Assembly (NCBI GenBank): GCA_021788115.1 | Contig: JAJYLA010000005.1 | Coordinates: 1-64,000 of the forward strand | Length of the DNA stretch: 64,000 nt | Direction: 5' to 3' | Origin: Actinomycetes bacterium | Lineage (GTDB): Bacteria; Actinomycetota; Acidimicrobiia; Acidimicrobiales; Palsa-688 | Shown here: piece after piece, positions 1 to 64,000 of the stretch | Layout: each line of letters begins with the position of its first letter | How positions within the stretch are numbered: the first letter of the stretch is position 1 | Position numbers and translations under genes: made by a program | The notes under the pieces: model-generated | What the model saw: only the letters and a program-made list of their open reading frames with translations | Database searches by the model: none | What the model was told of the DNA's origin: nothing

Positions 1-81
1 GGAGAGATCGGCGACATCCCTCCGGCAGAGTACGAACAGTTCTGGTACACCTACAACCAGCCGGCCCCGACCGGCAACTAA
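1..81 (+). CDS. IS3-family transposase (OrfB), C-terminal end only
   Basis: The frame is open from the first base and ends at TAA (79-81), giving 26 residues that begin GEIGDIPPAEYEQFWY. The signature IPPAE followed by an aromatic-rich tail is what the extreme C-terminus of IS3-type OrfB integrases (DDE transposases) looks like in actinobacteria. The catalytic core lies outside the window. The tail shows no frameshift, so the element may be intact upstream. A probable terminal repeat follows about 30 bp downstream. A short tail is thin evidence, so the family call is moderate. Confidence 0.6.
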   Translation, partial: GEIGDIPPAEYEQFWYTYNQPAPTGN

Positions 82-90
82 CCCGCACTG

Positions 91-111
91 CATCGAACCC
101 GGGGTGGCTCA
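91..111. repeat. Probable right terminal inverted repeat of the IS3-type element
   Basis: The stretch contains CCCGGGGTGGCTCA ending at 111. Read from the outer end it begins TGAGCCACCCCGGG, close to the TGAACC(A/G)CCCCGG type of end seen in many actinobacterial IS3 elements. The left end is outside the window, so neither the match between ends nor the target duplication can be checked. Confidence 0.45.
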
Positions 112-605
112 GGACACCCAAATCTGACTGTTGTCGCCGACGACCACAACCTCGTCGAGCACCTAGGAAACGCAGGGCGCCCCCAGGCCACCGACACCCG
201 GCCAAACACCATGGACACCATGGTCAGCCCAGCCTGTCCAAAAAGCCCCCTTGACAGCCGGCTTCACACAGGAAACGCTCCGGCTTCGCCGAGAGCCTCG
301 CCATCGGCGACCCGGTGAGCGACCACCGCCAGAACGCTCGCGCTGAAACGCTCCTGACGCAAATACGCCGAGGCGGCCTCGATCAGCGGCGCTGGACCGG
401 AATGAAAGGTGACAGCCATCTTCGAGTGTCGCGAATCGCAGCTCTTGTGACGAACGCATTTGCTCCACGCGAGCAGCCGAACATTACATCTGAGCAACCC
501 CGCAGTTGGGTACCGCCGCCGTTAGGGAGTGCAGACCAGATGGATACCGAACCCTTGCCGGACCAGCTGAGGTGTCCCCCAACGTGCGTCCCATAATCGC
601 GCTGG
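112..605. other. About 490 bp with no convincing gene, beside an IS end
   Basis: No reading frame here has coding-like composition together with a ribosome binding site. A minus-strand frame near 264-497 includes a stretch (PLIEAASAYLRQERFSASVL) that faintly recalls the N-terminal core-binding domain of tyrosine recombinases, but it stops soon after and has no further match I can recognise. Base composition is lower in G+C than the flanking genes. The simplest reading is decayed or intergenic DNA next to an insertion site. Confidence 0.4.
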
Positions 606-1124
606 CTATCTGCCCCCTACCGCCGGATACACGGCGGCGGTCATTCGGGTCTCGTCCTGGCAAGGATCGGACGGCAGCGGTTGATAGTCGCCGGTTTCGA
701 TGAACCCCATGGCTCGATAGAGGTTCTCTGCGGCAGTGTTGCCCTTGGTCACCCACAACTGCACTTCTCGGGCGCCGCACGTCCTCGCCCAGTCGAGCAC
801 GGCATTGACGAGGAGTCGACCGACCCCGGTTCGCCGGACAGCCGGATGCGTCCACATGGACACCAGCTCGACCACGGCCGATGCCGATGCCGGGCTGTAG
901 CCCCCAACGAGTCCCACGATGTCCTCGCCGGCCACCGCGAAGAATGTGGCCCGTTCCGGTCCGTCTGAGCCAGCGCGAGCTCGCTCGATCCAGTCCTCCG
1001 TCGTGAGCGATGATTCGCCTGCGTGGGTGGCGCCGAAGGCGGACGGTGACTCGGCGAGCGCCGCAAGGCGTAAGAGTCGAAGAGCATCCGCTTCGCCCGG
1101 CCGAATTCGGCGCACGACGGTCAT
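606..1124 (-). CDS. GNAT-family N-acetyltransferase
   Basis: This 172-residue protein has the whole GNAT fold: an N-terminal beta-alpha region starting MTVVRRIRPGEADALR, a central strand (VELVSMWTHPAVRRTGVG) holding the acetyl-CoA pyrophosphate-binding motif R-R-T-G-V-G, and motif B ending in ENLYRAMGFIETG. The family transfers an acetyl group from acetyl-CoA to an amine; the acceptor cannot be told from sequence. The start is the ATG at 1124 with a GAGGAT element upstream. It is divergent from the ECF sigma operon across 229 bp and ends next to a region without genes. Confidence 0.88.
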   Translation of the reverse strand: MTVVRRIRPGEADALRLLRLAALAESPSAFGATHAGESSLTTEDWIERARAGSDGPERATFFAVAGEDIVGLVGGYSPASASAVVELVSMWTHPAVRRTGVGRLLVNAVLDWARTCGAREVQLWVTKGNTAAENLYRAMGFIETGDYQPLPSDPCQDETRMTAAVYPAVGGR

Positions 1125-1353
1125 GGCCGATCATCCTCGATGGCGGCGAACGCTGCAATCCGTTTGCTGCGGCCGCCTGCCGGGTGCGGCGCGGCTTCCT
1201 CCAGGACTCTCCGAGACGGGTGGGACCCATGCCCGGGAGTCGCCGAGCAGGCGCCAGGGGCTCGGTCCTATGAGGAAAAGTTCGATCGCGGGGAACCGGA
1301 CCGGCCCGTGGTTACGACAGGGAGGGCGTGACAGCACGTGGAAGGCTTCGGGG

Positions 1354-1947
1354 GTGAGTAGCGACGCCTCCCATGATCTGGAGTTGTTGCGCGCTGTGGC
1401 GGCCGGTGACGAGGAGGCGCTGGGGCGGCTGTATGACCGTCACGCCGGCTGGTTGACCGTTCGTTTGTCGCGGAGGTGCTCGTCGCCGGAGGTGGTTGAC
1501 CAGGCGGTGCAGGACACGTTCCTGGCCCTATGGAGGGGGGCGGAGACCTACAGGGGAGGTGGGGATGTGGGGGCGTTCATCTGGGGTATCGGGATTCGCC
1601 GGCTGATCGACGCGCTTCGCCGGGAGGGGCCCTCGATGCGGTGGTCGTGGTCGACTCGGCGGTCCAAGAGCAGCGAGGTGGTCGTCTCGGCCGAGGACCA
1701 GGTGCTCGTGGGGGTCGAGCACGGCCGGCTCGCACCGGCGCTCGCCTCGCTTTCACCGGAGTTGCGTGCAGCGCTGGAAGCGACCGTGCTGGACGGTCTG
1801 ACCACAGCCGAGGCGGCCCGCTTGCTGGGTGTCGCCGAGGGGACGGTCAAGTCGCGCTGCCACCGCGCCCGCCAGGCGCTGCGAGCGGCGCTCGCGGACG
1901 CCCAGGGCCCGACACTGCCCAACGAACACACATGGGGAACGACATGA
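1354..1947 (+). CDS. ECF-type RNA polymerase sigma factor
   Basis: I chose the GTG at 1354 (197 residues), because the sequence in front of it does not look coding although the frame stays open. Region 2 spans roughly residues 22-90 (LYDRHAGWLTVRL, then DTFLALWRGAETY and FIWGIGIRRLID). Region 4 spans about 135-185 with a helix-turn-helix (TAEAARLLGVAEGTVKSR). This is the minimal sigma2-sigma4 layout of ECF factors. The stop overlaps the next gene's start by 4 bp, and that next gene encodes a ZAS anti-sigma factor, so the pair is probably a membrane-controlled switch. The product should direct transcription of its own operon and perhaps other targets. Confidence 0.88.
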   Translation: MSSDASHDLELLRAVAAGDEEALGRLYDRHAGWLTVRLSRRCSSPEVVDQAVQDTFLALWRGAETYRGGGDVGAFIWGIGIRRLIDALRREGPSMRWSWSTRRSKSSEVVVSAEDQVLVGVEHGRLAPALASLSPELRAALEATVLDGLTTAEAARLLGVAEGTVKSRCHRARQALRAALADAQGPTLPNEHTWGTT

Positions 1948-2831
1948 CGACACCATTTCCAGACCAGGTCGCATCGGCTGACGGTCCCGGCGGTCATCTC
2001 GGCGGGGAGGTCCTCGCCGCGTACGCCACGAACCGCCTCGACGAGGTCGCGGCGTGGTCGGTGGAGGCGCACGTGACGACCTGCTCGGCGTGCAGGGTGG
2101 CCTTGCGCGCGTTCGTCGACCGCGACCGCCTGGCCCGGAACCGCTCGGTGCTGTTGGCCGCCGCCGCTGTCGGGGAGCCGGGCCCGGCCCGGCGCCTGCT
2201 GTCCCGGGTGGGGGTTCCGGAGCACCTGCTGGGCCTGCTGGCAGCCACCCCGTCGCTGCGGCGGTCTTGGCTGCTGTCGGTGCTGGGCGTGCTGGCGGTG
2301 GTGGCCGGCGAGTCCGTGCTGGCCAACCACCTCTGGAACAGGGGGTCGGGCTCGACGTGGGGGGTGCTGGTGCCATTCCTGCTGGTCGGGCCCCTGCTGG
2401 TGTTGGGAGGCGTCGCCTTGGCGTTCCTGCCCCTCTTCGACCCCTCTCACCAGCTGGCGGCGGCCGCACCGTTCCCCGGCGTCAACTTGCTTCTGGCCCG
2501 GGCCGTCTCCGCGCTGCTTGCCGCGCTGCTCCCGGTGGCGGTTGCCGCGTTCTTCGTGCCCGGACCGGGCTGGCTGCCCGCCGCGATGCTGCTGCCATGC
2601 CTGGCGGTGTGGTGCGTGGCGCTGGCCGCCGTCACCGTCGTCGGCGCCACTGCCGCCGCCGTCGTGTCGGCCGCGACCTGGGTGCTGCCGGTGATCGTGG
2701 TGGCCGCATCGCATCCCGCGTTGGCGGTGGTGCGCTGGCATGCTCAGGTGGCCTGGGCGGCCCTGGCAGCAGCCGCTGCGGTGGTGGCGTTCGTCCGCCG
2801 TGACCGCTTCGAGATGGGATGGACGAGATGA
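1944..2831 (+). CDS. Membrane-anchored ZAS anti-sigma factor
   Basis: The 295-residue product starts at the ATG of an ATGA overlap with the sigma gene. Near the N-terminus it carries H43-x3-C47-x2-C50 ([10 protein letters not shown]), the zinc-binding motif of ZAS/zf-HC2 anti-sigma domains. The rest, from about residue 110, is hydrophobic with about six likely membrane spans, far more than the single span of a classical anti-sigma factor. It presumably holds the sigma factor inactive at the membrane. The many spans, plus location between the sigma gene and an ABC transporter, suggest it monitors the membrane or the transporter. The signal is unknown. Confidence 0.82.
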
Positions 2832-3736
2832 CCACCGACGTGGATTTAGCCGTGCGAGTCGAGGGCCTGTCCCGGCGCTACGGGCCCGTCAGGGCCCTCG
2901 ACGACGTGGAGATGGGAATGGGCCGGGGGATCACCGGTCTGCTCGGACCCAACGGCGCCGGCAAGACGACCCTGCTGAGCATCCTGGCCACCATCAACCA
3001 GCCCGACGCGGGACGTGTCTCGGTGTTCGGCCTGGACCCGGCTGACACCGCCCAGCGGGTGGAGATCCGCAGACGGCTCGGTTTCCTCCCCCAGGAGCTC
3101 GGCTTCCACCGCCACTTCACCGTCGCCGGGTTCTTGGACTACGTCGCCATCTTGAAAGAGATCGTCGACCGGCGCCGCCGGGCCGAGGAGGTCGCCCGCG
3201 TTCTGGCCGCCGTGGGCTTGCAGGGCATGGCCGGACGGCGGATCCGTGCCCTCTCCGGGGGTATGCGCCAGCGTCTCGGGATCGCCCAGGCGCTGCTGGG
3301 CGACCCGGACCTGCTCCTGCTCGACGAGCCCACCGCCGGCCTCGACCCCGAACAGCAGCTCCGCTTCCGGGAGCTGCTGTCGAACCTGCCCGGCGACCCC
3401 ACCATCGTGTTGTCCACCCACCAGGTCGATGACGTCTCAGCGATCTGCTCCCACGTCGTCGTCCTGCTGGCCGGCAAGGTGCGCTTCACCGGCACCCCCG
3501 CCGAGCTGGCCGATACCGCCGCCGGGCACGTGTGGACCTCGCACCAGCGTGACCCGCACGCGCTTCTCTCCTGGCGGGGCGGCGACAACCGCTGGCGTCA
3601 CCTGGGCGAACGGCCGCCCGCCGGCGTCGAGGTCACCGCAGCAACGGTGGATGAGGGCTACCTGCTGCTCTCCCACACGGTCGACAATCCGAGCACCACC
3701 AGAGGGTGGCGTCGTGTCGGGCGCCGCGACCGATGA
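2828..3736 (+). CDS. ABC transporter ATP-binding protein
   Basis: This is a complete ABC ATPase of 302 residues. Walker A is GPNGAGKTT, the signature is LSGGMRQR, Walker B is LLLLDEP and the switch histidine sits in STHQ. The C-terminal 80 residues form the extra domain seen in ABC-2-type exporters (CcmA/NatA group). I start it at the ATG at 2828, giving a 4-bp ATGA overlap with the anti-sigma gene; an in-frame ATG at 2819 is possible. It should energise the two membrane proteins encoded next. The family exports drugs, peptides, lipids or sodium; nothing here fixes the substrate. Confidence 0.9.
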   Translation: MTTDVDLAVRVEGLSRRYGPVRALDDVEMGMGRGITGLLGPNGAGKTTLLSILATINQPDAGRVSVFGLDPADTAQRVEIRRRLGFLPQELGFHRHFTVAGFLDYVAILKEIVDRRRRAEEVARVLAAVGLQGMAGRRIRALSGGMRQRLGIAQALLGDPDLLLLDEPTAGLDPEQQLRFRELLSNLPGDPTIVLSTHQVDDVSAICSHVVVLLAGKVRFTGTPAELADTAAGHVWTSHQRDPHALLSWRGGDNRWRHLGERPPAGVEVTAATVDEGYLLLSHTVDNPSTTRGWRRVGRRDR

Positions 3737-5427
3737 GCTCCCCCCACGCTGCGGCAGCTCCCCTGGGTCACGCACCCGGCCCAGAGGAGCGAGCTCCCCG
3801 GTCTGCACCCGTTCTCGCAACCCGGTCCGGGCTTCGGGTCGCCTTGGCTCTGGCCCGAGCCGAAGGATGGCTCCTGGCCCGCAGCATCCTGGTGGCGGGC
3901 GGTCTTTTGGTCGCCGCGCTCGTGGCCTGGTCGTTTCTCACCAGAAGCGAGCCGTTGTGGTGGAAAGCCGCCTGGCAGATCGGCTACGCCCAGATGATCC
4001 TCTCCGCCGCCGCGCTCGTCGCCGCCCATCTGGCAGCCGGGCGGGCCGCACGCAACAACGTGGAGGACCTCTACGACAGCTTCCCGGTCACCGCCTCGAC
4101 GCGCACCGCCGGCCACCTGCTGTCAGTGCTGGGCGCCCTACCGGCCAGCGTGGTACTGGTCGCCGCCGCCAGCGCGCTGACCGAATGGCGGGGTGCCTTC
4201 GGCCACCCCGACCCTGCCGTCCTCGCCGGCGGGGTTCTGCTGGTGACAGCCGGCGCGATGATCGGTGTCGCGGTCGGGAGGCGGTTCCCGCACCCGTTCG
4301 TCGGCGTGCTCGCAGCCCTCGCCTGGGCTGCGCCGTTCTCCCAGTCCAACCGCTTCAACGGTGCGGTCACCTGGCTGTTCCCGTGGGCCATATCCCAGCA
4401 GCTCGCCAACTTCCCCCACCCGGTCCCCGGATACCCGCCCGGGGCCGCACATGCGGTCGAGCTCGCCGGAATCGCCGCCCTCGCCGCCGTCGTCGCCCTC
4501 GCCTGGCAGGCCCGGGCCGTCATCGCCCGAGCCGCACTGATCGCCGTCGGGGCGGCGGCGGTCGCCGTCATCGGCATCGCCGGCGCCGTCCAGCTCCAGC
4601 CGATCTCCACACCGAACCTGAACCGCCTCGTCGCCCAAGCCGCCACCCCCACCAACTTCCAGACCTGCACCACCGCCAACGGGGTGCGCTACTGCCTCTA
4701 CGGCGACTTCGCCCCGCTCCGCAGCTCACTGGAGGGGCCGGTAAACGCGATCCTCTCCTATGTCCCGGTCCGGCCGGACCAGGCGTTGAGCGTCGAGCAG
4801 GCGACCGGCCTGTTCCTCCCCGACACCACGCTCACCCACGGCCACCCGGCCGCCAAGGTCGACACCTGGACCAAGGAGTTGGCCAGCGCCCCTGCCAAGC
4901 ATCCCAGCCGGTCGGCGATCTTCGTCGGTGTCGGATCCTGGCCCGCCCGCAACGCGGCCGGCGCAAGGACAGCGCGCCTCCAGCTGGCCCTGGCTGCCGC
5001 CGACTGGGCCGTCGGCCTTCCGCCCAGCGCCGGCAACCTGGACACGGCAACACCGTGTGTGCCGTTCAACCAGGCCCGCGAACCGATCGCCATCTGGATG
5101 ACCCTCGAGGCCACCCACACCAAGGTGAAAGGCATCCAGGACCTGGGCGGCGGTCCCGGCTACCTGGCCGCCCCCGGCCCGCAGATCACCGGCGCCGGAT
5201 ACCTGCTTGCCCAAGCCATGACCCGGCTCCCAGCCTCCAAGGTCACAGAGGTCCTCGGCCGGAACTGGACCGCCTGGACCAACGCGCATGCCACCGACGC
5301 CCAACTCGCCGCCGCCCTCGGCATCCCCCTGCCGGCGGAGCCCACCCTCAACCCAACCCCCGGACCCGGAATGAGAGTGAGCCCTCCACTCCCCGGGACC
5401 CCCGCGCCGCAGGTGTGCACCCCATGA
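3733..5427 (+). CDS. ABC-transporter-associated membrane protein with large extracytoplasmic domain
   Basis: The 564-residue product starts at the ATG of a third ATGA overlap. Residues from about 45 to 300 hold several hydrophobic segments. They are followed by an extracytoplasmic domain of about 260 residues containing two nearby cysteines (FQTCTTANGVRYCLYGDF) that could form a disulfide, and a Pro-rich tail. It takes the place of an ABC permease in the operon, but the large C-terminal domain is not typical of ABC-2 permeases. I infer that it works with the preceding ATPase. Translation runs without a break, so it is not a damaged gene. Confidence 0.75.
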   Translation: MSSPHAAAAPLGHAPGPEERAPRSAPVLATRSGLRVALALARAEGWLLARSILVAGGLLVAALVAWSFLTRSEPLWWKAAWQIGYAQMILSAAALVAAHLAAGRAARNNVEDLYDSFPVTASTRTAGHLLSVLGALPASVVLVAAASALTEWRGAFGHPDPAVLAGGVLLVTAGAMIGVAVGRRFPHPFVGVLAALAWAAPFSQSNRFNGAVTWLFPWAISQQLANFPHPVPGYPPGAAHAVELAGIAALAAVVALAWQARAVIARAALIAVGAAAVAVIGIAGAVQLQPISTPNLNRLVAQAATPTNFQTCTTANGVRYCLYGDFAPLRSSLEGPVNAILSYVPVRPDQALSVEQATGLFLPDTTLTHGHPAAKVDTWTKELASAPAKHPSRSAIFVGVGSWPARNAAGARTARLQLALAAADWAVGLPPSAGNLDTATPCVPFNQAREPIAIWMTLEATHTKVKGIQDLGGGPGYLAAPGPQITGAGYLLAQAMTRLPASKVTEVLGRNWTAWTNAHATDAQLAAALGIPLPAEPTLNPTPGPGMRVSPPLPGTPAPQVCTP

Positions 5428-6194
5428 GCGTCCCAGCGGTCGTCGGTGCCGAACCCGCCGGCACCGACCCCACCCCATCTGGGTCCCGGCTGCAGCGAGA
5501 TCGGTCCCGGGCCGCTCTCCTCCTGGCCCGCCACGCCCTCATGACGACGCCCTGGGCGACGCTGACCGCAGGATGCGTAGCCGGGACCGCCGTCCTGGCC
5601 CTGCTCGCCTACTTCGCCGGCACCTCCCACACCCCGCTCGACCAGACCACCGTCCGCCTCACCCTCCTGCCCGCCATCGCCGCCCTCACATTCGTCCCCC
5701 ACACCCCTCTCCGCCCGCTGGCCCAAACCGCCCCGCTGCCGGCGTCGATAGCCTCTGCCACCCAAATCGTCCTCGCCGTACCTGCCCTCGTCGTGACCAG
5801 CTGGGTCCAGCTGGTCATCATGGCCCACACCCACCCGGCCATCGCGCGCCGCCACCTACCCGCCGCCTACCCGCTCATCGCCCAGCTCCTCGGATGGGCC
5901 GCCCTCGCCCTCGCCGCCGCCGCCTGCTGCGACCGCTCCCGCTACGCCGACCTCACCGGCGCGATCGCCGTCCCCATCACCCTCGCCGTGATCGCCTTCT
6001 GCTGGTTCACCCCCGGAGTCAAAGACCTCCTCGTGACCGGCCCAGCCACCCCCCGGACTGCAACCATCGCCTGGTACAGCATCGCCGCCGCCTCCCTCGC
6101 CATCACCGCCGCCGCCCTGCGAGACACCTGGCATCGCTACACCCGGCGACCCTGGGCGCGAGCGCGAGCCTTGGGCGCCGCCTCGGCTCGGTGA
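5424..6194 (+). CDS. Membrane protein, second permease-like component of the ECF/ABC operon
   Basis: The 256-residue protein begins at the ATG of a fourth ATGA overlap. It has about six hydrophobic segments (for example PWATLTAGCVAGTAVLALLA and QLLGWAALALAAAACC) and a basic C-terminal tail (WHRYTRRPWARARAL), in line with a cytoplasmic end. No family motif is recognisable to me. Being the last gene of a tightly overlapping operon with an ABC ATPase, it is most likely a permease partner. The same frame is open far upstream, but that part is antisense-like reading of the ATPase and membrane genes. Confidence 0.72.
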   Translation: MSVPAVVGAEPAGTDPTPSGSRLQRDRSRAALLLARHALMTTPWATLTAGCVAGTAVLALLAYFAGTSHTPLDQTTVRLTLLPAIAALTFVPHTPLRPLAQTAPLPASIASATQIVLAVPALVVTSWVQLVIMAHTHPAIARRHLPAAYPLIAQLLGWAALALAAAACCDRSRYADLTGAIAVPITLAVIAFCWFTPGVKDLLVTGPATPRTATIAWYSIAAASLAITAAALRDTWHRYTRRPWARARALGAASAR

Positions 6195-6517
6195 CCGATG
6201 CGCGCCTTCGCCGGCGCCAGGGCTACACGCCCGGGACGGCGGGATTCGCGGTCGTGCTGCTCAGCGACGCGCTGCCCACCCTGAACTGGTCCGGTCGCGC
6301 CGACGACCTGTGGGCGCGGCCCAGGACGGTCGGGTGGGCCGTGGGACTACGGTGGGGGGCCGTGGAATTTCGGTGCCCACGACTGCGGATTCTCTGTGGC
6401 CGGCCGCCGGACGGTGGCCGAGACTGAAGCAGGTCCGGGAGGACCTGCGCTGGTCCGGCACCTGACGAGCGCACACGCAATGAGAAGCTTTGGGACGGCC
6501 CGGGAGTGGAGTGACAG
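6195..6517. other. 323-bp intergenic region after the ECF/ABC operon
   Basis: I see no gene here. The region holds one perfect inverted repeat at 6429-6448 (listed separately) and a GGAG ribosome-binding element just before 6518 that serves the SCO1-like gene. Confidence 0.5.
6429..6448. terminator. Perfect inverted repeat, terminator or operator
   Basis: The arms GCAGGTCC and GGACCTGC flank a GGGA loop. No run of T follows, so a classical intrinsic terminator is uncertain. It lies 235 bp after the operon and 70 bp before the SCO1-like gene, so it could also be a protein-binding site for that gene. Confidence 0.35.
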
Positions 6518-7306
6518 TTGCCAGGCGCTTTCAACACGGCGATGGATGAGACGGCCATCCCCGGCGAGGGCCGCCGGGCCGCCCGAAAGGGCCGGCACCG
6601 GCCGCGGGTCCGGGCGATCCTGCTCTCGGCGGTCGTGGCCGTGGCGGCGGTGGCGCTCGGATTCGGAGTGCATCGCTGGGTGCAGTCTCCCCAGGCGTCG
6701 ACCGTGAGGGTTTCGGGGATTCCCTCCGACGTGCCCACGAGTGTCGCCGATCTGATGACGCTGTCACCGGTCCCCAACAGGGCGGCGCCCGATTTCACCC
6801 TCGTCGACCAGCGTGGCCAGACGGTGTCTCTGTCGGGGCTGCGGGGCCGTGCGGTGGTCCTCGGATTCATGGACCCGCACTGCACGGATATCTGCCCGAT
6901 CGTCTCCCAGGAGTTCGTCGACGCGTACAGGGATCTCGGCTCCCGCGCGGCGAGGGCCGTGTTCCTCTCCGTCAACGTCAATCCCTTCCACAACAGCCCG
7001 GCGGACATGGCGGCCTACTCGCACGAACAGGGTCTCGACACCATTCCGAGCTGGCATTTCCTCACCGGCCCCGTGCCGGCGCTGCGAGCAGTGTGGAGCC
7101 ACTACGGCATCGGTGTCAGCGCCCCCAACCCCGAGGCCGACGTGCTTCACACCTCGATCCTCTACTTCATCGATGCTCACGGCGTCGAGCGGTTCATCGC
7201 TTCGCCGATGGTCGACCACACCATGAAAGGTGCGTCCTTTCTCCCGGCACCGTCGCTCCGCGCGTGGGGGAAGGGAATCGCGCTGGTGGCGGCCGACGTG
7301 TCCTGA
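6518..7306 (+). CDS. SCO1/SenC-family copper-binding thioredoxin-fold protein
   Basis: The 262-residue protein has a membrane anchor at about 33-50 and a thioredoxin-fold domain from about 85. It carries the SCO hallmarks: C122-x3-C126-P and a distal histidine, H211 (VLHTSILYFID). SCO proteins deliver copper to the CuA site of cytochrome c oxidase or act as thiol reductants outside the membrane. The start is uncertain: TTG at 6518 has GGAG 6 bp upstream, while an in-frame ATG at 6542 has no visible ribosome-binding site, so I prefer TTG. Its 3' end is overlapped on the other strand by the CtaG remnant, which fits an oxidase-assembly locus. Confidence 0.88.
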   Translation: MPGAFNTAMDETAIPGEGRRAARKGRHRPRVRAILLSAVVAVAAVALGFGVHRWVQSPQASTVRVSGIPSDVPTSVADLMTLSPVPNRAAPDFTLVDQRGQTVSLSGLRGRAVVLGFMDPHCTDICPIVSQEFVDAYRDLGSRAARAVFLSVNVNPFHNSPADMAAYSHEQGLDTIPSWHFLTGPVPALRAVWSHYGIGVSAPNPEADVLHTSILYFIDAHGVERFIASPMVDHTMKGASFLPAPSLRAWGKGIALVAADVS

Positions 7307-7662
7307 GCCCGGGGGCGGCCCGTAGAGGGGGTGCGCCCTGGCTTGCGCGAGCCATGCCGGGGCGGTACCTCGGCGGGGTGGACCCGGGCCCATCGATTCC
7401 CGCGGGAGACCTGGCGTTCCATCTGCTGGTACCACTGGATGGCCATGACCGCGATGCAGGCCCCGGGGCCGAGCATGGCCAGGATCCAGAACGTCTGGCC
7501 GGCGGCGCGGGTGTCGGCGACGGTGTTGGTCGGGGCGATCGGGGTCGGCGACATGCTGACGGCGATCCCCAGGAACGCCTCGAAGGGCATGCCGACGAAC
7601 GTGGCGAGGATCCTTACCGGGTACGGCAGCCGCCACCGGGTGGGGTCGCCGTCGGCGAGCAC
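7177..7662 (-). pseudogene. CtaG-like cytochrome oxidase assembly factor, C-terminal remnant
   Basis: From a GTG at 7662 the frame reads a stretch with the character of the C-terminal part of CtaG: LPYPVRILATFVGMPFEAFL, then ADTRAAGQTFWILAMLG, about 90 residues with two hydrophobic segments. The N-terminal four or five membrane helices of CtaG are absent: just upstream lies the end of another membrane gene in a different frame. Downstream, the reading continues into antisense of the SCO1-like gene, so the natural C-terminus is lost too. I take it as a deletion remnant. A short product coupled to the upstream gene (15 bp away) cannot be excluded. Confidence 0.55.
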
Positions 7663-7676
7663 CTCTGCCAGGGCCC

Positions 7677-8738
7677 CTACGCGTTCGCCAGCTGCGCGCC
7701 GGCGGCGTGGGCAGCGCTGGCCGCCGGGAGGTGCGCAGCCCGCGGTTGCGCCTCGACGAGGCACAGTGCGAGGAGGACGAGGAGCGGGCCGGTGTTCGGG
7801 TCGGTCGTCTGGCCCGTGAGGAGGCCCCCGAGGTCCTGTCCGAGCACCCAGAAGACCACGGCCAGCGCCGCCCCGGCGGCGACCCACACGTTGCGATGCC
7901 ACCGCCCCAGGACTCCCGCCGCCACGGCCAGCTGCAGGACGGCGAGCGCGATCGCGACGCCGAGATCCTGGCCGGCAACGAGGTTGGCAGCGTGGCGGTC
8001 GAGCGACGCGAGGACAGCAGGTTCCCCTGCCGAGCCGGAAGCGAGCGTGGAGGCGATGGCGCCGTGCCGCCAGTTGGCGGGCACCAGGCACAGCACGCCG
8101 CTCCCCGCCCACAGGAGCGCCCACGCGAGCCGTCCCCCCAGGTCGCCGACGGGGCCCGACGACGTGATGGAGGCGCCCGCCGGGCGATGCGTGGGCCAGG
8201 CGAGGATGCCGACCAGGGCGTAGAGCAGAACGGCGCCCGGCGCCCCGGTGAGAGGGGTGGCGGACCCGCTGAGAAGGCCTCCGAAGCCTTCCCCCACACA
8301 CCAGACGAGCGCCGACCACGCGAACGATGCAACCAGAGCAGGCTTCACGGTTCGCGGGACGAGCAGCCCCACTCCGAGGCCAACCTGGAGAGCGGCGAAG
8401 AGGCCGTTCCAGACGGCGAGGTGGGGGGCGACCAGCTGGTCGCTCGCCCGGATCAGGCTCGCCACGAAAGCGGGTTGCCCGTCAGCGACGGGCAGGAGCA
8501 CGTCGGTGAGGAAGTGGTGGCTGAACATGTACGGCTGGAGCTGGAGGGCCCCGTCCAGCAGCCATATCGCCCCAAGCGTGACCTGGATCGCCCGTGGAGT
8601 GATGCGGTCCACCGCTCGGCTGGCGGCTCCCGGCGGCCCGGCAGGCACGCGCCCGGGCCGGGTGGACGTCTTCGTCTTCTCAGCGCGGCGCACTGGCTGC
8701 GACTCCTCTCTGGGCCGGGCCCGAACCGCCCGATGCAT
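7677..8738 (-). CDS. Polytopic membrane protein beside oxidase-assembly genes
   Basis: I start this 353-residue protein at the ATG at 8738, because the earlier open frame is low-complexity. After a basic cytoplasmic N-terminus it has about eight hydrophobic segments in two roughly similar halves (AIWLLDGALQLQPYMF early; AALAVVFWVLGQDLGGLLTG late). Both halves carry a GEGFGGLL/GQDLGGLL-like motif, suggesting an internal duplication. I do not recognise a named family. Neighbours encode SCO1-like and CtaG-like proteins, so a link to copper or respiratory-oxidase assembly is a reasonable guess but only from context. Confidence 0.75.
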   Translation of the reverse strand: MHRAVRARPREESQPVRRAEKTKTSTRPGRVPAGPPGAASRAVDRITPRAIQVTLGAIWLLDGALQLQPYMFSHHFLTDVLLPVADGQPAFVASLIRASDQLVAPHLAVWNGLFAALQVGLGVGLLVPRTVKPALVASFAWSALVWCVGEGFGGLLSGSATPLTGAPGAVLLYALVGILAWPTHRPAGASITSSGPVGDLGGRLAWALLWAGSGVLCLVPANWRHGAIASTLASGSAGEPAVLASLDRHAANLVAGQDLGVAIALAVLQLAVAAGVLGRWHRNVWVAAGAALAVVFWVLGQDLGGLLTGQTTDPNTGPLLVLLALCLVEAQPRAAHLPAASAAHAAGAQLANA

Positions 8739-8913
8739 CTTCAGCCAGGACGGGGTATCCCCAGAAGCGCAGGACCACAGCCCTGCGCCCCGATATTCCA
8801 CGGGCGACGGGTCCCGAAGAAGCAGGGCAGGGCCGCGGAAACCTCGTGGCCCACCCCCCGTGGGACCACTGCCCTCCGCCCGGACCCGGAACGCCACGTC
8901 GAGGCCGCCCCGG

Positions 8914-9381
8914 TCAGCCCATCGGGGTGGACACGCCCACGCCCCCGCAGCCGGCGATCGTCTTGATCGCCTGGAAGCTCCCGTTGAGCTCCACGGTGAC
9001 GAAGCTGCCGTCGGCCTTCTTCATGTGCACTTCGTAGGGGGCGGCGCCGGAGGAATCGGTTTCGGCGCGCACCACCGTGGCGCCCGGCACGGCTGCCTTC
9101 GCGGCCGCCTCCGCCTTCTGCAAAGCGCTGCCCGTCAGCAACGTCTCGCCGGGTCCGTGGCTCACCGTCGCCGGGTTGATGGACGCCCCGAGAGGCGGCG
9201 AGGGTCTGGAGCCGGTGGACCACGGTGTGCTCGCGGTGGAGCTTGAAGCCGTGCTCGTGGTCGAGCCGCTCGTGGTGGAGCCCGTGGCGGCGGACGCGAT
9301 GCCCGCTGCACCGAGGCTGGCCCCGGCGACAAGAGCGCCGGTGACGGGGGTCCTGCGGACGATGGAAGCGCGAATGGCCAT
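8914..9381 (-). CDS. Exported PepSY-domain protein
   Basis: The 155-residue product starts at the ATG at 9381, with AGAGGA seven bases upstream. Residues 1-33 form a signal or anchor segment (SIVRRTPVTGALVAGASLG), followed by a Ser/Thr-rich linker. The C-terminal part (about 85-150) has the pattern of a PepSY domain: an amphipathic helix LLTGSALQKAEAAAKAAVPG, then beta strands ending EVHMKKADGSFVTVELN. PepSY modules often inhibit or chaperone peptidases outside the membrane. The target is unknown. It lies downstream of gdhA on the same strand but 200 bp away, so probably has its own promoter. Confidence 0.8.
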   Translation of the reverse strand: MAIRASIVRRTPVTGALVAGASLGAAGIASAATGSTTSGSTTSTASSSTASTPWSTGSRPSPPLGASINPATVSHGPGETLLTGSALQKAEAAAKAAVPGATVVRAETDSSGAAPYEVHMKKADGSFVTVELNGSFQAIKTIAGCGGVGVSTPMG

Positions 9382-9582
9382 CGCAAATCCTCTCTGGGGT
9401 CGGACCGGGGACTTCCCGGACGAGCGCCACGATGGCCGGGAAAACTGTGAGCGGGCTGGGGTCGGGCCAAGAGCCTCCGCAGTATTGCGACCGGGGGAGT
9501 GCCTGCTGCGGCGATCAGTGGTTGGTGGTCGCCGCATGATCCGTCGAGGTCGGGACGGCGCCGCTTCTCCCTCCGATGTCGG

Positions 9583-10947
9583 TTACCAGATCTGCTCGTC
9601 GAGGATCGCGTCGGCGACCTTCACGAAGCCGGCGATGTTGGCGCCCATCACGTAGTTGCCGGGATTGCCGTACTCCTCGGCGGCCGCCGTCACCTGGGTA
9701 TGGATGGTGCGCATGATCTGCTGAAGCTCGGCGTCGACGCGCTCGCGCGGCCACTGGAGCCGCTCGCTGTCCTGGGACATCTCCAGACCGGAGACGGCGA
9801 CCCCGCCCGCGTTTGCGGCCTTCCCCGGACCGTAGAGGAGACCCGACGCCAGGAAGAGGTGGACACCGTCCGGCGTGGTCGGCATGTTGGCGCCCTCGGC
9901 GACGACCGTGACGCCACCCGCGATCAGGCTGGCGGCGTCCTTGCCGGTGATCTCGTTCTGGGTGGCGCTCGGGAAGGCGCAGTCGGCGGGGATGCTCCAC
10001 AGAGGGTTCGCCTCGGCGCCGGCGCCCGCGGCGACGAATACCGCCCTCGGGTACTTCTCGACGTACTCGCGTATGCGGCCGCGCCGCTCGTTCTTGAGCT
10101 GCATGACCCAGCCCAGCTTCTCCTCGTCGATGCCGTCGGGATCGTGGATGAAGCCACCCGAATCCGAGAGGGTGACAGGGCGCCCGCCGAGCGCGAGGAG
10201 CTTCTCGACCGTGTACTGCGCCACGTTGCCGCTCCCCGAGACGAGGCAGGTCTTCCCCTCGAGGGTGTCTCCCCGCGTCGCGAGCATCTCCTGGGCGAAG
10301 TAGACCGCACCGTAGCCGGTGGCCTCCGGCCGGATGTGCGAGCCGCCCCAGTTGGGCCCCTTTCCGGTGAGGACACCCGTGAACTGGTTGGTGATGCGCT
10401 TGTACTGGCCGAAGAGGGCTCCGATCTCCCGGGCGCCGACCCCGATGTCCCCGGCGGGGATGTCGGTGAACTGCCCGATGTGGCGGTACAGTTCGGTCAT
10501 GAAGGACTGGCAGAAGCGCCGCACCTCGCCGTCGCTGCGGCCCTTCGGGTCGAAGTTGGAGCCGCCCTTGGCTCCGCCCATGGGCAGCCCGGTCAGGGCG
10601 TTCTTGTAGACCTGCTCGAACGCCAGGAACTTCAAGAGCCCGAGGTAGACCGTCGGGTGGAACCGCAGACCGCCCTTGTAGGGACCGATGCTGCTGCTCA
10701 TCTGGACCCGGTATCCGCGGTTCAGGTGGATGACGCCCCCGTCGTCCAGCCAGGGCACCCGGAAGATGATCACCCTCTCGGGTTCGGCCATCCTCTCGAG
10801 GATCTTGGCCTCCCGGTATTCCTTGTGTCGCTCCAGGACCGGGACGAGGCTGGTGTACACCTCGCGCACGGCTTGGAGGAACTCGGGCTCACCGGGGTTG
10901 TTCGCCTCGATGTCGTCCAGGACCGAATCGACATAGCTACTCGCCAT
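9583..10947 (-). CDS. gdhA: NADP-type glutamate dehydrogenase
   Basis: A 454-residue enzyme of normal length for hexameric GDH. It interconverts 2-oxoglutarate plus ammonium and glutamate in the cytoplasm. Visible signatures are KGGLRFHP (residues 91-98) and GGAKGG with catalytic K127, followed by the Rossmann domain with GSGNVAQY. Assignment to the NADP-dependent, biosynthetic type rests on overall similarity to that subgroup. The start is the ATG at 10947 with GGAAGGAG eight bases upstream; the frame stays open beyond it but loses coding character. It is followed upstream in the same direction by the aminotransferase, 71 bp away, which would use glutamate as amino donor. Confidence 0.95.
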   Translation of the reverse strand: MASSYVDSVLDDIEANNPGEPEFLQAVREVYTSLVPVLERHKEYREAKILERMAEPERVIIFRVPWLDDGGVIHLNRGYRVQMSSSIGPYKGGLRFHPTVYLGLLKFLAFEQVYKNALTGLPMGGAKGGSNFDPKGRSDGEVRRFCQSFMTELYRHIGQFTDIPAGDIGVGAREIGALFGQYKRITNQFTGVLTGKGPNWGGSHIRPEATGYGAVYFAQEMLATRGDTLEGKTCLVSGSGNVAQYTVEKLLALGGRPVTLSDSGGFIHDPDGIDEEKLGWVMQLKNERRGRIREYVEKYPRAVFVAAGAGAEANPLWSIPADCAFPSATQNEITGKDAASLIAGGVTVVAEGANMPTTPDGVHLFLASGLLYGPGKAANAGGVAVSGLEMSQDSERLQWPRERVDAELQQIMRTIHTQVTAAAEEYGNPGNYVMGANIAGFVKVADAILDEQIW

Positions 10948-11018
10948 TGAGTTGCTCCTTCCGAACCTATCCTGATGGTGATGCTGTTCACCGGGCGGTT
11001 CGACGTCCACGCGCAGCG

Positions 11019-12230
11019 CTACGCCATGTTCGTCGATTCCCTGCCCGTGCCGGCAGACCCCTGGCGTGAGAGGGTCGAAACGAGCTCTTCGATCGCTACG
11101 AGGGCCAGTCGAATGTTGTCGACCGAGTTGGCGTACGACAGACGCAGATATCCCTCCCCGAAGGCGCCGAACGCGGTCCCTGCCAGGCAGGCGACCCCGG
11201 CCTCGTCGAGGAGCCGCGACTGAAGTACCCCTGAGGGGACGCCGAGCTCCTTGACGTTCGGGAAGACGTAGAAGGCGCCTTCGGGCCGGGCGCACGTGAT
11301 GCCGGGTATCTGGTTGAGGCCGTCGACAATCACGTCCCGCCGCTCGCGGAACGCGGCGACCATCTCGTCCACCGGCTCCCAGGGACCCTCGAGCGCCGCC
11401 CGGGCGGCGGACTGGCTGAACGCGGACGTGCACGACACCGAGTTGATGATGAGGCGTGTCACGGGCTCCACGAGGGTTGGCGGGAACACCCCGAAGCCGA
11501 GACGCCAGCCTGTCATCGCGAACGTCTTGGACCACCCGTCGAGCAGGATCGTGCGCTCGGCCATACCGTCCACGTCGAGGACACTGGCGTGCTCCCCGCC
11601 GTAACGGATCGCCCAGTAGACCTCGTCGCTCAGGACGGTGAGGTCGTGGCGCTGGGCGACCTCGGCGATCGCCTGGCAGTCCTCACTCGTGAGGGCCCCT
11701 CCGCAGGGGTTGTGGGGCGAATTGAGGATCAGCAGCTTCGTCCGGGGGGTGACGAGCCGCTCGAGCTCCTCGGGGTCGATGCGGAAGCCGTTCTCCTCCC
11801 GGACGGGAACGGCGACGGGGGTGGCGCCCGAGAAGGTCGCGATGGACTCGTACATAGGGAACCCCGGGTCGGGGTAGAGGACCTCATCGCCGGTCTCGCA
11901 CAGGGCGAGGATCGTGTAGAACATGATCGGCTTGGCGCCCGGGGTCACGACGACCTGGTCCGGCGCCGCGCGCAGGCGACCCGTCCGTTCCACGAAAGCG
12001 GCGACGGACTCCCGCAGTGCAACCGTGCCGGGGGCCGCCACGTAGTGGGTCTGGCCCGCCCGAAGCGCGTCGACTGCGGCCTCGACGATATGGGGAGGCG
12101 TCGGGAAGTCGGGTTCGCCGATTTCGAGATGGACGACCTTCCGGCCCGAGGCTTCCAGCGACTGCGCTTGCGCCAGAACGGCGAAGGCGGACTCTGTGCC
12201 GAGTCCTTTCATGCGCGACGCGAGATCCAT
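11019..12230 (-). CDS. Class I/II PLP-dependent aminotransferase
   Basis: The 403-residue product has the aspartate-aminotransferase fold. The cofactor lysine is K235 in WSKTFAMTGWRLG, NSPHNPCG occupies 170-177 and DEVY 202-205. The substrate could be aspartate, alanine or aromatic amino acids; sequence alone does not decide. The start is the ATG at 12230; the open frame continues upstream without coding character. It precedes gdhA on the same strand with a 71-bp gap, so the two may be cotranscribed. Its promoter region, shared with the divergent transketolase-like gene, contains two 5-4-5 inverted repeats of the DosR/DevR type. Confidence 0.92.
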   Translation of the reverse strand: MDLASRMKGLGTESAFAVLAQAQSLEASGRKVVHLEIGEPDFPTPPHIVEAAVDALRAGQTHYVAAPGTVALRESVAAFVERTGRLRAAPDQVVVTPGAKPIMFYTILALCETGDEVLYPDPGFPMYESIATFSGATPVAVPVREENGFRIDPEELERLVTPRTKLLILNSPHNPCGGALTSEDCQAIAEVAQRHDLTVLSDEVYWAIRYGGEHASVLDVDGMAERTILLDGWSKTFAMTGWRLGFGVFPPTLVEPVTRLIINSVSCTSAFSQSAARAALEGPWEPVDEMVAAFRERRDVIVDGLNQIPGITCARPEGAFYVFPNVKELGVPSGVLQSRLLDEAGVACLAGTAFGAFGEGYLRLSYANSVDNIRLALVAIEELVSTLSRQGSAGTGRESTNMA

Positions 12231-12265
12231 GCGAGCACCCTTGCGCGAGCCAGCACCACGATACA

Positions 12266-12279
12266 GGGTCAAAAGACCT
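12266..12279. promoter_or_regulatory. DosR/DevR-like 5-4-5 box, aminotransferase side
   Basis: GGGTC-AAAA-GACCT, nearly palindromic, centred about 43 bp upstream of the aminotransferase ATG. DosR/DevR boxes have the layout GGGAC-N4-GTCCC, and this site keeps the spacing with A/T variation at the fourth base. Binding is inferred. Confidence 0.35.
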
Positions 12280-12310
12280 TTCAGGCGCTCCGCGGACCAC
12301 CTTCGCCCGA

Positions 12311-12324
12311 GGGACCAAAGACCC
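12311..12324. promoter_or_regulatory. DosR/DevR-like 5-4-5 box, transketolase side
   Basis: GGGAC-CAAA-GACCC, about 60 bp upstream of the transketolase-like ATG and 45 bp from the other box. It has the same 5-4-5 layout as sites before the CBS gene and between the NRAMP and DinB genes. Confidence 0.4.
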
Positions 12325-12384
12325 TTCCTCTCGGCGAATGAGGGCGGCAAGATCCACGGACCGCCCGATCGCCAGAGGTGCCTG

Positions 12385-14943
12385 ATGACCGTGCTGCCCA
12401 ACGTCGACTTCTCCGCCCGCCGCGGCGGCGCGAACAGCGAGGGGGAAGTGCTTCGGCTCTACGGAGCCGCTGAGGACGACTTCGCCCGCTACGAGGTCCT
12501 CAAGGACCTGGTCGACGAGTGCCTGGACCTCATCCTCGACTATCGGCAGAGCGGCCATCCCGGAGGGTCGCGCTCGAAGGTCCACATGCTGCTGTCCCTG
12601 CTGCTTTCCGGCGGCATGCGATGGGATGTTCGCCGGCCGTGGCGGCGCTATGCCGACCGCTTCGTGCTCGCGGCCGGGCACACCGCCCCCGTCGTCTACT
12701 CCACCCTGGCGGTCTTGAACGAGGGCCTGCGGGCCCGCTTCGAGCGGACCGGGTCGCAGCAGTGGGCCTTCCCCGCCGAGGGTCGATTCGCCCTCACGTG
12801 GGAGGACTTGCTCGGCTTCCGGCATCGGGGGGGCCTGCCCGGCCATGCCGAAATGTCGGGCAAGACGCTGTTCTTGAAGTTCAACACCGGCCCTTCCGGC
12901 CACGGGATGGCGCCCGCCGTCGGCGAAGCCCTCGCCCTCAAGCTGGCGGGCGCCGCCGACGTCAAGGTCTTCCTGATCGAAGGGGAGGGCGGCCTCACCC
13001 CTGGCGGAGCCCACGAGGCGAAGAACACCGGGTGGGGCCTCGGGCTTTCGAACCTCGTCTTCCTGATCGACTGGAACGACTTCGGGATCGACCCCCGGCC
13101 CACCTCGAGCGTCGTGCACGGCTCGCCGGTCGACTGGTTCGCTCCCTATGGCTGGCGGGTCGCCGGCGCCGAGCATGGATCGGAGTGGAGCTCGGTCACC
13201 CGGGCGGTGCTCGACGCCGCCTGCGGGCCCAACGAGGGGGGGACGCCGAGCGTCGCCTGGTTCAAGACCCGCAAGGGCAGAGGCTACGACAAGTACGACG
13301 CAGCCAGCCACGGCTCCCCCTGGCCGCTGCACTCGGAGCAGTTCTGGGCGATACGCCAGCGGTTCATGGATCGCTACGGTGTGAAGTACCAGGGCGTGGG
13401 CGAGGCCGCCCCCGCCGACCCGGCGGCGCGACGGGAGCAGGAGGCCGCCAACCTGCGTGTGGCCCTGGAGGTGCTGCGCCGCGACGACGACCTCGTCGAA
13501 TGGCTGTCGAACCGGCTCCTGGCGATCGCCGGCGCCGTGCCCAACCACCTCGAGGGACACCGGTTCGGGGGCGCCGCCGCCCCGGCGATCGCCGGCGCCG
13601 TGCCCAACCACCTCGAGGGACACCGGTCCGGGGGCGCCGCCGCCCCGCCCCCCGCCGGCTCCGTGCCCCCCGCTCCCGCCGGCTCCGTGCCCCCGGCTCC
13701 CGCCGACTCTGTCCACCCGGCCGCCTCATCGGCTCGCACAGCCTCGATCTTCAGCGACGAGCGCATCTTCGACGCCGGGCGCTACCCGCCGGAGCTGTGG
13801 AAGCGACCGGGCGAGAAGGCACCGAACCGGCTCGCCCTCGGCGCGTGGGGTGCGTACGTCAACTCGATCGCCAAGCGGGACTACGGCAGGCCCCTGTTCG
13901 TCGCCTGCTCGGCGGACCTGGCCGAGTCGACGAACATCGCAGGCTTCGCGTCGGGCTTCGGGTCGGAGGCCGGATTCGGATGGTACGACAGAGAGACCAA
14001 CCCGACGGGCTGCCTCCTGCCGACCGAGATCACCGAGTTCACCAACGCCGGGATGATGGCCGGCCTGGCTACCGTCAACTTTGCGGAGGATCCCTTCGCC
14101 ACCTTCGACGGTTACTGGGGCGCCTTCTCGACGTACGGCTCCTTCTCCTACCTCAAGTACGGCCCCATCCGGCTGTTCAGCCAGCTGGCGCAGGACTGCG
14201 AGCTGAAGGTCGGCAAGCTGCTGTGGGTCGCCGGTCACTCCGGACCGGAGACCGCCGACGACTCCCGGACACACTTCGGTGTCTTCGAGACCGGCATCAC
14301 CCAGCTCTTCCCCCAGGGCCAGGTGATCGACGTGCACCCCTGGGAGTACAACGAGGTTCCCGTCGTGCTGGCGGCTGCGCTCGCCACGGAGGTCCCCGTT
14401 GTAGCCCTGCACCTGACGCGGCCGCCGATCGAGATCCCCGACCGCGACGCTCTCGGCATTCCATCCCATCACTGGGCGGCTCGGGGTGCCTACCTGCTGA
14501 GGGACTTCCGGGACGGCCAGCCCCGCGGGGGTACGGTGTTCGTGCGGGGGACGATGCCGACGAACAACCTGCTCGCCGTCCTGCGCGAGCTCGACCGCGC
14601 CGGCCTCAACGTCAAGGTCGTGGCAGCGATCAGCCCGCAGCTGTTCGCCCGGCAGGATGCGGGCTACCGGGGCGCGGTCGTCGCCCCTGCTGACGCGCTG
14701 GATGCCATGGTGGTCACCAACGGAGCCTTCAGGCTCATGGGCGATTGGGCCTGCGGCCCGCTGGTGCAGGAGTACTCGCTGTCCTCGGACTGGGACGACC
14801 GCTGGCGCACCGGCGGAACGGTCGACGAGGTCATGGACGAGGCGCACCTCGGCACCGACCACATTCTGGGCGCGATCGAGCGATTCGTTGCCGAGCGCGA
14901 CGCCCGCTTGCGCCGCTGGCGCGACCTGCTCGACCAGGCGTGA
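12385..14943 (+). CDS. Transketolase-like thiamine-diphosphate enzyme with duplicated linker
   Basis: The 852-residue protein has an N-terminal thiamine-diphosphate domain (HPGGSRSKVHML near residue 55; GEGGLTPGGAHEAKN as the cofactor and magnesium motif near 200), a pyrimidine-binding domain (from about 455; ADLAESTNIAGF) and a C-terminal transketolase domain. This order is that of transketolases, which move two-carbon units between sugar phosphates; a specialised relative cannot be excluded. The start is the ATG at 12385 with AGAGG six bases upstream. Oddly, the linker between the first two domains (residues 380-450) contains a perfect-length 21-residue tandem duplication and further GSVPPAP-type repeats. 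It is divergent from the aminotransferase. Confidence 0.85.
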   Translation: MTVLPNVDFSARRGGANSEGEVLRLYGAAEDDFARYEVLKDLVDECLDLILDYRQSGHPGGSRSKVHMLLSLLLSGGMRWDVRRPWRRYADRFVLAAGHTAPVVYSTLAVLNEGLRARFERTGSQQWAFPAEGRFALTWEDLLGFRHRGGLPGHAEMSGKTLFLKFNTGPSGHGMAPAVGEALALKLAGAADVKVFLIEGEGGLTPGGAHEAKNTGWGLGLSNLVFLIDWNDFGIDPRPTSSVVHGSPVDWFAPYGWRVAGAEHGSEWSSVTRAVLDAACGPNEGGTPSVAWFKTRKGRGYDKYDAASHGSPWPLHSEQFWAIRQRFMDRYGVKYQGVGEAAPADPAARREQEAANLRVALEVLRRDDDLVEWLSNRLLAIAGAVPNHLEGHRFGGAAAPAIAGAVPNHLEGHRSGGAAAPPPAGSVPPAPAGSVPPAPADSVHPAASSARTASIFSDERIFDAGRYPPELWKRPGEKAPNRLALGAWGAYVNSIAKRDYGRPLFVACSADLAESTNIAGFASGFGSEAGFGWYDRETNPTGCLLPTEITEFTNAGMMAGLATVNFAEDPFATFDGYWGAFSTYGSFSYLKYGPIRLFSQLAQDCELKVGKLLWVAGHSGPETADDSRTHFGVFETGITQLFPQGQVIDVHPWEYNEVPVVLAAALATEVPVVALHLTRPPIEIPDRDALGIPSHHWAARGAYLLRDFRDGQPRGGTVFVRGTMPTNNLLAVLRELDRAGLNVKVVAAISPQLFARQDAGYRGAVVAPADALDAMVVTNGAFRLMGDWACGPLVQEYSLSSDWDDRWRTGGTVDEVMDEAHLGTDHILGAIERFVAERDARLRRWRDLLDQA
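13522..13647 (+). repeat. 63-bp tandem duplication inside the transketolase-like gene
   Basis: Two adjacent 63-bp copies (13522-13584 and 13585-13647) encode 21 residues each, starting AIAGAVPNHLEG and differing at a single Phe/Ser position. They are followed by shorter Pro-rich repeats encoding AGSVPPAP units up to about 13720. The frame is kept. Confidence 0.9.
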
Positions 14944-14955
14944 CCGCCGCGCGCT

Positions 14956-14969
14956 GTGACCTTGGTCAC
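14956..14969. promoter_or_regulatory. Perfect palindrome upstream of the CBS gene, DosR/DevR-like layout
   Basis: GTGAC-CTTG-GTCAC, an inverted repeat with 5-bp arms (6-2-6 if the flanks are counted). It sits about 66 bp upstream of the likely start of the CBS gene, and a second dyad lies 28 bp further on. Confidence 0.4.
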
Positions 14970-14982
14970 CGGTTTGTCCGGT

Positions 14983-14998
14983 AGAGCCTTTCGGCTCT
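14983..14998. promoter_or_regulatory. Second palindrome upstream of the CBS gene
   Basis: AGAGCC-TTTC-GGCTCT, perfect 6-bp arms. The core resembles the AGGGCC-N-TTCGGCCCT variant of DevR-type boxes known from streptomycetes. It could also form a small RNA hairpin in the leader. Confidence 0.4.
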
Positions 14999-15034
14999 CG
15001 CAGCCCTGAGCGGGTGGCGCGAACGTACGGGTAT

Positions 15035-15427
15035 ATGAGCACAGACCAGCTGTTGCGCGGCCTGGTCGACACGGTGATGCACAGCCCCGTCGTCACGGTC
15101 GAGCGGAACGCGACCCTGCGTGTCGCCGCCCGGGCGTTACGCCAGGCTGACGTGGGCATCCTGGCCGTCATGGAGGGTCCCTTCGTCGCCGGTGTCCTCT
15201 CCGAACGCGACGTCGTGAGAGGCCTGGCCGACGGGGTGGACCCAGACGAGTCCCAGGTGGCGTCCGTCATGAGCGCCGAACCCCGGTACGTCACGGCGGG
15301 CGCCGACCTCTCCGCCGCCGCCGAGGAGATGCTGGCGGCGGGGATCCGCCATCTGCCCGTGCTGGACGAAGGCGAGCTCGTGGGCATCGTGTCGATGCGG
15401 GACCTCGTCGCCGTCCTCGGCGGCTGA
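15035..15427 (+). CDS. Two-CBS-domain protein
   Basis: A 130-residue protein made almost entirely of a Bateman module: CBS1 at about 10-62 (VMHSPVVTVERNATL, then VLSERDVVRGLADG) and CBS2 at about 75-130 (VMSAEPRYVTAGADL, then GIVSMRDLVAVL). Such stand-alone pairs bind adenine nucleotides and sense energy charge; in mycobacteria several belong to the dormancy regulon. I prefer the ATG at 15035, but a GTG at 15014 would add seven residues. Two palindromes of DosR/DevR-like layout lie just upstream, consistent with hypoxic control. Confidence 0.88.
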   Translation: MSTDQLLRGLVDTVMHSPVVTVERNATLRVAARALRQADVGILAVMEGPFVAGVLSERDVVRGLADGVDPDESQVASVMSAEPRYVTAGADLSAAAEEMLAAGIRHLPVLDEGELVGIVSMRDLVAVLGG

Positions 15428-15548
15428 ACGCGGGGGCGCCCGACCACCGGAAGACCTGAGCACCCGGTGAGGGGGCGCCCGCAGCGGCGGTCATCATCCC
15501 CGGGGCGGTACGGAGCCGCGATACGGTGACCCCGGAGGAGTTCGGGAC

Positions 15549-16406
15549 ATGTTGGTGCCTTGGAACGCGGCGGCCCTCGCCACGGCCTGCCTCGCCGCTC
15601 TAAGCCTCGTGATGCGGCGGCTGCGTTGGCACCCCGCGCGCGTCGCGGCACCCTTCGCGTGGGAGGCCGGCGTGATCCTGGGCCTCTACGCCGTGTGGCA
15701 GAAGGCCGGCGACCTCGCCGCCGACCACGTCGCCGGGGCGGCCGGCAACGCCCTGTGGGTGTGGCGGGTGGAGCGCTTGATGCACTTTCCCAGCGAGCTC
15801 ACCGTGCAGCGGTGGGTGCTCCCGTTCCCGCTCGTGGTCGAAGCGCTCAACGGCGTCTACGCGATCGTCCACGTGCCGGCGCTCATCGTCTTCCTGATAT
15901 GGCTGTTCGTCCGGCACCACGACGCCTACTACCGGTGGCGCAACGTGGGCGCCCTGCTGACCTTCGCCATGCTGGCCATCCAGGTCGTGCCGGTCGCGCC
16001 GCCGCGGCTGCTGCCACAGCTGGGATTCGTGGACACCGCTGCGCGCTACCACGAGTCGGTCTACGGCGGAGCCGGGCTGCGCAGCGCTCAGGTCGTGGCG
16101 GCCATGCCGTCGGTGCACGTCGGGTGGGCCGTCTTCATCGCCGTCGCCGTCGTCGCGGTCAGCCGGAGCAGGCGGCGCTGGCTCATCCTGGTACATCCCG
16201 CGCTGACCCTCTTCGCCGTCGTCGCGACAGCGAACCACTGGTGGCTCGACGGCATCGTGGCCGCTGCGCTGGTGCCGCTCGCCGTCGCGGTCGAGGCTTT
16301 CGCGCGCGCGTCTTGGCAGAGGGCGCGGACACCGGTCGGGGTTCCCCCGCCGGCGCCCGCCCACCTGCCCGTCGCCGCCGGCGCGGGCGAGGTCGATCCC
16401 CCCTGA
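15549..16406 (+). CDS. PAP2-superfamily membrane phosphatase/phosphotransferase
   Basis: The 285-residue membrane protein has about six spans. It carries the PAP2 catalytic pattern in the Aur1/inositol-phosphotransferase style: PAPPRLLPQLGF near 155, AAMPSVHVGWA near 180 and NHWWLDGIVAA near 237, the two histidines and aspartate forming the active site. These enzymes hydrolyse or transfer phosphate on lipid-linked substrates at the outer membrane face. The start is the ATG at 15549 with GGAGGAG eight bases upstream. It ends 60 bp from the convergent esterase gene. The Pro/Ala-rich tail is probably cytoplasmic. Confidence 0.86.
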   Translation: MLVPWNAAALATACLAALSLVMRRLRWHPARVAAPFAWEAGVILGLYAVWQKAGDLAADHVAGAAGNALWVWRVERLMHFPSELTVQRWVLPFPLVVEALNGVYAIVHVPALIVFLIWLFVRHHDAYYRWRNVGALLTFAMLAIQVVPVAPPRLLPQLGFVDTAARYHESVYGGAGLRSAQVVAAMPSVHVGWAVFIAVAVVAVSRSRRRWLILVHPALTLFAVVATANHWWLDGIVAAALVPLAVAVEAFARASWQRARTPVGVPPPAPAHLPVAAGAGEVDPP

Positions 16407-16466
16407 GCGTGGACGCGCCGCTCGCGCCAACCGCGGAGGACGCCGCCCTCTCCGTTGCTTGTCAGG

Positions 16467-17495
16467 TCACGGGGACAGGCGTTCGGCGAGGAAGGCGAGC
16501 GACAGCGGATACCGGTACTCGATGCGGGAGTGGGTGCCTTCGAAGAGCTCGAAGCGCACGTCGTCGACGCCCACCTTCGCCAGGGCGTCGCGGAACGCCT
16601 CCGCGCCGAGATCGAGGTACCAGTCGTCGCTCTTGCCCGCGTCGATCCAGATGGCGCGGAGGCCGCCCAGCGCGTCGGCGTGCGCCGGGACCATGCGCAC
16701 CGGATCCCACTCCAGCCACCGCTCCCAGACGTCCTCCCGGAGCTGCCCGCTGTGCGGCTCGAAGGGGAGGACCGGTGTGCCGTCCTCGCCGGCGGAGAAG
16801 CACGCCGCCACGCCGAGCGTCATGAGCAGCGATTCGTCACCGGCCTTCGTGAAGGCCACCCGGCCCTGGAAGTCCTCCCACCAGCGCTGGATCGACCCCT
16901 CGTAGTCGCGCAGGTGCCGGGCCGACTTGGCGAACTCCGGTATGTACAAGAGCTCGTAGAGGCAGTCGCCTGCGTGGGTCGCCATACCGCCGAACAGGTC
17001 GGGGCGGAGCATCGGCGTGATCATGGCTCCGAAGCCTCCGCTCGACTTGCCCTGGACGCCTCGGTGGGCAGGGTCGGGGAGGGTGCGGTAGGAGGCGTCG
17101 ACGAAGGGAACGACGTCCTCGCAGAGGTAGGTGTGGTAGCGGCCGGTGCCGGGGGAGTCCACGAACTGTGATCCCCCGTACGCCGTCCATGCGTCGACGT
17201 ACACCACGATGCAGGGCGGGGCGTCGCCCGCAGCGAACAGGGCGTCCGCCGCTTCGGGGAAGGGTTGGCGGAACGCCGACCGGTTGGGCCACATGCCGAC
17301 GTGGCCCGTGTAGCCCTGCAGGACGTACACCGACGGGTACCGGCGCTCCGGGTCGTCGTCGTACCCGGGGGGAACATAGACGAGGAGGGGCCGCTCGGCG
17401 GGGTCGCCGAGAGGATTGCCCGCCAGGCTCGGCGAGGCGAGGACGTGCCGGTCGAGCCGGCCGGCCAGCTCGGCGTTCCACGGGAGGGGGCTCAT
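16467..17495 (-). CDS. Putative esterase, alpha/beta hydrolase (esterase D/antigen 85-like fold)
   Basis: A 342-residue protein of the PF00756-type esterase group. LLVYVPPGYDDDPERRYP opens the fold, the nucleophile is S151 in GKSSGG, and TSH-type active-site histidine is likely H in EGTHSRIEYRYP near 325. No signal peptide is visible, so it should act in the cytoplasm. Substrates of the family range from formyl-glutathione to siderophore and mycolyl esters and cannot be told here. The start is the ATG at 17495; upstream frame extension lacks coding character. It is divergent from the DUF5666-like gene. Confidence 0.87.
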   Translation of the reverse strand: MSPLPWNAELAGRLDRHVLASPSLAGNPLGDPAERPLLVYVPPGYDDDPERRYPSVYVLQGYTGHVGMWPNRSAFRQPFPEAADALFAAGDAPPCIVVYVDAWTAYGGSQFVDSPGTGRYHTYLCEDVVPFVDASYRTLPDPAHRGVQGKSSGGFGAMITPMLRPDLFGGMATHAGDCLYELLYIPEFAKSARHLRDYEGSIQRWWEDFQGRVAFTKAGDESLLMTLGVAACFSAGEDGTPVLPFEPHSGQLREDVWERWLEWDPVRMVPAHADALGGLRAIWIDAGKSDDWYLDLGAEAFRDALAKVGVDDVRFELFEGTHSRIEYRYPLSLAFLAERLSP

Positions 17496-17574
17496 GGCCG
17501 ACCACCCTAAAGCGCCCCGCGACCCGCCGGTGTCCCGACTCGACCCTCCGGGGTGCTTCACGCACGCGCGGACA

Positions 17575-17605
17575 CTCAGGTCGCCTTCATGTTGCTCTCA
17601 GGTCG
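17575..17605. promoter_or_regulatory. Direct repeat upstream of the DUF5666-like gene
   Basis: CTCAGGTCG occurs at 17575-17583 and again at 17597-17605, 22 bp apart (two helical turns). Direct repeats at this spacing are used by PhoB/PhoP-type response regulators. Function is inferred and weak. Confidence 0.25.
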
Positions 17606-17650
17606 GCGTGAGAGAATTCCGCGGTAGCAACGACGACCGGAGGTCCGCAG

Positions 17651-18283
17651 ATGTTCGACCACCCTGACTCGAGCGTGACGCCGGAGGGCTCTGCCCGGCC
17701 GTCCCGGCGCCTGAGCCGCCTGCAGCGGGCTGCGATCGCGGGAGGCGCCACCGTGGGCCTCGCGCTCGGCGGAGCGGGGATCGCCTTCGCGGCGAGCTCC
17801 TCCAGTCCCTCGTCGTCGGGCTCGACGACCCCGCCGGCCGGTGCAGCACCGGGAGCGGTGCTGCCCTCGCGCGGCATGGGGTGGGGCATCGAACGCCTCG
17901 GCCGCGGTCTCGGCCTGGGCCCGCTGGCCCACGGGCAGGTGACCGTCCGCAACCGGAACGGCGGCTACACCACGGTCGACATCTGGGTCGGCACCGTGCA
18001 GCAGGTGAGCCCCACGTCCATCACCGTCAAGAGCGCCGACGCCAAGACCCAGACGTTCACCGTCAACTCCTCGACCCTGGTCGACTCCCAGCGCGACGGG
18101 ATCTCCTCCGTGAGCAAAGGGGACACCGTGCGCGTGGTGGGGAAGTTGGGCGGCACCGACACAGCAGTGAGCATCGTGGACATGACCAAGGTCCAGTCCA
18201 GCCGCGGCCACTTCGGGTTCTCCTTCGGGGGACTCAAGGCCCACGGCTCGCCCGGCATGGGCCGCTGGGCGGCCACGGCGTAG
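17651..18283 (+). CDS. Exported DUF5666-like protein
   Basis: The 210-residue product has an N-terminal basic stretch, a hydrophobic export segment at about 28-50 (AAIAGGATVGLALGGAG) and a Ser/Pro-rich linker. The OB-like repeat region of about 100 residues reads VQQVSPTSITVKSADAKTQ, then SKGDTVRVVGKLGG, as in DUF5666 domains. Function of these domains is unknown. The start is the ATG at 17651 with GGAGG seven bases upstream. A Gly-rich stretch around residue 75 (GMGWGIERLGRGLGLG) is unusual. It converges on a small gene and lgt across a hairpin. Confidence 0.8.
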   Translation: MFDHPDSSVTPEGSARPSRRLSRLQRAAIAGGATVGLALGGAGIAFAASSSSPSSSGSTTPPAGAAPGAVLPSRGMGWGIERLGRGLGLGPLAHGQVTVRNRNGGYTTVDIWVGTVQQVSPTSITVKSADAKTQTFTVNSSTLVDSQRDGISSVSKGDTVRVVGKLGGTDTAVSIVDMTKVQSSRGHFGFSFGGLKAHGSPGMGRWAATA

Positions 18284-18286
18284 CAG

Positions 18287-18310
18287 CTCCGCCCTCGGCA
18301 CCGGGCGGAG
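18287..18310. terminator. Hairpin between convergent genes
   Basis: CTCCGCCC and GGGCGGAG are perfectly complementary across an 8-nt loop. It lies four bases after the DUF5666-like stop and eight before the stop of the opposing small gene, so it can serve both strands. No U-tract follows, as is common in high-GC actinobacteria. Confidence 0.6.
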
Positions 18311-18317
18311 GCGACGA

Positions 18318-18512
18318 CTAGGGAGTCGGGCGGCGCGCCCCCCACAGGAGCCACCGCCGCCACGCGCCGGCGCGCCCCAGCTCGGCGCGGGCGGTCTCGA
18401 GCTCGGCCTCGAGCGCCACGCGCTGCTCCGGCGGTGGTCCCTCCTCGAGCAGCGCCTCGAGGTGCGCGATCCTCTGGCGCAACCACCGGCGACCGTCGAT
18501 GATGCCCGGCAC
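18318..18512 (-). CDS. Small coiled-coil protein coupled to lgt
   Basis: A 64-residue protein beginning at GTG 18512, two bases after the lgt stop, with GGAGGGG spanning the end of lgt as its ribosome-binding site; this makes a real, coupled gene likely. Residues 10-47 are an amphipathic helix rich in Arg, Glu and Leu (RQRIAHLEALLEE), followed by WRRWLLWG, which may sit at a membrane surface. No family is recognised. Its position suggests co-production with the lipoprotein-modifying enzyme. Confidence 0.62.
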   Translation of the reverse strand: MPGIIDGRRWLRQRIAHLEALLEEGPPPEQRVALEAELETARAELGRAGAWRRWLLWGARRPTP

Positions 18513-18514
18513 TG

Positions 18515-19540
18515 CTACCCCTCCGACGGCCGGGCCGCCCCCCCCGGCGTCGGCGCCGAGGCATCGGGGGGGCGCCCGCCCTCCGGCGTCCCCGTCGCAG
18601 CGCCACTGCCCGCCTCGCCGGACCCGGCGGTGCCCTCCGATCCGGGATCACCGGCTGCGACCGGCGACCCACCCCCCGCCCAGGCGGGCAGGATGGCCCC
18701 GGCGCGGTCGTCGCCGGGCCGGGCGCGTCCCCACAGGAGAAGCACCGCGAGCGACACCGTGAAGACCACGATGCTCGTCCAGTCGTTGAGGCGCAGCCCC
18801 AGCCAACGGTGAGCCTCGTCGACGCGGTCGTACTCGGTCCAGAAGCGCCCGAAGGTGTAAAAGGCGGCGTAGGCGGCGATCAGGTAGCCGCGCTTGATCC
18901 GGTAGCGCCGCTCGACCCAGATCACCAGGCCGACCACGATCAGGTCCCAGATCGATTCGTACAGGAACGTCGGCTGGAAGGTGGTGACCCCCGGCGGGTA
19001 TGCGACGCAGCGCGTGACCGAGCTGCAGTGGACGGGATGGTCGATCTTGACGGCCCAGGGAAGCGACGACGGCCGGCCGTAGAGCTCCTGGTTGAAGTAG
19101 TTGCCCCAGCGGCCGACCGCCTGGCCGATGGCGAACGCGGGGGCAACGGCGTCCACGAGCGGGCGGAAGGGGAGCCTGTAGCGGTGCGCGCCGTACAGGC
19201 CGGTGGCGATACCACCCACGACCCCGCCCCAGATCCCGAGGCCGCCCTGCCAGATCTCGAACGCCCTGTACCAGTGGCCTCCCGTGTCCGCCTGCCAGCT
19301 CGTGACGACGCTGTAGAGCCGCGCGCCGACCAGCCCGCCGGGCACCCCCCACACCGCAAGCGTGGCCATCGTCCCGGCCCGCCCCCCCATGGCGTCCCAG
19401 CGGCGCTGGGCGAGCCAGACCGCAGCGATGATGCCCAGGGCGATGATCAGGCCGTACAGGTGGAGCCGCACGGGTCCGACGTTGACCCCATTGGTCGACG
19501 GGCTCGGTAAGTAGGCGAGGAGGGACGACGGGATCAGCAC
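18515..19540 (-). CDS. lgt: Prolipoprotein diacylglyceryl transferase
   Basis: The 341-residue product has the Lgt topology of about seven spans and the family signature GRWGNYFNQELYG near residue 140. It also has the HGGL-equivalent region (EIWQGGLGIWGG) near 93. Lgt transfers diacylglycerol from phosphatidylglycerol to the lipobox cysteine of prelipoproteins, at the inner-membrane face. The start is GTG at 19540. The C-terminal 50 residues are a low-complexity Gly/Ala/Pro extension common in actinobacterial Lgt. A lipoprotein substrate occurs in this window (the solute-binding protein at 28149). Confidence 0.95.
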   Translation of the reverse strand: MLIPSSLLAYLPSPSTNGVNVGPVRLHLYGLIIALGIIAAVWLAQRRWDAMGGRAGTMATLAVWGVPGGLVGARLYSVVTSWQADTGGHWYRAFEIWQGGLGIWGGVVGGIATGLYGAHRYRLPFRPLVDAVAPAFAIGQAVGRWGNYFNQELYGRPSSLPWAVKIDHPVHCSSVTRCVAYPPGVTTFQPTFLYESIWDLIVVGLVIWVERRYRIKRGYLIAAYAAFYTFGRFWTEYDRVDEAHRWLGLRLNDWTSIVVFTVSLAVLLLWGRARPGDDRAGAILPAWAGGGSPVAAGDPGSEGTAGSGEAGSGAATGTPEGGRPPDASAPTPGGAARPSEG

Positions 19541-19610
19541 GGCGTCAGGCTAGGGCCTGGGCGCCTCGAACGTTCGGCGGTGGACCCGTGCTAGGGTCGG
19601 GTCCCGCTTC

Positions 19611-19684
19611 GGGCGCATAGCTCAGTTTGGCAGAGCACCTGCATGACGCGCAGGGGGTCAGGGGTTCAAGTCCCTTTGCGCCCA
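19611..19684 (+). tRNA. tRNA-Val(GAC)
   Basis: A 74-nt cloverleaf. The acceptor arms are GGGCGCA and TGCGCCC, the D stem is GCTC/GAGC, the anticodon stem is CCTGC/GCAGG around loop ATGACGC with anticodon GAC, and the T arm carries TTCAAGT. The discriminator is A and no CCA is encoded. It stands alone between lgt and a gene on the opposite strand. Confidence 0.95.
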
Positions 19685-19784
19685 CGGGACGGCGGAGGCC
19701 GGTTGCCGACCGGCCAGTCGCCGCCGGCGGGCCCTCATGAGCGGGTGGGCGCGCCCGGAGCGGACGGCTCGCCGGGCCTACGGG

Positions 19785-20702
19785 TCAGGACGCCGCCGCG
19801 CCGGCGCCGGGGCGCCGGTTGCCGCCCAGGTGGGCCGACGCGTGCACGGCGTGGCTCAGCCGGCGCGCCGTCGAGCGGGAGACGTGGGGGCGCACGGCTG
19901 CCATCAGCTCGTCGGGGCCGGGAAGCTCGCCGAGGACCCACCGGGCGAACATGCCGTCGTCCATCCACGCCGCCAGGTCCGGGGAGACGAGCATCGACAT
20001 CGCGCCCTCGGCGCACGTGCGCCGGCGGAGCTCCTCCCACGTGCCCGCAGCGGCCATGACGGCCATCATCGTCGGGAGCGCGTCGGGGTCGGCGCGCTCG
20101 CCGGTGGCGTCGAGGATCTCGGCCGCGGGGTGGTGCTTGACCACCTCACCCCAGGTCAGGTACGGGATCCCCCCGCGGATGGCGGCGAGGATCGAGGCTA
20201 GCCACAGCGTCGCGTGAAACCGCCCCGGTCCTGCCGGGGGCGGCTCGGTCGGCAAGGCGAAGCAGCGCCGGAGACAGTCCACCATCCGCCCGCCCTCCGG
20301 TGGCTTGTCGATCTCGCGCCCGTCGGGAAGCTTCATCGCCCACCCGGTGCCGCCTTCGCGCGAGAGGAGGAACGCCATGCGAGCCCGTGCGCCGGGCCGG
20401 GGTAGCGGCCCCGGCCCGGCCGTCGGGCCGGAGACCACGTCGACGGCACCCCGGGCCGCACCGGCAGCCGGCCGGGAAGCACGCAGGGTGCCGGTCGCCA
20501 CCAGGCCCGCGGCCCGGCACTCCGGGGGCGCCACCCAGCCCAGCAGCCCCGCCGGATCCCCGGACAGCGCGAGCTCGAACTGGTCGCCGGCGACGGCACC
20601 GTCGGGCGCTATCACCCGCACCCACACGGGGTGGCCGGCGGCTTCCACGCGGTCCCCAAGGCTGTCGAGAAGAATGCGCGCCAGTGCTTGCCAGTCCTCC
20701 AC
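19785..20702 (-). CDS. Conserved hypothetical protein
   Basis: The 305-residue product begins at GTG 20702, preceded by GGGAGGAGG at good spacing. The N-terminus (VEDWQALARILLDSLGDRV) is followed by a small beta-rich domain, a low-complexity stretch (about 85-110) and a mostly helical C-terminal half with LWLASILAAIRGGIPYLTWG and ARWVLGELPGPDELMAAVRP. It has no signal peptide or membrane spans and I do not recognise a family. Composition and codon use match neighbours, so it looks like a genuine gene. It is divergent from nothing obvious: aspS follows on the same strand 136 bp upstream. Confidence 0.7.
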   Translation of the reverse strand: MEDWQALARILLDSLGDRVEAAGHPVWVRVIAPDGAVAGDQFELALSGDPAGLLGWVAPPECRAAGLVATGTLRASRPAAGAARGAVDVVSGPTAGPGPLPRPGARARMAFLLSREGGTGWAMKLPDGREIDKPPEGGRMVDCLRRCFALPTEPPPAGPGRFHATLWLASILAAIRGGIPYLTWGEVVKHHPAAEILDATGERADPDALPTMMAVMAAAGTWEELRRRTCAEGAMSMLVSPDLAAWMDDGMFARWVLGELPGPDELMAAVRPHVSRSTARRLSHAVHASAHLGGNRRPGAGAAAS

Positions 20703-20838
20703 GGGGTCCTCCTCCCACCTCGAGCCGGCACAGGGGGAGGGCCCGACACCCCGATGCAAGGAGCCCGCCTCGACAGTAGCACTACGGCGAGATCATTACA
20801 AGCACTTTAGATGTGTCTGGCGCCCTTTCGAGCCGACA

Positions 20839-22638
20839 TTAGGTCGCGGGCACCACCCGCAGGTGGAGTTCGGCGAGCTGGGTGTCCGACACGGCGCTGG
20901 GGGCCCCCATGAGCAGGTCGCGGGCCCCCTGGTTGAGGGGGAAGGCGATCACCTCGCGCAGGTTCGCCTGGTCCTCGAGCAGCATGAGGATGCGGTCGAA
21001 GCCCGGGGCGATCCCCGCGTGGGGTGGGGGACCGTAGTGGAAGGCGTTCCACAGCGCCGGAAACGACCGGCGGATGCGCTCGGGGCCGTAGCCGGCGATG
21101 GCGAAGGCGGCCTCCATCACCTCGGGGAGATGGTTCCGCACCGCCCCCGACGACAGCTCAACCCCGTTGCACACGAGGTCGTACTGGTAGGCCAGAACCG
21201 ATCCGGGATCGCCGGCGAGCAGGGCGTCGAGACCCCCCTGGGGCATGGAGAACGGGTTGTGCGAGAAGTCCCAGCCGCCCGTCTCCTCGTTGCGCTCGAA
21301 CATGGGGAAGTCGACGACCCAGCAAAACGACAGCGTGGCGGGGTCCGCCAGTCCCAGCTCCCGCCCGAGGGTGCGGCGCTGCTCGCCGAGCACGGCCGCC
21401 ACGCGCTCGCGGGGCCCGACGGCGCAGAGGACCGCGTCGCCGGCGGCGGCGCCGCACGCGTCGCCGAGGACTGCGGTCTCGGGGCCGGTCAGCTTCCTGG
21501 CGAGCGACCCCCGGCTCCCGCCGGCGTCGAGCTGTAGCCAGGCGCCGGTGACGCCGGCGTCGCGCGCGGCGTCGGCGAAGTCGTCGAACCACCGGCGCGG
21601 CCTCGCGGCGGCCTCCGGGGCGCGCAGAACCCGGATGACGTGGCGGCTGGCGGGGGCTCCGGCGAACATCGGCAGCTCGGTGGTGCCGCCGAGGGCGGCC
21701 GTCACATCCGCGATCTCGAGGCCGAAGCGCAGATCCGGCTTGTCGGTGCCGAACCGGTCGATCGACTCCTCGAAGCCGAGGCGCGGAAACGGCGCGGACG
21801 CCGTCTTGGTGGAGCAGTCGACGACGATCCGCTCCATGAGGCGCTCGACCTCGGAGAAGACGTCCTCCTGGGTGGCGAAGGCCATCTCGAGGTCGATCTG
21901 GTAGAACTCGCCGGGGCTGCGGTCGGCACGCGACGCCTCGTCTCGAAAGCACGGGGCGATCTGGAAGTAGCGCTCGACACCGCCGACCATGAGGAGCTGC
22001 TTGAACTGCTGCGGCGCCTGCGGAAGGGCGTAGAACTCCCCGGGGTACAGGCGGCTAGGTACCAGGAAGTCCCGTGCGCCCTCGGGTGACGACGCGGTGA
22101 GCACCGGGGTCTGGACCTCGAGGAAGCCCCGCGCGGAGAGGTGGTCGCGCACGACGGCCGCCAGGCGGGCGCGGGCGGCGAGGCGCTCCACCAGGGGACC
22201 GCGCCGCATGTCGAGGTAGCGGTAGCGAAGGCGGGCTTCCTCGCCCACGTCGGTGTCGTGCTCGACGGGGAAGGGCAGCACGTCGGCGGAGGACAGGACC
22301 TCGACCGCCTCGACGACGACCTCGACGGCTCCGGTCGCGAGCTTCGGGTTGACCGTCTCCGGTGTGCGGGCGACGACCCGGCCGCCGACGGAGACAGCGC
22401 TCTCGAGGCGCAGCCCGCTGAGAACGGCGAACGCGCGGACGTCGGGGTGGGCGACGAGCTGGACACGCCCCCCGGCGTCCACGCCGGCCGGGTCGCGCAG
22501 GTCCACGAACAGCAGGCCGCCGTGGTCGCGCTTGGCGGCCACCCATCCCGCGAGGCGGACGCTGCGCCCGACGTCGCCGGGCCGCAGATCCCCGCAGCGG
22601 ACGTCTCGGTACCGGTTGACGGCGAGCGGGATTTCCAT
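20839..22638 (-). CDS. aspS: Aspartyl-tRNA synthetase
   Basis: A 599-residue class II synthetase of bacterial type. It has an N-terminal OB anticodon-binding domain ([20 protein letters not shown]), motif 2 with [11 protein letters not shown] near 220, the GAD insertion domain in the middle and motif 3 [12 protein letters not shown] near 555. It charges tRNA-Asp with aspartate; whether it also charges tRNA-Asn cannot be settled here. The start is the ATG at 22638. It is divergent from acnA, and the shared 186-bp intergenic region contains 18-bp tandem repeats. Confidence 0.96.
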
Positions 22639-22684
22639 ACGGACAGCAGGCTATCCGCCGCCCCGGGCGCTCCGGTCCGGGGTG

Positions 22685-22746
22685 ACCGCCGGACCTGCTG
22701 TCACCACCGGACCCGCTGTCACCACCGGACCCGCTGTCACCGCCGG
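22685..22746. repeat. 18-bp tandem repeat between aspS and acnA
   Basis: Three consecutive units of the form ACC(A/G)CCGGACC(C/T)GCTGTC at 22685, 22703 and 22721, then a partial unit to 22746. The last two full units are identical. It lies between the divergent aspS and acnA starts. Confidence 0.85.
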
Positions 22747-22824
22747 CGGCGGGTCTTTTTCCCATGGGAGGGGCGACTCGCGCCAGACTGGGCGTATCCG
22801 GACCGTTCGATGAGGAGTGACGTC

Positions 22825-25497
<2,673 letters not shown>

Positions 25498-25522
25498 CCC
25501 GAGCCGGCCCTGCCGGCTCGGG
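25498..25522. terminator. Strong hairpin between acnA and the LysR gene
   Basis: CCCGAGCCGG and CCGGCTCGGG form a perfect 10-bp stem around a CCCTG loop immediately after the acnA stop codon and four bases before the opposing stop. It is well placed to be a bidirectional terminator. Confidence 0.7.
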
Positions 25523-25525
25523 GGC

Positions 25526-26440
25526 TCAGGCCCCCGAGGGGGGATGCAGGCCCTGGAGCGGGTCGATGTTGGCGGTCACCGCGCCGTCGAGGACCTCGAG
25601 CAGGGCCCGCGCCGGCGCACTCGGGCGACCCCGGCGGCGCAGCACCACGCCCACCTTGCGGCGGGGCAGCCCCTCGACGCTGACCCGGGCGAAGTCCCGC
25701 AGGCCCTCGCTGGCGCCCGTCGCGGGAAGGATCGCCGGCCCGTAGCCGCGGAGCGTCAACGACGCGATCAGCCGCACGCCGTCCAACTCGGCGCGCGGCG
25801 ACAGCGTGACGCCGGCGTCGCGGCACGCGTCGTCGATCTCCATGCGGAACACCGACCCCGGCGCCGGCAGCAGCAGGCGGAAGCCGTCGAGCTCGGTCAG
25901 CGCGACTCGGCCTCGCTTCGCGTAGGGGTGGTCGCAGGGCACGACCAGCACCAGGTCCTCGTCGAAGAGGGGTCGCGCCACCAGCTCCGGGTTGGTCTGG
26001 GGCAGGTTGACGACGATGGCGTCGAGCGACCCGGACACCAGGTGGGGCTCGAGGGTGGCGGACGTCCCGTCGGCGATCACCAGATGCACCCTCGGGTGCA
26101 GCGACGCCATCTGATCGAGGAGCGGGGGCGCCAACCACCGGGCGGTCGTCCCGATCATGCCGATCCGGGCGCTGCCGACGACCTCGTGGCGCAGCGCGGC
26201 CACGTCGGCGATCGCGGCGTCGAGCTCCGCGCCGATGCGCCGGGCCCGCTCCACGACCGCCTGGCCCTCCTCGGTGAGCTGGCCGCCCTGGCGGTCGACG
26301 AGCTGCACGCCGAGCTCGCGCTCGAGGCGGGCGATGTGGCTCGACACGTTGGACTGCACCGTGTGGAGAGCCGACGCCGCCGCGGAGAAGCTGCGGTGGT
26401 CGGCGATGGCGACCAGCGCCTGCAGCTGCCGCAAATCCAT
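25526..26440 (-). CDS. LysR-family transcriptional regulator
   Basis: The 304-residue product starts at ATG 26440 (MDLRQLQALVAIADHRSFS). The winged HTH is at about 15-40 (AAASALHTVQSNVSSHIARL) and the periplasmic-binding-like effector domain runs from about 90 to 290. LysR proteins usually regulate a divergent gene, here the HAD/acyltransferase fusion about 200 bp away. The effector is unknown. A GTG six codons upstream (26458) is an alternative start. No convincing ribosome-binding site precedes either. Confidence 0.9.
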   Translation of the reverse strand: MDLRQLQALVAIADHRSFSAAASALHTVQSNVSSHIARLERELGVQLVDRQGGQLTEEGQAVVERARRIGAELDAAIADVAALRHEVVGSARIGMIGTTARWLAPPLLDQMASLHPRVHLVIADGTSATLEPHLVSGSLDAIVVNLPQTNPELVARPLFDEDLVLVVPCDHPYAKRGRVALTELDGFRLLLPAPGSVFRMEIDDACRDAGVTLSPRAELDGVRLIASLTLRGYGPAILPATGASEGLRDFARVSVEGLPRRKVGVVLRRRGRPSAPARALLEVLDGAVTANIDPLQGLHPPSGA

Positions 26441-26641
26441 CGGCAATAGAGATAGCACATATCAGAGGCAACTGTTGGACAGATTCAGGGGTGTGTGCGA
26501 GACTGGGAGGCAACAGCGGAACCCGTCCCCTCCCCCTGACGGAGTTCTTGCCCGAAGGGCCTGCCCTCCCCCCGGCGGGCCCTTCGACGCGTCCGGGGCC
26601 CGATCTTCCCGGCGCGGGCCATGAGGCGGTAGCGTCCCGGC

Positions 26642-28033
26642 GTGGCTGGCGCGGCGGCGATCTTCGACCTCGACCGCACCATCCTGCGCGGGTCGAGCAC
26701 CCCGTCGCTCAGCCGCGCCCTGTTCGACGGCGGCCTGGCCCGCCGGGCCGCGGTGCCCGGCGGGGCGCTGACGATGCAGGCTTACCACGTCCTCGGCGAG
26801 TCCCTGCCCTCCATGGCGCTCGCGCGCGGCGCGGCGCTCCTCGCCCGCGGATGGCCCGTTGCGGCCGTGAGGGCCGCTGCGGAGCAGGCCGCGGAGGCGC
26901 TGGCCGGCGACGTGCTGCCCTACGTCCCGCCTCTCCTGGAGGCGCACCGCGCCGCCGGCCGCCCGCTGGTGCTCGCGACCACGACCCCGCGCGACCTGGT
27001 GGAGCCGCTCGCCCGCCGGCTCGGCTTCGACCACGTCGTCGCCACCCGGTACGCCACCGTCGAGGACGCGGCCGGGATCGAGCGCTACACCGGCGGCGTC
27101 GACGGCGGCTTCGTGTGGGCGGTGGGCAAGCTGCGCGCGGTGCGGCGCTGGGCGAGGGCGGCCGGCGTCGACCTCCGCTCCAGCTGGGCGTACACCGACA
27201 GCGTCTACGACCTGCCGCTGCTCGCCTCCGTCGGCCACCCGACGGTCGTCAACCCCGACTGCCGCCTCCACGCCGTGGCGGTCGCGCGGCGCTGGCCCGT
27301 GGTCCACTTCGACTGTCCCGCCGGCGTCCCGAAGCTGCTCGGAGCCGAGCCGCTCGACGTGTTCCGGCTGATCTCCGCGCGCCTCTTCCTTCCCTTCGCC
27401 CGGTTCGACATCGCCGGCACCGAGCACATCCCCCGCAGAGGGCCGGCGGTCGTCGCGGCCAACCATCGCAGCTACTTCGACATCGTGGCCTACGGGGTCA
27501 GCGTCCTGCGCGCCGGGCGCAACCCGCGGGGCCTCGCCAAGAAGGAGCTGTTCGACGCGCCGCTGATCGGGACGCTGATGCGGGCGTCGGGCAGCATCAG
27601 CGTCGACCGGGCCCACTCCGGCGCGTCCGCCTACGCCGAGGCCGAGCGGGCGCTGCGCGGCGGCGAGGTGCTCATCGTCGCACCGCAGGGGACCATCCCC
27701 CGCGGCGAAGCCTTCTTCGACCCGGTGCTGCGCGGCAAGACCGGTGCGGCACGCCTGGCCGCCGCCACCGGCGCGCCCGTTGTCCCCCTCGGCCTCTGGG
27801 GCAGCGAGCACGTGTGGCCGCGCTCGTCGCGAGCCCCCAACGTCACCAACGTCCTGCACCCGCCCACCGTCCGGGTCCGCATCGGGCCTCCCGTCCAGGG
27901 CCTCACCGGCACCGACTTCCCCGCCGACACCGAGCGGATCATGGCCGCCATCACGGCGCTTCTCCCCCCCGAGGCGGCGGTCCGCCGGCTCCCCACCGCC
28001 GCCGAACTGGCTCGCACGATACCCCCGTCGTAG
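26642..28033 (+). CDS. Bifunctional HAD-IB phosphatase / 1-acylglycerol-3-phosphate acyltransferase
   Basis: The 463-residue protein joins two domains. Residues 1-220 are an HAD-IB hydrolase with motif I F-D9-L-D11-R-T and a C-terminal AYTDSVYDLPLL acid motif. Residues 245-450 are a PlsC acyltransferase with NHRSYFD (the H-x4-D motif) and APQGTIPRGE. PlsC acylates lysophosphatidic acid; the HAD half could remove phosphate from phospholipid or phosphoserine-like substrates. Similar fusions are widespread in actinobacteria. The start is GTG 26642. Its HAD domain is clearly related to the one fused to the acyl reductase at 39928. Confidence 0.9.
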   Translation: MAGAAAIFDLDRTILRGSSTPSLSRALFDGGLARRAAVPGGALTMQAYHVLGESLPSMALARGAALLARGWPVAAVRAAAEQAAEALAGDVLPYVPPLLEAHRAAGRPLVLATTTPRDLVEPLARRLGFDHVVATRYATVEDAAGIERYTGGVDGGFVWAVGKLRAVRRWARAAGVDLRSSWAYTDSVYDLPLLASVGHPTVVNPDCRLHAVAVARRWPVVHFDCPAGVPKLLGAEPLDVFRLISARLFLPFARFDIAGTEHIPRRGPAVVAANHRSYFDIVAYGVSVLRAGRNPRGLAKKELFDAPLIGTLMRASGSISVDRAHSGASAYAEAERALRGGEVLIVAPQGTIPRGEAFFDPVLRGKTGAARLAAATGAPVVPLGLWGSEHVWPRSSRAPNVTNVLHPPTVRVRIGPPVQGLTGTDFPADTERIMAAITALLPPEAAVRRLPTAAELARTIPPS

Positions 28034-28053
28034 GCCCGCCGGCGCCGGCGGGC
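28034..28053. terminator. Palindromic hairpin after the HAD/PlsC gene
   Basis: GCCCGCCGGC followed directly by GCCGGCGGGC, a 20-bp perfect palindrome starting at the base after the stop codon. It is likely a rho-independent-like hairpin without a U-tract. Confidence 0.55.
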
Positions 28054-28073
28054 GGGGCGGGCAAGCCGAATCC

Positions 28074-28090
28074 TAGACTGCGTCAGTCTA
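28074..28090. promoter_or_regulatory. Perfect palindrome upstream of the importer operon
   Basis: TAGACTG-CGT-CAGTCTA, 7-bp arms with a 3-bp centre, 59 bp before the start of the solute-binding protein gene. It is a good operator candidate for a dimeric repressor. Confidence 0.5.
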
Positions 28091-28108
28091 CAAATACTAG
28101 GCTGCTCG

Positions 28109-28133
28109 CTACGCATTCGTTGACTATTCGTAG
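28109..28133. promoter_or_regulatory. Second inverted repeat upstream of the importer operon
   Basis: CTACGCAT and ATTCGTAG flank TCGTTGACT with one mismatch. It overlaps the ribosome-binding region of the solute-binding protein gene and could act as an operator or as an RNA hairpin hiding GAGGAA. Confidence 0.35.
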
Positions 28134-28148
28134 AGGAACGCCTTGGCG

Positions 28149-29372
28149 ATGAGCAGCCTCTTTGGGCATTTTGAAGACCGACGTCGGCGGTACTGGGGGC
28201 GTGCGCTCCTCGCGGTGACGAGCGCCGGCCTTCTTTTCGCGGCTTGCGGATCGCCCTCGTCCTCGACCGGTTCTGGCAAGAGCAGCGGCTCCTACTCGGT
28301 GGGGGAGGTCGACGACCTCACGGCAGGTCTCACGTTCCTGGACGTTCCCTGGCACCAGGGACTCGTCGCCGCTATCGACGGCATCAACGCCCGGGGCGGA
28401 GTCAAGGGCCACAGGATTCACCTGATCACCCTGGACAGCGCGGGTAGCGCCACCCAGGGCGTCACCGATTTCCACCAGCTCGTCTCGGTCGATCACGTGA
28501 GCGCGGTGGTCGGTGTCGGCGACAGCATCGTCGACGCGGCGCTCCTGCCGCTCGCGACGGCCGCCCACGTGCCCATCGTCGCGGTCGCTCCTCCCTCGAG
28601 CGAGGTCTTCCCCGTCTCGCGGGACATGTTCGAGTACAGCCCATCCACCAGTGCCGAGGCCGAGTCGGAGCTCTCGTACCTCCACAGCATCGCCGGATCG
28701 AGCGGTACCGGACGGGTGGCGGTCTTCGGCTACGACACTCCGCAGGGGCACGGGCTTGCAACAGCGGTGGCCTCGGATGCGGCGAAGTACGGCTTCACGG
28801 TGGCGGGCGACTTCCTGGTCGCACCGACGGCGACCGACTACAGCACCGACGCGGCGGAGATCGCGCAAGGCCATGTCACGGCGATCGCCACGGGCGTTGC
28901 CGGCCCGAGCGTCGTGACCTTGATGAAGGACCTCAAGGCGGTGGGAATGCCGACGAGCACGCCCATCACCGCCTTCGCGGGCGTGAACGTGCCGGCGGCG
29001 CCGTGGAGCTCGTTTGCGATCGTGGCCGACTACCGGACGACGGGTAGCCAGCCGGGCGTCGTGAACTACCGTCACGATGTGGCGGCGGCAGGGTACGACC
29101 CGTCGTCGCCCACGGTCGTGGAGGGATACGCGGGAGGCATGCTTCTGTCGCAGGCGTTGGGCCAGTGTGGATTCCCCTGCCCGGCGACGTCGCTCGAGAC
29201 GGCGCTGACCAAGGTCAAAACGGATCTCTCGGGGCTTGCCTTCGGCCCTGTCGTCTGGTCGCCGAAGTTCCACGAGGGACCGACGGTGTTCTCAATGCTC
29301 ACCTACACGGCTCAGGGACAGCCGGCAACCTATGCCGCGCCGGTCACCGTCTATCCGGCCAGTTCGTACTAG
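28149..29372 (+). CDS. Branched-chain-amino-acid-type ABC importer, solute-binding lipoprotein
   Basis: The 407-residue product has a basic N-terminus, a hydrophobic segment and a lipobox ending at C33 (GLLFAAC), so it should be processed by Lgt. The mature part has the type I periplasmic-binding fold of the LivJ/LivK family (WHQGLVAAIDGINARGGVKG; a second lobe starting near 185). Substrates of this family include branched-chain amino acids, amides, urea and aromatic acids, so the ligand is open. The start is ATG 28149, with GAGGAA ten bases upstream; TTG at 28143 is an alternative. First gene of a four-gene operon. Confidence 0.9.
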   Translation: MSSLFGHFEDRRRRYWGRALLAVTSAGLLFAACGSPSSSTGSGKSSGSYSVGEVDDLTAGLTFLDVPWHQGLVAAIDGINARGGVKGHRIHLITLDSAGSATQGVTDFHQLVSVDHVSAVVGVGDSIVDAALLPLATAAHVPIVAVAPPSSEVFPVSRDMFEYSPSTSAEAESELSYLHSIAGSSGTGRVAVFGYDTPQGHGLATAVASDAAKYGFTVAGDFLVAPTATDYSTDAAEIAQGHVTAIATGVAGPSVVTLMKDLKAVGMPTSTPITAFAGVNVPAAPWSSFAIVADYRTTGSQPGVVNYRHDVAAAGYDPSSPTVVEGYAGGMLLSQALGQCGFPCPATSLETALTKVKTDLSGLAFGPVVWSPKFHEGPTVFSMLTYTAQGQPATYAAPVTVYPASSY

Positions 29373-29462
29373 CAGCGCCGCATCACCTGCTCGTCGAGCC
29401 GTTGATGACCCGACCGCCCGGCGGTTGGCGCGCGGCGTGGCCCGCTGTTTGATGGATCGGCC

Positions 29463-30332
29463 ATGAGTGGAGCGGAGCTTGTGGACGTGCTGGGCAGCGC
29501 GATCCACCTGGCGGCCATCTACGCCATCGTCAACGTCGGCTTCGTGTACCTCTACCGCACCACGGGGATCATCAACTTCGCCCAGGGCCAGATGCTGATG
29601 ATCGCAGCGTTTCTCCTGGCCACGTTCCAGGCGTGGTCCGGCTACGGCGGCGGCATCGCGCTCAGCGTGATCGCGATGCTGCTCCTGGGCATCGTCGTGT
29701 ACTACGGCTTCGCCAGGCTGCTGAGCGGCAAGGACGAGCTCACCAAGGTGGCGGTCACCTTCCTTCTGGCTCTGGGGCTGACGCAGGTCAGCGGTCTGGC
29801 ATGGGGATCGGGGATGCGCGCGGTCAACATTCCGGCCGGCGGGTACCTCCGGATCGCCGGTGGGCGGATCCCCGTCGTCAGCATCCTGAGCCTTGTGGCG
29901 TCGGGCGTCCTCGCCCTTCTGCTCGAGAGGGTGCTGCGACGGACCCACGTAGGCGTGGAGATGCGGGCGGTGGCGGAGGATGAAAGCCTGGCCGCCTATC
30001 GCGGCATGCGACGTCACGCGCTGCTGGCGGGAGCATGGGCCGTTGCCTTCGTGTGCGGCGCGCTGGCGGCCGCCGTGTACGTCGAACGCGCGCCGGTTGT
30101 TTTGAGCATGTCGGATGTCGGGCTGAGCGCCTTTCCGGCGGCGGTCATCGGCGGTATGGACAACGTGGCCGGCGCCTTCCTCGGGGCCGGACTGGTAGCA
30201 CTGGTCGAGTCCTTCACGCAGCTGTACCTCGGAGGTGCCCTCGCCGATGCGGCGTCGTACGCCCTGATGCTCGTCGCTCTCCTCGTGCTGCCTTACGGCC
30301 TGCTCGGTCGACGGCCGAGCCTGCGCCTGTAG
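29463..30332 (+). CDS. LivH-type ABC importer permease
   Basis: The 289-residue protein has about eight spans and the LivH layout: YRTTGIINFAQGQMLMIAAF near residue 32 (the conserved N-F-A-Q-G segment) and EMRAVAEDESLAAYRGM near 160, the cytoplasmic loop that touches the ATPase. It forms half of the membrane channel for the preceding binding protein. The start is ATG 29463, 90 bp after the binding-protein gene. Confidence 0.92.
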   Translation: MSGAELVDVLGSAIHLAAIYAIVNVGFVYLYRTTGIINFAQGQMLMIAAFLLATFQAWSGYGGGIALSVIAMLLLGIVVYYGFARLLSGKDELTKVAVTFLLALGLTQVSGLAWGSGMRAVNIPAGGYLRIAGGRIPVVSILSLVASGVLALLLERVLRRTHVGVEMRAVAEDESLAAYRGMRRHALLAGAWAVAFVCGALAAAVYVERAPVVLSMSDVGLSAFPAAVIGGMDNVAGAFLGAGLVALVESFTQLYLGGALADAASYALMLVALLVLPYGLLGRRPSLRL

Positions 30333-30342
30333 CGAGGTCGAC

Positions 30343-32367
30343 GTGGATCGTCACACGCCCGACGGCCATCCGAGGTTGGGACGGCTGATACTGCGCCTGC
30401 GCCGTCTCGGGACACCGGTCGCGTACCGGCCGGCCCCCGCCGGGGTTGGTTCGCCGGTCGCGGCCCGGATCAGAGGGTCGCTGGGAGTCGGCCTGGTGCT
30501 CCTTGTGCTGCTGGCAATCTGGGCACGGGGATCCCCGTTTCTGGTCACGCTCACGACCACGGTGGCGATCGAGTCGGTCGCTGCGATGTCCCTCACCGTT
30601 CTTGTCGGCTGGGCCGGACAGGCCGCGGTGATGAGCGCCGCACTGCTGCTGGTGGGCGGCTACGCGGCGGTGGTGGTGCCCGCCGGTGTCCCGGGCTCGC
30701 TTCTGTGGGGCGTCCTGCTCGCCCTCGTTGTGGGAGCGGTGCTCGGCGTTCTCTCGGGGCTTCCGTCACGCCGGCTCAACGGCATGTACTTGCTGTTGAG
30801 CACCCTGGCGGTGCAGTTCGTGGTGACCGACGTGGCGAACGACATCCAAAGCAGGCAGAATGCCACCGCCGGGTACTCCGTCGCTTCCCCCAACCTCTTC
30901 GTCTTCCACGTGGCCGGCAACACGCCGTGGTTGTGGGCAAGCGGGTTCGTGGCGATCGCCGTCTACGGGTACTACCGCTATCTCTCGGGCACAAGGCTGG
31001 GGCGAAACCTGGAGCTCATCCGGGGCAATCGAAGCGCCGCCGACATCAGCGGCATCCGGACATATCGATCGCTTCTTTTGATATTCGCCATTACGTCCGC
31101 GCTGACTGCGGGGGCGGGCGCGTTGCTCGCTTACAACACGGGAAACGTCTCCTACGACGGATTCGGGGTCCTCGTCTCCGTCTCCTATTTCGTCATGATC
31201 GTGATCGGTGGACTCGGCTCGCTCGGGGGAGCGGTCTTCGGCTCGGCCTTCGTCGTGGGCATACCTGCATGGTTGAACGTGCTGTTCAGCCATGCCAGCC
31301 CGAGCAGCACGGAGGACCTCGCCTACGCGGAGGTGCTCGTCTACGTGCTGGTCAGCTCCGTCCTCCTGCTCGGCGTCCCCGGCGGAGCCGGCGGAATATG
31401 GAAGTTGGCGCTCGCCAGGGTGACCCGCCGCGGACGGTCAACGGCACACCCGGAGCGCCGCAGGGGCCGGGTCGTCCTCCGGCGAGCGGCCGACGGCCTT
31501 GCCGGCTCGTCGACCCGGCCTTCTTCCCCTCGGCGCCGAACGCCCTCCTCGCCGGCCGGCGCCCGTCCCGCCCGGGGGAGCAGGCCGGCGGGGGAGGGAT
31601 CGCCGCTCCGGATCGACGGCGTTTCGGTCCGATACGGGGCCGGTGAGTTCGCGGTGGACAATGTGAGCCTCGAGGTCCACCCCGGCGAGTGCGTGGCGAT
31701 CCTCGGGCGGAACGGGGCGGGCAAGACGAGCCTTCTCCATGCCATCGCAGGCTTCCCGTTCGGGAGCAGCGGCCGTGTCGTGGCGGGACAGATCTGGCTG
31801 GGCCGGCCGCCCGAGATGGTTCCGGTGCGAAGCTTGTCTAGCGAAGCGCGGGCGCGCTCCGGCGTGTCGCTGATCCCGGCAGAGGACAAGGTCTTTCCCG
31901 GCCTCACGGTCGAGGAGCACCTCCGGGAGTCTTCGGGCGTCCGGATAGGCAGGACCTCTTCCGTTTTCGAGAGGGCATTCACGCTCTTTCCCGACCTCCA
32001 AGGCGTTCTGCCTCGGCGTGCGGGCCTCTTGAGCGGGGGGGAACGTCAGCAGCTGGCGCTGGCTTCTGCGCTCATGCGCCGGCCCGAGGTGCTTCTCGTC
32101 GATGAGTTGTCGCTCGGTCTCGCGCCGGTGGCCATCGACCGTCTGGTGTCCCAGCTCCAAATTCTTCGGCTCGAGCGTTCGGTCACCTTGCTCGTGGTGG
32201 AACAGAACCTCGGCGTGGCGAAGAGGCTCGCGGACCGCATGATCCTGATGGACCGGGGCCAGGTGGTCAGAGAAGGAAGCGCAAACTCCGACGAATGGGA
32301 GGACATCGTCAAGGGCGCCTACCTCGGCGCCGGGGGCGCTGGTGGAGAGGCGAAGGAGTCGAAGTGA
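30343..32367 (+). CDS. Fused LivM-type permease and LivF-type ATPase
   Basis: The 674-residue product combines a permease (about 45-345, about nine spans; LSTLAVQFVVTDVAND and GTRLGRNLELIRGNRSAADI) with an ABC ATPase (about 420-660). The ATPase has Walker A GRNGAGKTS at 455-463, signature LLSGGERQQLALASAL, Walker B LLVDELSLGLAP and EQN in place of the switch loop, like LivF. The two are joined by an Arg/Pro/Ser-rich linker (about 350-415). The start is GTG 30343 with GAGG just upstream, 10 bp after the LivH-type gene. Its stop overlaps the next ATG (TGATG). Confidence 0.9.
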   Translation: MDRHTPDGHPRLGRLILRLRRLGTPVAYRPAPAGVGSPVAARIRGSLGVGLVLLVLLAIWARGSPFLVTLTTTVAIESVAAMSLTVLVGWAGQAAVMSAALLLVGGYAAVVVPAGVPGSLLWGVLLALVVGAVLGVLSGLPSRRLNGMYLLLSTLAVQFVVTDVANDIQSRQNATAGYSVASPNLFVFHVAGNTPWLWASGFVAIAVYGYYRYLSGTRLGRNLELIRGNRSAADISGIRTYRSLLLIFAITSALTAGAGALLAYNTGNVSYDGFGVLVSVSYFVMIVIGGLGSLGGAVFGSAFVVGIPAWLNVLFSHASPSSTEDLAYAEVLVYVLVSSVLLLGVPGGAGGIWKLALARVTRRGRSTAHPERRRGRVVLRRAADGLAGSSTRPSSPRRRTPSSPAGARPARGSRPAGEGSPLRIDGVSVRYGAGEFAVDNVSLEVHPGECVAILGRNGAGKTSLLHAIAGFPFGSSGRVVAGQIWLGRPPEMVPVRSLSSEARARSGVSLIPAEDKVFPGLTVEEHLRESSGVRIGRTSSVFERAFTLFPDLQGVLPRRAGLLSGGERQQLALASALMRRPEVLLVDELSLGLAPVAIDRLVSQLQILRLERSVTLLVVEQNLGVAKRLADRMILMDRGQVVREGSANSDEWEDIVKGAYLGAGGAGGEAKESK

Positions 32368-33125
32368 TGGGGATCGCCGCCGAACTGGAGGAGGTGAGCG
32401 TCCAGCTAGGGCCTGTCCGGATCCTCGATAGCGTGTCGCTGACGCTCGAGGAGGGAGCCCACGTCGGCCTCGTCGGTCCCAACGGCGCGGGCAAGACCAG
32501 CCTCGCCAACGTCCTCTGCGGTTACTACCACCCGAGCGGCGGGAGGGTCCGCGTCTTCGGGATCGACACGACGCGGGCGGAGCCGGTGCGCATCGCGTCG
32601 CTGGGTGTACGTCGCAGCCTTCAGTCGGTGGGACGGGTGCGCGGGATCACCGCCCTGGAGTTCCTCGAACTGGGTATGGAGACGCTCTGGCCGACGAGCA
32701 TGCTTCACACCGTGTTCGGCACCCGGGCCGGACGGCGAGCGGAACGGTCGGCGACGAGGCTCGCCGCTTCAACGCTGCGCGAAGTAGGACTGGACCGCTT
32801 TGGACCGGTGCCCTTCGAGGATTGTCCCTACGGCGTGCGCAAGTTTGTGGATGTCTTGCGGACGCTCGTGGGTGGCGGCCGGGTAGCGGTGCTGGACGAG
32901 CCGACGTCGGGGCTGTCCGACGGGGAGCGGGCCCAGATGCTCGACTTGCTTGCCCGGTGGATGGGCGAGTCCGCGATGACGCTGCTCCTGATCGACCATG
33001 ACGTCAGCTTCGTCCGAAGCCTCTGCCCGGACATGATCGCGATCGAAGCGGGCAGGGTCCTTTCGACCGGAACGACGTCGTCGGTTCTGGCGGATCCCGC
33101 CGTGATTCACTGCTTCATGGGCTGA
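32367..33125 (+). CDS. LivG-type ABC importer ATPase
   Basis: A 252-residue ABC ATPase with Walker A GPNGAGKTS, Walker B VAVLDEPTSGLS and switch histidine in LLLIDHD. The signature is the degenerate PYGVRK typical of this subfamily rather than LSGGQ. It starts at the ATG sharing a base with the stop of the fused gene, so translation is coupled. With the LivF-type domain of its neighbour it would form the heterodimeric motor of the importer. It ends the operon. Confidence 0.92.
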   Translation: MGIAAELEEVSVQLGPVRILDSVSLTLEEGAHVGLVGPNGAGKTSLANVLCGYYHPSGGRVRVFGIDTTRAEPVRIASLGVRRSLQSVGRVRGITALEFLELGMETLWPTSMLHTVFGTRAGRRAERSATRLAASTLREVGLDRFGPVPFEDCPYGVRKFVDVLRTLVGGGRVAVLDEPTSGLSDGERAQMLDLLARWMGESAMTLLLIDHDVSFVRSLCPDMIAIEAGRVLSTGTTSSVLADPAVIHCFMG

Positions 33126-33212
33126 GCCCCACCCCGACGAGGCCCTGCGGGCACGCGGATCTGCTATCTCAGTGGTTGTCATGCATGAAATTGCACGCTC
33201 CTCTGCTGAGGG

Positions 33213-33237
33213 CACACGACGTACGGCGAGTCGTGTG
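33213..33237. repeat. Perfect inverted repeat in the intergenic region after the importer operon
   Basis: CACACGAC and GTCGTGTG flank a 9-nt loop. It lies 88 bp after the importer operon and 70 bp before the next gene, and may be a terminator for the first or an operator for the second. Confidence 0.5.
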
Positions 33238-33307
33238 AAGGGTCCGAGTCGTGGCAGGGCCCTGCGGGTAGCCTCGGACCACCAGGAGGCTTCCATGGGA
33301 GGCGCCA

Positions 33308-34123
33308 ATGAGCGACAGCGACACCCGGACCGGCACCCAGAACCGCCCCCCGTCGGGCACGCAGCCCGGCGACGGCAGCGTTGCCCCGGCGACCCAGGCG
33401 GGTTCCCCCCTCGCAGGGGGCGATGCGCCCTGGCTGACGGGACCGCCTCCGCCCCCGCCTCTCGTCGGGGCATCGGGCATCGGCGCGGGCCCGGCTCCCG
33501 GCGACGACCGCCCCCGCGCGTCCGGCGCCCCCTTCGGCCAGGCGGCGGACGACACCCTCGCAGAGGGGCGGGCCGGCACCGGCGAGCGGGGGGCCCGGCG
33601 CATGCCGTTCTCCGCGGCGGGCGACGCCGCACGGTCGGCGTCGAAGGAGCTCGCCTCGCACTCGCCCTGGCTGCTCGCGTCGGTCGCCATCCTGGCGGCG
33701 TTCGTGATCGGCTGGTGCGCCGGCGCCCTGGCGGCGTTCCGCCACGCTCCGGGCCTCACCGGCCGCGGGCGCATCGTCGAGTTCTTCACACCCGGCTCGT
33801 TGCTGTGGGCGTTCGCCGTCCTGTTCGCCGTCGCCCTCTTCGCTGTGGGGCAGCGCCTCGAGCCGTTCAGCCGGGGGTCGCTCCCGGTGCAGGAGTGGCT
33901 CCCGGGCCTCCTCTTTTTCGCGTCGAGCGCCGTGGGCCTCTCGGCGTTCGTCAACCTGCTCGTGGAGCTCACCAGCTTCGGCACCGGCATCGACGCCGCC
34001 CTCTCGGGGTTCATCGGGTACCTCGCCGTGATGGTGGTTGCCGCCGCCTCCGGGTGGTGGTCCTACCGGCTCTACGAGATCCAGGGCCGCGACGTGCTCG
34101 CCGCTCCCCGGAGTCGCCGGTGA
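33308..34123 (+). CDS. Membrane protein with long disordered N-terminus
   Basis: The 271-residue product starts at ATG 33308 with GGGAGG five bases upstream. Residues 1-115 are Pro/Gly/Ala-rich and look disordered, including a run of seven prolines. Residues 120-260 carry four hydrophobic segments (WLLASVAILAAFVIGW; LLWAFAVLFAVALFAVG; LLFFASSAVGLSAFV; IGYLAVMVVAAASG). No family is recognised. It converges with the NRAMP-like gene. Confidence 0.75.
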   Translation: MSDSDTRTGTQNRPPSGTQPGDGSVAPATQAGSPLAGGDAPWLTGPPPPPPLVGASGIGAGPAPGDDRPRASGAPFGQAADDTLAEGRAGTGERGARRMPFSAAGDAARSASKELASHSPWLLASVAILAAFVIGWCAGALAAFRHAPGLTGRGRIVEFFTPGSLLWAFAVLFAVALFAVGQRLEPFSRGSLPVQEWLPGLLFFASSAVGLSAFVNLLVELTSFGTGIDAALSGFIGYLAVMVVAAASGWWSYRLYEIQGRDVLAAPRSRR

Positions 34124-34126
34124 CGC

Positions 34127-34142
34127 CCGGCGCATGCGCCGG
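34127..34142. terminator. Palindrome between convergent genes
   Basis: CCGGCGCATGCGCCGG, a perfect 16-bp palindrome three bases after the membrane-protein stop and about 20 bp before the opposing stop. Confidence 0.4.
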
Positions 34143-34163
34143 CACCCACCCTGCAGACCGGCG

Positions 34164-35477
34164 TCACACCCACCCGAGCGTCGCCGGCGCCATGTAGAGC
34201 CCGAAGCCGATCACCGCCAGGCACAGCGCCGTCACGGCCCACCGGTACGGTCCGTGCATGCGGTGCTCGGGGGCCAGCACGCGGGCTTCCAGGGCGAGGA
34301 GGAAGCCGAGCACGACGGGCAGCAGCAGCGCGTTCATGATCATGACGTCGACGACCAGGTTGACCAGGTTCACGCCGAGGAGGACCACCACGGCGCCGAG
34401 CACGTGGGCCAGGACGTAGGCCGCGTAGAACCTCGCGGTGCGGCGGTTCGGCCGGTTGTCGAGGGTGTGGCTCCACCCGAAGATCTCCGAGACGCCCCAG
34501 GCGCCGGCGAGGGACGCGACCAGGGCGGAGACCAGGGCGGCGCCGAGCACCGTCGCACCGAGAAGAACCTTCGCCGCCAGCGGATCGATGAATGGACGGA
34601 GGGCGCTGGCCATCTCGCCGACGTTCTTCAGCGCGAGCCCGGGGCTGTGCCGGCCGACGGTCGCCGCGAACACGAGCACGGTGGTGACCATGACCAGCTG
34701 GGTCAGAACCGCTCCGATGGCCGTGTCGCGCCGCCCGCTGCGGATGTCCGCCTTGCGCAGCCCTTTGTCGACGACGGCGCCCTGCTGATAGAAGATCATC
34801 CACGGCATGATCACCGCCCCGACGTTGGCGGCGAGCAGCATGAGATAGGAGCTGCTGCCGAGGGGGAGGTGCGCGAAGCCCTGGCCCACGGCATGGAGGC
34901 TCGGGTGCGCCAGCACCAGGGCCGGGATGAACGCCAGCTCGGCGAGACCGAGGACGATGCCGATCCGCTCGGCCCTTTGGTAGCTGCCCGTCAGTGCGAT
35001 CCCGATGAGGACCGCCGCGGCGACGGGCACGGTCAGGTCGGGGGAGACACCGAAGAGCTCCCCGACGCCCGCCACACCCGCGAACTCGCTGAGCAGGGCG
35101 CCGATGGCCGACGCGAAGAGCGTGGCGCCCGACAGCAGCGCCCACACCTGGCCGAAGTGCTCGCGGATGAGGGCGCCGTGGCCCTTGCCGGTCAGGATCC
35201 CGAGCCGCACGGTGATCTCCTGCACCACGTAGAGCACCGGGATGAGCACGAACTGGGGGAGGATCATGCGGTAACCCCACCGGGTGCCCGACTGGGCGGC
35301 GGTGATCAGGCTGCCGGCGTCGGTGTCGGCGAGCATGACGACCAGGCCCGGCCCCCACACGGCGAGCAGCCCGGCGACCAGCCAGCGCCGGCGGGCCCGG
35401 GTGCGCGGCTCGGCCCGGAGCGCCGGAACGGAGACCCCGGAGGCCGCCTCGACGCTCGACACCGTCATGCCGGCCAC
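34164..35477 (-). CDS. NRAMP-family divalent metal transporter, variant metal site
   Basis: The 437-residue protein has about eleven spans and NRAMP order. Canonical NRAMPs have D-P-G-N in helix 1 and M-P-H in helix 6. Here the equivalents are DTDAGS (51-56) and MPWMIFYQQ (from 224), so the first metal-binding aspartate is kept but the helix-6 histidine is Trp. This matches a divergent COG1914 subgroup whose cargo (Mn, Fe or Mg) is not clear from sequence. The start is ATG 35477. It is divergent from the DinB-like gene, with a palindrome in the shared region. Confidence 0.85.
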   Translation of the reverse strand: MAGMTVSSVEAASGVSVPALRAEPRTRARRRWLVAGLLAVWGPGLVVMLADTDAGSLITAAQSGTRWGYRMILPQFVLIPVLYVVQEITVRLGILTGKGHGALIREHFGQVWALLSGATLFASAIGALLSEFAGVAGVGELFGVSPDLTVPVAAAVLIGIALTGSYQRAERIGIVLGLAELAFIPALVLAHPSLHAVGQGFAHLPLGSSSYLMLLAANVGAVIMPWMIFYQQGAVVDKGLRKADIRSGRRDTAIGAVLTQLVMVTTVLVFAATVGRHSPGLALKNVGEMASALRPFIDPLAAKVLLGATVLGAALVSALVASLAGAWGVSEIFGWSHTLDNRPNRRTARFYAAYVLAHVLGAVVVLLGVNLVNLVVDVMIMNALLLPVVLGFLLALEARVLAPEHRMHGPYRWAVTALCLAVIGFGLYMAPATLGWV

Positions 35478-35512
35478 AAGCCGGACATTAACGTGACCTA
35501 ATATATTTCACC

Positions 35513-35528
35513 AGGGTCTCTTGACCCT
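35513..35528. promoter_or_regulatory. Perfect palindrome between NRAMP-like and DinB-like genes
   Basis: AGGGTC-TCTT-GACCCT, perfect 6-bp arms, in the 5-4-5 layout (GGGTC-N4-GACCC) seen upstream of the transketolase-like and CBS genes. A nearby element GTGACCTAATATATTTCAC (35492-35510) is A/T-rich, has short GTGA/TCAC ends and may contain a promoter -10 region. Confidence 0.45.
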
Positions 35529-35566
35529 ATTTGTTGGCAGTCCCCGGTCCGTGGTGGAATCTGCCC

Positions 35567-36073
35567 ATGGACGTCGCGTCTGTCTACCTCGAGCTCTACG
35601 GGCGTATCCCGCCGCTGGCTCGCGCCGCCGTCGAGGGCCTGTCCGCCGACCAGCTGGCGGCGCGCCCGGCGCCGGAGGCGAACAGCATCGGCTGGCTGGT
35701 GTGGCACCTGGCCCGGGTGCAGGACCACCACCTCACCGAGATACTGGGCGGCGAGCAGGTGTGGGCGGGGGGAGGGTGGGCCGCGCGCTTCGGCCTCGAC
35801 CCCGACCCGTCCAACACCGGCTACGGCCACACCGCCGAGGAGGTCGCCGCAGTGCGGCCCAAGGGGCCCGGCGCGCTGCTCGAGTACCTCGACGCCGCCG
35901 GCGCGCGCACGCGGAGCCTGCTCGCCACTGTGACACCCAACGAGCTCGACCGCATCGTCGACCGGCGGTGGGACCCGCCCGTGTCGCTCGGGGTGCGGCT
36001 GGTGAGCGTCGCCGACGACTGCCTCCAGCACGTGGGGCAGGCCGCCTACGTGCGGGGGCTTCTCGGCTTCTGA
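35567..36073 (+). CDS. DinB-like four-helix-bundle protein
   Basis: The 168-residue product starts at ATG 35567. It is helical with the DinB/DUF664 pattern: an N-terminal helix with SADQLAARPAPEANSIGWLV, a histidine in VWHLARVQDHHLTEI, and a C-terminal histidine in DDCLQHVGQAAYVRG. These three histidine positions form the metal site of the superfamily, which includes mycothiol- and bacillithiol-dependent transferases. The substrate is unknown. It is followed by a strong hairpin. Confidence 0.85.
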   Translation: MDVASVYLELYGRIPPLARAAVEGLSADQLAARPAPEANSIGWLVWHLARVQDHHLTEILGGEQVWAGGGWAARFGLDPDPSNTGYGHTAEEVAAVRPKGPGALLEYLDAAGARTRSLLATVTPNELDRIVDRRWDPPVSLGVRLVSVADDCLQHVGQAAYVRGLLGF

Positions 36074-36078
36074 AAGCA

Positions 36079-36104
36079 CCCCCGGCGCCGACCGGCGCCG
36101 GGGG
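36079..36104. terminator. GC-rich hairpin between convergent genes
   Basis: CCCCCGGCGCCG pairs with CGGCGCCGGGGG across two bases (about 11 bp of usable stem), five bases after the DinB-like stop and 12 bp before the end of the opposing lipid operon. Confidence 0.65.
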
Positions 36105-36116
36105 CGTCCAGGCCCC

Positions 36117-37142
36117 CTAGCCCCGCCGGGGCGACCGCCCGTCGGAGGCCTTCGGCCAGCGGCCGCCGTCGCGCCGGCCGCCGGCCCGGGCGGTCCTCCG
36201 GCGGCGCTCCCCGAGGGCCCAGGTGCGCCGCCACGCCGGCGCCTGCGGACCGGTCAGCGCCGGCGTGGTGCGAGCCGCGGCCCTCCGCGCGGCGGTCCAC
36301 CAGTCCGTGGTCTGCTCGTCGGCGAGCGCGGCGACGGCCCGCTCCACCGTGGCGGCGAGCACCCGGGCGTCGCCGCCGGTCCCCGCGGCGAGCGGACGCC
36401 CGAAGGTGACGCGCGTCGTCCCCGGCGTGAGCTTCGAGGACCCGCGCGCGAGGATGCGGCGGGTGCCCTCGACGTGGACCGGGACCACCGGCCGCCCCGT
36501 CCGCACGGCGAGCCACGCCGCGCCGGCGCTGTGGGGCTGTCCCCAGCCGTCGGGGGTGCGGCCACCCTCAGGGAAGATGAGCATGCTCCACCCCTCGCCG
36601 AGCAGCGTCGTCAGCCGCCGGAGCGAGTCCCGGCTGACGCGCCGGCGCTCGATGGGCACGGCGTTGAGCAGGAAGGCGAAGGTGGCGGCCTTGGGGCGGG
36701 TGTCGAAGAAGTAGTCGGCGGCACCGGCCACGAACAGGTGGTGGCGCCAGCGCTCGGGTATCACCGACAGCAGCAGCGGGGCGTCGAGGTGGCTGGCGTG
36801 ATTGGCGGCGAAGATGACCGGGCCCTCGAGGTGGGCGATCCGGTCGAGGCCGCTCACCTGGGGGTCGGCGATCGCCCGCACGGCCGGCCGCGCCACGAAC
36901 TCCTGCACCAGCACGCGGGCGAGGCGGACCGGGTAGCGGCGCGCCCACCCGGTGTCGTACTCCGTGCCGAGGGTCCGCTGCACCGGCGGGCGGGGAACGG
37001 TCCCCGGCCAGGTGGGCTTCGCCAGCGGGAAGGCGCCGGCGGTCGGGCGGATCCTCGTGCGCAGGGATCGCAGCGCGCCGGGCGTGACCGGAAGCCTGCG
37101 GGCGGGGGTCGTGGCGCCGGGAAGCTCGTCGGGACGTGACAT
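36117..37142 (-). CDS. PlsC-type 1-acylglycerol-3-phosphate acyltransferase
   Basis: The 341-residue protein has the acyltransferase motifs NHASHLD (H-x4-D, near 114) and FPEGGRTPDG (near 190). The arrangement, with FLLNAVPIERRR between them, is typical of PlsC. A basic, disordered C-terminus of about 60 residues follows. It should transfer an acyl chain to a glycerol-phosphate-like acceptor at the membrane. It begins 7 bp after the LarA-like gene, as the last gene of a four-gene operon that starts with an acyl reductase, so its acceptor may be an unusual (for example ether) lipid. That is inference. Confidence 0.88.
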   Translation of the reverse strand: MSRPDELPGATTPARRLPVTPGALRSLRTRIRPTAGAFPLAKPTWPGTVPRPPVQRTLGTEYDTGWARRYPVRLARVLVQEFVARPAVRAIADPQVSGLDRIAHLEGPVIFAANHASHLDAPLLLSVIPERWRHHLFVAGAADYFFDTRPKAATFAFLLNAVPIERRRVSRDSLRRLTTLLGEGWSMLIFPEGGRTPDGWGQPHSAGAAWLAVRTGRPVVPVHVEGTRRILARGSSKLTPGTTRVTFGRPLAAGTGGDARVLAATVERAVAALADEQTTDWWTAARRAAARTTPALTGPQAPAWRRTWALGERRRRTARAGGRRDGGRWPKASDGRSPRRG

Positions 37143-37149
37143 CGGCGGA

Positions 37150-38739
37150 TCAGTGGACGTCGGCCAGCATGATCGGCGGCAGGTGGAGGTGGCTGATCGT
37201 CGGCTCGCGCCCCACGGTGTCCGTGGCCATCTCCAGGGCGTCGTCGAGGCTCGACGCAGGCGACAACCCCAGCCGGCGCACCGCCCGCGGCTCCCCGCCG
37301 ACGATGATCGCCCGGCCGATGTGGTCGAAGGCGTGCGCCGCCCAGTACCACATGTAGAAGGGGTGGACGCCGTGGTAGGCGTGGCTGGTGCGGTACAGGT
37401 GCCGGTACCACTCGTCGGTGGCGAAGCGCTGCTCGTAGGTCTTCTCGATCTGCAGCGGGTCTGTCGTGTCGGCCAGGACCTCCTCGAAGAAGTCGATGTA
37501 GGAGGGGTGGTGCACCGGGTGGAACGCCCACGGCGTGGGGTGCGAGAGGATCACGACGCCGCCCGCCCGCACGAGCGGCTTCCCCCGGTACATGTTGAAC
37601 AGGTACCCGAGGCCCATGCACACCACCAGGACCGGGTTCATGATCGAGTTCACGTTGTACGGCGACAGGTGGGGGAGGCCGAGGATCACGATGTCTGTCT
37701 GGCCCTCGACGTGCACCATCTGCTGGCGGTAGATCATCTCGGTGGTCGCCCGGTGGACGGCCTCCACCTCGCCGGCGTGCACGCTGGTCATCGCGTGCGG
37801 CGCCTTGATGGACTGGAAGATCGAGCGCGCCACCCGGGGCGGGGTGACCGACAGGCCTTTGGTGGTCGCCAGGTACATCGCCCGGTCGCGGGCGGTCCAC
37901 TCCCACTCCCGCTTCTGGAGGAAGGCCATCTGCTCGGGGAAGGTGTCGTTGTTGAGCGTCGTCTCGATCTGGAAGACCCTGACTCCCGACGCGGCGATCA
38001 GGCGGCCCATCCGCCAGTTCGACGAGTGGAGCTCAGAGCGCTCCTGGTCCATGAAGGAGCGGCTGTGCAGCATCGTCCGTACGTTGTGGTGGTGGCGGAG
38101 GCTGCGGTAGCTGGCCAGGCCGGTGGCGACGCTCTTGTGCCCCCCGTCCATGGCGACCAGGTTGATGTTGACGTAGACGAGCAGGTCGGACTCCGCGGCC
38201 CGTTTGCTGATCTCGACGTCTTCGCCCTGGTCGGTCTTTCCCAGGTGGACCAGGCCGTCGGGGTCCTCGGCGTCGTGCTGGAGGAGCAGCCCGTGCGGGG
38301 CGAACGCGTCGTAGACCCGGTCGCCGACGGCGTGGCGCAGCTCCGCCTCGGTCATGCGCCGGTGCAGGGCGAGGGCGCAGATGAGCACGACGTCGTCGAC
38401 GCCCGCCGCGGCCGCCATGTCGAGCACGGCCTCGATCACCCGCTGGCGGTTGTCCGGCCGGCGCATCGGCGGCAGGGGCAGCGAGATGTCGTCGAACGCG
38501 ATGGTGAGGCGCATCCGGGGGAAGAGCAGCTCCGGGAGGGGCGCGCTGTCCCCGAGCGGCGAGAGCAGGGCGTCGCGGACGGCCTGGTCGGGGTCGTCGA
38601 GGGGCTCCAGCGGCTCCGGTGCGTAGATCACCCGCGACCGGCCGGCGGGCAGGCGTTCCAGGCGGAAGCCCTCGCCGTGCCAGGTGAGCACCGGCGGCGT
38701 GGAGCGGTCGACTTCGAGGACGAATCCGGGGCGGGGCAT
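37150..38739 (-). CDS. LarA-like (DUF2088) nickel-pincer-type racemase/epimerase homologue
   Basis: The 529-residue protein matches the LarA fold. IAFDDISLPLPPMRR near 80 corresponds to the N-terminal substrate motif, LALHRRMTEAEL holds H126 (the G-T-H-R-x-M-T region), and GGHKSVATG near 199-207 holds K202 at the place of the lysine that anchors the nickel-pincer nucleotide in LarA. It is about 100 residues longer than lactate racemase. The family epimerises 2-hydroxyacids, but many members have other substrates. The cofactor-making larB, larC and larE are not in this window. It sits between a zinc dehydrogenase and an acyltransferase, so a lipid-linked hydroxy compound is possible. Confidence 0.82.
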   Translation of the reverse strand: MPRPGFVLEVDRSTPPVLTWHGEGFRLERLPAGRSRVIYAPEPLEPLDDPDQAVRDALLSPLGDSAPLPELLFPRMRLTIAFDDISLPLPPMRRPDNRQRVIEAVLDMAAAAGVDDVVLICALALHRRMTEAELRHAVGDRVYDAFAPHGLLLQHDAEDPDGLVHLGKTDQGEDVEISKRAAESDLLVYVNINLVAMDGGHKSVATGLASYRSLRHHHNVRTMLHSRSFMDQERSELHSSNWRMGRLIAASGVRVFQIETTLNNDTFPEQMAFLQKREWEWTARDRAMYLATTKGLSVTPPRVARSIFQSIKAPHAMTSVHAGEVEAVHRATTEMIYRQQMVHVEGQTDIVILGLPHLSPYNVNSIMNPVLVVCMGLGYLFNMYRGKPLVRAGGVVILSHPTPWAFHPVHHPSYIDFFEEVLADTTDPLQIEKTYEQRFATDEWYRHLYRTSHAYHGVHPFYMWYWAAHAFDHIGRAIIVGGEPRAVRRLGLSPASSLDDALEMATDTVGREPTISHLHLPPIMLADVH

Positions 38740-38749
38740 CTGGGTCTTT

Positions 38750-39931
38750 CTACCTTCTCTTCTCTCGCCGCATGTCGAACGCCACCTTCACCGCGCCCCG
38801 CCGGCCCGCGTTCGCTGCGTGCTCGACGGCGTCCGCGTGGCGGTCCAGCGGGTAGGTGGCGCTCACCAGGCGCTCGAGCCCGGCGGCGTCCACCACCTCC
38901 AGGGACAGCTCGAAGCTGTGCCTGCCCCCCGCGGCGGGCTCGGGACCGTAGGCGTAGGCGCCGGCGAGGCGCACCTCCCGCTGCCACAGCCCGGTGAGGT
39001 CGATGCCCACGTGGCCGGGCATGCCGAGAAGGACGACCGTGGCGCCGGGTGCCGCGACCGCGAGAGCGTCGGCGATCGAAGCGGCGGTGCCCACGCAGTC
39101 GAACACGAGCGGGGCGCCGCCGGTGAGCTGTCCGTTGTCGAGGATCCACGAGCCGCTCGCACGGCGGACCGCCCGGCGCAGGTCTCCCGGCTCGACGACC
39201 GTGGCCGCCCCGAGCTCGCGCGCCAGGCGCCGCTGCTCGGGGTGCTTGGCGACGGCGAGAACCGACGCGATGTCGGGCCGCAGGTGGTGCAGGGCGGCGA
39301 TGGTGGCCAGCCCGAGGGTGCCGGCGCCGATCACCACCGCCGCGACGTCGGACTCCGGGCGGGGCGCGGCGAGGGCGCCGTGCACGGCGCAGGCGGTCGG
39401 CTCGACCATGACGGCCGCCTCGTCGGACCACCCGTCGGGAACCTCGTGGAGCTGGCGATCGTGGGCCACCAGCGCGAGCGACCACCCGCCGCCGGTGTCG
39501 GCGCAGTAGCCGGTCTGCAGGCCGGGCTGCAGGTGCCCGGCGACGAGGCGCTCGCAGTGGTTGGTGCGTCCCTCGGCGCAGGGGCCGCACGGCGGGTCGA
39601 TCCCCCGGAGCGCGCAGTGCAGGACCGGCTCGAGGACCACGCGCCTGCCGTCTTCGGCGTCGGCCACCACTTCGTGTCCCGGCACGAACGGGAAGCTGAC
39701 GACGGGCTCGAACCAGCGGGACGAGCGCCCGTCGAGGGTGGCGAGGTCGCTGCCGCAGATGCCCGACAGCCGGGGCCGCAGCGTCTGCCAGCCGGGCCCG
39801 GGGAGCTCGGGCGGCTCGACGTCGACGAGTCGCAAGGCGCCGACCCGACCCCCGGCGCCGGCCCGCCACCCCGACGCCAGCCGCGCCGCGGCGAACCGGG
39901 TGACGCTGCGGTCGACCTGCAGGGCCCTCAT
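38750..39931 (-). CDS. Zinc-dependent medium-chain alcohol dehydrogenase
   Basis: The 393-residue product has the MDR fold. Catalytic-zinc residues are in GICGSDLATLDG and FVPGHEVVADAE, the structural-zinc-like cluster reads CALRGIDPPCGPCAEG followed by NHC, and the nucleotide-binding motif is VIGAGTLGLATIAAL near 200. It oxidises an alcohol or reduces an aldehyde with NAD(P). The start is the ATG at 39931, overlapping the stop of the acyl-reductase gene by 4 bp, so the two are coupled. An aldehyde/alcohol produced by the acyl reductase is an obvious candidate substrate. Confidence 0.9.
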   Translation of the reverse strand: MRALQVDRSVTRFAAARLASGWRAGAGGRVGALRLVDVEPPELPGPGWQTLRPRLSGICGSDLATLDGRSSRWFEPVVSFPFVPGHEVVADAEDGRRVVLEPVLHCALRGIDPPCGPCAEGRTNHCERLVAGHLQPGLQTGYCADTGGGWSLALVAHDRQLHEVPDGWSDEAAVMVEPTACAVHGALAAPRPESDVAAVVIGAGTLGLATIAALHHLRPDIASVLAVAKHPEQRRLARELGAATVVEPGDLRRAVRRASGSWILDNGQLTGGAPLVFDCVGTAASIADALAVAAPGATVVLLGMPGHVGIDLTGLWQREVRLAGAYAYGPEPAAGGRHSFELSLEVVDAAGLERLVSATYPLDRHADAVEHAANAGRRGAVKVAFDMRREKRR

Positions 39932-42273
39932 GCCCGCGGCCCGATCGGCAGGAGCGGGCGGGGACCCTCGGGCGCCTTCGGCCAGTGCTCGACGTGCCAG
40001 CCCCGCTTGCGGGCGATGGCCGCGAGCTTGGTCTCCGGGTTCACCGCGACGGGATGGCCGGCCGCTTCGAGCATGGGCAGGTCGCTGGTCGAGTCGGCGT
40101 AGGCCACGGCCTGCTCCAGGTCGATTGCCCAGGTCTCCGCGTACTCGGCCATGACCTGGGCCCGCGCCTCGCCCGTCGGGGGGGCATCGACGAGCTCTCC
40201 GGTGAAGCGGCCGTGTCTTTGCCCCAGATGGGCGCAGACGATCTCGTCGAAGAGGGGCCGCAGCGGCTCGATCACCACGTCGAGCGCCCCCGTGATCAGC
40301 AGCGTCTTGTGGCCGAGGGCGCGGTGCTCGCGGACCCGGCGGATCCCCGCCGGGAACGACTTGGTGAGCACCAGGTCGCTGAAGAGCTCCCAGCTGTCCT
40401 CGCGCAGCCTTTCCACCGGCGCCCCGTCGTAGCGGCGGTAGAAGTAGCGGAGAAAGTCGCCCCGGTCGGCGCGGTCGAGGGCCAGCAGCCGCGGGGCCTC
40501 CCGCAGCGTGCGCAGCACGAAGCGGACCCGGTCGGCGTCGCCCTGATGGCGGGTGGCCAGCCAGGAGTAGGAGTCGACGACGTTGGAGGCGATCAGCGTG
40601 TTCTCGAGGTCGAACACCGCCAGCTGGCGCTCCGGGGCGAGGACCGCCCTGCGGCCCCGCTCCTCCCGCCCGCCAGCGGTGGCGCGCGCCCCGCGCCGGC
40701 CGCCGGCGGTGCCCGGCCGCGGCGCCTGGCGGACGCGGGCGTGGGCGACGACCGACGGGAGGTACACCTCCTGGCAGAAGTGCCGCCAGTCGATCACCGC
40801 CGGGTCGAAGCAGAAGTCGCGGCGGTCCTCGGGGGGCAGCGCCTCGTAGACCCCGAGGAGCCGGTCCACGGAGAACACCGCCTCGGTCTCGGTGTACGCC
40901 CCGTAGAGCTCCACGTAGGAGAGGGCGCGCTCGGCCTCGTCGCGGCGTTCCTCGAGGCGGGCGCTCAGGTCCGCCTGCCTCCCGCGCAGCGGCAGCGCCT
41001 GGAGCGCCCGCTCGGCGGTGCCGAGCACGCGGCGGGCCTGGCGCAGCTGGCGCTGCACCCGGTGGCGGCCCGGGAACGTCCACTCCGGCACGGTGATGGG
41101 CTGGTCCTTGCTGTCCGCCAGGGGGTTGTCGGTGAACCACTCGCGCACCAGGTCGACGAGCTGCCGGTAGCGCAGCGGGTTGCGGGCCCCGGACGCGGCG
41201 TGGAAGACGTCCGGCTCGGAAAGCGGGCCGCGCGCGGCGACCGCCAGGATCGCCGCTACGACCATGTCGACGGGGATGACGTCGATGATCCCTTCGGGGA
41301 CGCCCGGGAACTCCTTCAAGAGGCCCTTGGCGTAGGAGATGATCACCGGGTCGGCCATCCGGAAACCCCGGATCCATCCGGGGAAGGGCTCCGCGAGGGC
41401 CGCCTCGATGATCGACGGCCGCACGATGGTCACCGGCAGGTCGTCGCGGGTCTCGAGCAGGGCCCTCTCGCCGAGCGACTTGGTGTAGGCGTAGGCGTCC
41501 GGCCATCCGAGCCCCTGGGCGCGCGACTTGCCCATCTCCACCATGCGGTCCTTGACCCAGTCCTCGCGCAGGCGTTCGGTCTTCGCCGCCAGAAGCGGCA
41601 TGCCGGCCGCGCCGAGCTCGGCGCGCGCCTGGCGCTCGAAGCGGGCCAGCATCCGGGGGTCCCGGCTGGCCGCGTCGGCGTCGGCGCGCGCCCGGCGCGC
41701 CGCGTCGACCTCCGAGCGCCACGCCACCTCGGTCGACCACGGCGTGGCGGCCAGGGTCGCCTCGGGGGCCCGGCCCCGCCGGCTGCCGGCGACGTACGCC
41801 GTGGACACCGCGATCAGGTGGGGGAGGGAGCCGACGCTGGCGCGCAGGCGGGTGAGGGTTTCGGCCACGCGGAGGGGGCCGAGGAGGTTGATCTCGACGG
41901 CAGCGTCGAGCGGGGAGTCGAAGCTGACGGTCGCCGCCGAGTGGATGACCGTGGTGCAGGAGGCGAGGGTTTCCTCGCCGGCCGCGTCCAGGCCGAGCCC
42001 GTCTGCGGCCACATCGCCGGCGACGACCGCCACCCGGCGGTCCACCTCGGCGTCGAATTCGTCGCCGAGGGCCCGGCGCAGCGGATCGAAGCAGTTGTTG
42101 CGCAGGATCTCCCGCCGCAGCCGGTCCCGGGCGCCGCGCCGTCCCGGCCGCACCAGGAGCACCAGGTCGCAGCCGGGGACGGTCCGCAGCAGCCGCTCGA
42201 CGAGCGCGGTGCCGAGGAACCCGGTCGCACCGGTGATGGCAATGCGCTGCCCCCGCAGCGCTTCACGGAGCAT
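39928..42273 (-). CDS. Fatty-acyl reductase (SDR) fused to HAD-IB hydrolase
   Basis: The 781-residue protein has an N-terminal extended SDR reductase (about 8-400) with TGATGFLG at 14-21, Y261-x3-K265 and the NAD-binding/male-sterility layout of fatty-acyl-CoA reductases. A helical stretch (400-545) follows, then an HAD-IB domain (about 550-765). HAD motif I reads F-D555-L-E-N-T: the second acidic residue, normally Asp, is Glu, so phosphatase activity may be changed. The reductase would make fatty aldehyde or alcohol from acyl-CoA or acyl-ACP. It is first in the operon, divergent from a TetR gene only 23 bp away, and translationally coupled to the dehydrogenase. Confidence 0.88.
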   Translation of the reverse strand: MLREALRGQRIAITGATGFLGTALVERLLRTVPGCDLVLLVRPGRRGARDRLRREILRNNCFDPLRRALGDEFDAEVDRRVAVVAGDVAADGLGLDAAGEETLASCTTVIHSAATVSFDSPLDAAVEINLLGPLRVAETLTRLRASVGSLPHLIAVSTAYVAGSRRGRAPEATLAATPWSTEVAWRSEVDAARRARADADAASRDPRMLARFERQARAELGAAGMPLLAAKTERLREDWVKDRMVEMGKSRAQGLGWPDAYAYTKSLGERALLETRDDLPVTIVRPSIIEAALAEPFPGWIRGFRMADPVIISYAKGLLKEFPGVPEGIIDVIPVDMVVAAILAVAARGPLSEPDVFHAASGARNPLRYRQLVDLVREWFTDNPLADSKDQPITVPEWTFPGRHRVQRQLRQARRVLGTAERALQALPLRGRQADLSARLEERRDEAERALSYVELYGAYTETEAVFSVDRLLGVYEALPPEDRRDFCFDPAVIDWRHFCQEVYLPSVVAHARVRQAPRPGTAGGRRGARATAGGREERGRRAVLAPERQLAVFDLENTLIASNVVDSYSWLATRHQGDADRVRFVLRTLREAPRLLALDRADRGDFLRYFYRRYDGAPVERLREDSWELFSDLVLTKSFPAGIRRVREHRALGHKTLLITGALDVVIEPLRPLFDEIVCAHLGQRHGRFTGELVDAPPTGEARAQVMAEYAETWAIDLEQAVAYADSTSDLPMLEAAGHPVAVNPETKLAAIARKRGWHVEHWPKAPEGPRPLLPIGPRA

Positions 42274-42283
42274 TGTGATTGTC

Positions 42284-42295
42284 TACCATGTGGTA
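42284..42295. promoter_or_regulatory. TetR-type operator in a 23-bp divergent intergenic region
   Basis: TACCATGTGGTA, a perfect 12-bp palindrome (arms TACCA/TGGTA) lying between the acyl-reductase ATG (42273) and the TetR GTG (42297). Its position means a bound repressor would block both transcription starts. Extended symmetry outside the core is weak. Confidence 0.6.
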
Positions 42296-42296
42296 A

Positions 42297-42908
42297 GTGA
42301 GCACCGCCAGTAGCAACGGGAGCACGAAGGACCGGACCCTCGACGCTGCCGTGCGGGCCTTCGGAACGCGAGGCTACGAGACGACGTCCCTCGACGCTCT
42401 GGCGGGCGAGCTGGGCGTCCGCAAACAGACCATCCTGTATCACTTCTCGTCGAAGGAGGCGCTCCTCGACGCAGTGATCGAGGAGGCGGGATCGGAGCTG
42501 ACGGCAGTGCTGGAGGCGGCGCTGGCCGGGGCGGGGGAGGGCCTCGAACGGGTCGACGCCGTGGTGCGCTCGGTGTTCCGCCTGGCGGCACGCCGGCCGG
42601 AGCTGCTCGGCCTGCTGCGCGAGGTGGGCCGCCTCGGCCCCCCCGCCGCCAGCCGCTTCCGGGAGATGCTCGGTCCCTTCATCGAGAGGGCCACATCCTT
42701 TCTCGACGACGGCATGGCTGCCGGCGAGCTGCGCCGCCAGGACCCCCGCTTCCTGCTGCTCGCCATCTACTCCACCGTCGTGGGCATAGCCACGGAGGTC
42801 GAGGTGCTCCGCGCCCTCGGCGTCGAGCCCACCGCCCGGAGCCTCGCCGGCCAGCGCCGGGCGCTCATCGCTTTTCTCCACTCCGCCCTCGCGCCGGCCG
42901 CCCCCTAG
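42297..42908 (+). CDS. TetR-family transcriptional regulator
   Basis: The 203-residue protein has the TetR HTH at about 14-60 (DRTLDAAVRAFGTRGYETTS; LGVRKQTILYHFSSKEALLD) and a helical ligand domain with LFFL-type hydrophobic core to the end. The GTG start at 42297 is forced, since the HTH begins almost at once. There is no ribosome-binding site, so the mRNA is probably leaderless. It is divergent from the acyl-reductase operon and very likely controls it and itself through the palindrome between them. The ligand may be an acyl or fatty-alcohol compound. Confidence 0.9.
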   Translation: MSTASSNGSTKDRTLDAAVRAFGTRGYETTSLDALAGELGVRKQTILYHFSSKEALLDAVIEEAGSELTAVLEAALAGAGEGLERVDAVVRSVFRLAARRPELLGLLREVGRLGPPAASRFREMLGPFIERATSFLDDGMAAGELRRQDPRFLLLAIYSTVVGIATEVEVLRALGVEPTARSLAGQRRALIAFLHSALAPAAP

Positions 42909-42943
42909 TAGGGCCGGGCCCGACCTTCGGGGCGCTCCAGGAG

Positions 42944-42973
42944 TTGACAATAGTTCCATTGTTATGGGATAAT
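42944..42973 (+). promoter_or_regulatory. arsR promoter with internal operator; leaderless start
   Basis: TTGACA (42944-42949) and GATAAT (42968-42973) are separated by 18 bp, close to the vegetative consensus and rare in such GC-rich DNA. Transcription should start near 42980, which is the ATG itself. An inverted repeat ACAAT-AGTTCC-ATTGT (42947-42962) overlaps the -35 and spacer and is a likely ArsR binding site. Confidence 0.75.
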
Positions 42974-42979
42974 CGTTCA

Positions 42980-43330
42980 ATGATGCGAGAGCCGCTCGAA
43001 GCTGGGGAGGCTGCGGCGGGGGTGGTCGTCGCGGGCTTCGGCGCCCTCGCGCACGAGACGCGCCTCGGGTTGTTCCGCCTCCTCGTGCGCAAGGGCTACT
43101 CCGGCGAGACCGCCGGCGAGCTCGCCCGGAGGGTCGGGATCCCGCCACAGACCGCGTCTTTTCACCTGAAGGAGATGCTGCACGCTCAGCTCGTGCGGCA
43201 GTGGCGGCGCGGCCGGAACGTGTACTACGCCGTGGATTTCGAGCACCTGTGCCGGCTGCGCGACTACCTCAGCGCCTGCTGCTGCGTCGAGGAACACCCC
43301 GGTACCGTCCACGTCAGGAGCACGCCATGA
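42980..43330 (+). CDS. arsR: ArsR-family arsenic-responsive repressor
   Basis: The 116-residue protein has the winged helix with ARRVGIPPQTASFHLKEML (about 45-63) and wing WRRGRNVYYAVD. The C-terminus contains three consecutive cysteines (YLSACCCVEEHPG), a plausible As(III)-binding site as in other ArsR types with C-terminal cysteines. It should repress its own promoter until arsenite binds. The start is ATG 42980, with ATG 42983 as alternative. Its stop overlaps the arsM start by 4 bp. Confidence 0.9.
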   Translation: MMREPLEAGEAAAGVVVAGFGALAHETRLGLFRLLVRKGYSGETAGELARRVGIPPQTASFHLKEMLHAQLVRQWRRGRNVYYAVDFEHLCRLRDYLSACCCVEEHPGTVHVRSTP

Positions 43331-44142
43331 CCGGAGTCGACGTCCGCCAACTCGTCAGGGACCACTACGGCGCCGCAGCGCGGCGGGTCATCCAGGGAGG
43401 CGGAGGGTGCTGCGGCCCAGGGGAAGCCGACATCGTCTCCGGCGGTCTCTACAGCGAGGCCGAGCAGAGCGGCCTCCCGGCGGAGGCCCTGCGGGCATCC
43501 CTGGGGTGCGGCAACCCGGCGGCGCTCGCGGAGTTGCGCGAGGGCGAGGTCGTCCTCGATCTCGGCTCCGGTGGCGGCGTCGACGTGCTGCTCTCCGCAC
43601 GCCGGGTCGGGCCCACGGGCAAGGCGTACGGGGTGGACATGACCGACGACATGCTCTCGCTCGCGGAGGAGAACAAGCGCCGGTCGGGTCTCGCCAACGT
43701 GGAGTTCCTCCGCGGCGAGATCGAGGACATCCCGCTGCCCGACGGGTCCGTGGACGTGGTCATCTCCAACTGCGTGATCAACCTGTCCGCGGACAAGGAC
43801 CGGGTCCTCCGAGAGGCGTTCCGGGTGCTGCGTCCCGGCGGCCGCTTCGCCGTGTTCGACATCGTGCTCCGCGCAGGTGTCCCCGCCGAGCTGCGGCGGG
43901 TCGCCCGGCTGTGGGCGGGCTGCTTTGCCGGCGCCCTCGAGGAGGGCGAGTACCGCACCCGGCTGGTGGCGGCGGGCTTCTCCGGCGTCGAGATCCAGCC
44001 GACCCGGGTTTTCTCCGCTGCGGAGATCCATGACTTCCTCGACCAGGAGGGCCTCGACGCGGACCGTCTCGTCCCGCTGGCGGCGGACAAGGTGACGAGC
44101 GCCTTCGTCCGGGCCGCCAAGGAGATCAAGGTCACGCGGTAG
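43327..44142 (+). CDS. arsM: Arsenite S-adenosylmethionine methyltransferase
   Basis: The 271-residue enzyme has the ArsM layout: a class I SAM fold with VVLDLGSGGGVDVLLS (75-90) and the conserved cysteines that bind As(III). These are C28/C29 (GGGCCGP), C61 (LGCGNP), C149 (ISNCVINL) and C199 (WAGCFAG), all four positions being filled. It methylates arsenite to volatile or less toxic species. It starts at ATG 43327 within an ATGA overlap with arsR. It converges on the PEP-synthase-like cluster. Confidence 0.93.
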   Translation: MTGVDVRQLVRDHYGAAARRVIQGGGGCCGPGEADIVSGGLYSEAEQSGLPAEALRASLGCGNPAALAELREGEVVLDLGSGGGVDVLLSARRVGPTGKAYGVDMTDDMLSLAEENKRRSGLANVEFLRGEIEDIPLPDGSVDVVISNCVINLSADKDRVLREAFRVLRPGGRFAVFDIVLRAGVPAELRRVARLWAGCFAGALEEGEYRTRLVAAGFSGVEIQPTRVFSAAEIHDFLDQEGLDADRLVPLAADKVTSAFVRAAKEIKVTR

Positions 44143-44259
44143 GTGCGCCCCGCTGTCGTTCGCGGGTGGCGGCCCGGCAGGCCGGCGGGAGCGAGGGACT
44201 CTCGATTCGACGACGACAACCGCTGGTGGGCGGCGCGTCGCCGAAGCGTGTTCGCATCG

Positions 44260-45339
44260 TCACGGTGACTCTGCCGGAGCCGCTTTCAGGCGCATCGGCA
44301 TCCGCATGTTGGCCACGATGCGATCCATGATCGAGGTCTCGGGGTCGGCCAAAGGAGGCCGGGGCTTCCGGCTCCATACGGTCTCCTGCCGGGCCTGCAA
44401 GAGGAACACGTCGCGCCCCGCGTCGTCACCCGGAGCGGGAGGGCCGATCGCCCATTCGATGTCCTGGGCCCCTCCGAGCGCAGCCTCGACGCGGACACCC
44501 AGGTCCGCGAGCTCAGCCACCTCGCGGGAGGACAGGCAGGGTTGCGACTGATCCTCCGCGGGAACGTCCGTCAGGGCCACTTCTCCCAGCTCCTCGACAA
44601 AGCGGTACGCGACCGGCTTGGTGGAGATGGCCCGCGAGCGGATGTCGCGGGTCACCTTGTCCACGAAGAAGCGGTCCGGCGTCACCTCTCCGCCGACGAC
44701 CGCGAGGCCAAGCCCATAGGATCCCTCTATGGTGACCTGCGAGGGGTCGCCGTTCACCGGGTCGAGGGTCATCATGACTCCGGCCGCCTCGGCAGGCACC
44801 ATCGTCTGAACCACCACGGCCATCGCGGCGTCCTCGGGGACGATGTCGACGTGGTCGAAATACGCGAGCGCCTGGGGCGTGAAGAGACTTCCCCAGCAGC
44901 TCAGCACGTGAGCCAAGATGCTGTCGGCCCCCCGCACCCACAGGTACGTGTCGTGCTCGCCGGCGAACGACGCCTCGTTCGCGTCCTCACTGATGGCACT
45001 GGAGCGAACGGCCACGGGGGTCGAGTCTCCCAGCGACACGAGCGCCTGCTTCAGCTCCTCAGCGAGCAGTGCGTGAGAGGGTTGCATCGTGAAAAGCCGG
45101 CGGATGAGAGTCGAGGCCTCACTTTGAGCCTCCACCGTCGCCGAGCCCGACAGCAGCCGGCGGATCTCGCGGTCGATCCCGGTGGCGGCAACGAACTCCC
45201 GGTAGGCATGGACCGTGACGGCGAAGCCGGGCGGGACCCGCAGCCCGTGCTGCAAAAGTCTGCCGAGCCCGATGGCCTTGCCTCCCACCACCTCTGCCAG
45301 CTGGGAGTCGCACTCCTCGAGGTGCACCACGTATTTCAT
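44260..45339 (-). CDS. Phenylphosphate-synthase-like ATP-binding subunit (PpsB-type; PEP/pyruvate-binding domain)
   Basis: The 359-residue protein is only the N-terminal half of a PEP-synthase-like enzyme. GGKAIGLGRLLQHGLRVPPG opens the domain, VAVRSSAISEDANEASFAG near 108 is the ATP-binding segment, and QARQETVWSRKP ends it. There is no swivelling His domain, which is supplied by the preceding gene 13 bp away. This split matches phenylphosphate synthase of Thauera aromatica (PpsB about 40 kDa, PpsA about 70 kDa), which phosphorylates phenol with ATP. A two-part PEP synthase or another dikinase is the alternative. Start ATG 45339. Confidence 0.82.
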   Translation of the reverse strand: MKYVVHLEECDSQLAEVVGGKAIGLGRLLQHGLRVPPGFAVTVHAYREFVAATGIDREIRRLLSGSATVEAQSEASTLIRRLFTMQPSHALLAEELKQALVSLGDSTPVAVRSSAISEDANEASFAGEHDTYLWVRGADSILAHVLSCWGSLFTPQALAYFDHVDIVPEDAAMAVVVQTMVPAEAAGVMMTLDPVNGDPSQVTIEGSYGLGLAVVGGEVTPDRFFVDKVTRDIRSRAISTKPVAYRFVEELGEVALTDVPAEDQSQPCLSSREVAELADLGVRVEAALGGAQDIEWAIGPPAPGDDAGRDVFLLQARQETVWSRKPRPPLADPETSIMDRIVANMRMPMRLKAAPAESP

Positions 45340-45352
45340 CCGCGCGCCTCTA

Positions 45353-47203
45353 TCAGGCTTCCAGCGACAGGATTGTCACCAGGCCGGTATCGCCGTCCAC
45401 CCGCAGGCGGTCACCTGTCTTTATGCGCTTGGTGGCGTTGCCGGTTCCAACCACCGCCGGGAGGCCGTACTCGCGGGACACGATCGCCGCGTGGGACATC
45501 ATCCCGCCGATGTCGGACACGGCGGCGCGGATCTTGCCGAATACCGGGCACCACGACGGCGCCGTGATCGGGCAGACCAGGATCTCGCCCTGCTGGACCT
45601 CGGCCAGGTCCGAGGGCGCCAGGATGACCCTGGCCGTGCCCTCCGCCACGCCCGGTGAGGCGGCCACCCCGCTGATCTGATCCTGTGCGGCATCGACCGC
45701 GTCCGAAGCGAGCCAGGTCTGCACCCGATCGGTGGTGATGCCCCAGAGCATGACGGTGAACGGTTCGGAGATCTCGTCAGGAACCGGACCGAGGGCCGGC
45801 TGGGGCGACCACTGACGCAGAGAGTCGATGATCTGTTTCCGCGCCGCCACTTCGCGCCGCCAGTAGGGGCCTCCCCGGGTCGGTCCGCCGGTGGCCCAGC
45901 TCGCCACCGCATCGGCTATCGCCTGCCCCAGCTCCCATCGGTTGAGGTAGAACATCTCCTCCCGGTCGCCGAGAAAGCCGGCCTCCACCAGGCGGTCTCC
46001 GAACTCGCGGATCTTGTTCCAGAACACGGTGTGGTGCCAGTGCTCGACGTAGAAGTTGTGGTCCTCGATGTAGGGAGCCACCGTCCGGGCAAGGGCAATG
46101 TTCTGGTCGAAGGTCTGCCGGTCCTCCGCGGTGGGCAGCAGCCCGCGGTACTCGGCGACGAGCCGGTCCCGCCGGGCGATGACCTCCCCGCTGGGCCGGG
46201 CCAGAGACTCGCCCTTCTCGAGCCGGTCGATGTAGCCGTTGAGAGCGCTCCACGGCACCGTGAGGTCGTCGACCCAGGAGCGATGGTGATGGTAGAAGCC
46301 CGAGCCGTTGGAAAAGTAGAACCATGGGTGCCAGACCTCGTCGAGGGCGTCCGTCCACGGCTTGGCCTTAGGGTCCGTGCGAAGCGTGGCGACAATGTCC
46401 TCCGGTTTCGCATCCTGGCGGATGGCGCCGGCTATCCCGAGATCGAGCGCCAGAGTTGCGAGCTTCTTCAGTTCGTCGTCGGGACGGAAGAAGAGCAAAT
46501 CAGTGCCCGCTGCGACCATCTGCGCGACGAGGTCGTCCCTTATCCCGGGAAAGGCTTGCTTACAGAACTGGAATAGATTGAGGTAGGCGGCGTACCCGAT
46601 GTTGAGCATCTCCATGTGGTACTGCCAAGCCATGAACATGTTCTCGATCGAGCGGTCGTAAGCCTCCACCAGCCTCCACCCGCGGCTCACGCCGCGACCT
46701 TCCGTGACCACCTCCTCGTCGTCGAAATCGTCGAGCGTCGGAACGGAGACCGCCTCGAGATCGGTGATCAACTCCGTCATCTTCCGCTTCCAGTTGTCGA
46801 ACAGTCGGTCCCAGTTCTGGTAGTAGTGGCCGGCGCGCCGCATGAAGATGGGAAGGCGTTCGGCTATCCGCTCCTCGCTCGAGACCGGAACCGGTGTGAT
46901 GTAGAGGTAGCCGTTCAGGATCCGCTGCTCGATCCCGTACGCGGGCGGCACAGCGAAGATCCGGGTGTTGAACTGCCCGAGCGCCGTGCGCCAAGCCTCG
47001 TGTGTGATCGTGTCGAACGGCAATAGCACCTCAGGATGATGAATCCCGTCCTGGAACCACAGTGCCTGCTCCTCCCACTCCCTGTTATCTTCCGAGAACA
47101 GCAAGTAGTACGGATACATGTGCTCCCACCCTTCGGCTCCGAGGGGTGTCGCCACGTCGAAGGGGCTCGGGAACCTTCGCTCGCTGGTTTGGATAGCGGC
47201 CAT
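45353..47203 (-). CDS. Phenylphosphate-synthase-like swivelling-histidine subunit (PpsA-type)
   Basis: The 616-residue protein has a large N-terminal substrate domain (about 1-500) with several Trp/Tyr/His-rich stretches (NGSGFYHHHRSW; EDHNFYVEHWHHTVFW). A C-terminal phosphohistidine domain has GGMMSHAAIVSRE, whose His is residue 571. In Thauera PpsA the catalytic His is reported at 569, and both size and position agree. It would receive phosphate from the partner subunit and pass it to a phenolic hydroxyl. The start is ATG 47203 with GAGGAGG at good spacing; an upstream extension exists but lacks this. UbiD and HAD genes lie upstream on the same strand. Confidence 0.82.
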   Translation of the reverse strand: MAAIQTSERRFPSPFDVATPLGAEGWEHMYPYYLLFSEDNREWEEQALWFQDGIHHPEVLLPFDTITHEAWRTALGQFNTRIFAVPPAYGIEQRILNGYLYITPVPVSSEERIAERLPIFMRRAGHYYQNWDRLFDNWKRKMTELITDLEAVSVPTLDDFDDEEVVTEGRGVSRGWRLVEAYDRSIENMFMAWQYHMEMLNIGYAAYLNLFQFCKQAFPGIRDDLVAQMVAAGTDLLFFRPDDELKKLATLALDLGIAGAIRQDAKPEDIVATLRTDPKAKPWTDALDEVWHPWFYFSNGSGFYHHHRSWVDDLTVPWSALNGYIDRLEKGESLARPSGEVIARRDRLVAEYRGLLPTAEDRQTFDQNIALARTVAPYIEDHNFYVEHWHHTVFWNKIREFGDRLVEAGFLGDREEMFYLNRWELGQAIADAVASWATGGPTRGGPYWRREVAARKQIIDSLRQWSPQPALGPVPDEISEPFTVMLWGITTDRVQTWLASDAVDAAQDQISGVAASPGVAEGTARVILAPSDLAEVQQGEILVCPITAPSWCPVFGKIRAAVSDIGGMMSHAAIVSREYGLPAVVGTGNATKRIKTGDRLRVDGDTGLVTILSLEA

Positions 47204-47308
47204 CTCCAAGACCTCCTCGTCGGGCACCCCCACGAGCACCCCCTTTGTCCCACGACATACTCCGCCCCACGCCACGCCGCCTCAAGGTATGAACGCGCTG
47301 GTATGTTC

Positions 47309-47437
47309 TCACCCGCGGTGGCGGACCCCTGCAGGCTCGGGTAGAGCCGATCCGCTCCACCGAAGAACTTGCCGCCCCGCGACGAGGTGGCGAGTGGCGA
47401 CCACTTCCACGACCCGTTGGATAGTAGCGCTTTCCAT
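47309..47437 (-). CDS. Possible small protein of 42 residues upstream of the PpsA-type gene
   Basis: An ATG at 47437 is preceded by GGAGGAGG at good spacing, a far stronger ribosome-binding site than most here. It opens a frame MESATIQRVVEVVATRHLVA ending at TGA 47309. Composition is coding-like. It lies between a perfect inverted repeat and the PpsA-type gene. No family is recognised. It could be a small subunit, a leader peptide or the start of a frameshifted gene. Phenylphosphate carboxylase has a small gamma subunit, but I see no similarity I can defend. Confidence 0.35.
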   Translation of the reverse strand: MESATIQRVVEVVATRHLVAGRQVLRWSGSALPEPAGVRHRG

Positions 47438-47647
47438 TTTCCTCCTCCGGACCGACACCGGCCCGGCATTCCGGGAATGGCGCGCGAAGCGAGGAGAGGC
47501 GCGGCGGCGCCGACTCGCGAATCAAAGATCCCGAGTCGCTCCAGGCGGACGGCCCGGAGCGACTCGCGGTCGAAGGTGCCGACATAACGACCGAACCGAC
47601 GTGACGTGTCGCCCCGGTGGACCGTCTGATCTGATCTGATGCGACTC
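47438..47647. other. Intergenic region between HAD gene and small reading frame
   Basis: About 210 bp without a gene. It contains the perfect inverted repeat at 47532-47566 and a short TCTGA tandem repeat near 47626-47640. Confidence 0.5.
47532..47566. repeat. Perfect 11-bp inverted repeat with 13-nt loop
   Basis: CGAGTCGCTCC (47532-47542) and GGAGCGACTCG (47556-47566) are exactly complementary. On the minus strand it lies about 80 bp after the HAD gene and about 95 bp before the small reading frame. It could be an attenuator or terminator separating UbiD/HAD from the Pps-type genes, or an operator. Confidence 0.6.
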
Positions 47648-48469
47648 CTACAGCGCGGCCGCCTCCAGGGATGTGCCGTAGAGGCGGGGGAGCTCCGCGA
47701 CGCTTGTGAGAACCAGGTCGGGACGGAGTTTCGTCGGAAGGGAAGACACCTTCTCGGCCGCCGTCACGCCCGTGAGCACCAGGATGGAGAACGCCCCCGC
47801 ACGCTTGGCGGTGAGGATGTCGAGCTCGGGGTCGTCCCCCACAAAAGCCGTCTCCTCGGCCCGGAAGCCTGCGAGTTGCAGCGACAGCGCGGCCGCCCAG
47901 AACCCCGGCTTTCCCGCGACAACCGGCCTGCGTCGGGCCGCGAAAGCCAAAGCCTGGGTCAGCGCCCCGGTCCCGAGGACAGGGCCTCCCCGCGAGGGGA
48001 TCGAGCGCCCCATGCTCGCAGTGAAGAACCGCGCCCCGCCGCGCAGGGCGCGAAAGGCCGCGTTGAGGTCGGCGTACGTCAGGTCCGGGTCCCGTGCCAG
48101 CACGACGGCGTCCACCTCTGCCTCCTCGCCAGCCCGGGTCACGCGCACGCCACGCCGCGACAGCTCTGCTGCGACAGCTTCGGTGCCGATGAGGAGGACC
48201 GTACCGCCAGGGACCCGGTCGGCTACGAGCTGGGCCATCACGTCGCCCGCGGTGATCACCCGTAGGCCGGCGGGTCCAAAGCCCATCCCGATCAGGCGCT
48301 GGCGGGTGTGCTCGGAGGACTGCAAGCTGTCGTTGGTGAGGAAGACGAAGTCCGAGCCGCGCTCGGCCAGGAGGCCGAGCGCCTCGGTTGCCTGGTCCAC
48401 CGGCGAGCCACCCACGGCGACGCATCCATCGATGTCGAAGATGAAGTTCCGAATGCGGGGAGGGAGCAT
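47648..48469 (-). CDS. HAD-IIA (NagD-like) phosphatase
   Basis: The 273-residue protein has motif I FIFDIDGCVAVG, motif II VFLTNDS, the HAD-IIA cap and motif IV AFVGDDPELDILTA. NagD-like enzymes hydrolyse small phosphoesters, and several were named for activity on nitrophenyl phosphate, so an aryl phosphate is a sensible candidate here. It starts at ATG 48469, three bases after the UbiD stop, so the two are coupled. In Thauera the phenylphosphate carboxylase complex has an HAD subunit (delta), but that is a smaller, different HAD type. Confidence 0.88.
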   Translation of the reverse strand: MLPPRIRNFIFDIDGCVAVGGSPVDQATEALGLLAERGSDFVFLTNDSLQSSEHTRQRLIGMGFGPAGLRVITAGDVMAQLVADRVPGGTVLLIGTEAVAAELSRRGVRVTRAGEEAEVDAVVLARDPDLTYADLNAAFRALRGGARFFTASMGRSIPSRGGPVLGTGALTQALAFAARRRPVVAGKPGFWAAALSLQLAGFRAEETAFVGDDPELDILTAKRAGAFSILVLTGVTAAEKVSSLPTKLRPDLVLTSVAELPRLYGTSLEAAAL

Positions 48470-48472
48470 TGC

Positions 48473-49900
48473 CTAGAGGGGGACCACGTCGGACAGCCCG
48501 AGCTCCGACCAGCGCTGGCGCACCCTGCTCACCATCGCCTCATCGAGGTCGATGAGCTCGGGCTTCTCCGCCCACTCGTAGGGGAGGCAGGCGTTCAGGA
48601 TCATCTTCGAAGTGATCTCGCGCCGGTCGATCGGCAGGGAGGGATCGAGGGGCGTCGAGCGTCCGCGGTGGATGACTTCGCACCTGTCGGGCTGCGATCG
48701 CATGGCTATCGCCCACCACACCCGCGGGAGGTCGTCGGCCTGGATGTCCCCGTCGACGAGGATGACGTATTTCACTCCATAGTGACCGGTGCTGGTGCCG
48801 AGAGCGGCCATGCCCACCTGCTCCGCGTGACCCGGATACTTCTGGTCCACGGAGATGACCACGATGAAACGGCCTCCACTCTCGGGCAGGAAGTACACCG
48901 ACTTGATGCCGGGCAGCCGCATGTCCTCGAGGTCCTTCCACAGCGTCGCCGTGCGGTTGAGGGCCTGGATGATGTGGGTGTCGGTCACGGGCCTGCCGAC
49001 CGACGTCATGGGGAACACCGCGTCGTCGCGATGCGAAACGTGCTTCACGTCGATCCACACCTTCGGCGTGGGCTGTCCCGAGTAGTAGCCGGTGTACTCG
49101 CCGAAGGGTCCTTCCGTCCGGAGGTCGTTGAGCACCAGGTCACCTTCGACCACCAACTCGGCGCCAGCCGGGACAGGAAGACCCGAGTACTTGCCCTCCA
49201 CGAGAGTCACCGGCTCGTTCCGGAGAGCGCCCACCATCTCGTACTCGTTGATCCCCCGCCCAAACAGGGTGCTCGAGCAGAGGAACAGCAACGGGTCGTA
49301 GCCGAACACGAGCGCGACGGGCATCCGATCCACCCCCCGAGCCCGCGCGGCCTGGATGTGAAGGTCTGCGTCCTTTCCCTTGATCGGCTGGAGGCCGAGT
49401 GTCCTCCCGTCGAACACCTGTCCGCGGTAAGTCCCGACGTTGATCCACTCGCTCGCCGGATCCTTGGTAACCACGCTGACGGCCGTGCCGATGTAGCGGC
49501 CTCCGTCGCCGGGGTACAGCCGGGGCACCGGGATGAGCGACAGCAGGTCGATCTCGTCCCCGGAGAGCGAGTTGGCATAGACGGGAGCTTCCGCAACGCT
49601 CACCATCCGCGGGGGAACAGGTTGGCCGACGCGGTCCACCCATATGCGGGCCAACTGGCACAGCGTCGAGCCGGCGGGTGCCCTCAGGGCAATGGCCATC
49701 CTGCGACTGGTGGTGAGCATGCTGGTGAGCAGCGGCATCCGGTACCCCCGGACGTTCTCGAAGAGCAGGGCGGGCCCGGCACGCTCCTCGTTCAGCTTGG
49801 CGATGTGTCCGATCTCGAGGTCCCAGTCGACCTCCGCTCCGATCCGGACCAACTCGCCCGCGTCCTCCAACTCTCGGATGAACCACCGTTGATCGCTCAT
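48473..49900 (-). CDS. UbiD-family (de)carboxylase
   Basis: The 475-residue protein has the UbiD layout. WINVGTYRGQVFDG near 153-165 is the prenyl-FMN-binding strand, NEYEMVGALRNEPVTLVEG near 218-235 is the second motif, and EGPFGEYTGYYS (E263, E268) carries the catalytic acids. UbiD enzymes use prenylated FMN to decarboxylate or, as in phenylphosphate carboxylase, carboxylate aromatics. The prenyl transferase ubiX is not in this window. The start is ATG 49900. Linked HAD and Pps-type genes favour a phenylphosphate carboxylase-like role, without proving it. Confidence 0.9.
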   Translation of the reverse strand: MSDQRWFIRELEDAGELVRIGAEVDWDLEIGHIAKLNEERAGPALLFENVRGYRMPLLTSMLTTSRRMAIALRAPAGSTLCQLARIWVDRVGQPVPPRMVSVAEAPVYANSLSGDEIDLLSLIPVPRLYPGDGGRYIGTAVSVVTKDPASEWINVGTYRGQVFDGRTLGLQPIKGKDADLHIQAARARGVDRMPVALVFGYDPLLFLCSSTLFGRGINEYEMVGALRNEPVTLVEGKYSGLPVPAGAELVVEGDLVLNDLRTEGPFGEYTGYYSGQPTPKVWIDVKHVSHRDDAVFPMTSVGRPVTDTHIIQALNRTATLWKDLEDMRLPGIKSVYFLPESGGRFIVVISVDQKYPGHAEQVGMAALGTSTGHYGVKYVILVDGDIQADDLPRVWWAIAMRSQPDRCEVIHRGRSTPLDPSLPIDRREITSKMILNACLPYEWAEKPELIDLDEAMVSRVRQRWSELGLSDVVPL

Positions 49901-50069
49901 CGGTCCATTCTCTCGGGAGCCGGGCCTACGCCATAGGGTCGACCACACTGGTGCGAATGCATCCCCGCGACGGCGACGGCACGGAGAGAACGGGGTGATT
50001 CTCACCGAGCAGAACCCGATTCACACCGAACGCGGGCCCGGTGGGAGGTGAAGGGTAGTCCGTCGGCCC

Positions 50070-51026
50070 CTATCGCGGGGCCGCGAGCACCCGGAGGGGG
50101 GCACCGGCGGTGTAGGCCTGGATGTCCTCGAGCGCGTCCGCGAAGTACGTCCGGTAGGCCGCGTCGGTCACGTATCCGAGGTGCGGCGTGAGGATGCAGC
50201 GGGGAGCCCGGCGCCAGGGGTGGTCGGGGGGGAGCGGCTCCACGTCGAACACGTCGAGGCCGGCGCCGGCGATCCACCCTTCGTGCAGCGCCCGCAGCAG
50301 GGCGGCCTCCTCGACGATCGGGCCGCGGGACGTGTTGATCAGGTAGGCGGTCGGGCGCATCGAGCGCAGCTCGGCCTCTCCGACGAGCCCCCGGGTGGCC
50401 GGGGCGAGCACCAGATGGATCGACACCACATCCGAGGAGGCGAACAGCTGCTCCTTGGCGACCAGGCGCGCGCCTGCCGCCTCGGCCCGCGCGGCGGTGA
50501 GGTGCGGGCTCCACGCGGCGACGTCCATCCCGAAGGCGAGCCCGTAACGGGCCACCCGCGACCCCAGGCGGCCGAGGCCCACCAGGCCGAGGGTCGTGCC
50601 GGCGAGGTCCGCCCCGACGCTCGCCTGCCACCCGCCGGCGCGCACCCGCGCATCCTCGGCCGGTATCCGCCGGGCGAGGGCGAGCAGGAGACCCCAGGTG
50701 AGCTCGGCGGCCGCGCTGGACGAGCCGCCCGTGCCGCACACGACGATGCCGGCCGCCGAGGCGGCGTCGAGGTCGATCGACGCGTTGCGCATCCCCGTCG
50801 TCACCAGCAACCGCAGGTCGGCCAGCCGCTCGAGGACCGGGCGCGGGAAGGCGGTGCGCTCCCGCATCGCCACCACGACGTCGAAGCCCGCGAGCCGGCC
50901 CACCAGCTCCTCCTCGCCGTCGACGTGGTCCGCGAAGGCCACCACCTCCGCGCCGGGGAGGCCGGCGGCCCAGTCCGCCATCGCCAGCGCGACGCCCTGG
51001 TAGTCGTCGAGGATCGCGACGCGCAT
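50070..51026 (-). CDS. D-2-hydroxyacid dehydrogenase family protein
   Basis: The 318-residue product belongs to the phosphoglycerate dehydrogenase-like group. LGLVGLGRLGSRVARYGLAF near 150 is the NAD motif. The catalytic Arg is in NTSRGPIVEE, Glu in FDVEPLPPDHPW and His in LTPHLGYVTDAA. It reduces a 2-keto acid with NAD(P)H or the reverse; the substrate is unknown and there is no ACT domain, which argues against classic serA. The start is ATG 51026. Confidence 0.9.
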   Translation of the reverse strand: MRVAILDDYQGVALAMADWAAGLPGAEVVAFADHVDGEEELVGRLAGFDVVVAMRERTAFPRPVLERLADLRLLVTTGMRNASIDLDAASAAGIVVCGTGGSSSAAAELTWGLLLALARRIPAEDARVRAGGWQASVGADLAGTTLGLVGLGRLGSRVARYGLAFGMDVAAWSPHLTAARAEAAGARLVAKEQLFASSDVVSIHLVLAPATRGLVGEAELRSMRPTAYLINTSRGPIVEEAALLRALHEGWIAGAGLDVFDVEPLPPDHPWRRAPRCILTPHLGYVTDAAYRTYFADALEDIQAYTAGAPLRVLAAPR

Positions 51027-51057
51027 GCCGGGCAGCCTACGCCGCCGCCCGCGGCCG

Positions 51058-51654
51058 TCAGCGCTTGGGGCGCTTGGACTTGGGCGGGGTGTAGCGCCGG
51101 TTCTTCTGCGGGCCGGTGGGGACGTCCTTGGTCTTGCGCCAGCGCCCGAAGATGCCTCCGCCGGGACCGGTGCGCGCGGGACGTGACGTGGCGTCCTTCT
51201 TGCGGGCCTGGGTGCGGGCGCCCGCCTCGCGGGCGGCCCGGATCTGCGCCGTGGCGGCCTTGCGCTGCCGCTGGGTGAGCACGAACGCGTAGATGACGGG
51301 GATGATCAGGGCCAGGATGTGGGCGAGCGACAGGGATGTCGGAACCCGGGGAAGGGTCACGAAGAACGCCGCGAGGATCGCCGCGAAGGGGACGATGAAC
51401 CGGCTGCGGGTCTGCACCACCGCGGCCAGGAGGAGCGACGTCGCGAGGCCGATCAGCGACAGGACGGTCTGGGGGTGCGCCGGGGCGCCGGGGCCGTGGG
51501 TGTCGGCGAGGTTGAGGACCGCGACGACGATCAGCTCGGCTGCGACGACGTAGCCGTACAGGGCCTCGTTGCCCTGCATGCGCGAGGGCTTTGCCGCCGG
51601 CGCCTTGTCCCCGTGACGCTCCTCGGCCAACTCAGTCGTTCTCGCCCGGCTCAT
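51058..51654 (-). CDS. Small membrane protein
   Basis: The 198-residue product has four hydrophobic segments in residues 35-125 (YVVAAELIVVAVLNLA; TVLSLIGLATSLLLAAVV; IVPFAAILAAFFVTL; ILALIIPVIYAFVL), then a very basic tail (GRWRKTKDVPTGPQKNRRY). No family is recognised. Its start (ATG 51654) lies 23 bp inside the end of the preceding gene, so the two are coupled. Confidence 0.75.
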   Translation of the reverse strand: MSRARTTELAEERHGDKAPAAKPSRMQGNEALYGYVVAAELIVVAVLNLADTHGPGAPAHPQTVLSLIGLATSLLLAAVVQTRSRFIVPFAAILAAFFVTLPRVPTSLSLAHILALIIPVIYAFVLTQRQRKAATAQIRAAREAGARTQARKKDATSRPARTGPGGGIFGRWRKTKDVPTGPQKNRRYTPPKSKRPKR

Positions 51655-51991
51655 CCGGCTCCCGGAGCAGCCAGGGGCGGATGCTCACGACGCTTTGGCG
51701 GGGCCTGCCCTGCTCGACCTGCGCTTCCACCGGCAGGTCGCGTGGCGGCTCGCCCGATGTCTGCATGACGATGGCGGGCTCGTCGCGCTTGGGCTCGAAC
51801 ACCTGCTGGAGGCCGAGCGCGAAACCGGTCAGGATCGCGCCCGTGGCGCTGCGCCGCCGCCAGGCTTCGACCTTGGGCGGCAGGGCGGTGTGCAGCGGCT
51901 CGGCCTCGGCCGCGTCCGCGTCGTGCGGCCGGTCGCCGGGCGCGTCGGGCCACTCGTCGTCGAGGTAGTCGTCCCCGGGCCCGTCGTCCAC
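51632..51991 (-). CDS. Small acidic conserved hypothetical protein
   Basis: A 119-residue protein from GTG 51991 with GGTGGAGG just upstream. The first 40 residues are very acidic (DDGPGDDYLDDEWPD), followed by a helix with WRRRSATGAILTGFALGLQ that may be membrane-associated. No family is recognised. It follows gltD by 52 bp and overlaps the next gene. Confidence 0.62.
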   Translation of the reverse strand: MDDGPGDDYLDDEWPDAPGDRPHDADAAEAEPLHTALPPKVEAWRRRSATGAILTGFALGLQQVFEPKRDEPAIVMQTSGEPPRDLPVEAQVEQGRPRQSVVSIRPWLLREPDEPGEND

Positions 51992-52043
51992 GCCTCCACC
52001 GTACCGCACGCTGCCCGCCGGCCCGGCCGCAGGAGCCCGCTGA

Positions 52044-53502
<1,459 letters not shown>

Positions 53503-53510
<8 letters not shown>

Positions 53511-56500
53511 GCGCCGCCGCCATGACCGCGTCCTCGAGGGGGATGCCGTCAGCCTCGGCCCGGCGAACCGCGTCGAGCACCCGCTTGTAGTCGCGGGGCA
53601 TGACCCGCACGAACTGGCGGACGGCGCGGGGCCAGCCGCCGAGCAGGCGGGCTGCGACCGGCGACCCCGTCTCGGCGGCATGGCGGCCCAGCAGCTCCCC
53701 GAGCCACGCCACCTCCTCCTCCTCGGCGCCGTCGACGTCCTCCAGGTCGACCATCTCCCCGTTGACCTGGGCGCCGAAGGTCCCGGCGGGGTCCCACACG
53801 TACGCGACGCCCCCGGACATGCCCGCCCCGAAGTTGCGCCCGGTGGGGCCGAGCACGACGACGCGGCCGCCGGTCATGTACTCGCAGCCGTGGTCGCCGA
53901 CGCCCTCGACAACGGCCACCGCCCCCGAGTTGCGCACCGCGAACCGCTCGCCGACGACGCCGCGGATGAGCACCTCGCCGGCGGTCGCGCCGTAGAGGAT
54001 CACGTTGCCGGCGATGATCTGCTCCTCGGCGACGGACGATGCGGGCGCCTGGCGGGACGGGCGCACCACGATGCGGCCGCCGGAGAGGCCCTTGCCGAGG
54101 TAGTCGTTGGCGTCGCCCTCGAGGCGCAGGGTGATCCCCCGCGGCACGAAGGCGCCGAAGCTCTGCCCCGCGGAGCCGCAGAAGGACAGGTCGATGGTGC
54201 CGTCCGGCAGCCCCGCCGCCCCGTAGCGGCGGGTGACCTCCGCGCCGAGCAACGTGCCCACGGTGCGGTGGACGTTGCGGATCGGCAGGGAGTGCCGGAC
54301 GGGCATGGCGTCGTCGAGCGCCGGCGTGCACAGCTCGATCAGCCGCCGGTCCAGCGCCCGGTCGAGCCCGTGGTCCTGGGCCTTCACGCAGCGGCGGGCC
54401 GCACCCTCCTCCACCTCGGGGACGGCGAGGATGGGGGAGAGGTCGAGGCCGCGCGCCTTCCAGTGGCCGACGGCGCCCGACACGTCGATGAGCTCCGGGT
54501 GGCCGATCACCTCGTCGAGGGTGCGGAAGCCGAGCTCGGCCAGAAGCTCGCGGACCTCCTGCGCGATGTACTCGAAGAAGGTGACCACGAACTCGGGCCG
54601 CCCGCTGAAGCGCTTGCGCAGCTCCGGGTTCTGGGTGGCGATGCCCACCGGGCAGGTGTCGAGGTGGCAGACACGCATCATCACGCAGCCGCTGACCACG
54701 AGCGGTGCGGTGGCGAAGCCGTACTCCTCGGCGCCGAGGAGCGCGGCGACGAGCACGTCGCGGCCGGTCTTGAGCTGCCCGTCGACCTGCACGACGATCC
54801 GGTCCCGCAGGCGGTTCATGAGCAGCGTCTGCTGCGTCTCGGCGAGTCCGAGCTCCCAGGGGGCGCCGGCGTGCTTGATGGAGTTGAGGGGCGACGCCCC
54901 CGTGCCACCGTCGTGGCCGGAGATGAGCACCACGTCGGCGTGCGCCTTGGAGACGCCGGCGGCGACGGTGCCGACCCCCACCTCGGCGACGAGCTTGACG
55001 TGGACGCGGGCCCGGTCGTTGGCGTTCTTCAGGTCGTAGATCAGCTGCGCCAGGTCCTCGATCGAGTAGATGTCGTGGTGGGGGGGAGGGGAGATGAGCC
55101 CCACGCCCGGCGTCGAGTAGCGGGTCCTGGCGATCCAGGGGTACACCTTGTGGCCGGGCAGCTGGCCTCCCTCGCCCGGCTTGGCCCCCTGCGCCATCTT
55201 GATCTGGAGGTCGTCGGCGTTGACGAGGTACTCGCTGGTGACCCCGAAACGGCCGGAGGCCACCTGCTTCACGGCGCTGCGGCGCAGGTCCCCGTTGGGG
55301 TCGGGGACGAAGCGGTCGGGGTCCTCGCCCCCCTCGCCCGTGTTCGACCGTGCCCCGATCCTGTTCATGGCGATGGCGAGGGTCTCGTGCGCCTCCGCCG
55401 AGATGGACCCGTAGGACATCGCGCCCGTGCTGAACCGCTTGACGATCTCCGAGACCGGCTCCACCTCGTCTATCGGCACCGGCGCGCGACCGCCCTCCGC
55501 CGCGCTTCGCAGCCGGAAAAGACCGCGCAGGGTGGCCAGCTGGCGCGCCTGCTCGTTGACCGCCTGCGTGTACTGCTTGAAGATGTCGTAGCGCTGCGTG
55601 CGCGTCGAGTGCTGCAGCTTGTGCACGGTGGTGGGGTTGAACAGGTGGTGCTCGCCCTCGCGCCGCCACTGGTACTCGCCGCCCACGTCGAGGTCGCGGT
55701 GCGCCAGCTCGGCGGGCCGGTCCGGCCAGGCCGTGCGGTGCCGGGCGAGAACCTCGCGGGCGATCTCGTCGAGTCCGATTCCGCCGATGCGGCTCACGGT
55801 GCCGGTGAAGTACGCGTCGACCACACCGGAGGACAGCCCGATGGCCTCGAAGACCTGCGCCCCGGTGTAGGAGGCCACCGTCGAGATCCCCATCTTCGAC
55901 ATGATCTTGAGGATCCCCTTGCCGCAGGCCCTGATGTAGTTGTGCGCGGCGCGCCGCGGCGTCACACCCGTGAGGGCCCCGTCGGAGATGAGGTCGGTGA
56001 TCGAATCGAACGCCAGGTACGGGTTGATGGCCGCTGCCCCGTACCCGAGCAGGAGGGCCATGTGGTGCACCTCGCGGGCCTCGCCCGTTTCGACGACGAG
56101 ACCCACGCGGGTGCGCGTCTTTTCCTGGATCAAATGGTGGTGGACCGCGCTGACCAGGAGGAGTGCGGGGATCGGCGCCAACCCGGCCGAGGTGTGCCGG
56201 TCGGAGAGGATGATGACCTTGGCGCCGTCGTCGATGGCCTCGCTGACCCGCCGGCACACGTCCGCCAGCGCGTCCCCCAGCGCCGCGCCGGGGTCGGCGG
56301 CGTCCGCCGGGAAGAGACCGTCGACCGCGAAGGACCTCCACCCCGGCTGGGTCCCGTCCTCGTTGATGTACAGCAGCTTCGCCAGCTCCTCGTTGGTGAT
56401 GACGGGCTGGGGCATGACGATCTGGTTGCAGCTCGCCGCCTCCGCAGCCAGGAGGTTGCGCTCCGGGCCGATCGTCCCCGCGAGCGACGTGACGAGCTCC

Positions 56501-58086
56501 TCGCGGATGGCGTCGAGCGGCGGGTTGGTGACCTGCGCGAACAGCTGGTGGAAGTAGTCGTAGAGCATCCGCGGCCGGTCGGAGAGCACCGCGAGGGGGG
56601 TGTCGGTGCCCATGGAGCCGATCGGCTCGTAGCCGGTCTCCGCCATGGGACCGAGCAGCACCTTGAGGTCCTCGAGCGTGTAGCCGAAAAGGCGCTGGTG
56701 GGTGACGACCGACGAGTGCTGCGGGGTCAGCGTGAAGCGGGGGGCGAGGTCGTCGAAGTGGATCTGCCTGGCGGCCAGCCAGTCGGCGTACGGGTGCTGG
56801 GCTGCCAGCCCCGCCTTGATCTCATCGTCGGAGACGATCCTCCCCTGCGACGTGTCCACGAGGAACATCCGCCCGGGCTGCAGCCGGCCCCGCCGCACGA
56901 TCGTCGACGGGTCGATGTCGAGCACCCCCACCTCGGAGGCCATCACGACGAGGCCGTCGGAGGTGACCCAGTAGCGGGAGGGGCGCAGACCGTTTCGGTC
57001 GAGGACCGCGCCGATGACCGTCCCGTCGGTGAACGCGATCGACGCCGGCCCGTCCCAGGGCTCCATGATCGAGGCGTGGAACTGGTAGAAGGCCCGCCGG
57101 GCGGGGTCCATCGTCCGGTGGTTCTCCCACGCCTCCGGGATCATCATGAGCACGGCGTGCGGCAACGAGCGGCCGCCCATGTGCAGCAGCTCCAGCACCT
57201 CGTCGAAGCTCGCCGAGTCGCTGGCGCCGGGCGTGACGACCGGGAAGATCCGCTCGATGTCGCCGGGCACCAGGTCGCTCGCGAGCAGCGCCTCCCGCGC
57301 GCGCATCCAGTTGCGGTTGCCCTGGAGGGTGTTGATCTCGCCGTTGTGCGCCAGGTAGCGGTAGGGGTGGGCGAGCGGCCAGCTCGGGAAGGTGTTGGTG
57401 CTGAAACGGGAGTGCACCAGGGCGAGGGCCGTGTCGACGCGCTCGTCGGTGAGATCCAAGAAGAAGAGCGGCACCTGCGGGGCGGTCAGCATCCCCTTGT
57501 AGATCACCGTCCGCGTGGACAGCGACGGGAAGTACACCCCCTCGATCTCGTGCTCGATCCGCTTGCGCAGGACGAAGGCGCGCCGCTCCAGGTCCATCCC
57601 CGAGGCGGGCACGCCGGCGGAGCCGGCGGGAACGTCGGCGACGAACACCTGGTGGAAGGACGGCATGACGCACCGGGCGATGCTGCCGATCGGGGAGTCG
57701 TCGACGGGCACCTCACGCCAGCCGAGCACGACGAGGCCTTCGGAACCGGCGAGCTTCTCGACGGCCCGCCGGGCGCCGCGGGCGCCCTCGGGATCCGCCG
57801 GCAGGAACGCCACCCCGGTGGCGTACGCGCCGGGCGGGGGCAGCTCGATACCCGCCACCGCCCGGTAGAAGCGGTCGGGCACCTGCAGGAGGATGCCCGC
57901 GCCGTCGCCGGTGTTGACCTCAGCCCCCGAGGCGCCCCGGTGCTCGAGGTGGCAGAGGCTGTCGAGCGCGCGCTGCACCATCTCGTGGCTGCGCCGGCCG
58001 TGCATGTCCACGACGAAGGCCACCCCGCACGCGTCGTGCTCGAACTCGGGGCGGTACAGACCAGGCGTCGTGGGGCATGAAGCCAT
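53503..58086 (-). CDS. gltB: Glutamate synthase, large (alpha) subunit
   Basis: A 1527-residue glutamate synthase of full length. The glutaminase nucleophile is C20 ([14 protein letters not shown]), exposed after removal of a short propeptide. The FMN domain has [11 protein letters not shown] and [10 protein letters not shown], and the 3Fe-4S cysteines lie in [15 protein letters not shown]. The C-terminal GXGXG beta-helix domain is also present. It makes two glutamates from glutamine and 2-oxoglutarate. The start is ATG 58086 with GGAAGGA nearby. Together with gdhA the genome has both ammonium-assimilation routes. Confidence 0.98.
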
Positions 58087-58223
58087 CAGCGTCCTTCCGG
58101 GGGGGAACGTGGGGGTCCTCGCTCGAAGGGACGACGCTGGCCCTTACCTGCGACCCCCAGGATAGGCGATGCGGGCGGCGCTCGTGGTGACACGCCGGTG
58201 GCGGCGCACCGCGGCGGCGCCTC

Positions 58224-58229
58224 TACGAT
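58224..58229 (+). promoter_or_regulatory. Possible -10 box of a leaderless gene
   Basis: TACGAT, with seven bases to the GTG at 58236, which is the usual spacing from a -10 box to the first base of a leaderless mRNA. No clear -35 is visible. Confidence 0.35.
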
Positions 58230-58235
58230 GGGGCC

Positions 58236-59240
58236 GTGGGCGCCCGTGACGAGCTCGACCAGGCCCTTCACCCCAAGCGGACCGGGGACCTCGACGCGGC
58301 GGTGCTCGCCCTGGAGGCGCTGCTCGGCCGCCGGCCGGCGCACCCTCTGGCGCTGGCGCACCTGGCGGACGTGCAGATCCGGCGGGGGAGGATCGACGAG
58401 GCGACCGCGGCGCTCGACCGTGCCGAGGAGGCGGCGGGGACCACGACGTTCACGTCACGGCTGCGCGGCGACCTGCACTACAGGGCGGGGCGCTTCCGCG
58501 ACGCGGCGCGCGCCTACGAAGTCGCCGACGCCCTGGGCGAGAAGGGCGCCTGGCATCTCGTCCAGCTGGCCCGCTGCCGGCTGCGCCTGCGCGACCTCGA
58601 GGGGGCGCGCGGCGCCGCGCTGCGCGCCGTCGAGCGGGAGCCCTCCCAGGCGGCGGGCTGGCTGGTGCTCGGTGACGTCGCCGCGCGGGAGCAGCGCTTC
58701 GCGGTCGCCGAGGATATGTACAGCCGTGCGCACGATGCGGCACCGGGCGACGGGTTCGCGTACGCGAAGCTGGTCGAGGCTCGCCTGCTGCGGCTGCCGC
58801 CGGAGGCGCGCTCGAGAGAGGTGGAGGTCCTCTTGAAGACCACCGGCCGGGGCAACCGGCACCTCGAAGCCGTGCTGGCCCGGATGCGCAGCGCCCAGGG
58901 CGACACAGGGGCCGCCGCGGAGGCGTGGGGGCACACCGCAGCCGAGCACGGCGACCCCTACTCGCGCCGCATGCACGGCTTCTCTCTCCGCAAGGCGGGT
59001 CGCCTCGACGAGGCCGCGGCGGTGCTCGGGCGCTGCCTCGCCGACGAGCCGCACAATATCCCGGTGTTTCGGGCCTACATCGCGGTGCAGCGCGACCGCG
59101 GCGCCTTCGAGGAGCTGCGCCGCACCCTCGAAGCGATCCTGCCGCGAGCCGGCGCCCGCCGCGGCGCTTACTACGGCGAGCTGCGCAAGCTCCCCGCACC
59201 CCGCGCCCCGGACACCGAATCCGGGTCACGTCCCCGGTGA
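58236..59240 (+). CDS. Tetratricopeptide-repeat protein
   Basis: The 334-residue protein is built of about seven helix-turn-helix TPR units, for example LAHLADVQIRRGRIDEATAA (about 41-60), ARCRLRLRDLEGARGAALRA, and RMHGFSLRKAGRLDEAAAVL (about 248-267). There is no signal peptide or membrane span, so it is probably a cytoplasmic scaffold. The start is GTG 58236. It is divergent from gltB and ends 13 bp before the giant ATPase gene, so the two may be cotranscribed. Whether it belongs functionally with that gene is unknown. Confidence 0.85.
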   Translation: MGARDELDQALHPKRTGDLDAAVLALEALLGRRPAHPLALAHLADVQIRRGRIDEATAALDRAEEAAGTTTFTSRLRGDLHYRAGRFRDAARAYEVADALGEKGAWHLVQLARCRLRLRDLEGARGAALRAVEREPSQAAGWLVLGDVAAREQRFAVAEDMYSRAHDAAPGDGFAYAKLVEARLLRLPPEARSREVEVLLKTTGRGNRHLEAVLARMRSAQGDTGAAAEAWGHTAAEHGDPYSRRMHGFSLRKAGRLDEAAAVLGRCLADEPHNIPVFRAYIAVQRDRGAFEELRRTLEAILPRAGARRGAYYGELRKLPAPRAPDTESGSRPR

Positions 59241-59253
59241 GGGCGGCGGTGCC

Positions 59254-62200
59254 GTGACCCGGGCGTCCCGCGGCGCGGCGCAGGGCGGCGGAGTCCCGGC
59301 CGGCCGGGCGGCCGAGCCGGTCCTCGGGGACCTGCTGACCGTCGCCGAGGTGGACACGGTCGTCCGACTCGACGGGCCCGGCGGCCTCCTCCCGGAACTG
59401 GTCCTGACCGGCGACGTGACCGCCGGCCTGTCGGAGGTCCTCGCGGCTGCGCGGGGCCCGACCGGTGCCGGGTTCTTCGTCGTCGGGCCGTTCGGCTCGG
59501 GCAAGTCGCACTTCCTCGCGGCGGTCGGCGAGCTGCTCGGGGACCCGGACGGCGCCAGCAGGATCGCCGGCTGGGAGACCTCCCTGCGAGAGGCCGCCCG
59601 CCCCGCCCGGCGTTCCCTGGCGGTGCGCGTCCCGCTGGTCGAGTACCGAGCGGCGGCAGCCCTCGAGGACGTGGCCACGGAGCGCGCCTCGCGTGCGCTC
59701 GGCCTCGGCGCGCCGGACTCGGGGACGGATCGGGCGGCCCACTGGGACCGCGTCCTCGACTCCGCGAGGAGAGGCGGCCACGACGGGCTGGTGCTGCTGC
59801 TCGACGAGCTCAGCGAGTTCCTGCGCGCCAAGCGCGGCGCGGCGCTCACCGAGGATCTCCGCTTCTTGCAGTTTCTCGGGGAGTGGGCCGGGGAGCGCCC
59901 GGTCGTCGTGCTCGCAGCCCTCCAGGAGAGCATCGACGAGGTCGCCAACGTCAGCGAGCGCGAGCTGTCGCGCATCCGGGACCGGTACCGCCCGAGCCTG
60001 ACCCTGTCGATGCGCCACGTCGAGGACCTGGTGAGGGGACGACTCGTGCGCCTCGCCCCCGGCGCCGGCGAGTGGATCGACAAGGTGCACGCCGAGCTGA
60101 GCGCCGCCTTCCCGGGCGCCCCCCTCGACCGGCAGCGTCTCGCCCGGTGCTACCCGCTGCACCCCGCCACGCTCGAGGTGCTCGAAGGGCTCCGCTTCCT
60201 GCTGTCGCAGCAGCGCGGCGTCGTCGACTTCGTGTGTCGTCAGGTGAGGGCGGACCTCGACCGGCCCTACACGCACCTCATCACCCCCGAGCGCGTCTTC
60301 GACCACTTCCGGGACCGCCTTCGCGAGCGGCGCGAATCCGCGCGCCTGGCCGACGCGGTGGTGCCCCACTACGAGCGCGCGGCGGACGAGATGTTCGACC
60401 CGGGCGACCGGGAGCTCGCCCTGCGGGCGGTGAAGCTGCTGTGCCTGCTGGCCGCCTCCCCGCTCGAACGGCCTCGGACCGCCTCCGAGCTCGCCGGCAT
60501 GCTGCTCGCCAAGGTGAGCGACGTCGAGCCGGCCGCCAACACCGCGTACCTCGAGTCGGTCGTCCTCGAGCCGTTGGCAGCGCGCGGCGCCTACGTCGTC
60601 GCCGACGCCGGACCGCCCCGGACCTACGAGGTGGCGGTGGAGGCGGACGCCGCGATCGTGCTCCGAGCCCGTCTTTCCCAGGCGCGCGCCGAGATCCACG
60701 ACGCCGATCGTCGCCTGGTCACGACGCTCGTGGAGCTCGGCTCGACGCCCAGCTTGCCGCTCGCGTTCATGGCCCAAGTCGGGTTCGCCCGGCGCGACCT
60801 GCTGTGGCAGAACACGCCCCGCTCCGTGCTCGTCGGCATGGCACGCCTGGCCGAGGTCTCCGCGGCGGAGGCCGAGCAGCTCGTCGGCCACGCGCGCGGC
60901 TCCGGGGCGGAGGGGGTGCTGCTCGTCGCCGAGGTCGAACTGTCGGACGAGGAGGATTCGGTACCCCAGGCCCGCGCCCTCGCCGGAGGCCAGCAGCGGG
61001 TCGCGGTCTGGGTGCCCGATGCGCTCACGGCGGACGAACGCGACGCACTGGTCGAGCTCCACGCCCGCCGGCGGGTCGCTGAGGCGGCGCGCTCGGAAGG
61101 GCGCGACGACCTGGTCGACCTGCTCGATCGCGGCTCCGACACCGAAGTGGCGCGAGCGCGCGAGATCCTCCGCCGGCTCTACTTTTCCGGCTCGCTCGTC
61201 GCTCGCGGCACGGGCGAAGCACCGGTGGCCGCCGCCCCCGACCTGCCCTCCCTTGCAGGTGTCGCCTTCGAGCGGCAGCTTCCCGCCCTCGCCGACGTCC
61301 TTCTGTCGCGCTTGCACCCGCGCCACGGTGAGGTGGCGCCGCGCGGCGAGCTGGTGGGCGACCGTCTGGTCCGCCAGATCGTGACGGACGTCATCGCCGC
61401 GGGCCGGCTCGGGGCTGCTGCGCTCGAGCGTCAAAGGCTCCGTCCGCTGGTCGACGGCTATCTCGCCCCCCTGGGCCTGGCCCGGACCCGCCGGGAGGGC
61501 GCGGTCGTGGCACCGGATCCCGCACGGAGCCCGGCCGTCGCAGAGGCTCTTCGGCTCGTCGGCGAGGGGGACCCGGTTCCGGGGCCGTCCGTGGTCGCCG
61601 CGCTCGCGGACGGCCCTTTCGGCCTCACCGATCCTGAGTCGCTGCTGGTTCTCAACGCGTGCGCGCAGGCGGGCCTCCTCGAAGTGTGGCGGGGGCCGCG
61701 GCGGCTGGCGGAGCCGTTCCTGGCGCTGACCAGCGCGGACACCCTGGTCGCCGGCGAGCTGGTCGAGCCGGCGCTGCGTGAGTCGATCGCGGCGCTTTCG
61801 CCTGCGGTGACCGGTCCTGGCCCCTTCGATCCGTGGACATCCCACACGCAGCGCACGGCGTGGGACTACGCGCGCGTTTGGCTCGAAGCGCAGCGCGAGA
61901 ACGTGGCGCAGGTACGGGCCGGTCTGGTCGCCCTCGAGGACATCCCCGCCCTTGCCGGCGCCGACAACGCCGACGCCCTGGCCGATGTCGTCCTCGTGGA
62001 GGGGGTCGTCGAGGGCTGCCCGGAGCAGGCGCCGGCAGCCGAGGGCTTGCGGAGGGTCGCCGCCGTGGCGACCGGGCTGGACCCCGCCGAGCTGCTCGCC
62101 GCCGGACGGCGTGTCGGCGCCCTGGCCCGCTTCTTCCGTGACGATCTCCGTCGCATCGCCGAGGCGGCCGGCTACCTCACCAGCCCCGAGCTCACGATCC

Positions 62201-64000
62201 CCGAGGAGGACGAGCGGCTCCGGATGCTGCACACCGCGGCCCTCGCCCTGCTCCCCCAGGTGCTGCGACTGGCGGCCGGGGACAGGCTCGCGGACATGAC
62301 CGGGGCGATCCGCGAGCTGCGCAGCGCCTACGGCGCTTCCTACCAGAAGGCGCACGACCGCTTCTACTCCGCCGTCGGCTCCCGCGAGCTCGATGCCGTC
62401 CGCTCCGCCCCCGCGTACGGGGCTCTCGCCGCGCTGGCGGGCATGGGCGCCGTGGCGGTCCCGGATGATCGCGTCAAGGTGGACCGAATGCTGGCGGCTG
62501 CCGCGCCGGCTCCGTGCACGCGCCGCGTGGAACTGGAGCTCATGTACCGGCCGCGCTGCATCTGTGGTTTTGGACTCGGCGATCCGGCCCCGACGTTCGA
62601 TCCGGCCGCCGTTCTCGCCGTCGTCGAGCGCGGTGTCGGCGAGTATCTCGCCGAGCTGTCGGCCCCCGAGCACGCTGCCCGCCTTGCCGACGCCGCAGCC
62701 GACCTCGACGCCCTGGGACGCGCCGAGATCGCCGCCGACCTGCGACGGGTGGCAGAGCTGGCGGCCGGCAATCGCGAAGGGCCCGTCGCGGGCGAGGCTG
62801 TGCTGACCGCGCTGACAGGTCTGTTGACCCCCGGGGTGCAGTCCCTGCTCCGCGACGTCCTCGGTGGCGGCCAGCTGATCGTCGGCCGAGACCTGGGCGC
62901 TCTGAGAGAGGACCTCATCGGCCGGCGCTACCCCAAGCGCCGGCTGCTCGAGCTCCTCGCCTCCTGGGTCGACCCCGACGGCGCGCTCCCGCCGACCGCG
63001 TTCGTCGAGGTTCGCGACAGCACCGATGCGCAGCGGCGTGGCGGCCCCGGGCTCGCCGCCGGCCACCCTGGCGCCCTCCCCGGGCGCGCCGGTCCCCCGG
63101 CGGGGTCGTCCGCCACGGCGTCGTTCCTCGGCGCCCGCTATCCCGCGCTGGCCGGGGTGCTGCCCGCCCAGCAGGCGGCCGACGCCTTCTGGCTGGCCGC
63201 GTGGTGGCACGGGCGGCCCGGTCCTCCGTCGTGGATACCTCCGGGGCTCCTCGACGACGAGCGGCTCCTGGTCGCAGCCGAGGCCGCGCTCTCCGACCCC
63301 GAAGCGCTCGAGGAGCTGGCCGACCTCGACCGTCGTACGGAGCCGGCCACGGTGCTGGGTGGCCAGGTCGCGGCCGCCCTGTCGCTGGACTCCGCGGACC
63401 TGGCGGGCGTGGTGGCCGCCCTCAGGGGCGAACGGCTGTTGCGCCGGCCCGTGCGCGCGGCCGCCGACCAGCTCGTCCGTCGCCTCGCCGGCGACTGGCA
63501 GGGGGTCGGGCGCATGGGGCCGATCGACGTCCGGGAGGTGGCCTCTCGCCACGCCCTTCTCGCACCCGGCGAGGTGGTCGCGCTCGACCACCTGCTCGAG
63601 GCCGCGCGCCACGTGGCCGAGATCGAACGGAGGGTGCCGGGGGCCTCCGCGGCGGAGCTAGCCGAGGAGATCTACCCGGACCACGCTTCCGCGGTCGCGG
63701 AGCTGGTGAGCCGGGCGGAGCTGGCGAGCGCGGGCCCGTCGGTGGTCGGGCCCGACGCCGTTGATTTCCTCCGCGCCCGGGCTCGCAGGGTCCTCGCCAC
63801 GGCGGACGACGCCTTCGCGTCGCACGCCGGCGCCGGCTTCCCCGGTTGCCTGGCCATCTCCGATGTCGGCAGGGTCGTGCTCGAGCCTCTCCTCGGCGCG
63901 TACGGGAGGGTCGCGGTGCTCCTGGTGGACGCCATGCGCGCCGACGTCGCCCGCCACGTCGTCGCGGAGCTTCGCCGGCTGTCCCCCGACCGGGAGGTGA
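59254..64000 (+). CDS. Giant P-loop ATPase of BrxC/PglY (DUF6079) type with PglZ-like domain, 3' end outside window
   Basis: The frame runs from GTG 59254 to the window end without a stop, giving 1582 residues. Walker A is GPFGSGKSH (78-86), Walker B VLLLDELSEF (180-189), and the opening LGDLLTVAEVDTVVRLD with FFVVGPFGSGKSHFLAAV closely resembles DUF6079/BrxC proteins. Residues 1102-1104 form C-I-C in MYRPRCICGF. At the edge, GRVAVLLVDAMRADVARHVV (about 1551-1570) looks like the first metal-binding strand of a PglZ/alkaline-phosphatase fold. BrxC and PglZ are normally separate proteins of BREX phage defence. A defence role is inference. Long antisense frames here are artefacts of GC-rich coding. 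Confidence 0.8.
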   Translation, partial: MTRASRGAAQGGGVPAGRAAEPVLGDLLTVAEVDTVVRLDGPGGLLPELVLTGDVTAGLSEVLAAARGPTGAGFFVVGPFGSGKSHFLAAVGELLGDPDGASRIAGWETSLREAARPARRSLAVRVPLVEYRAAAALEDVATERASRALGLGAPDSGTDRAAHWDRVLDSARRGGHDGLVLLLDELSEFLRAKRGAALTEDLRFLQFLGEWAGERPVVVLAALQESIDEVANVSERELSRIRDRYRPSLTLSMRHVEDLVRGRLVRLAPGAGEWIDKVHAELSAAFPGAPLDRQRLARCYPLHPATLEVLEGLRFLLSQQRGVVDFVCRQVRADLDRPYTHLITPERVFDHFRDRLRERRESARLADAVVPHYERAADEMFDPGDRELALRAVKLLCLLAASPLERPRTASELAGMLLAKVSDVEPAANTAYLESVVLEPLAARGAYVVADAGPPRTYEVAVEADAAIVLRARLSQARAEIHDADRRLVTTLVELGSTPSLPLAFMAQVGFARRDLLWQNTPRSVLVGMARLAEVSAAEAEQLVGHARGSGAEGVLLVAEVELSDEEDSVPQARALAGGQQRVAVWVPDALTADERDALVELHARRRVAEAARSEGRDDLVDLLDRGSDTEVARAREILRRLYFSGSLVARGTGEAPVAAAPDLPSLAGVAFERQLPALADVLLSRLHPRHGEVAPRGELVGDRLVRQIVTDVIAAGRLGAAALERQRLRPLVDGYLAPLGLARTRREGAVVAPDPARSPAVAEALRLVGEGDPVPGPSVVAALADGPFGLTDPESLLVLNACAQAGLLEVWRGPRRLAEPFLALTSADTLVAGELVEPALRESIAALSPAVTGPGPFDPWTSHTQRTAWDYARVWLEAQRENVAQVRAGLVALEDIPALAGADNADALADVVLVEGVVEGCPEQAPAAEGLRRVAAVATGLDPAELLAAGRRVGALARFFRDDLRRIAEAAGYLTSPELTIPEEDERLRMLHTAALALLPQVLRLAAGDRLADMTGAIRELRSAYGASYQKAHDRFYSAVGSRELDAVRSAPAYGALAALAGMGAVAVPDDRVKVDRMLAAAAPAPCTRRVELELMYRPRCICGFGLGDPAPTFDPAAVLAVVERGVGEYLAELSAPEHAARLADAAADLDALGRAEIAADLRRVAELAAGNREGPVAGEAVLTALTGLLTPGVQSLLRDVLGGGQLIVGRDLGALREDLIGRRYPKRRLLELLASWVDPDGALPPTAFVEVRDSTDAQRRGGPGLAAGHPGALPGRAGPPAGSSATASFLGARYPALAGVLPAQQAADAFWLAAWWHGRPGPPSWIPPGLLDDERLLVAAEAALSDPEALEELADLDRRTEPATVLGGQVAAALSLDSADLAGVVAALRGERLLRRPVRAAADQLVRRLAGDWQGVGRMGPIDVREVASRHALLAPGEVVALDHLLEAARHVAEIERRVPGASAAELAEEIYPDHASAVAELVSRAELASAGPSVVGPDAVDFLRARARRVLATADDAFASHAGAGFPGCLAISDVGRVVLEPLLGAYGRVAVLLVDAMRADVARHVVAELRRLSPDREV

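Follow-up and report, generated by a model that had tools for sequence, protein, structure and literature searches.

The window analysed here covers positions 1-64,000 of an assembly contig of 67,211 bases and ends inside a giant gene on the + strand (59254..64000), of which it holds the first 1582 of 1763 codons. The unbroken frame of 1582 residues described in the original prediction is present (59254-63999, open at the window edge) and extends 545 bases beyond the window to a TAG stop codon at contig 64543-64545; an early stop of the frame had been named as speaking against the prediction, and the frame does stop shortly after position 64000, yet the PglZ core is complete by then. The length of the frame is in itself weak evidence for a gene, because the GC content of the window is 71.5% and the opposite strand carries an unbroken frame of 1720 amino acids over the same DNA (58450-63612). 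The GC content at the three codon positions is 82/54/90% in the sense and 88/59/79% in the antisense frame, the sense frame being closer to the local genes. Homology rather than frame length decides that the gene is real and coding, i.e. matches in Pfam and NCBIfam and the presence of full-length homologues, six of which were aligned from related actinobacterial genomes (55-64% identity), with others found in further phyla at 21-25% identity.

The giant gene is preceded on the same strand by a gene with a GTG start codon encoding a protein of 334 amino acids with TPR matches in Pfam (58236..59240, +), which ends 13 bp before the giant gene and belongs to a family for which we aligned 16 sequences (A4). 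Judged from reading the sequences, the two genes have gltB/gltD, UbiD and a gene for a hydroxyacid dehydrogenase at one flank, and genes for an MFS protein and an SDR at the opposite flank. The pair has a GC content of 75-76% compared to 71% for gltB, which is inside the local range, and this slight excess is not strong evidence for a foreign origin.

A BrxC-like ATPase and a PglZ core in one chain

Residues ~22-1250 of the giant form a BrxC/PglY (DUF6079)-like body (59317..63003, +). Pfam DUF6079 matches residues 72-354 (E 1.6e-19), NCBIfam BrxC matches under its family cut-off (E 1e-10), and the PADLOC models matching the protein are BrxC, SspC and PglZ. A profile built from 15 giants of several phyla (A3) was aligned by hhalign with BREX type-3 BrxC over 1124 columns (E 1.7e-45), columns 5-1226 of the giant corresponding to 2-1226 of 1241 in BrxC; searched against the PDB, it retrieves the solved BrxC 9zdx (E 3.2e-14) and PorX 7pv7 (2.7e-4). 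In a structural model of residues 22-1130 of the window protein (pLDDT 87.6), the relative domain positions are unreliable because of a pTM of 0.46; its best structural match is BrxC 9zll_C (Z 22.2, 407 residues within the N-terminal ~440), well ahead of ORC/Cdc6 at ~14-15, and residues ~460-1130 are tied to BrxC by the sequence-profile match. The N-terminal part of the giant is a whole-length BrxC, i.e. an ORC/Cdc6-type AAA+ ATPase with a long tail.

The sequence motifs that were originally predicted, i.e. Walker A, Walker B, a CxC pair near residue 1102 and VLLVDAMRADVARHVV at the window edge, are all present. The Walker A motif GPFGSGKSHF (residues 77-86; 59482..59511, +) has G78, G81, G83, K84, S85 and H86 and the Walker B motif LLLDELSEF (residues 181-189; 59794..59820, +) has D184, E185, S187 and E188 invariant in the 15 giants, which share 21-64% identity with the window protein. 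A RIRDRY sequence (residues 240-245; 59971..59988, +), which is RI(K/R)DRY across the 15 giants with I241, D243 and R244 invariant, is a candidate arginine-finger motif by analogy to AAA+ ATPases, and an EDLRFLQFLGE stretch is nearly invariant. A Cys motif C-x13-C-x-C-G-F (C1088, C1102, C1104; 62515..62571, +) is invariant as well; the C1102-x-C1104 pair most likely is part of the BrxC body, since a C-x(n)-PVCPHC motif also occurs in BREX-3 BrxC, close to the C-terminus.

The PglZ phosphodiesterase part spans residues ~1290-1750. It begins with a helical linker (residues ~1290-1550; 63121..63903, +), followed by the catalytic core, of which the window holds the start (63904..64000, +) with D1559 in VLLVDAMRAD, the stretch VLLVDAMRADVARHVV representing residues 1555-1570; T1595, D1672, H1676, D1715, H1716 and H1734 are encoded at contig 64001-64545. 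NCBIfam PglZ matches residues 1553-1718 (E 2.2e-9) and Pfam PglZ scores the protein as well, both under their cut-offs, and the profile of the giants aligns with the BREX-3 PglZ core with E 4.4e-6 (profile-profile probability 87%). We modelled the C-terminal part, from residue ~1063, for a relative with 64% identity over the whole protein (L038), using 23 sequences (pLDDT 88.3). Top matches in Foldseek are PorX and the BREX PglZ 9zn5_B; by VIA, the model aligns with PorX at Z 25.5 (289 residues, 3.3 A) and with 9zn5_B at Z 19.0 (429 residues, 5.7 A). The C-terminus belongs to the alkaline-phosphatase superfamily (PorX/PglZ, then NPPs), in agreement with the fold originally proposed for it. The alignment with 9zn5_B, linker included, spans PglZ residues 169-748, and the N-terminal ~100 residues and the C-terminal Ig-like domain of PglZ are absent. 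In BREX, these N-terminal ~100 residues bind BrxB (PMC13326643); as the alignment begins only at PglZ residue ~169, the fused PglZ is devoid of the BrxB-binding first ~98 residues.

D1559, D1672, H1676, D1715, H1716 and H1734 are invariant in the 15 giants, and T1595 together with the PglZ metal residues is invariant in the 23 sequences. In the profile alignment T1595 corresponds to T272 of PorX, picked out via the T272A mutant chain 7pvk, and H1734 to the conserved His of the HGG motif, H500. The counterparts of PorX T272/H500 are T538/H741 in Escherichia fergusonii PglZ, which are involved in metal binding and upon mutation result in lost or reduced nuclease activity and weakened defence (PMC12205998). 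Judged from these residues, the C-terminus of the giant is a PglZ with an intact active site and a putative nuclease. Within a single polypeptide, PglZ follows a complete BrxC; the fusion had been predicted, and the two parts are joined in all full-length homologues across phyla. On a haloarchaeal plasmid (Halorarius; L100 8974-15062), a BREX-like locus has brxC and pglZ as adjacent genes, 2 bp apart, and a layout of this kind is a plausible starting point for a fusion.

Distribution, TPR pairing and genomic setting

The window protein as a single query retrieved nothing from genome contigs and an alignment of seven sequences was required to detect relatives. The giant is present in 9 of the 61 nearest genomes, its own included, and in 3/296 genomes of a class-wide sample, 1/396 of a phylum-wide Actinomycetota sample, 2/149 Neomarinimicrobiota, 5/247 of the phylum of Acanthopleuribacter and 3/40, one partial, of a small phylum that includes the 'Deltaproteobacteria' PRO9 MAG, the giant/TPR pair thus being rare and patchy (0.3-8% across five broad samples). 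At least seven named phyla contain homologues of the giant, the records being Acidimicrobiia/Actinomycetes MAGs, Neomarinimicrobiota, 'Deltaproteobacteria', Stahlbacteria/WOR-3, 'Deferribacteres', Schekmanbacteria and Acidobacteria, the latter including the isolate Acanthopleuribacter pedis; a copy from Fermentibacteria is cut off by the contig end. Three architectures are found, i.e. an actinobacterial one (~1680-1830 aa), one carrying an insertion of ~65 residues (1650-1770 aa) and that of a short group from Acidobacteria/Schekmanbacteria (about 1420-1480 aa), and every complete copy terminates in the PglZ core. A more divergent giant of 1769 aa from the phylum of Acanthopleuribacter (L071 125-5434; 907 bits to the profile) possibly represents a further subgroup. 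Giants in two MAGs are apparently frameshifted, due to assembly error or decay (L026 9174-13699; L044 1161-6345), and a Schekmanbacteria genome with a giant also encodes an unfused DUF6079-like ATPase of 1123 aa (L073 9734-13105). No full-length giant was found on phages or plasmids; phages had no match at all, ten matches on viral contigs were weak and covered part of the ATPase only, and plasmids had only ordinary, separate DUF6079/BrxC genes.

A TPR protein of ~320 aa, belonging to a single family, adjoins the giant at 32 loci. At 17 loci from actinobacteria and 7 from elsewhere it is encoded on the same strand just upstream; overlaps of 4-20 bp with the giant gene are frequent, and at two of these loci one or two genes separate the pair. 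In the short group it is divergent from the giant at 8 loci, a gene intervening at one of them. Genes lying between the two include a PIN-like gene (L046 9587-9862) and an MNT-HepT toxin-antitoxin pair (L050 8797-9626), both in Neomarinimicrobiota. No TPR neighbour was seen at L055 and at L071, the latter close to a contig end, and L047 begins right at the edge of its contig; these three genomes have a member of the TPR family on another contig (359, 158 and 346 bits for L055, L071 and L047, respectively). Among the 61 relatives, the genomes with the giant and those with the TPR protein (E <= 1e-20) are the same nine (chance 6e-11, ignoring kinship), and the pairwise divergence of both proteins correlates with r 0.99 overall and 0.83 within actinobacteria, both values being inflated by shared phylogeny. 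The TPR pairing is near-obligate, and this genetic linkage suggests that the TPR protein docks on the giant; its function is not readable from the fold alone, because TPR profiles match many unrelated TPR structures. Of the compact defence or stress system with an upstream TPR gene that had been predicted, the two-gene pairing stands, whereas a role in defence or stress stays presumptive.

Beside gltB, which is present in 40 of 41 relatives, the giant/TPR pair is not generally found. Six relatives have a tRNA-Val(CAC) 5' of gltB and unrelated DNA after it; three of them carry phage-type tyrosine integrases there (integrase/tRNA regions L080 1326-2564, L083 2273-3500 and L085 1352-2465), showing that the site beside gltB, where the pair of the window lies, is variable and a hotspot of integration. 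We sought a clean empty/occupied pair with matching flanks beside gltB among the relatives and obtained none, because the window has no tRNA-Val(CAC) beside gltB; the downstream MFS gene is unusable as a second flank because it is present in only 5/40 relatives. A patchy spread and a site visited by integrases would fit a mobile trait of an accessory or defence kind.

At the other loci the neighbours of the giant are mostly metabolic or housekeeping genes, e.g. for aconitase, IDH and a tRNA synthetase. The original prediction regarded a purely housekeeping neighbourhood as contrary evidence, and the neighbourhoods are mostly, not purely, of this kind, their defence-type members being scattered toxin-antitoxin genes and RadC only. 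No defence island was seen at the loci of the giant, and we rejected the PADLOC matches of neighbours as indicating one, as these are mostly single matches to a generic helicase, kinase or sigma-54 regulator. The predominance of housekeeping neighbours weighs against regarding a defence role as proven.

BREX loci include a PglX-type methyltransferase or, in type 4, a PAPS reductase. The pglX or other BREX genes that the original prediction considered as possible downstream neighbours did not turn up. By tblastn at 35 loci (602 kb; flanks at many of them spanning between a few and 10 kb, with MAG contigs frequent), queries for PglX-type methyltransferases from BREX-3 and haloarchaea gave no hit, nor did BrxF and a separate or second PglZ, and related BREX controls were detected; BrxA and BrxB gave no hit either, in a search that is insensitive for these small, fast-evolving proteins as single queries were used. 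HerA/FtsK was found neither in the ORFs read at the loci of the giant nor among the 25 commonest of 104 Pfam families in 70 neighbours. At one locus, in one genome only, a large helicase-like gene convergent with the giant (L029 12461-16111, - strand) weakly matches a BREX-3 helicase (E 2.7e-8).

Possible functions of the two-gene module

Invariant catalytic residues at 21-25% identity, the constant TPR partner and the matched divergence of both proteins argue for long-term selection. As a bare architecture, the BrxC-PglZ fusion with its TPR partner is almost certainly a selected module. An anti-phage or anti-plasmid role appears most likely, and we give about even chances to the full statement, according to which this is a two-gene, methyltransferase-less, BREX-derived module acting in defence as a TPR-regulated BrxC-PglZ nuclease. 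More tentatively, the module may be a stand-alone two-gene immune system of at least seven phyla, in which the BrxC-PglZ fusion and a TPR gate restrict invaders without DNA modification. It would then represent a minimal 'restriction half' of BREX and distinguish self from non-self on a basis other than methylation.

The BrxC part would bind DNA and shift its assembly state with ATP, like purified BrxC, which binds DNA and forms ATP-dependent assemblies (PMC13326643). The docked TPR protein would assume the bridging or gating job of BrxB, which in BREX bridges the AAA+ domain of BrxC to PglZ (PMC13326643). This gate may open in response to invading DNA, to stalled replication or to some other stress signal, upon which the metal-dependent PglZ domain would nick or cut nucleic acid or, alternatively, hydrolyse a nucleotide signal. 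As self would not be marked by a methyltransferase, a DNA or protein state, and not an unmodified site, would have to act as the trigger.

PglZ-fold enzymes also serve signalling outside of defence, as in PorX, and the giant might accordingly be an accessory regulatory or stress machine, its AAA+ part and the TPR protein sensing the state of the cell and its PglZ part, like PorX in the control of type IX secretion, hydrolysing a nucleotide or (cyclic) oligonucleotide signal. PorX being the closest solved fold, a phosphodiesterase solved with pGpG in 7pvk, as well as the housekeeping neighbours and the TPR partner as a common type of scaffold agree with this. We nevertheless consider it rather unlikely, as the N-terminal two thirds of the protein are a BrxC, which the parts of the literature covered here have so far placed in BREX, Ssp and BREX-related defence loci (PMC12839542, PMC13326643), as the very patchy distribution differs from that of a core regulator, and as the Pfam scan of the giant revealed no response-regulator domain such as the receiver of PorX.

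Less probable still is that giant and TPR protein belong to a larger BREX or BREX-related system with the methyltransferase, BrxA/BrxB and other genes elsewhere in the genome. The TPR gene itself is unlinked in up to three genomes, suggesting that split loci may occur, and the short flanks and many MAG contigs leave room for it. The tblastn search with its detected controls argues against such a system, as does the loss of the BrxB-binding domain from the fused PglZ; in the window's genome, Pfam PglZ has one match elsewhere, weak and under the cut-off, in an unrelated alkaline-phosphatase-like protein (L001 1501-1695; contig C120 3858-4052). A functionless BREX remnant, in which brxC and pglZ were fused by loss of a stop codon at a decaying locus, is very improbable: adjacent genes as in Halorarius make a read-through fusion easy and a few copies look frameshifted, but the catalytic residues stay invariant across phyla and the TPR partner and its matched divergence are maintained.

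The architecture of the family bears on how BREX restricts phage. Recent work reportedly proposes BrxC, linked via BrxB to the PglZ nuclease, as the core of BREX, with methylation and restriction being separable. The natural hard-wiring of BrxC to PglZ, with neither a BrxB docking domain nor a methyltransferase in view, amounts to an independent test of this core model by evolution, and giant and TPR protein offer a simple two-protein system for studying ATP-gated PglZ activity. BREX searches expecting separate BrxC and PglZ genes miss this family spread over many phyla, and so does the Pfam PglZ model with its cut-off.

Comparison with BREX and related systems

The closest functional comparison is the BrxC:BrxB:PglZ core of type I BREX (Acinetobacter/E. 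fergusonii; PMC13326643; PDB 9zn5, 9zll, 9zdx), which shares the BrxC ATPase body, the PglZ catalytic fold and their physical coupling with the giant. The giant achieves this coupling covalently in a single chain and lacks the BrxB-binding domain and the C-terminal Ig-like domain of PglZ; neither BrxB nor PglX was seen, and a TPR protein is present instead. BREX type 3 (BrxF, BrxC/DUF6079, PglXI, BrxHII, PglZ, BrxA) resembles the giant in the full-length homology of BrxC including the Cys motif and, as far as described in the passages considered, in a PglZ without C-terminal extension (PMC12839542), and differs in having separate genes, including a methyltransferase and a helicase. According to the same passages, BREX-Related Capture (BRC) and type-3 BR systems likewise combine a DUF6079/DUF499 ATPase with a reduced PglZ outside of canonical BREX, but with ATPase and PglZ as separate proteins and with HerA/FtsK, STAND, DUF4007 or methyltransferase/helicase partners (PMC12839542). 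BREX-related fusions mentioned there are iSTAND-PglZ in type 4 and BrxL-HKD; these passages of the 2026 survey, supplements aside, do not mention a BrxC-PglZ fusion (PMC12839542), and a direct phrase search of the literature returned none. PorX, a response regulator of type IX secretion, is the closest structural match of the C-terminus with the same catalytic Thr and His, and differs in carrying a CheY-like receiver where the giant has a BrxC ATPase and in its signalling context. We do not class giant and TPR protein as BREX, because BrxC and PglZ are fused instead of separate genes and no methyltransferase was found; the pair is expected to act like the BrxC:BrxB:PglZ core, yet lies outside BREX proper. 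The fusion and its nearly constant place beside the same TPR gene in distantly related bacteria point to a BREX-like system of very compact form, undescribed so far.
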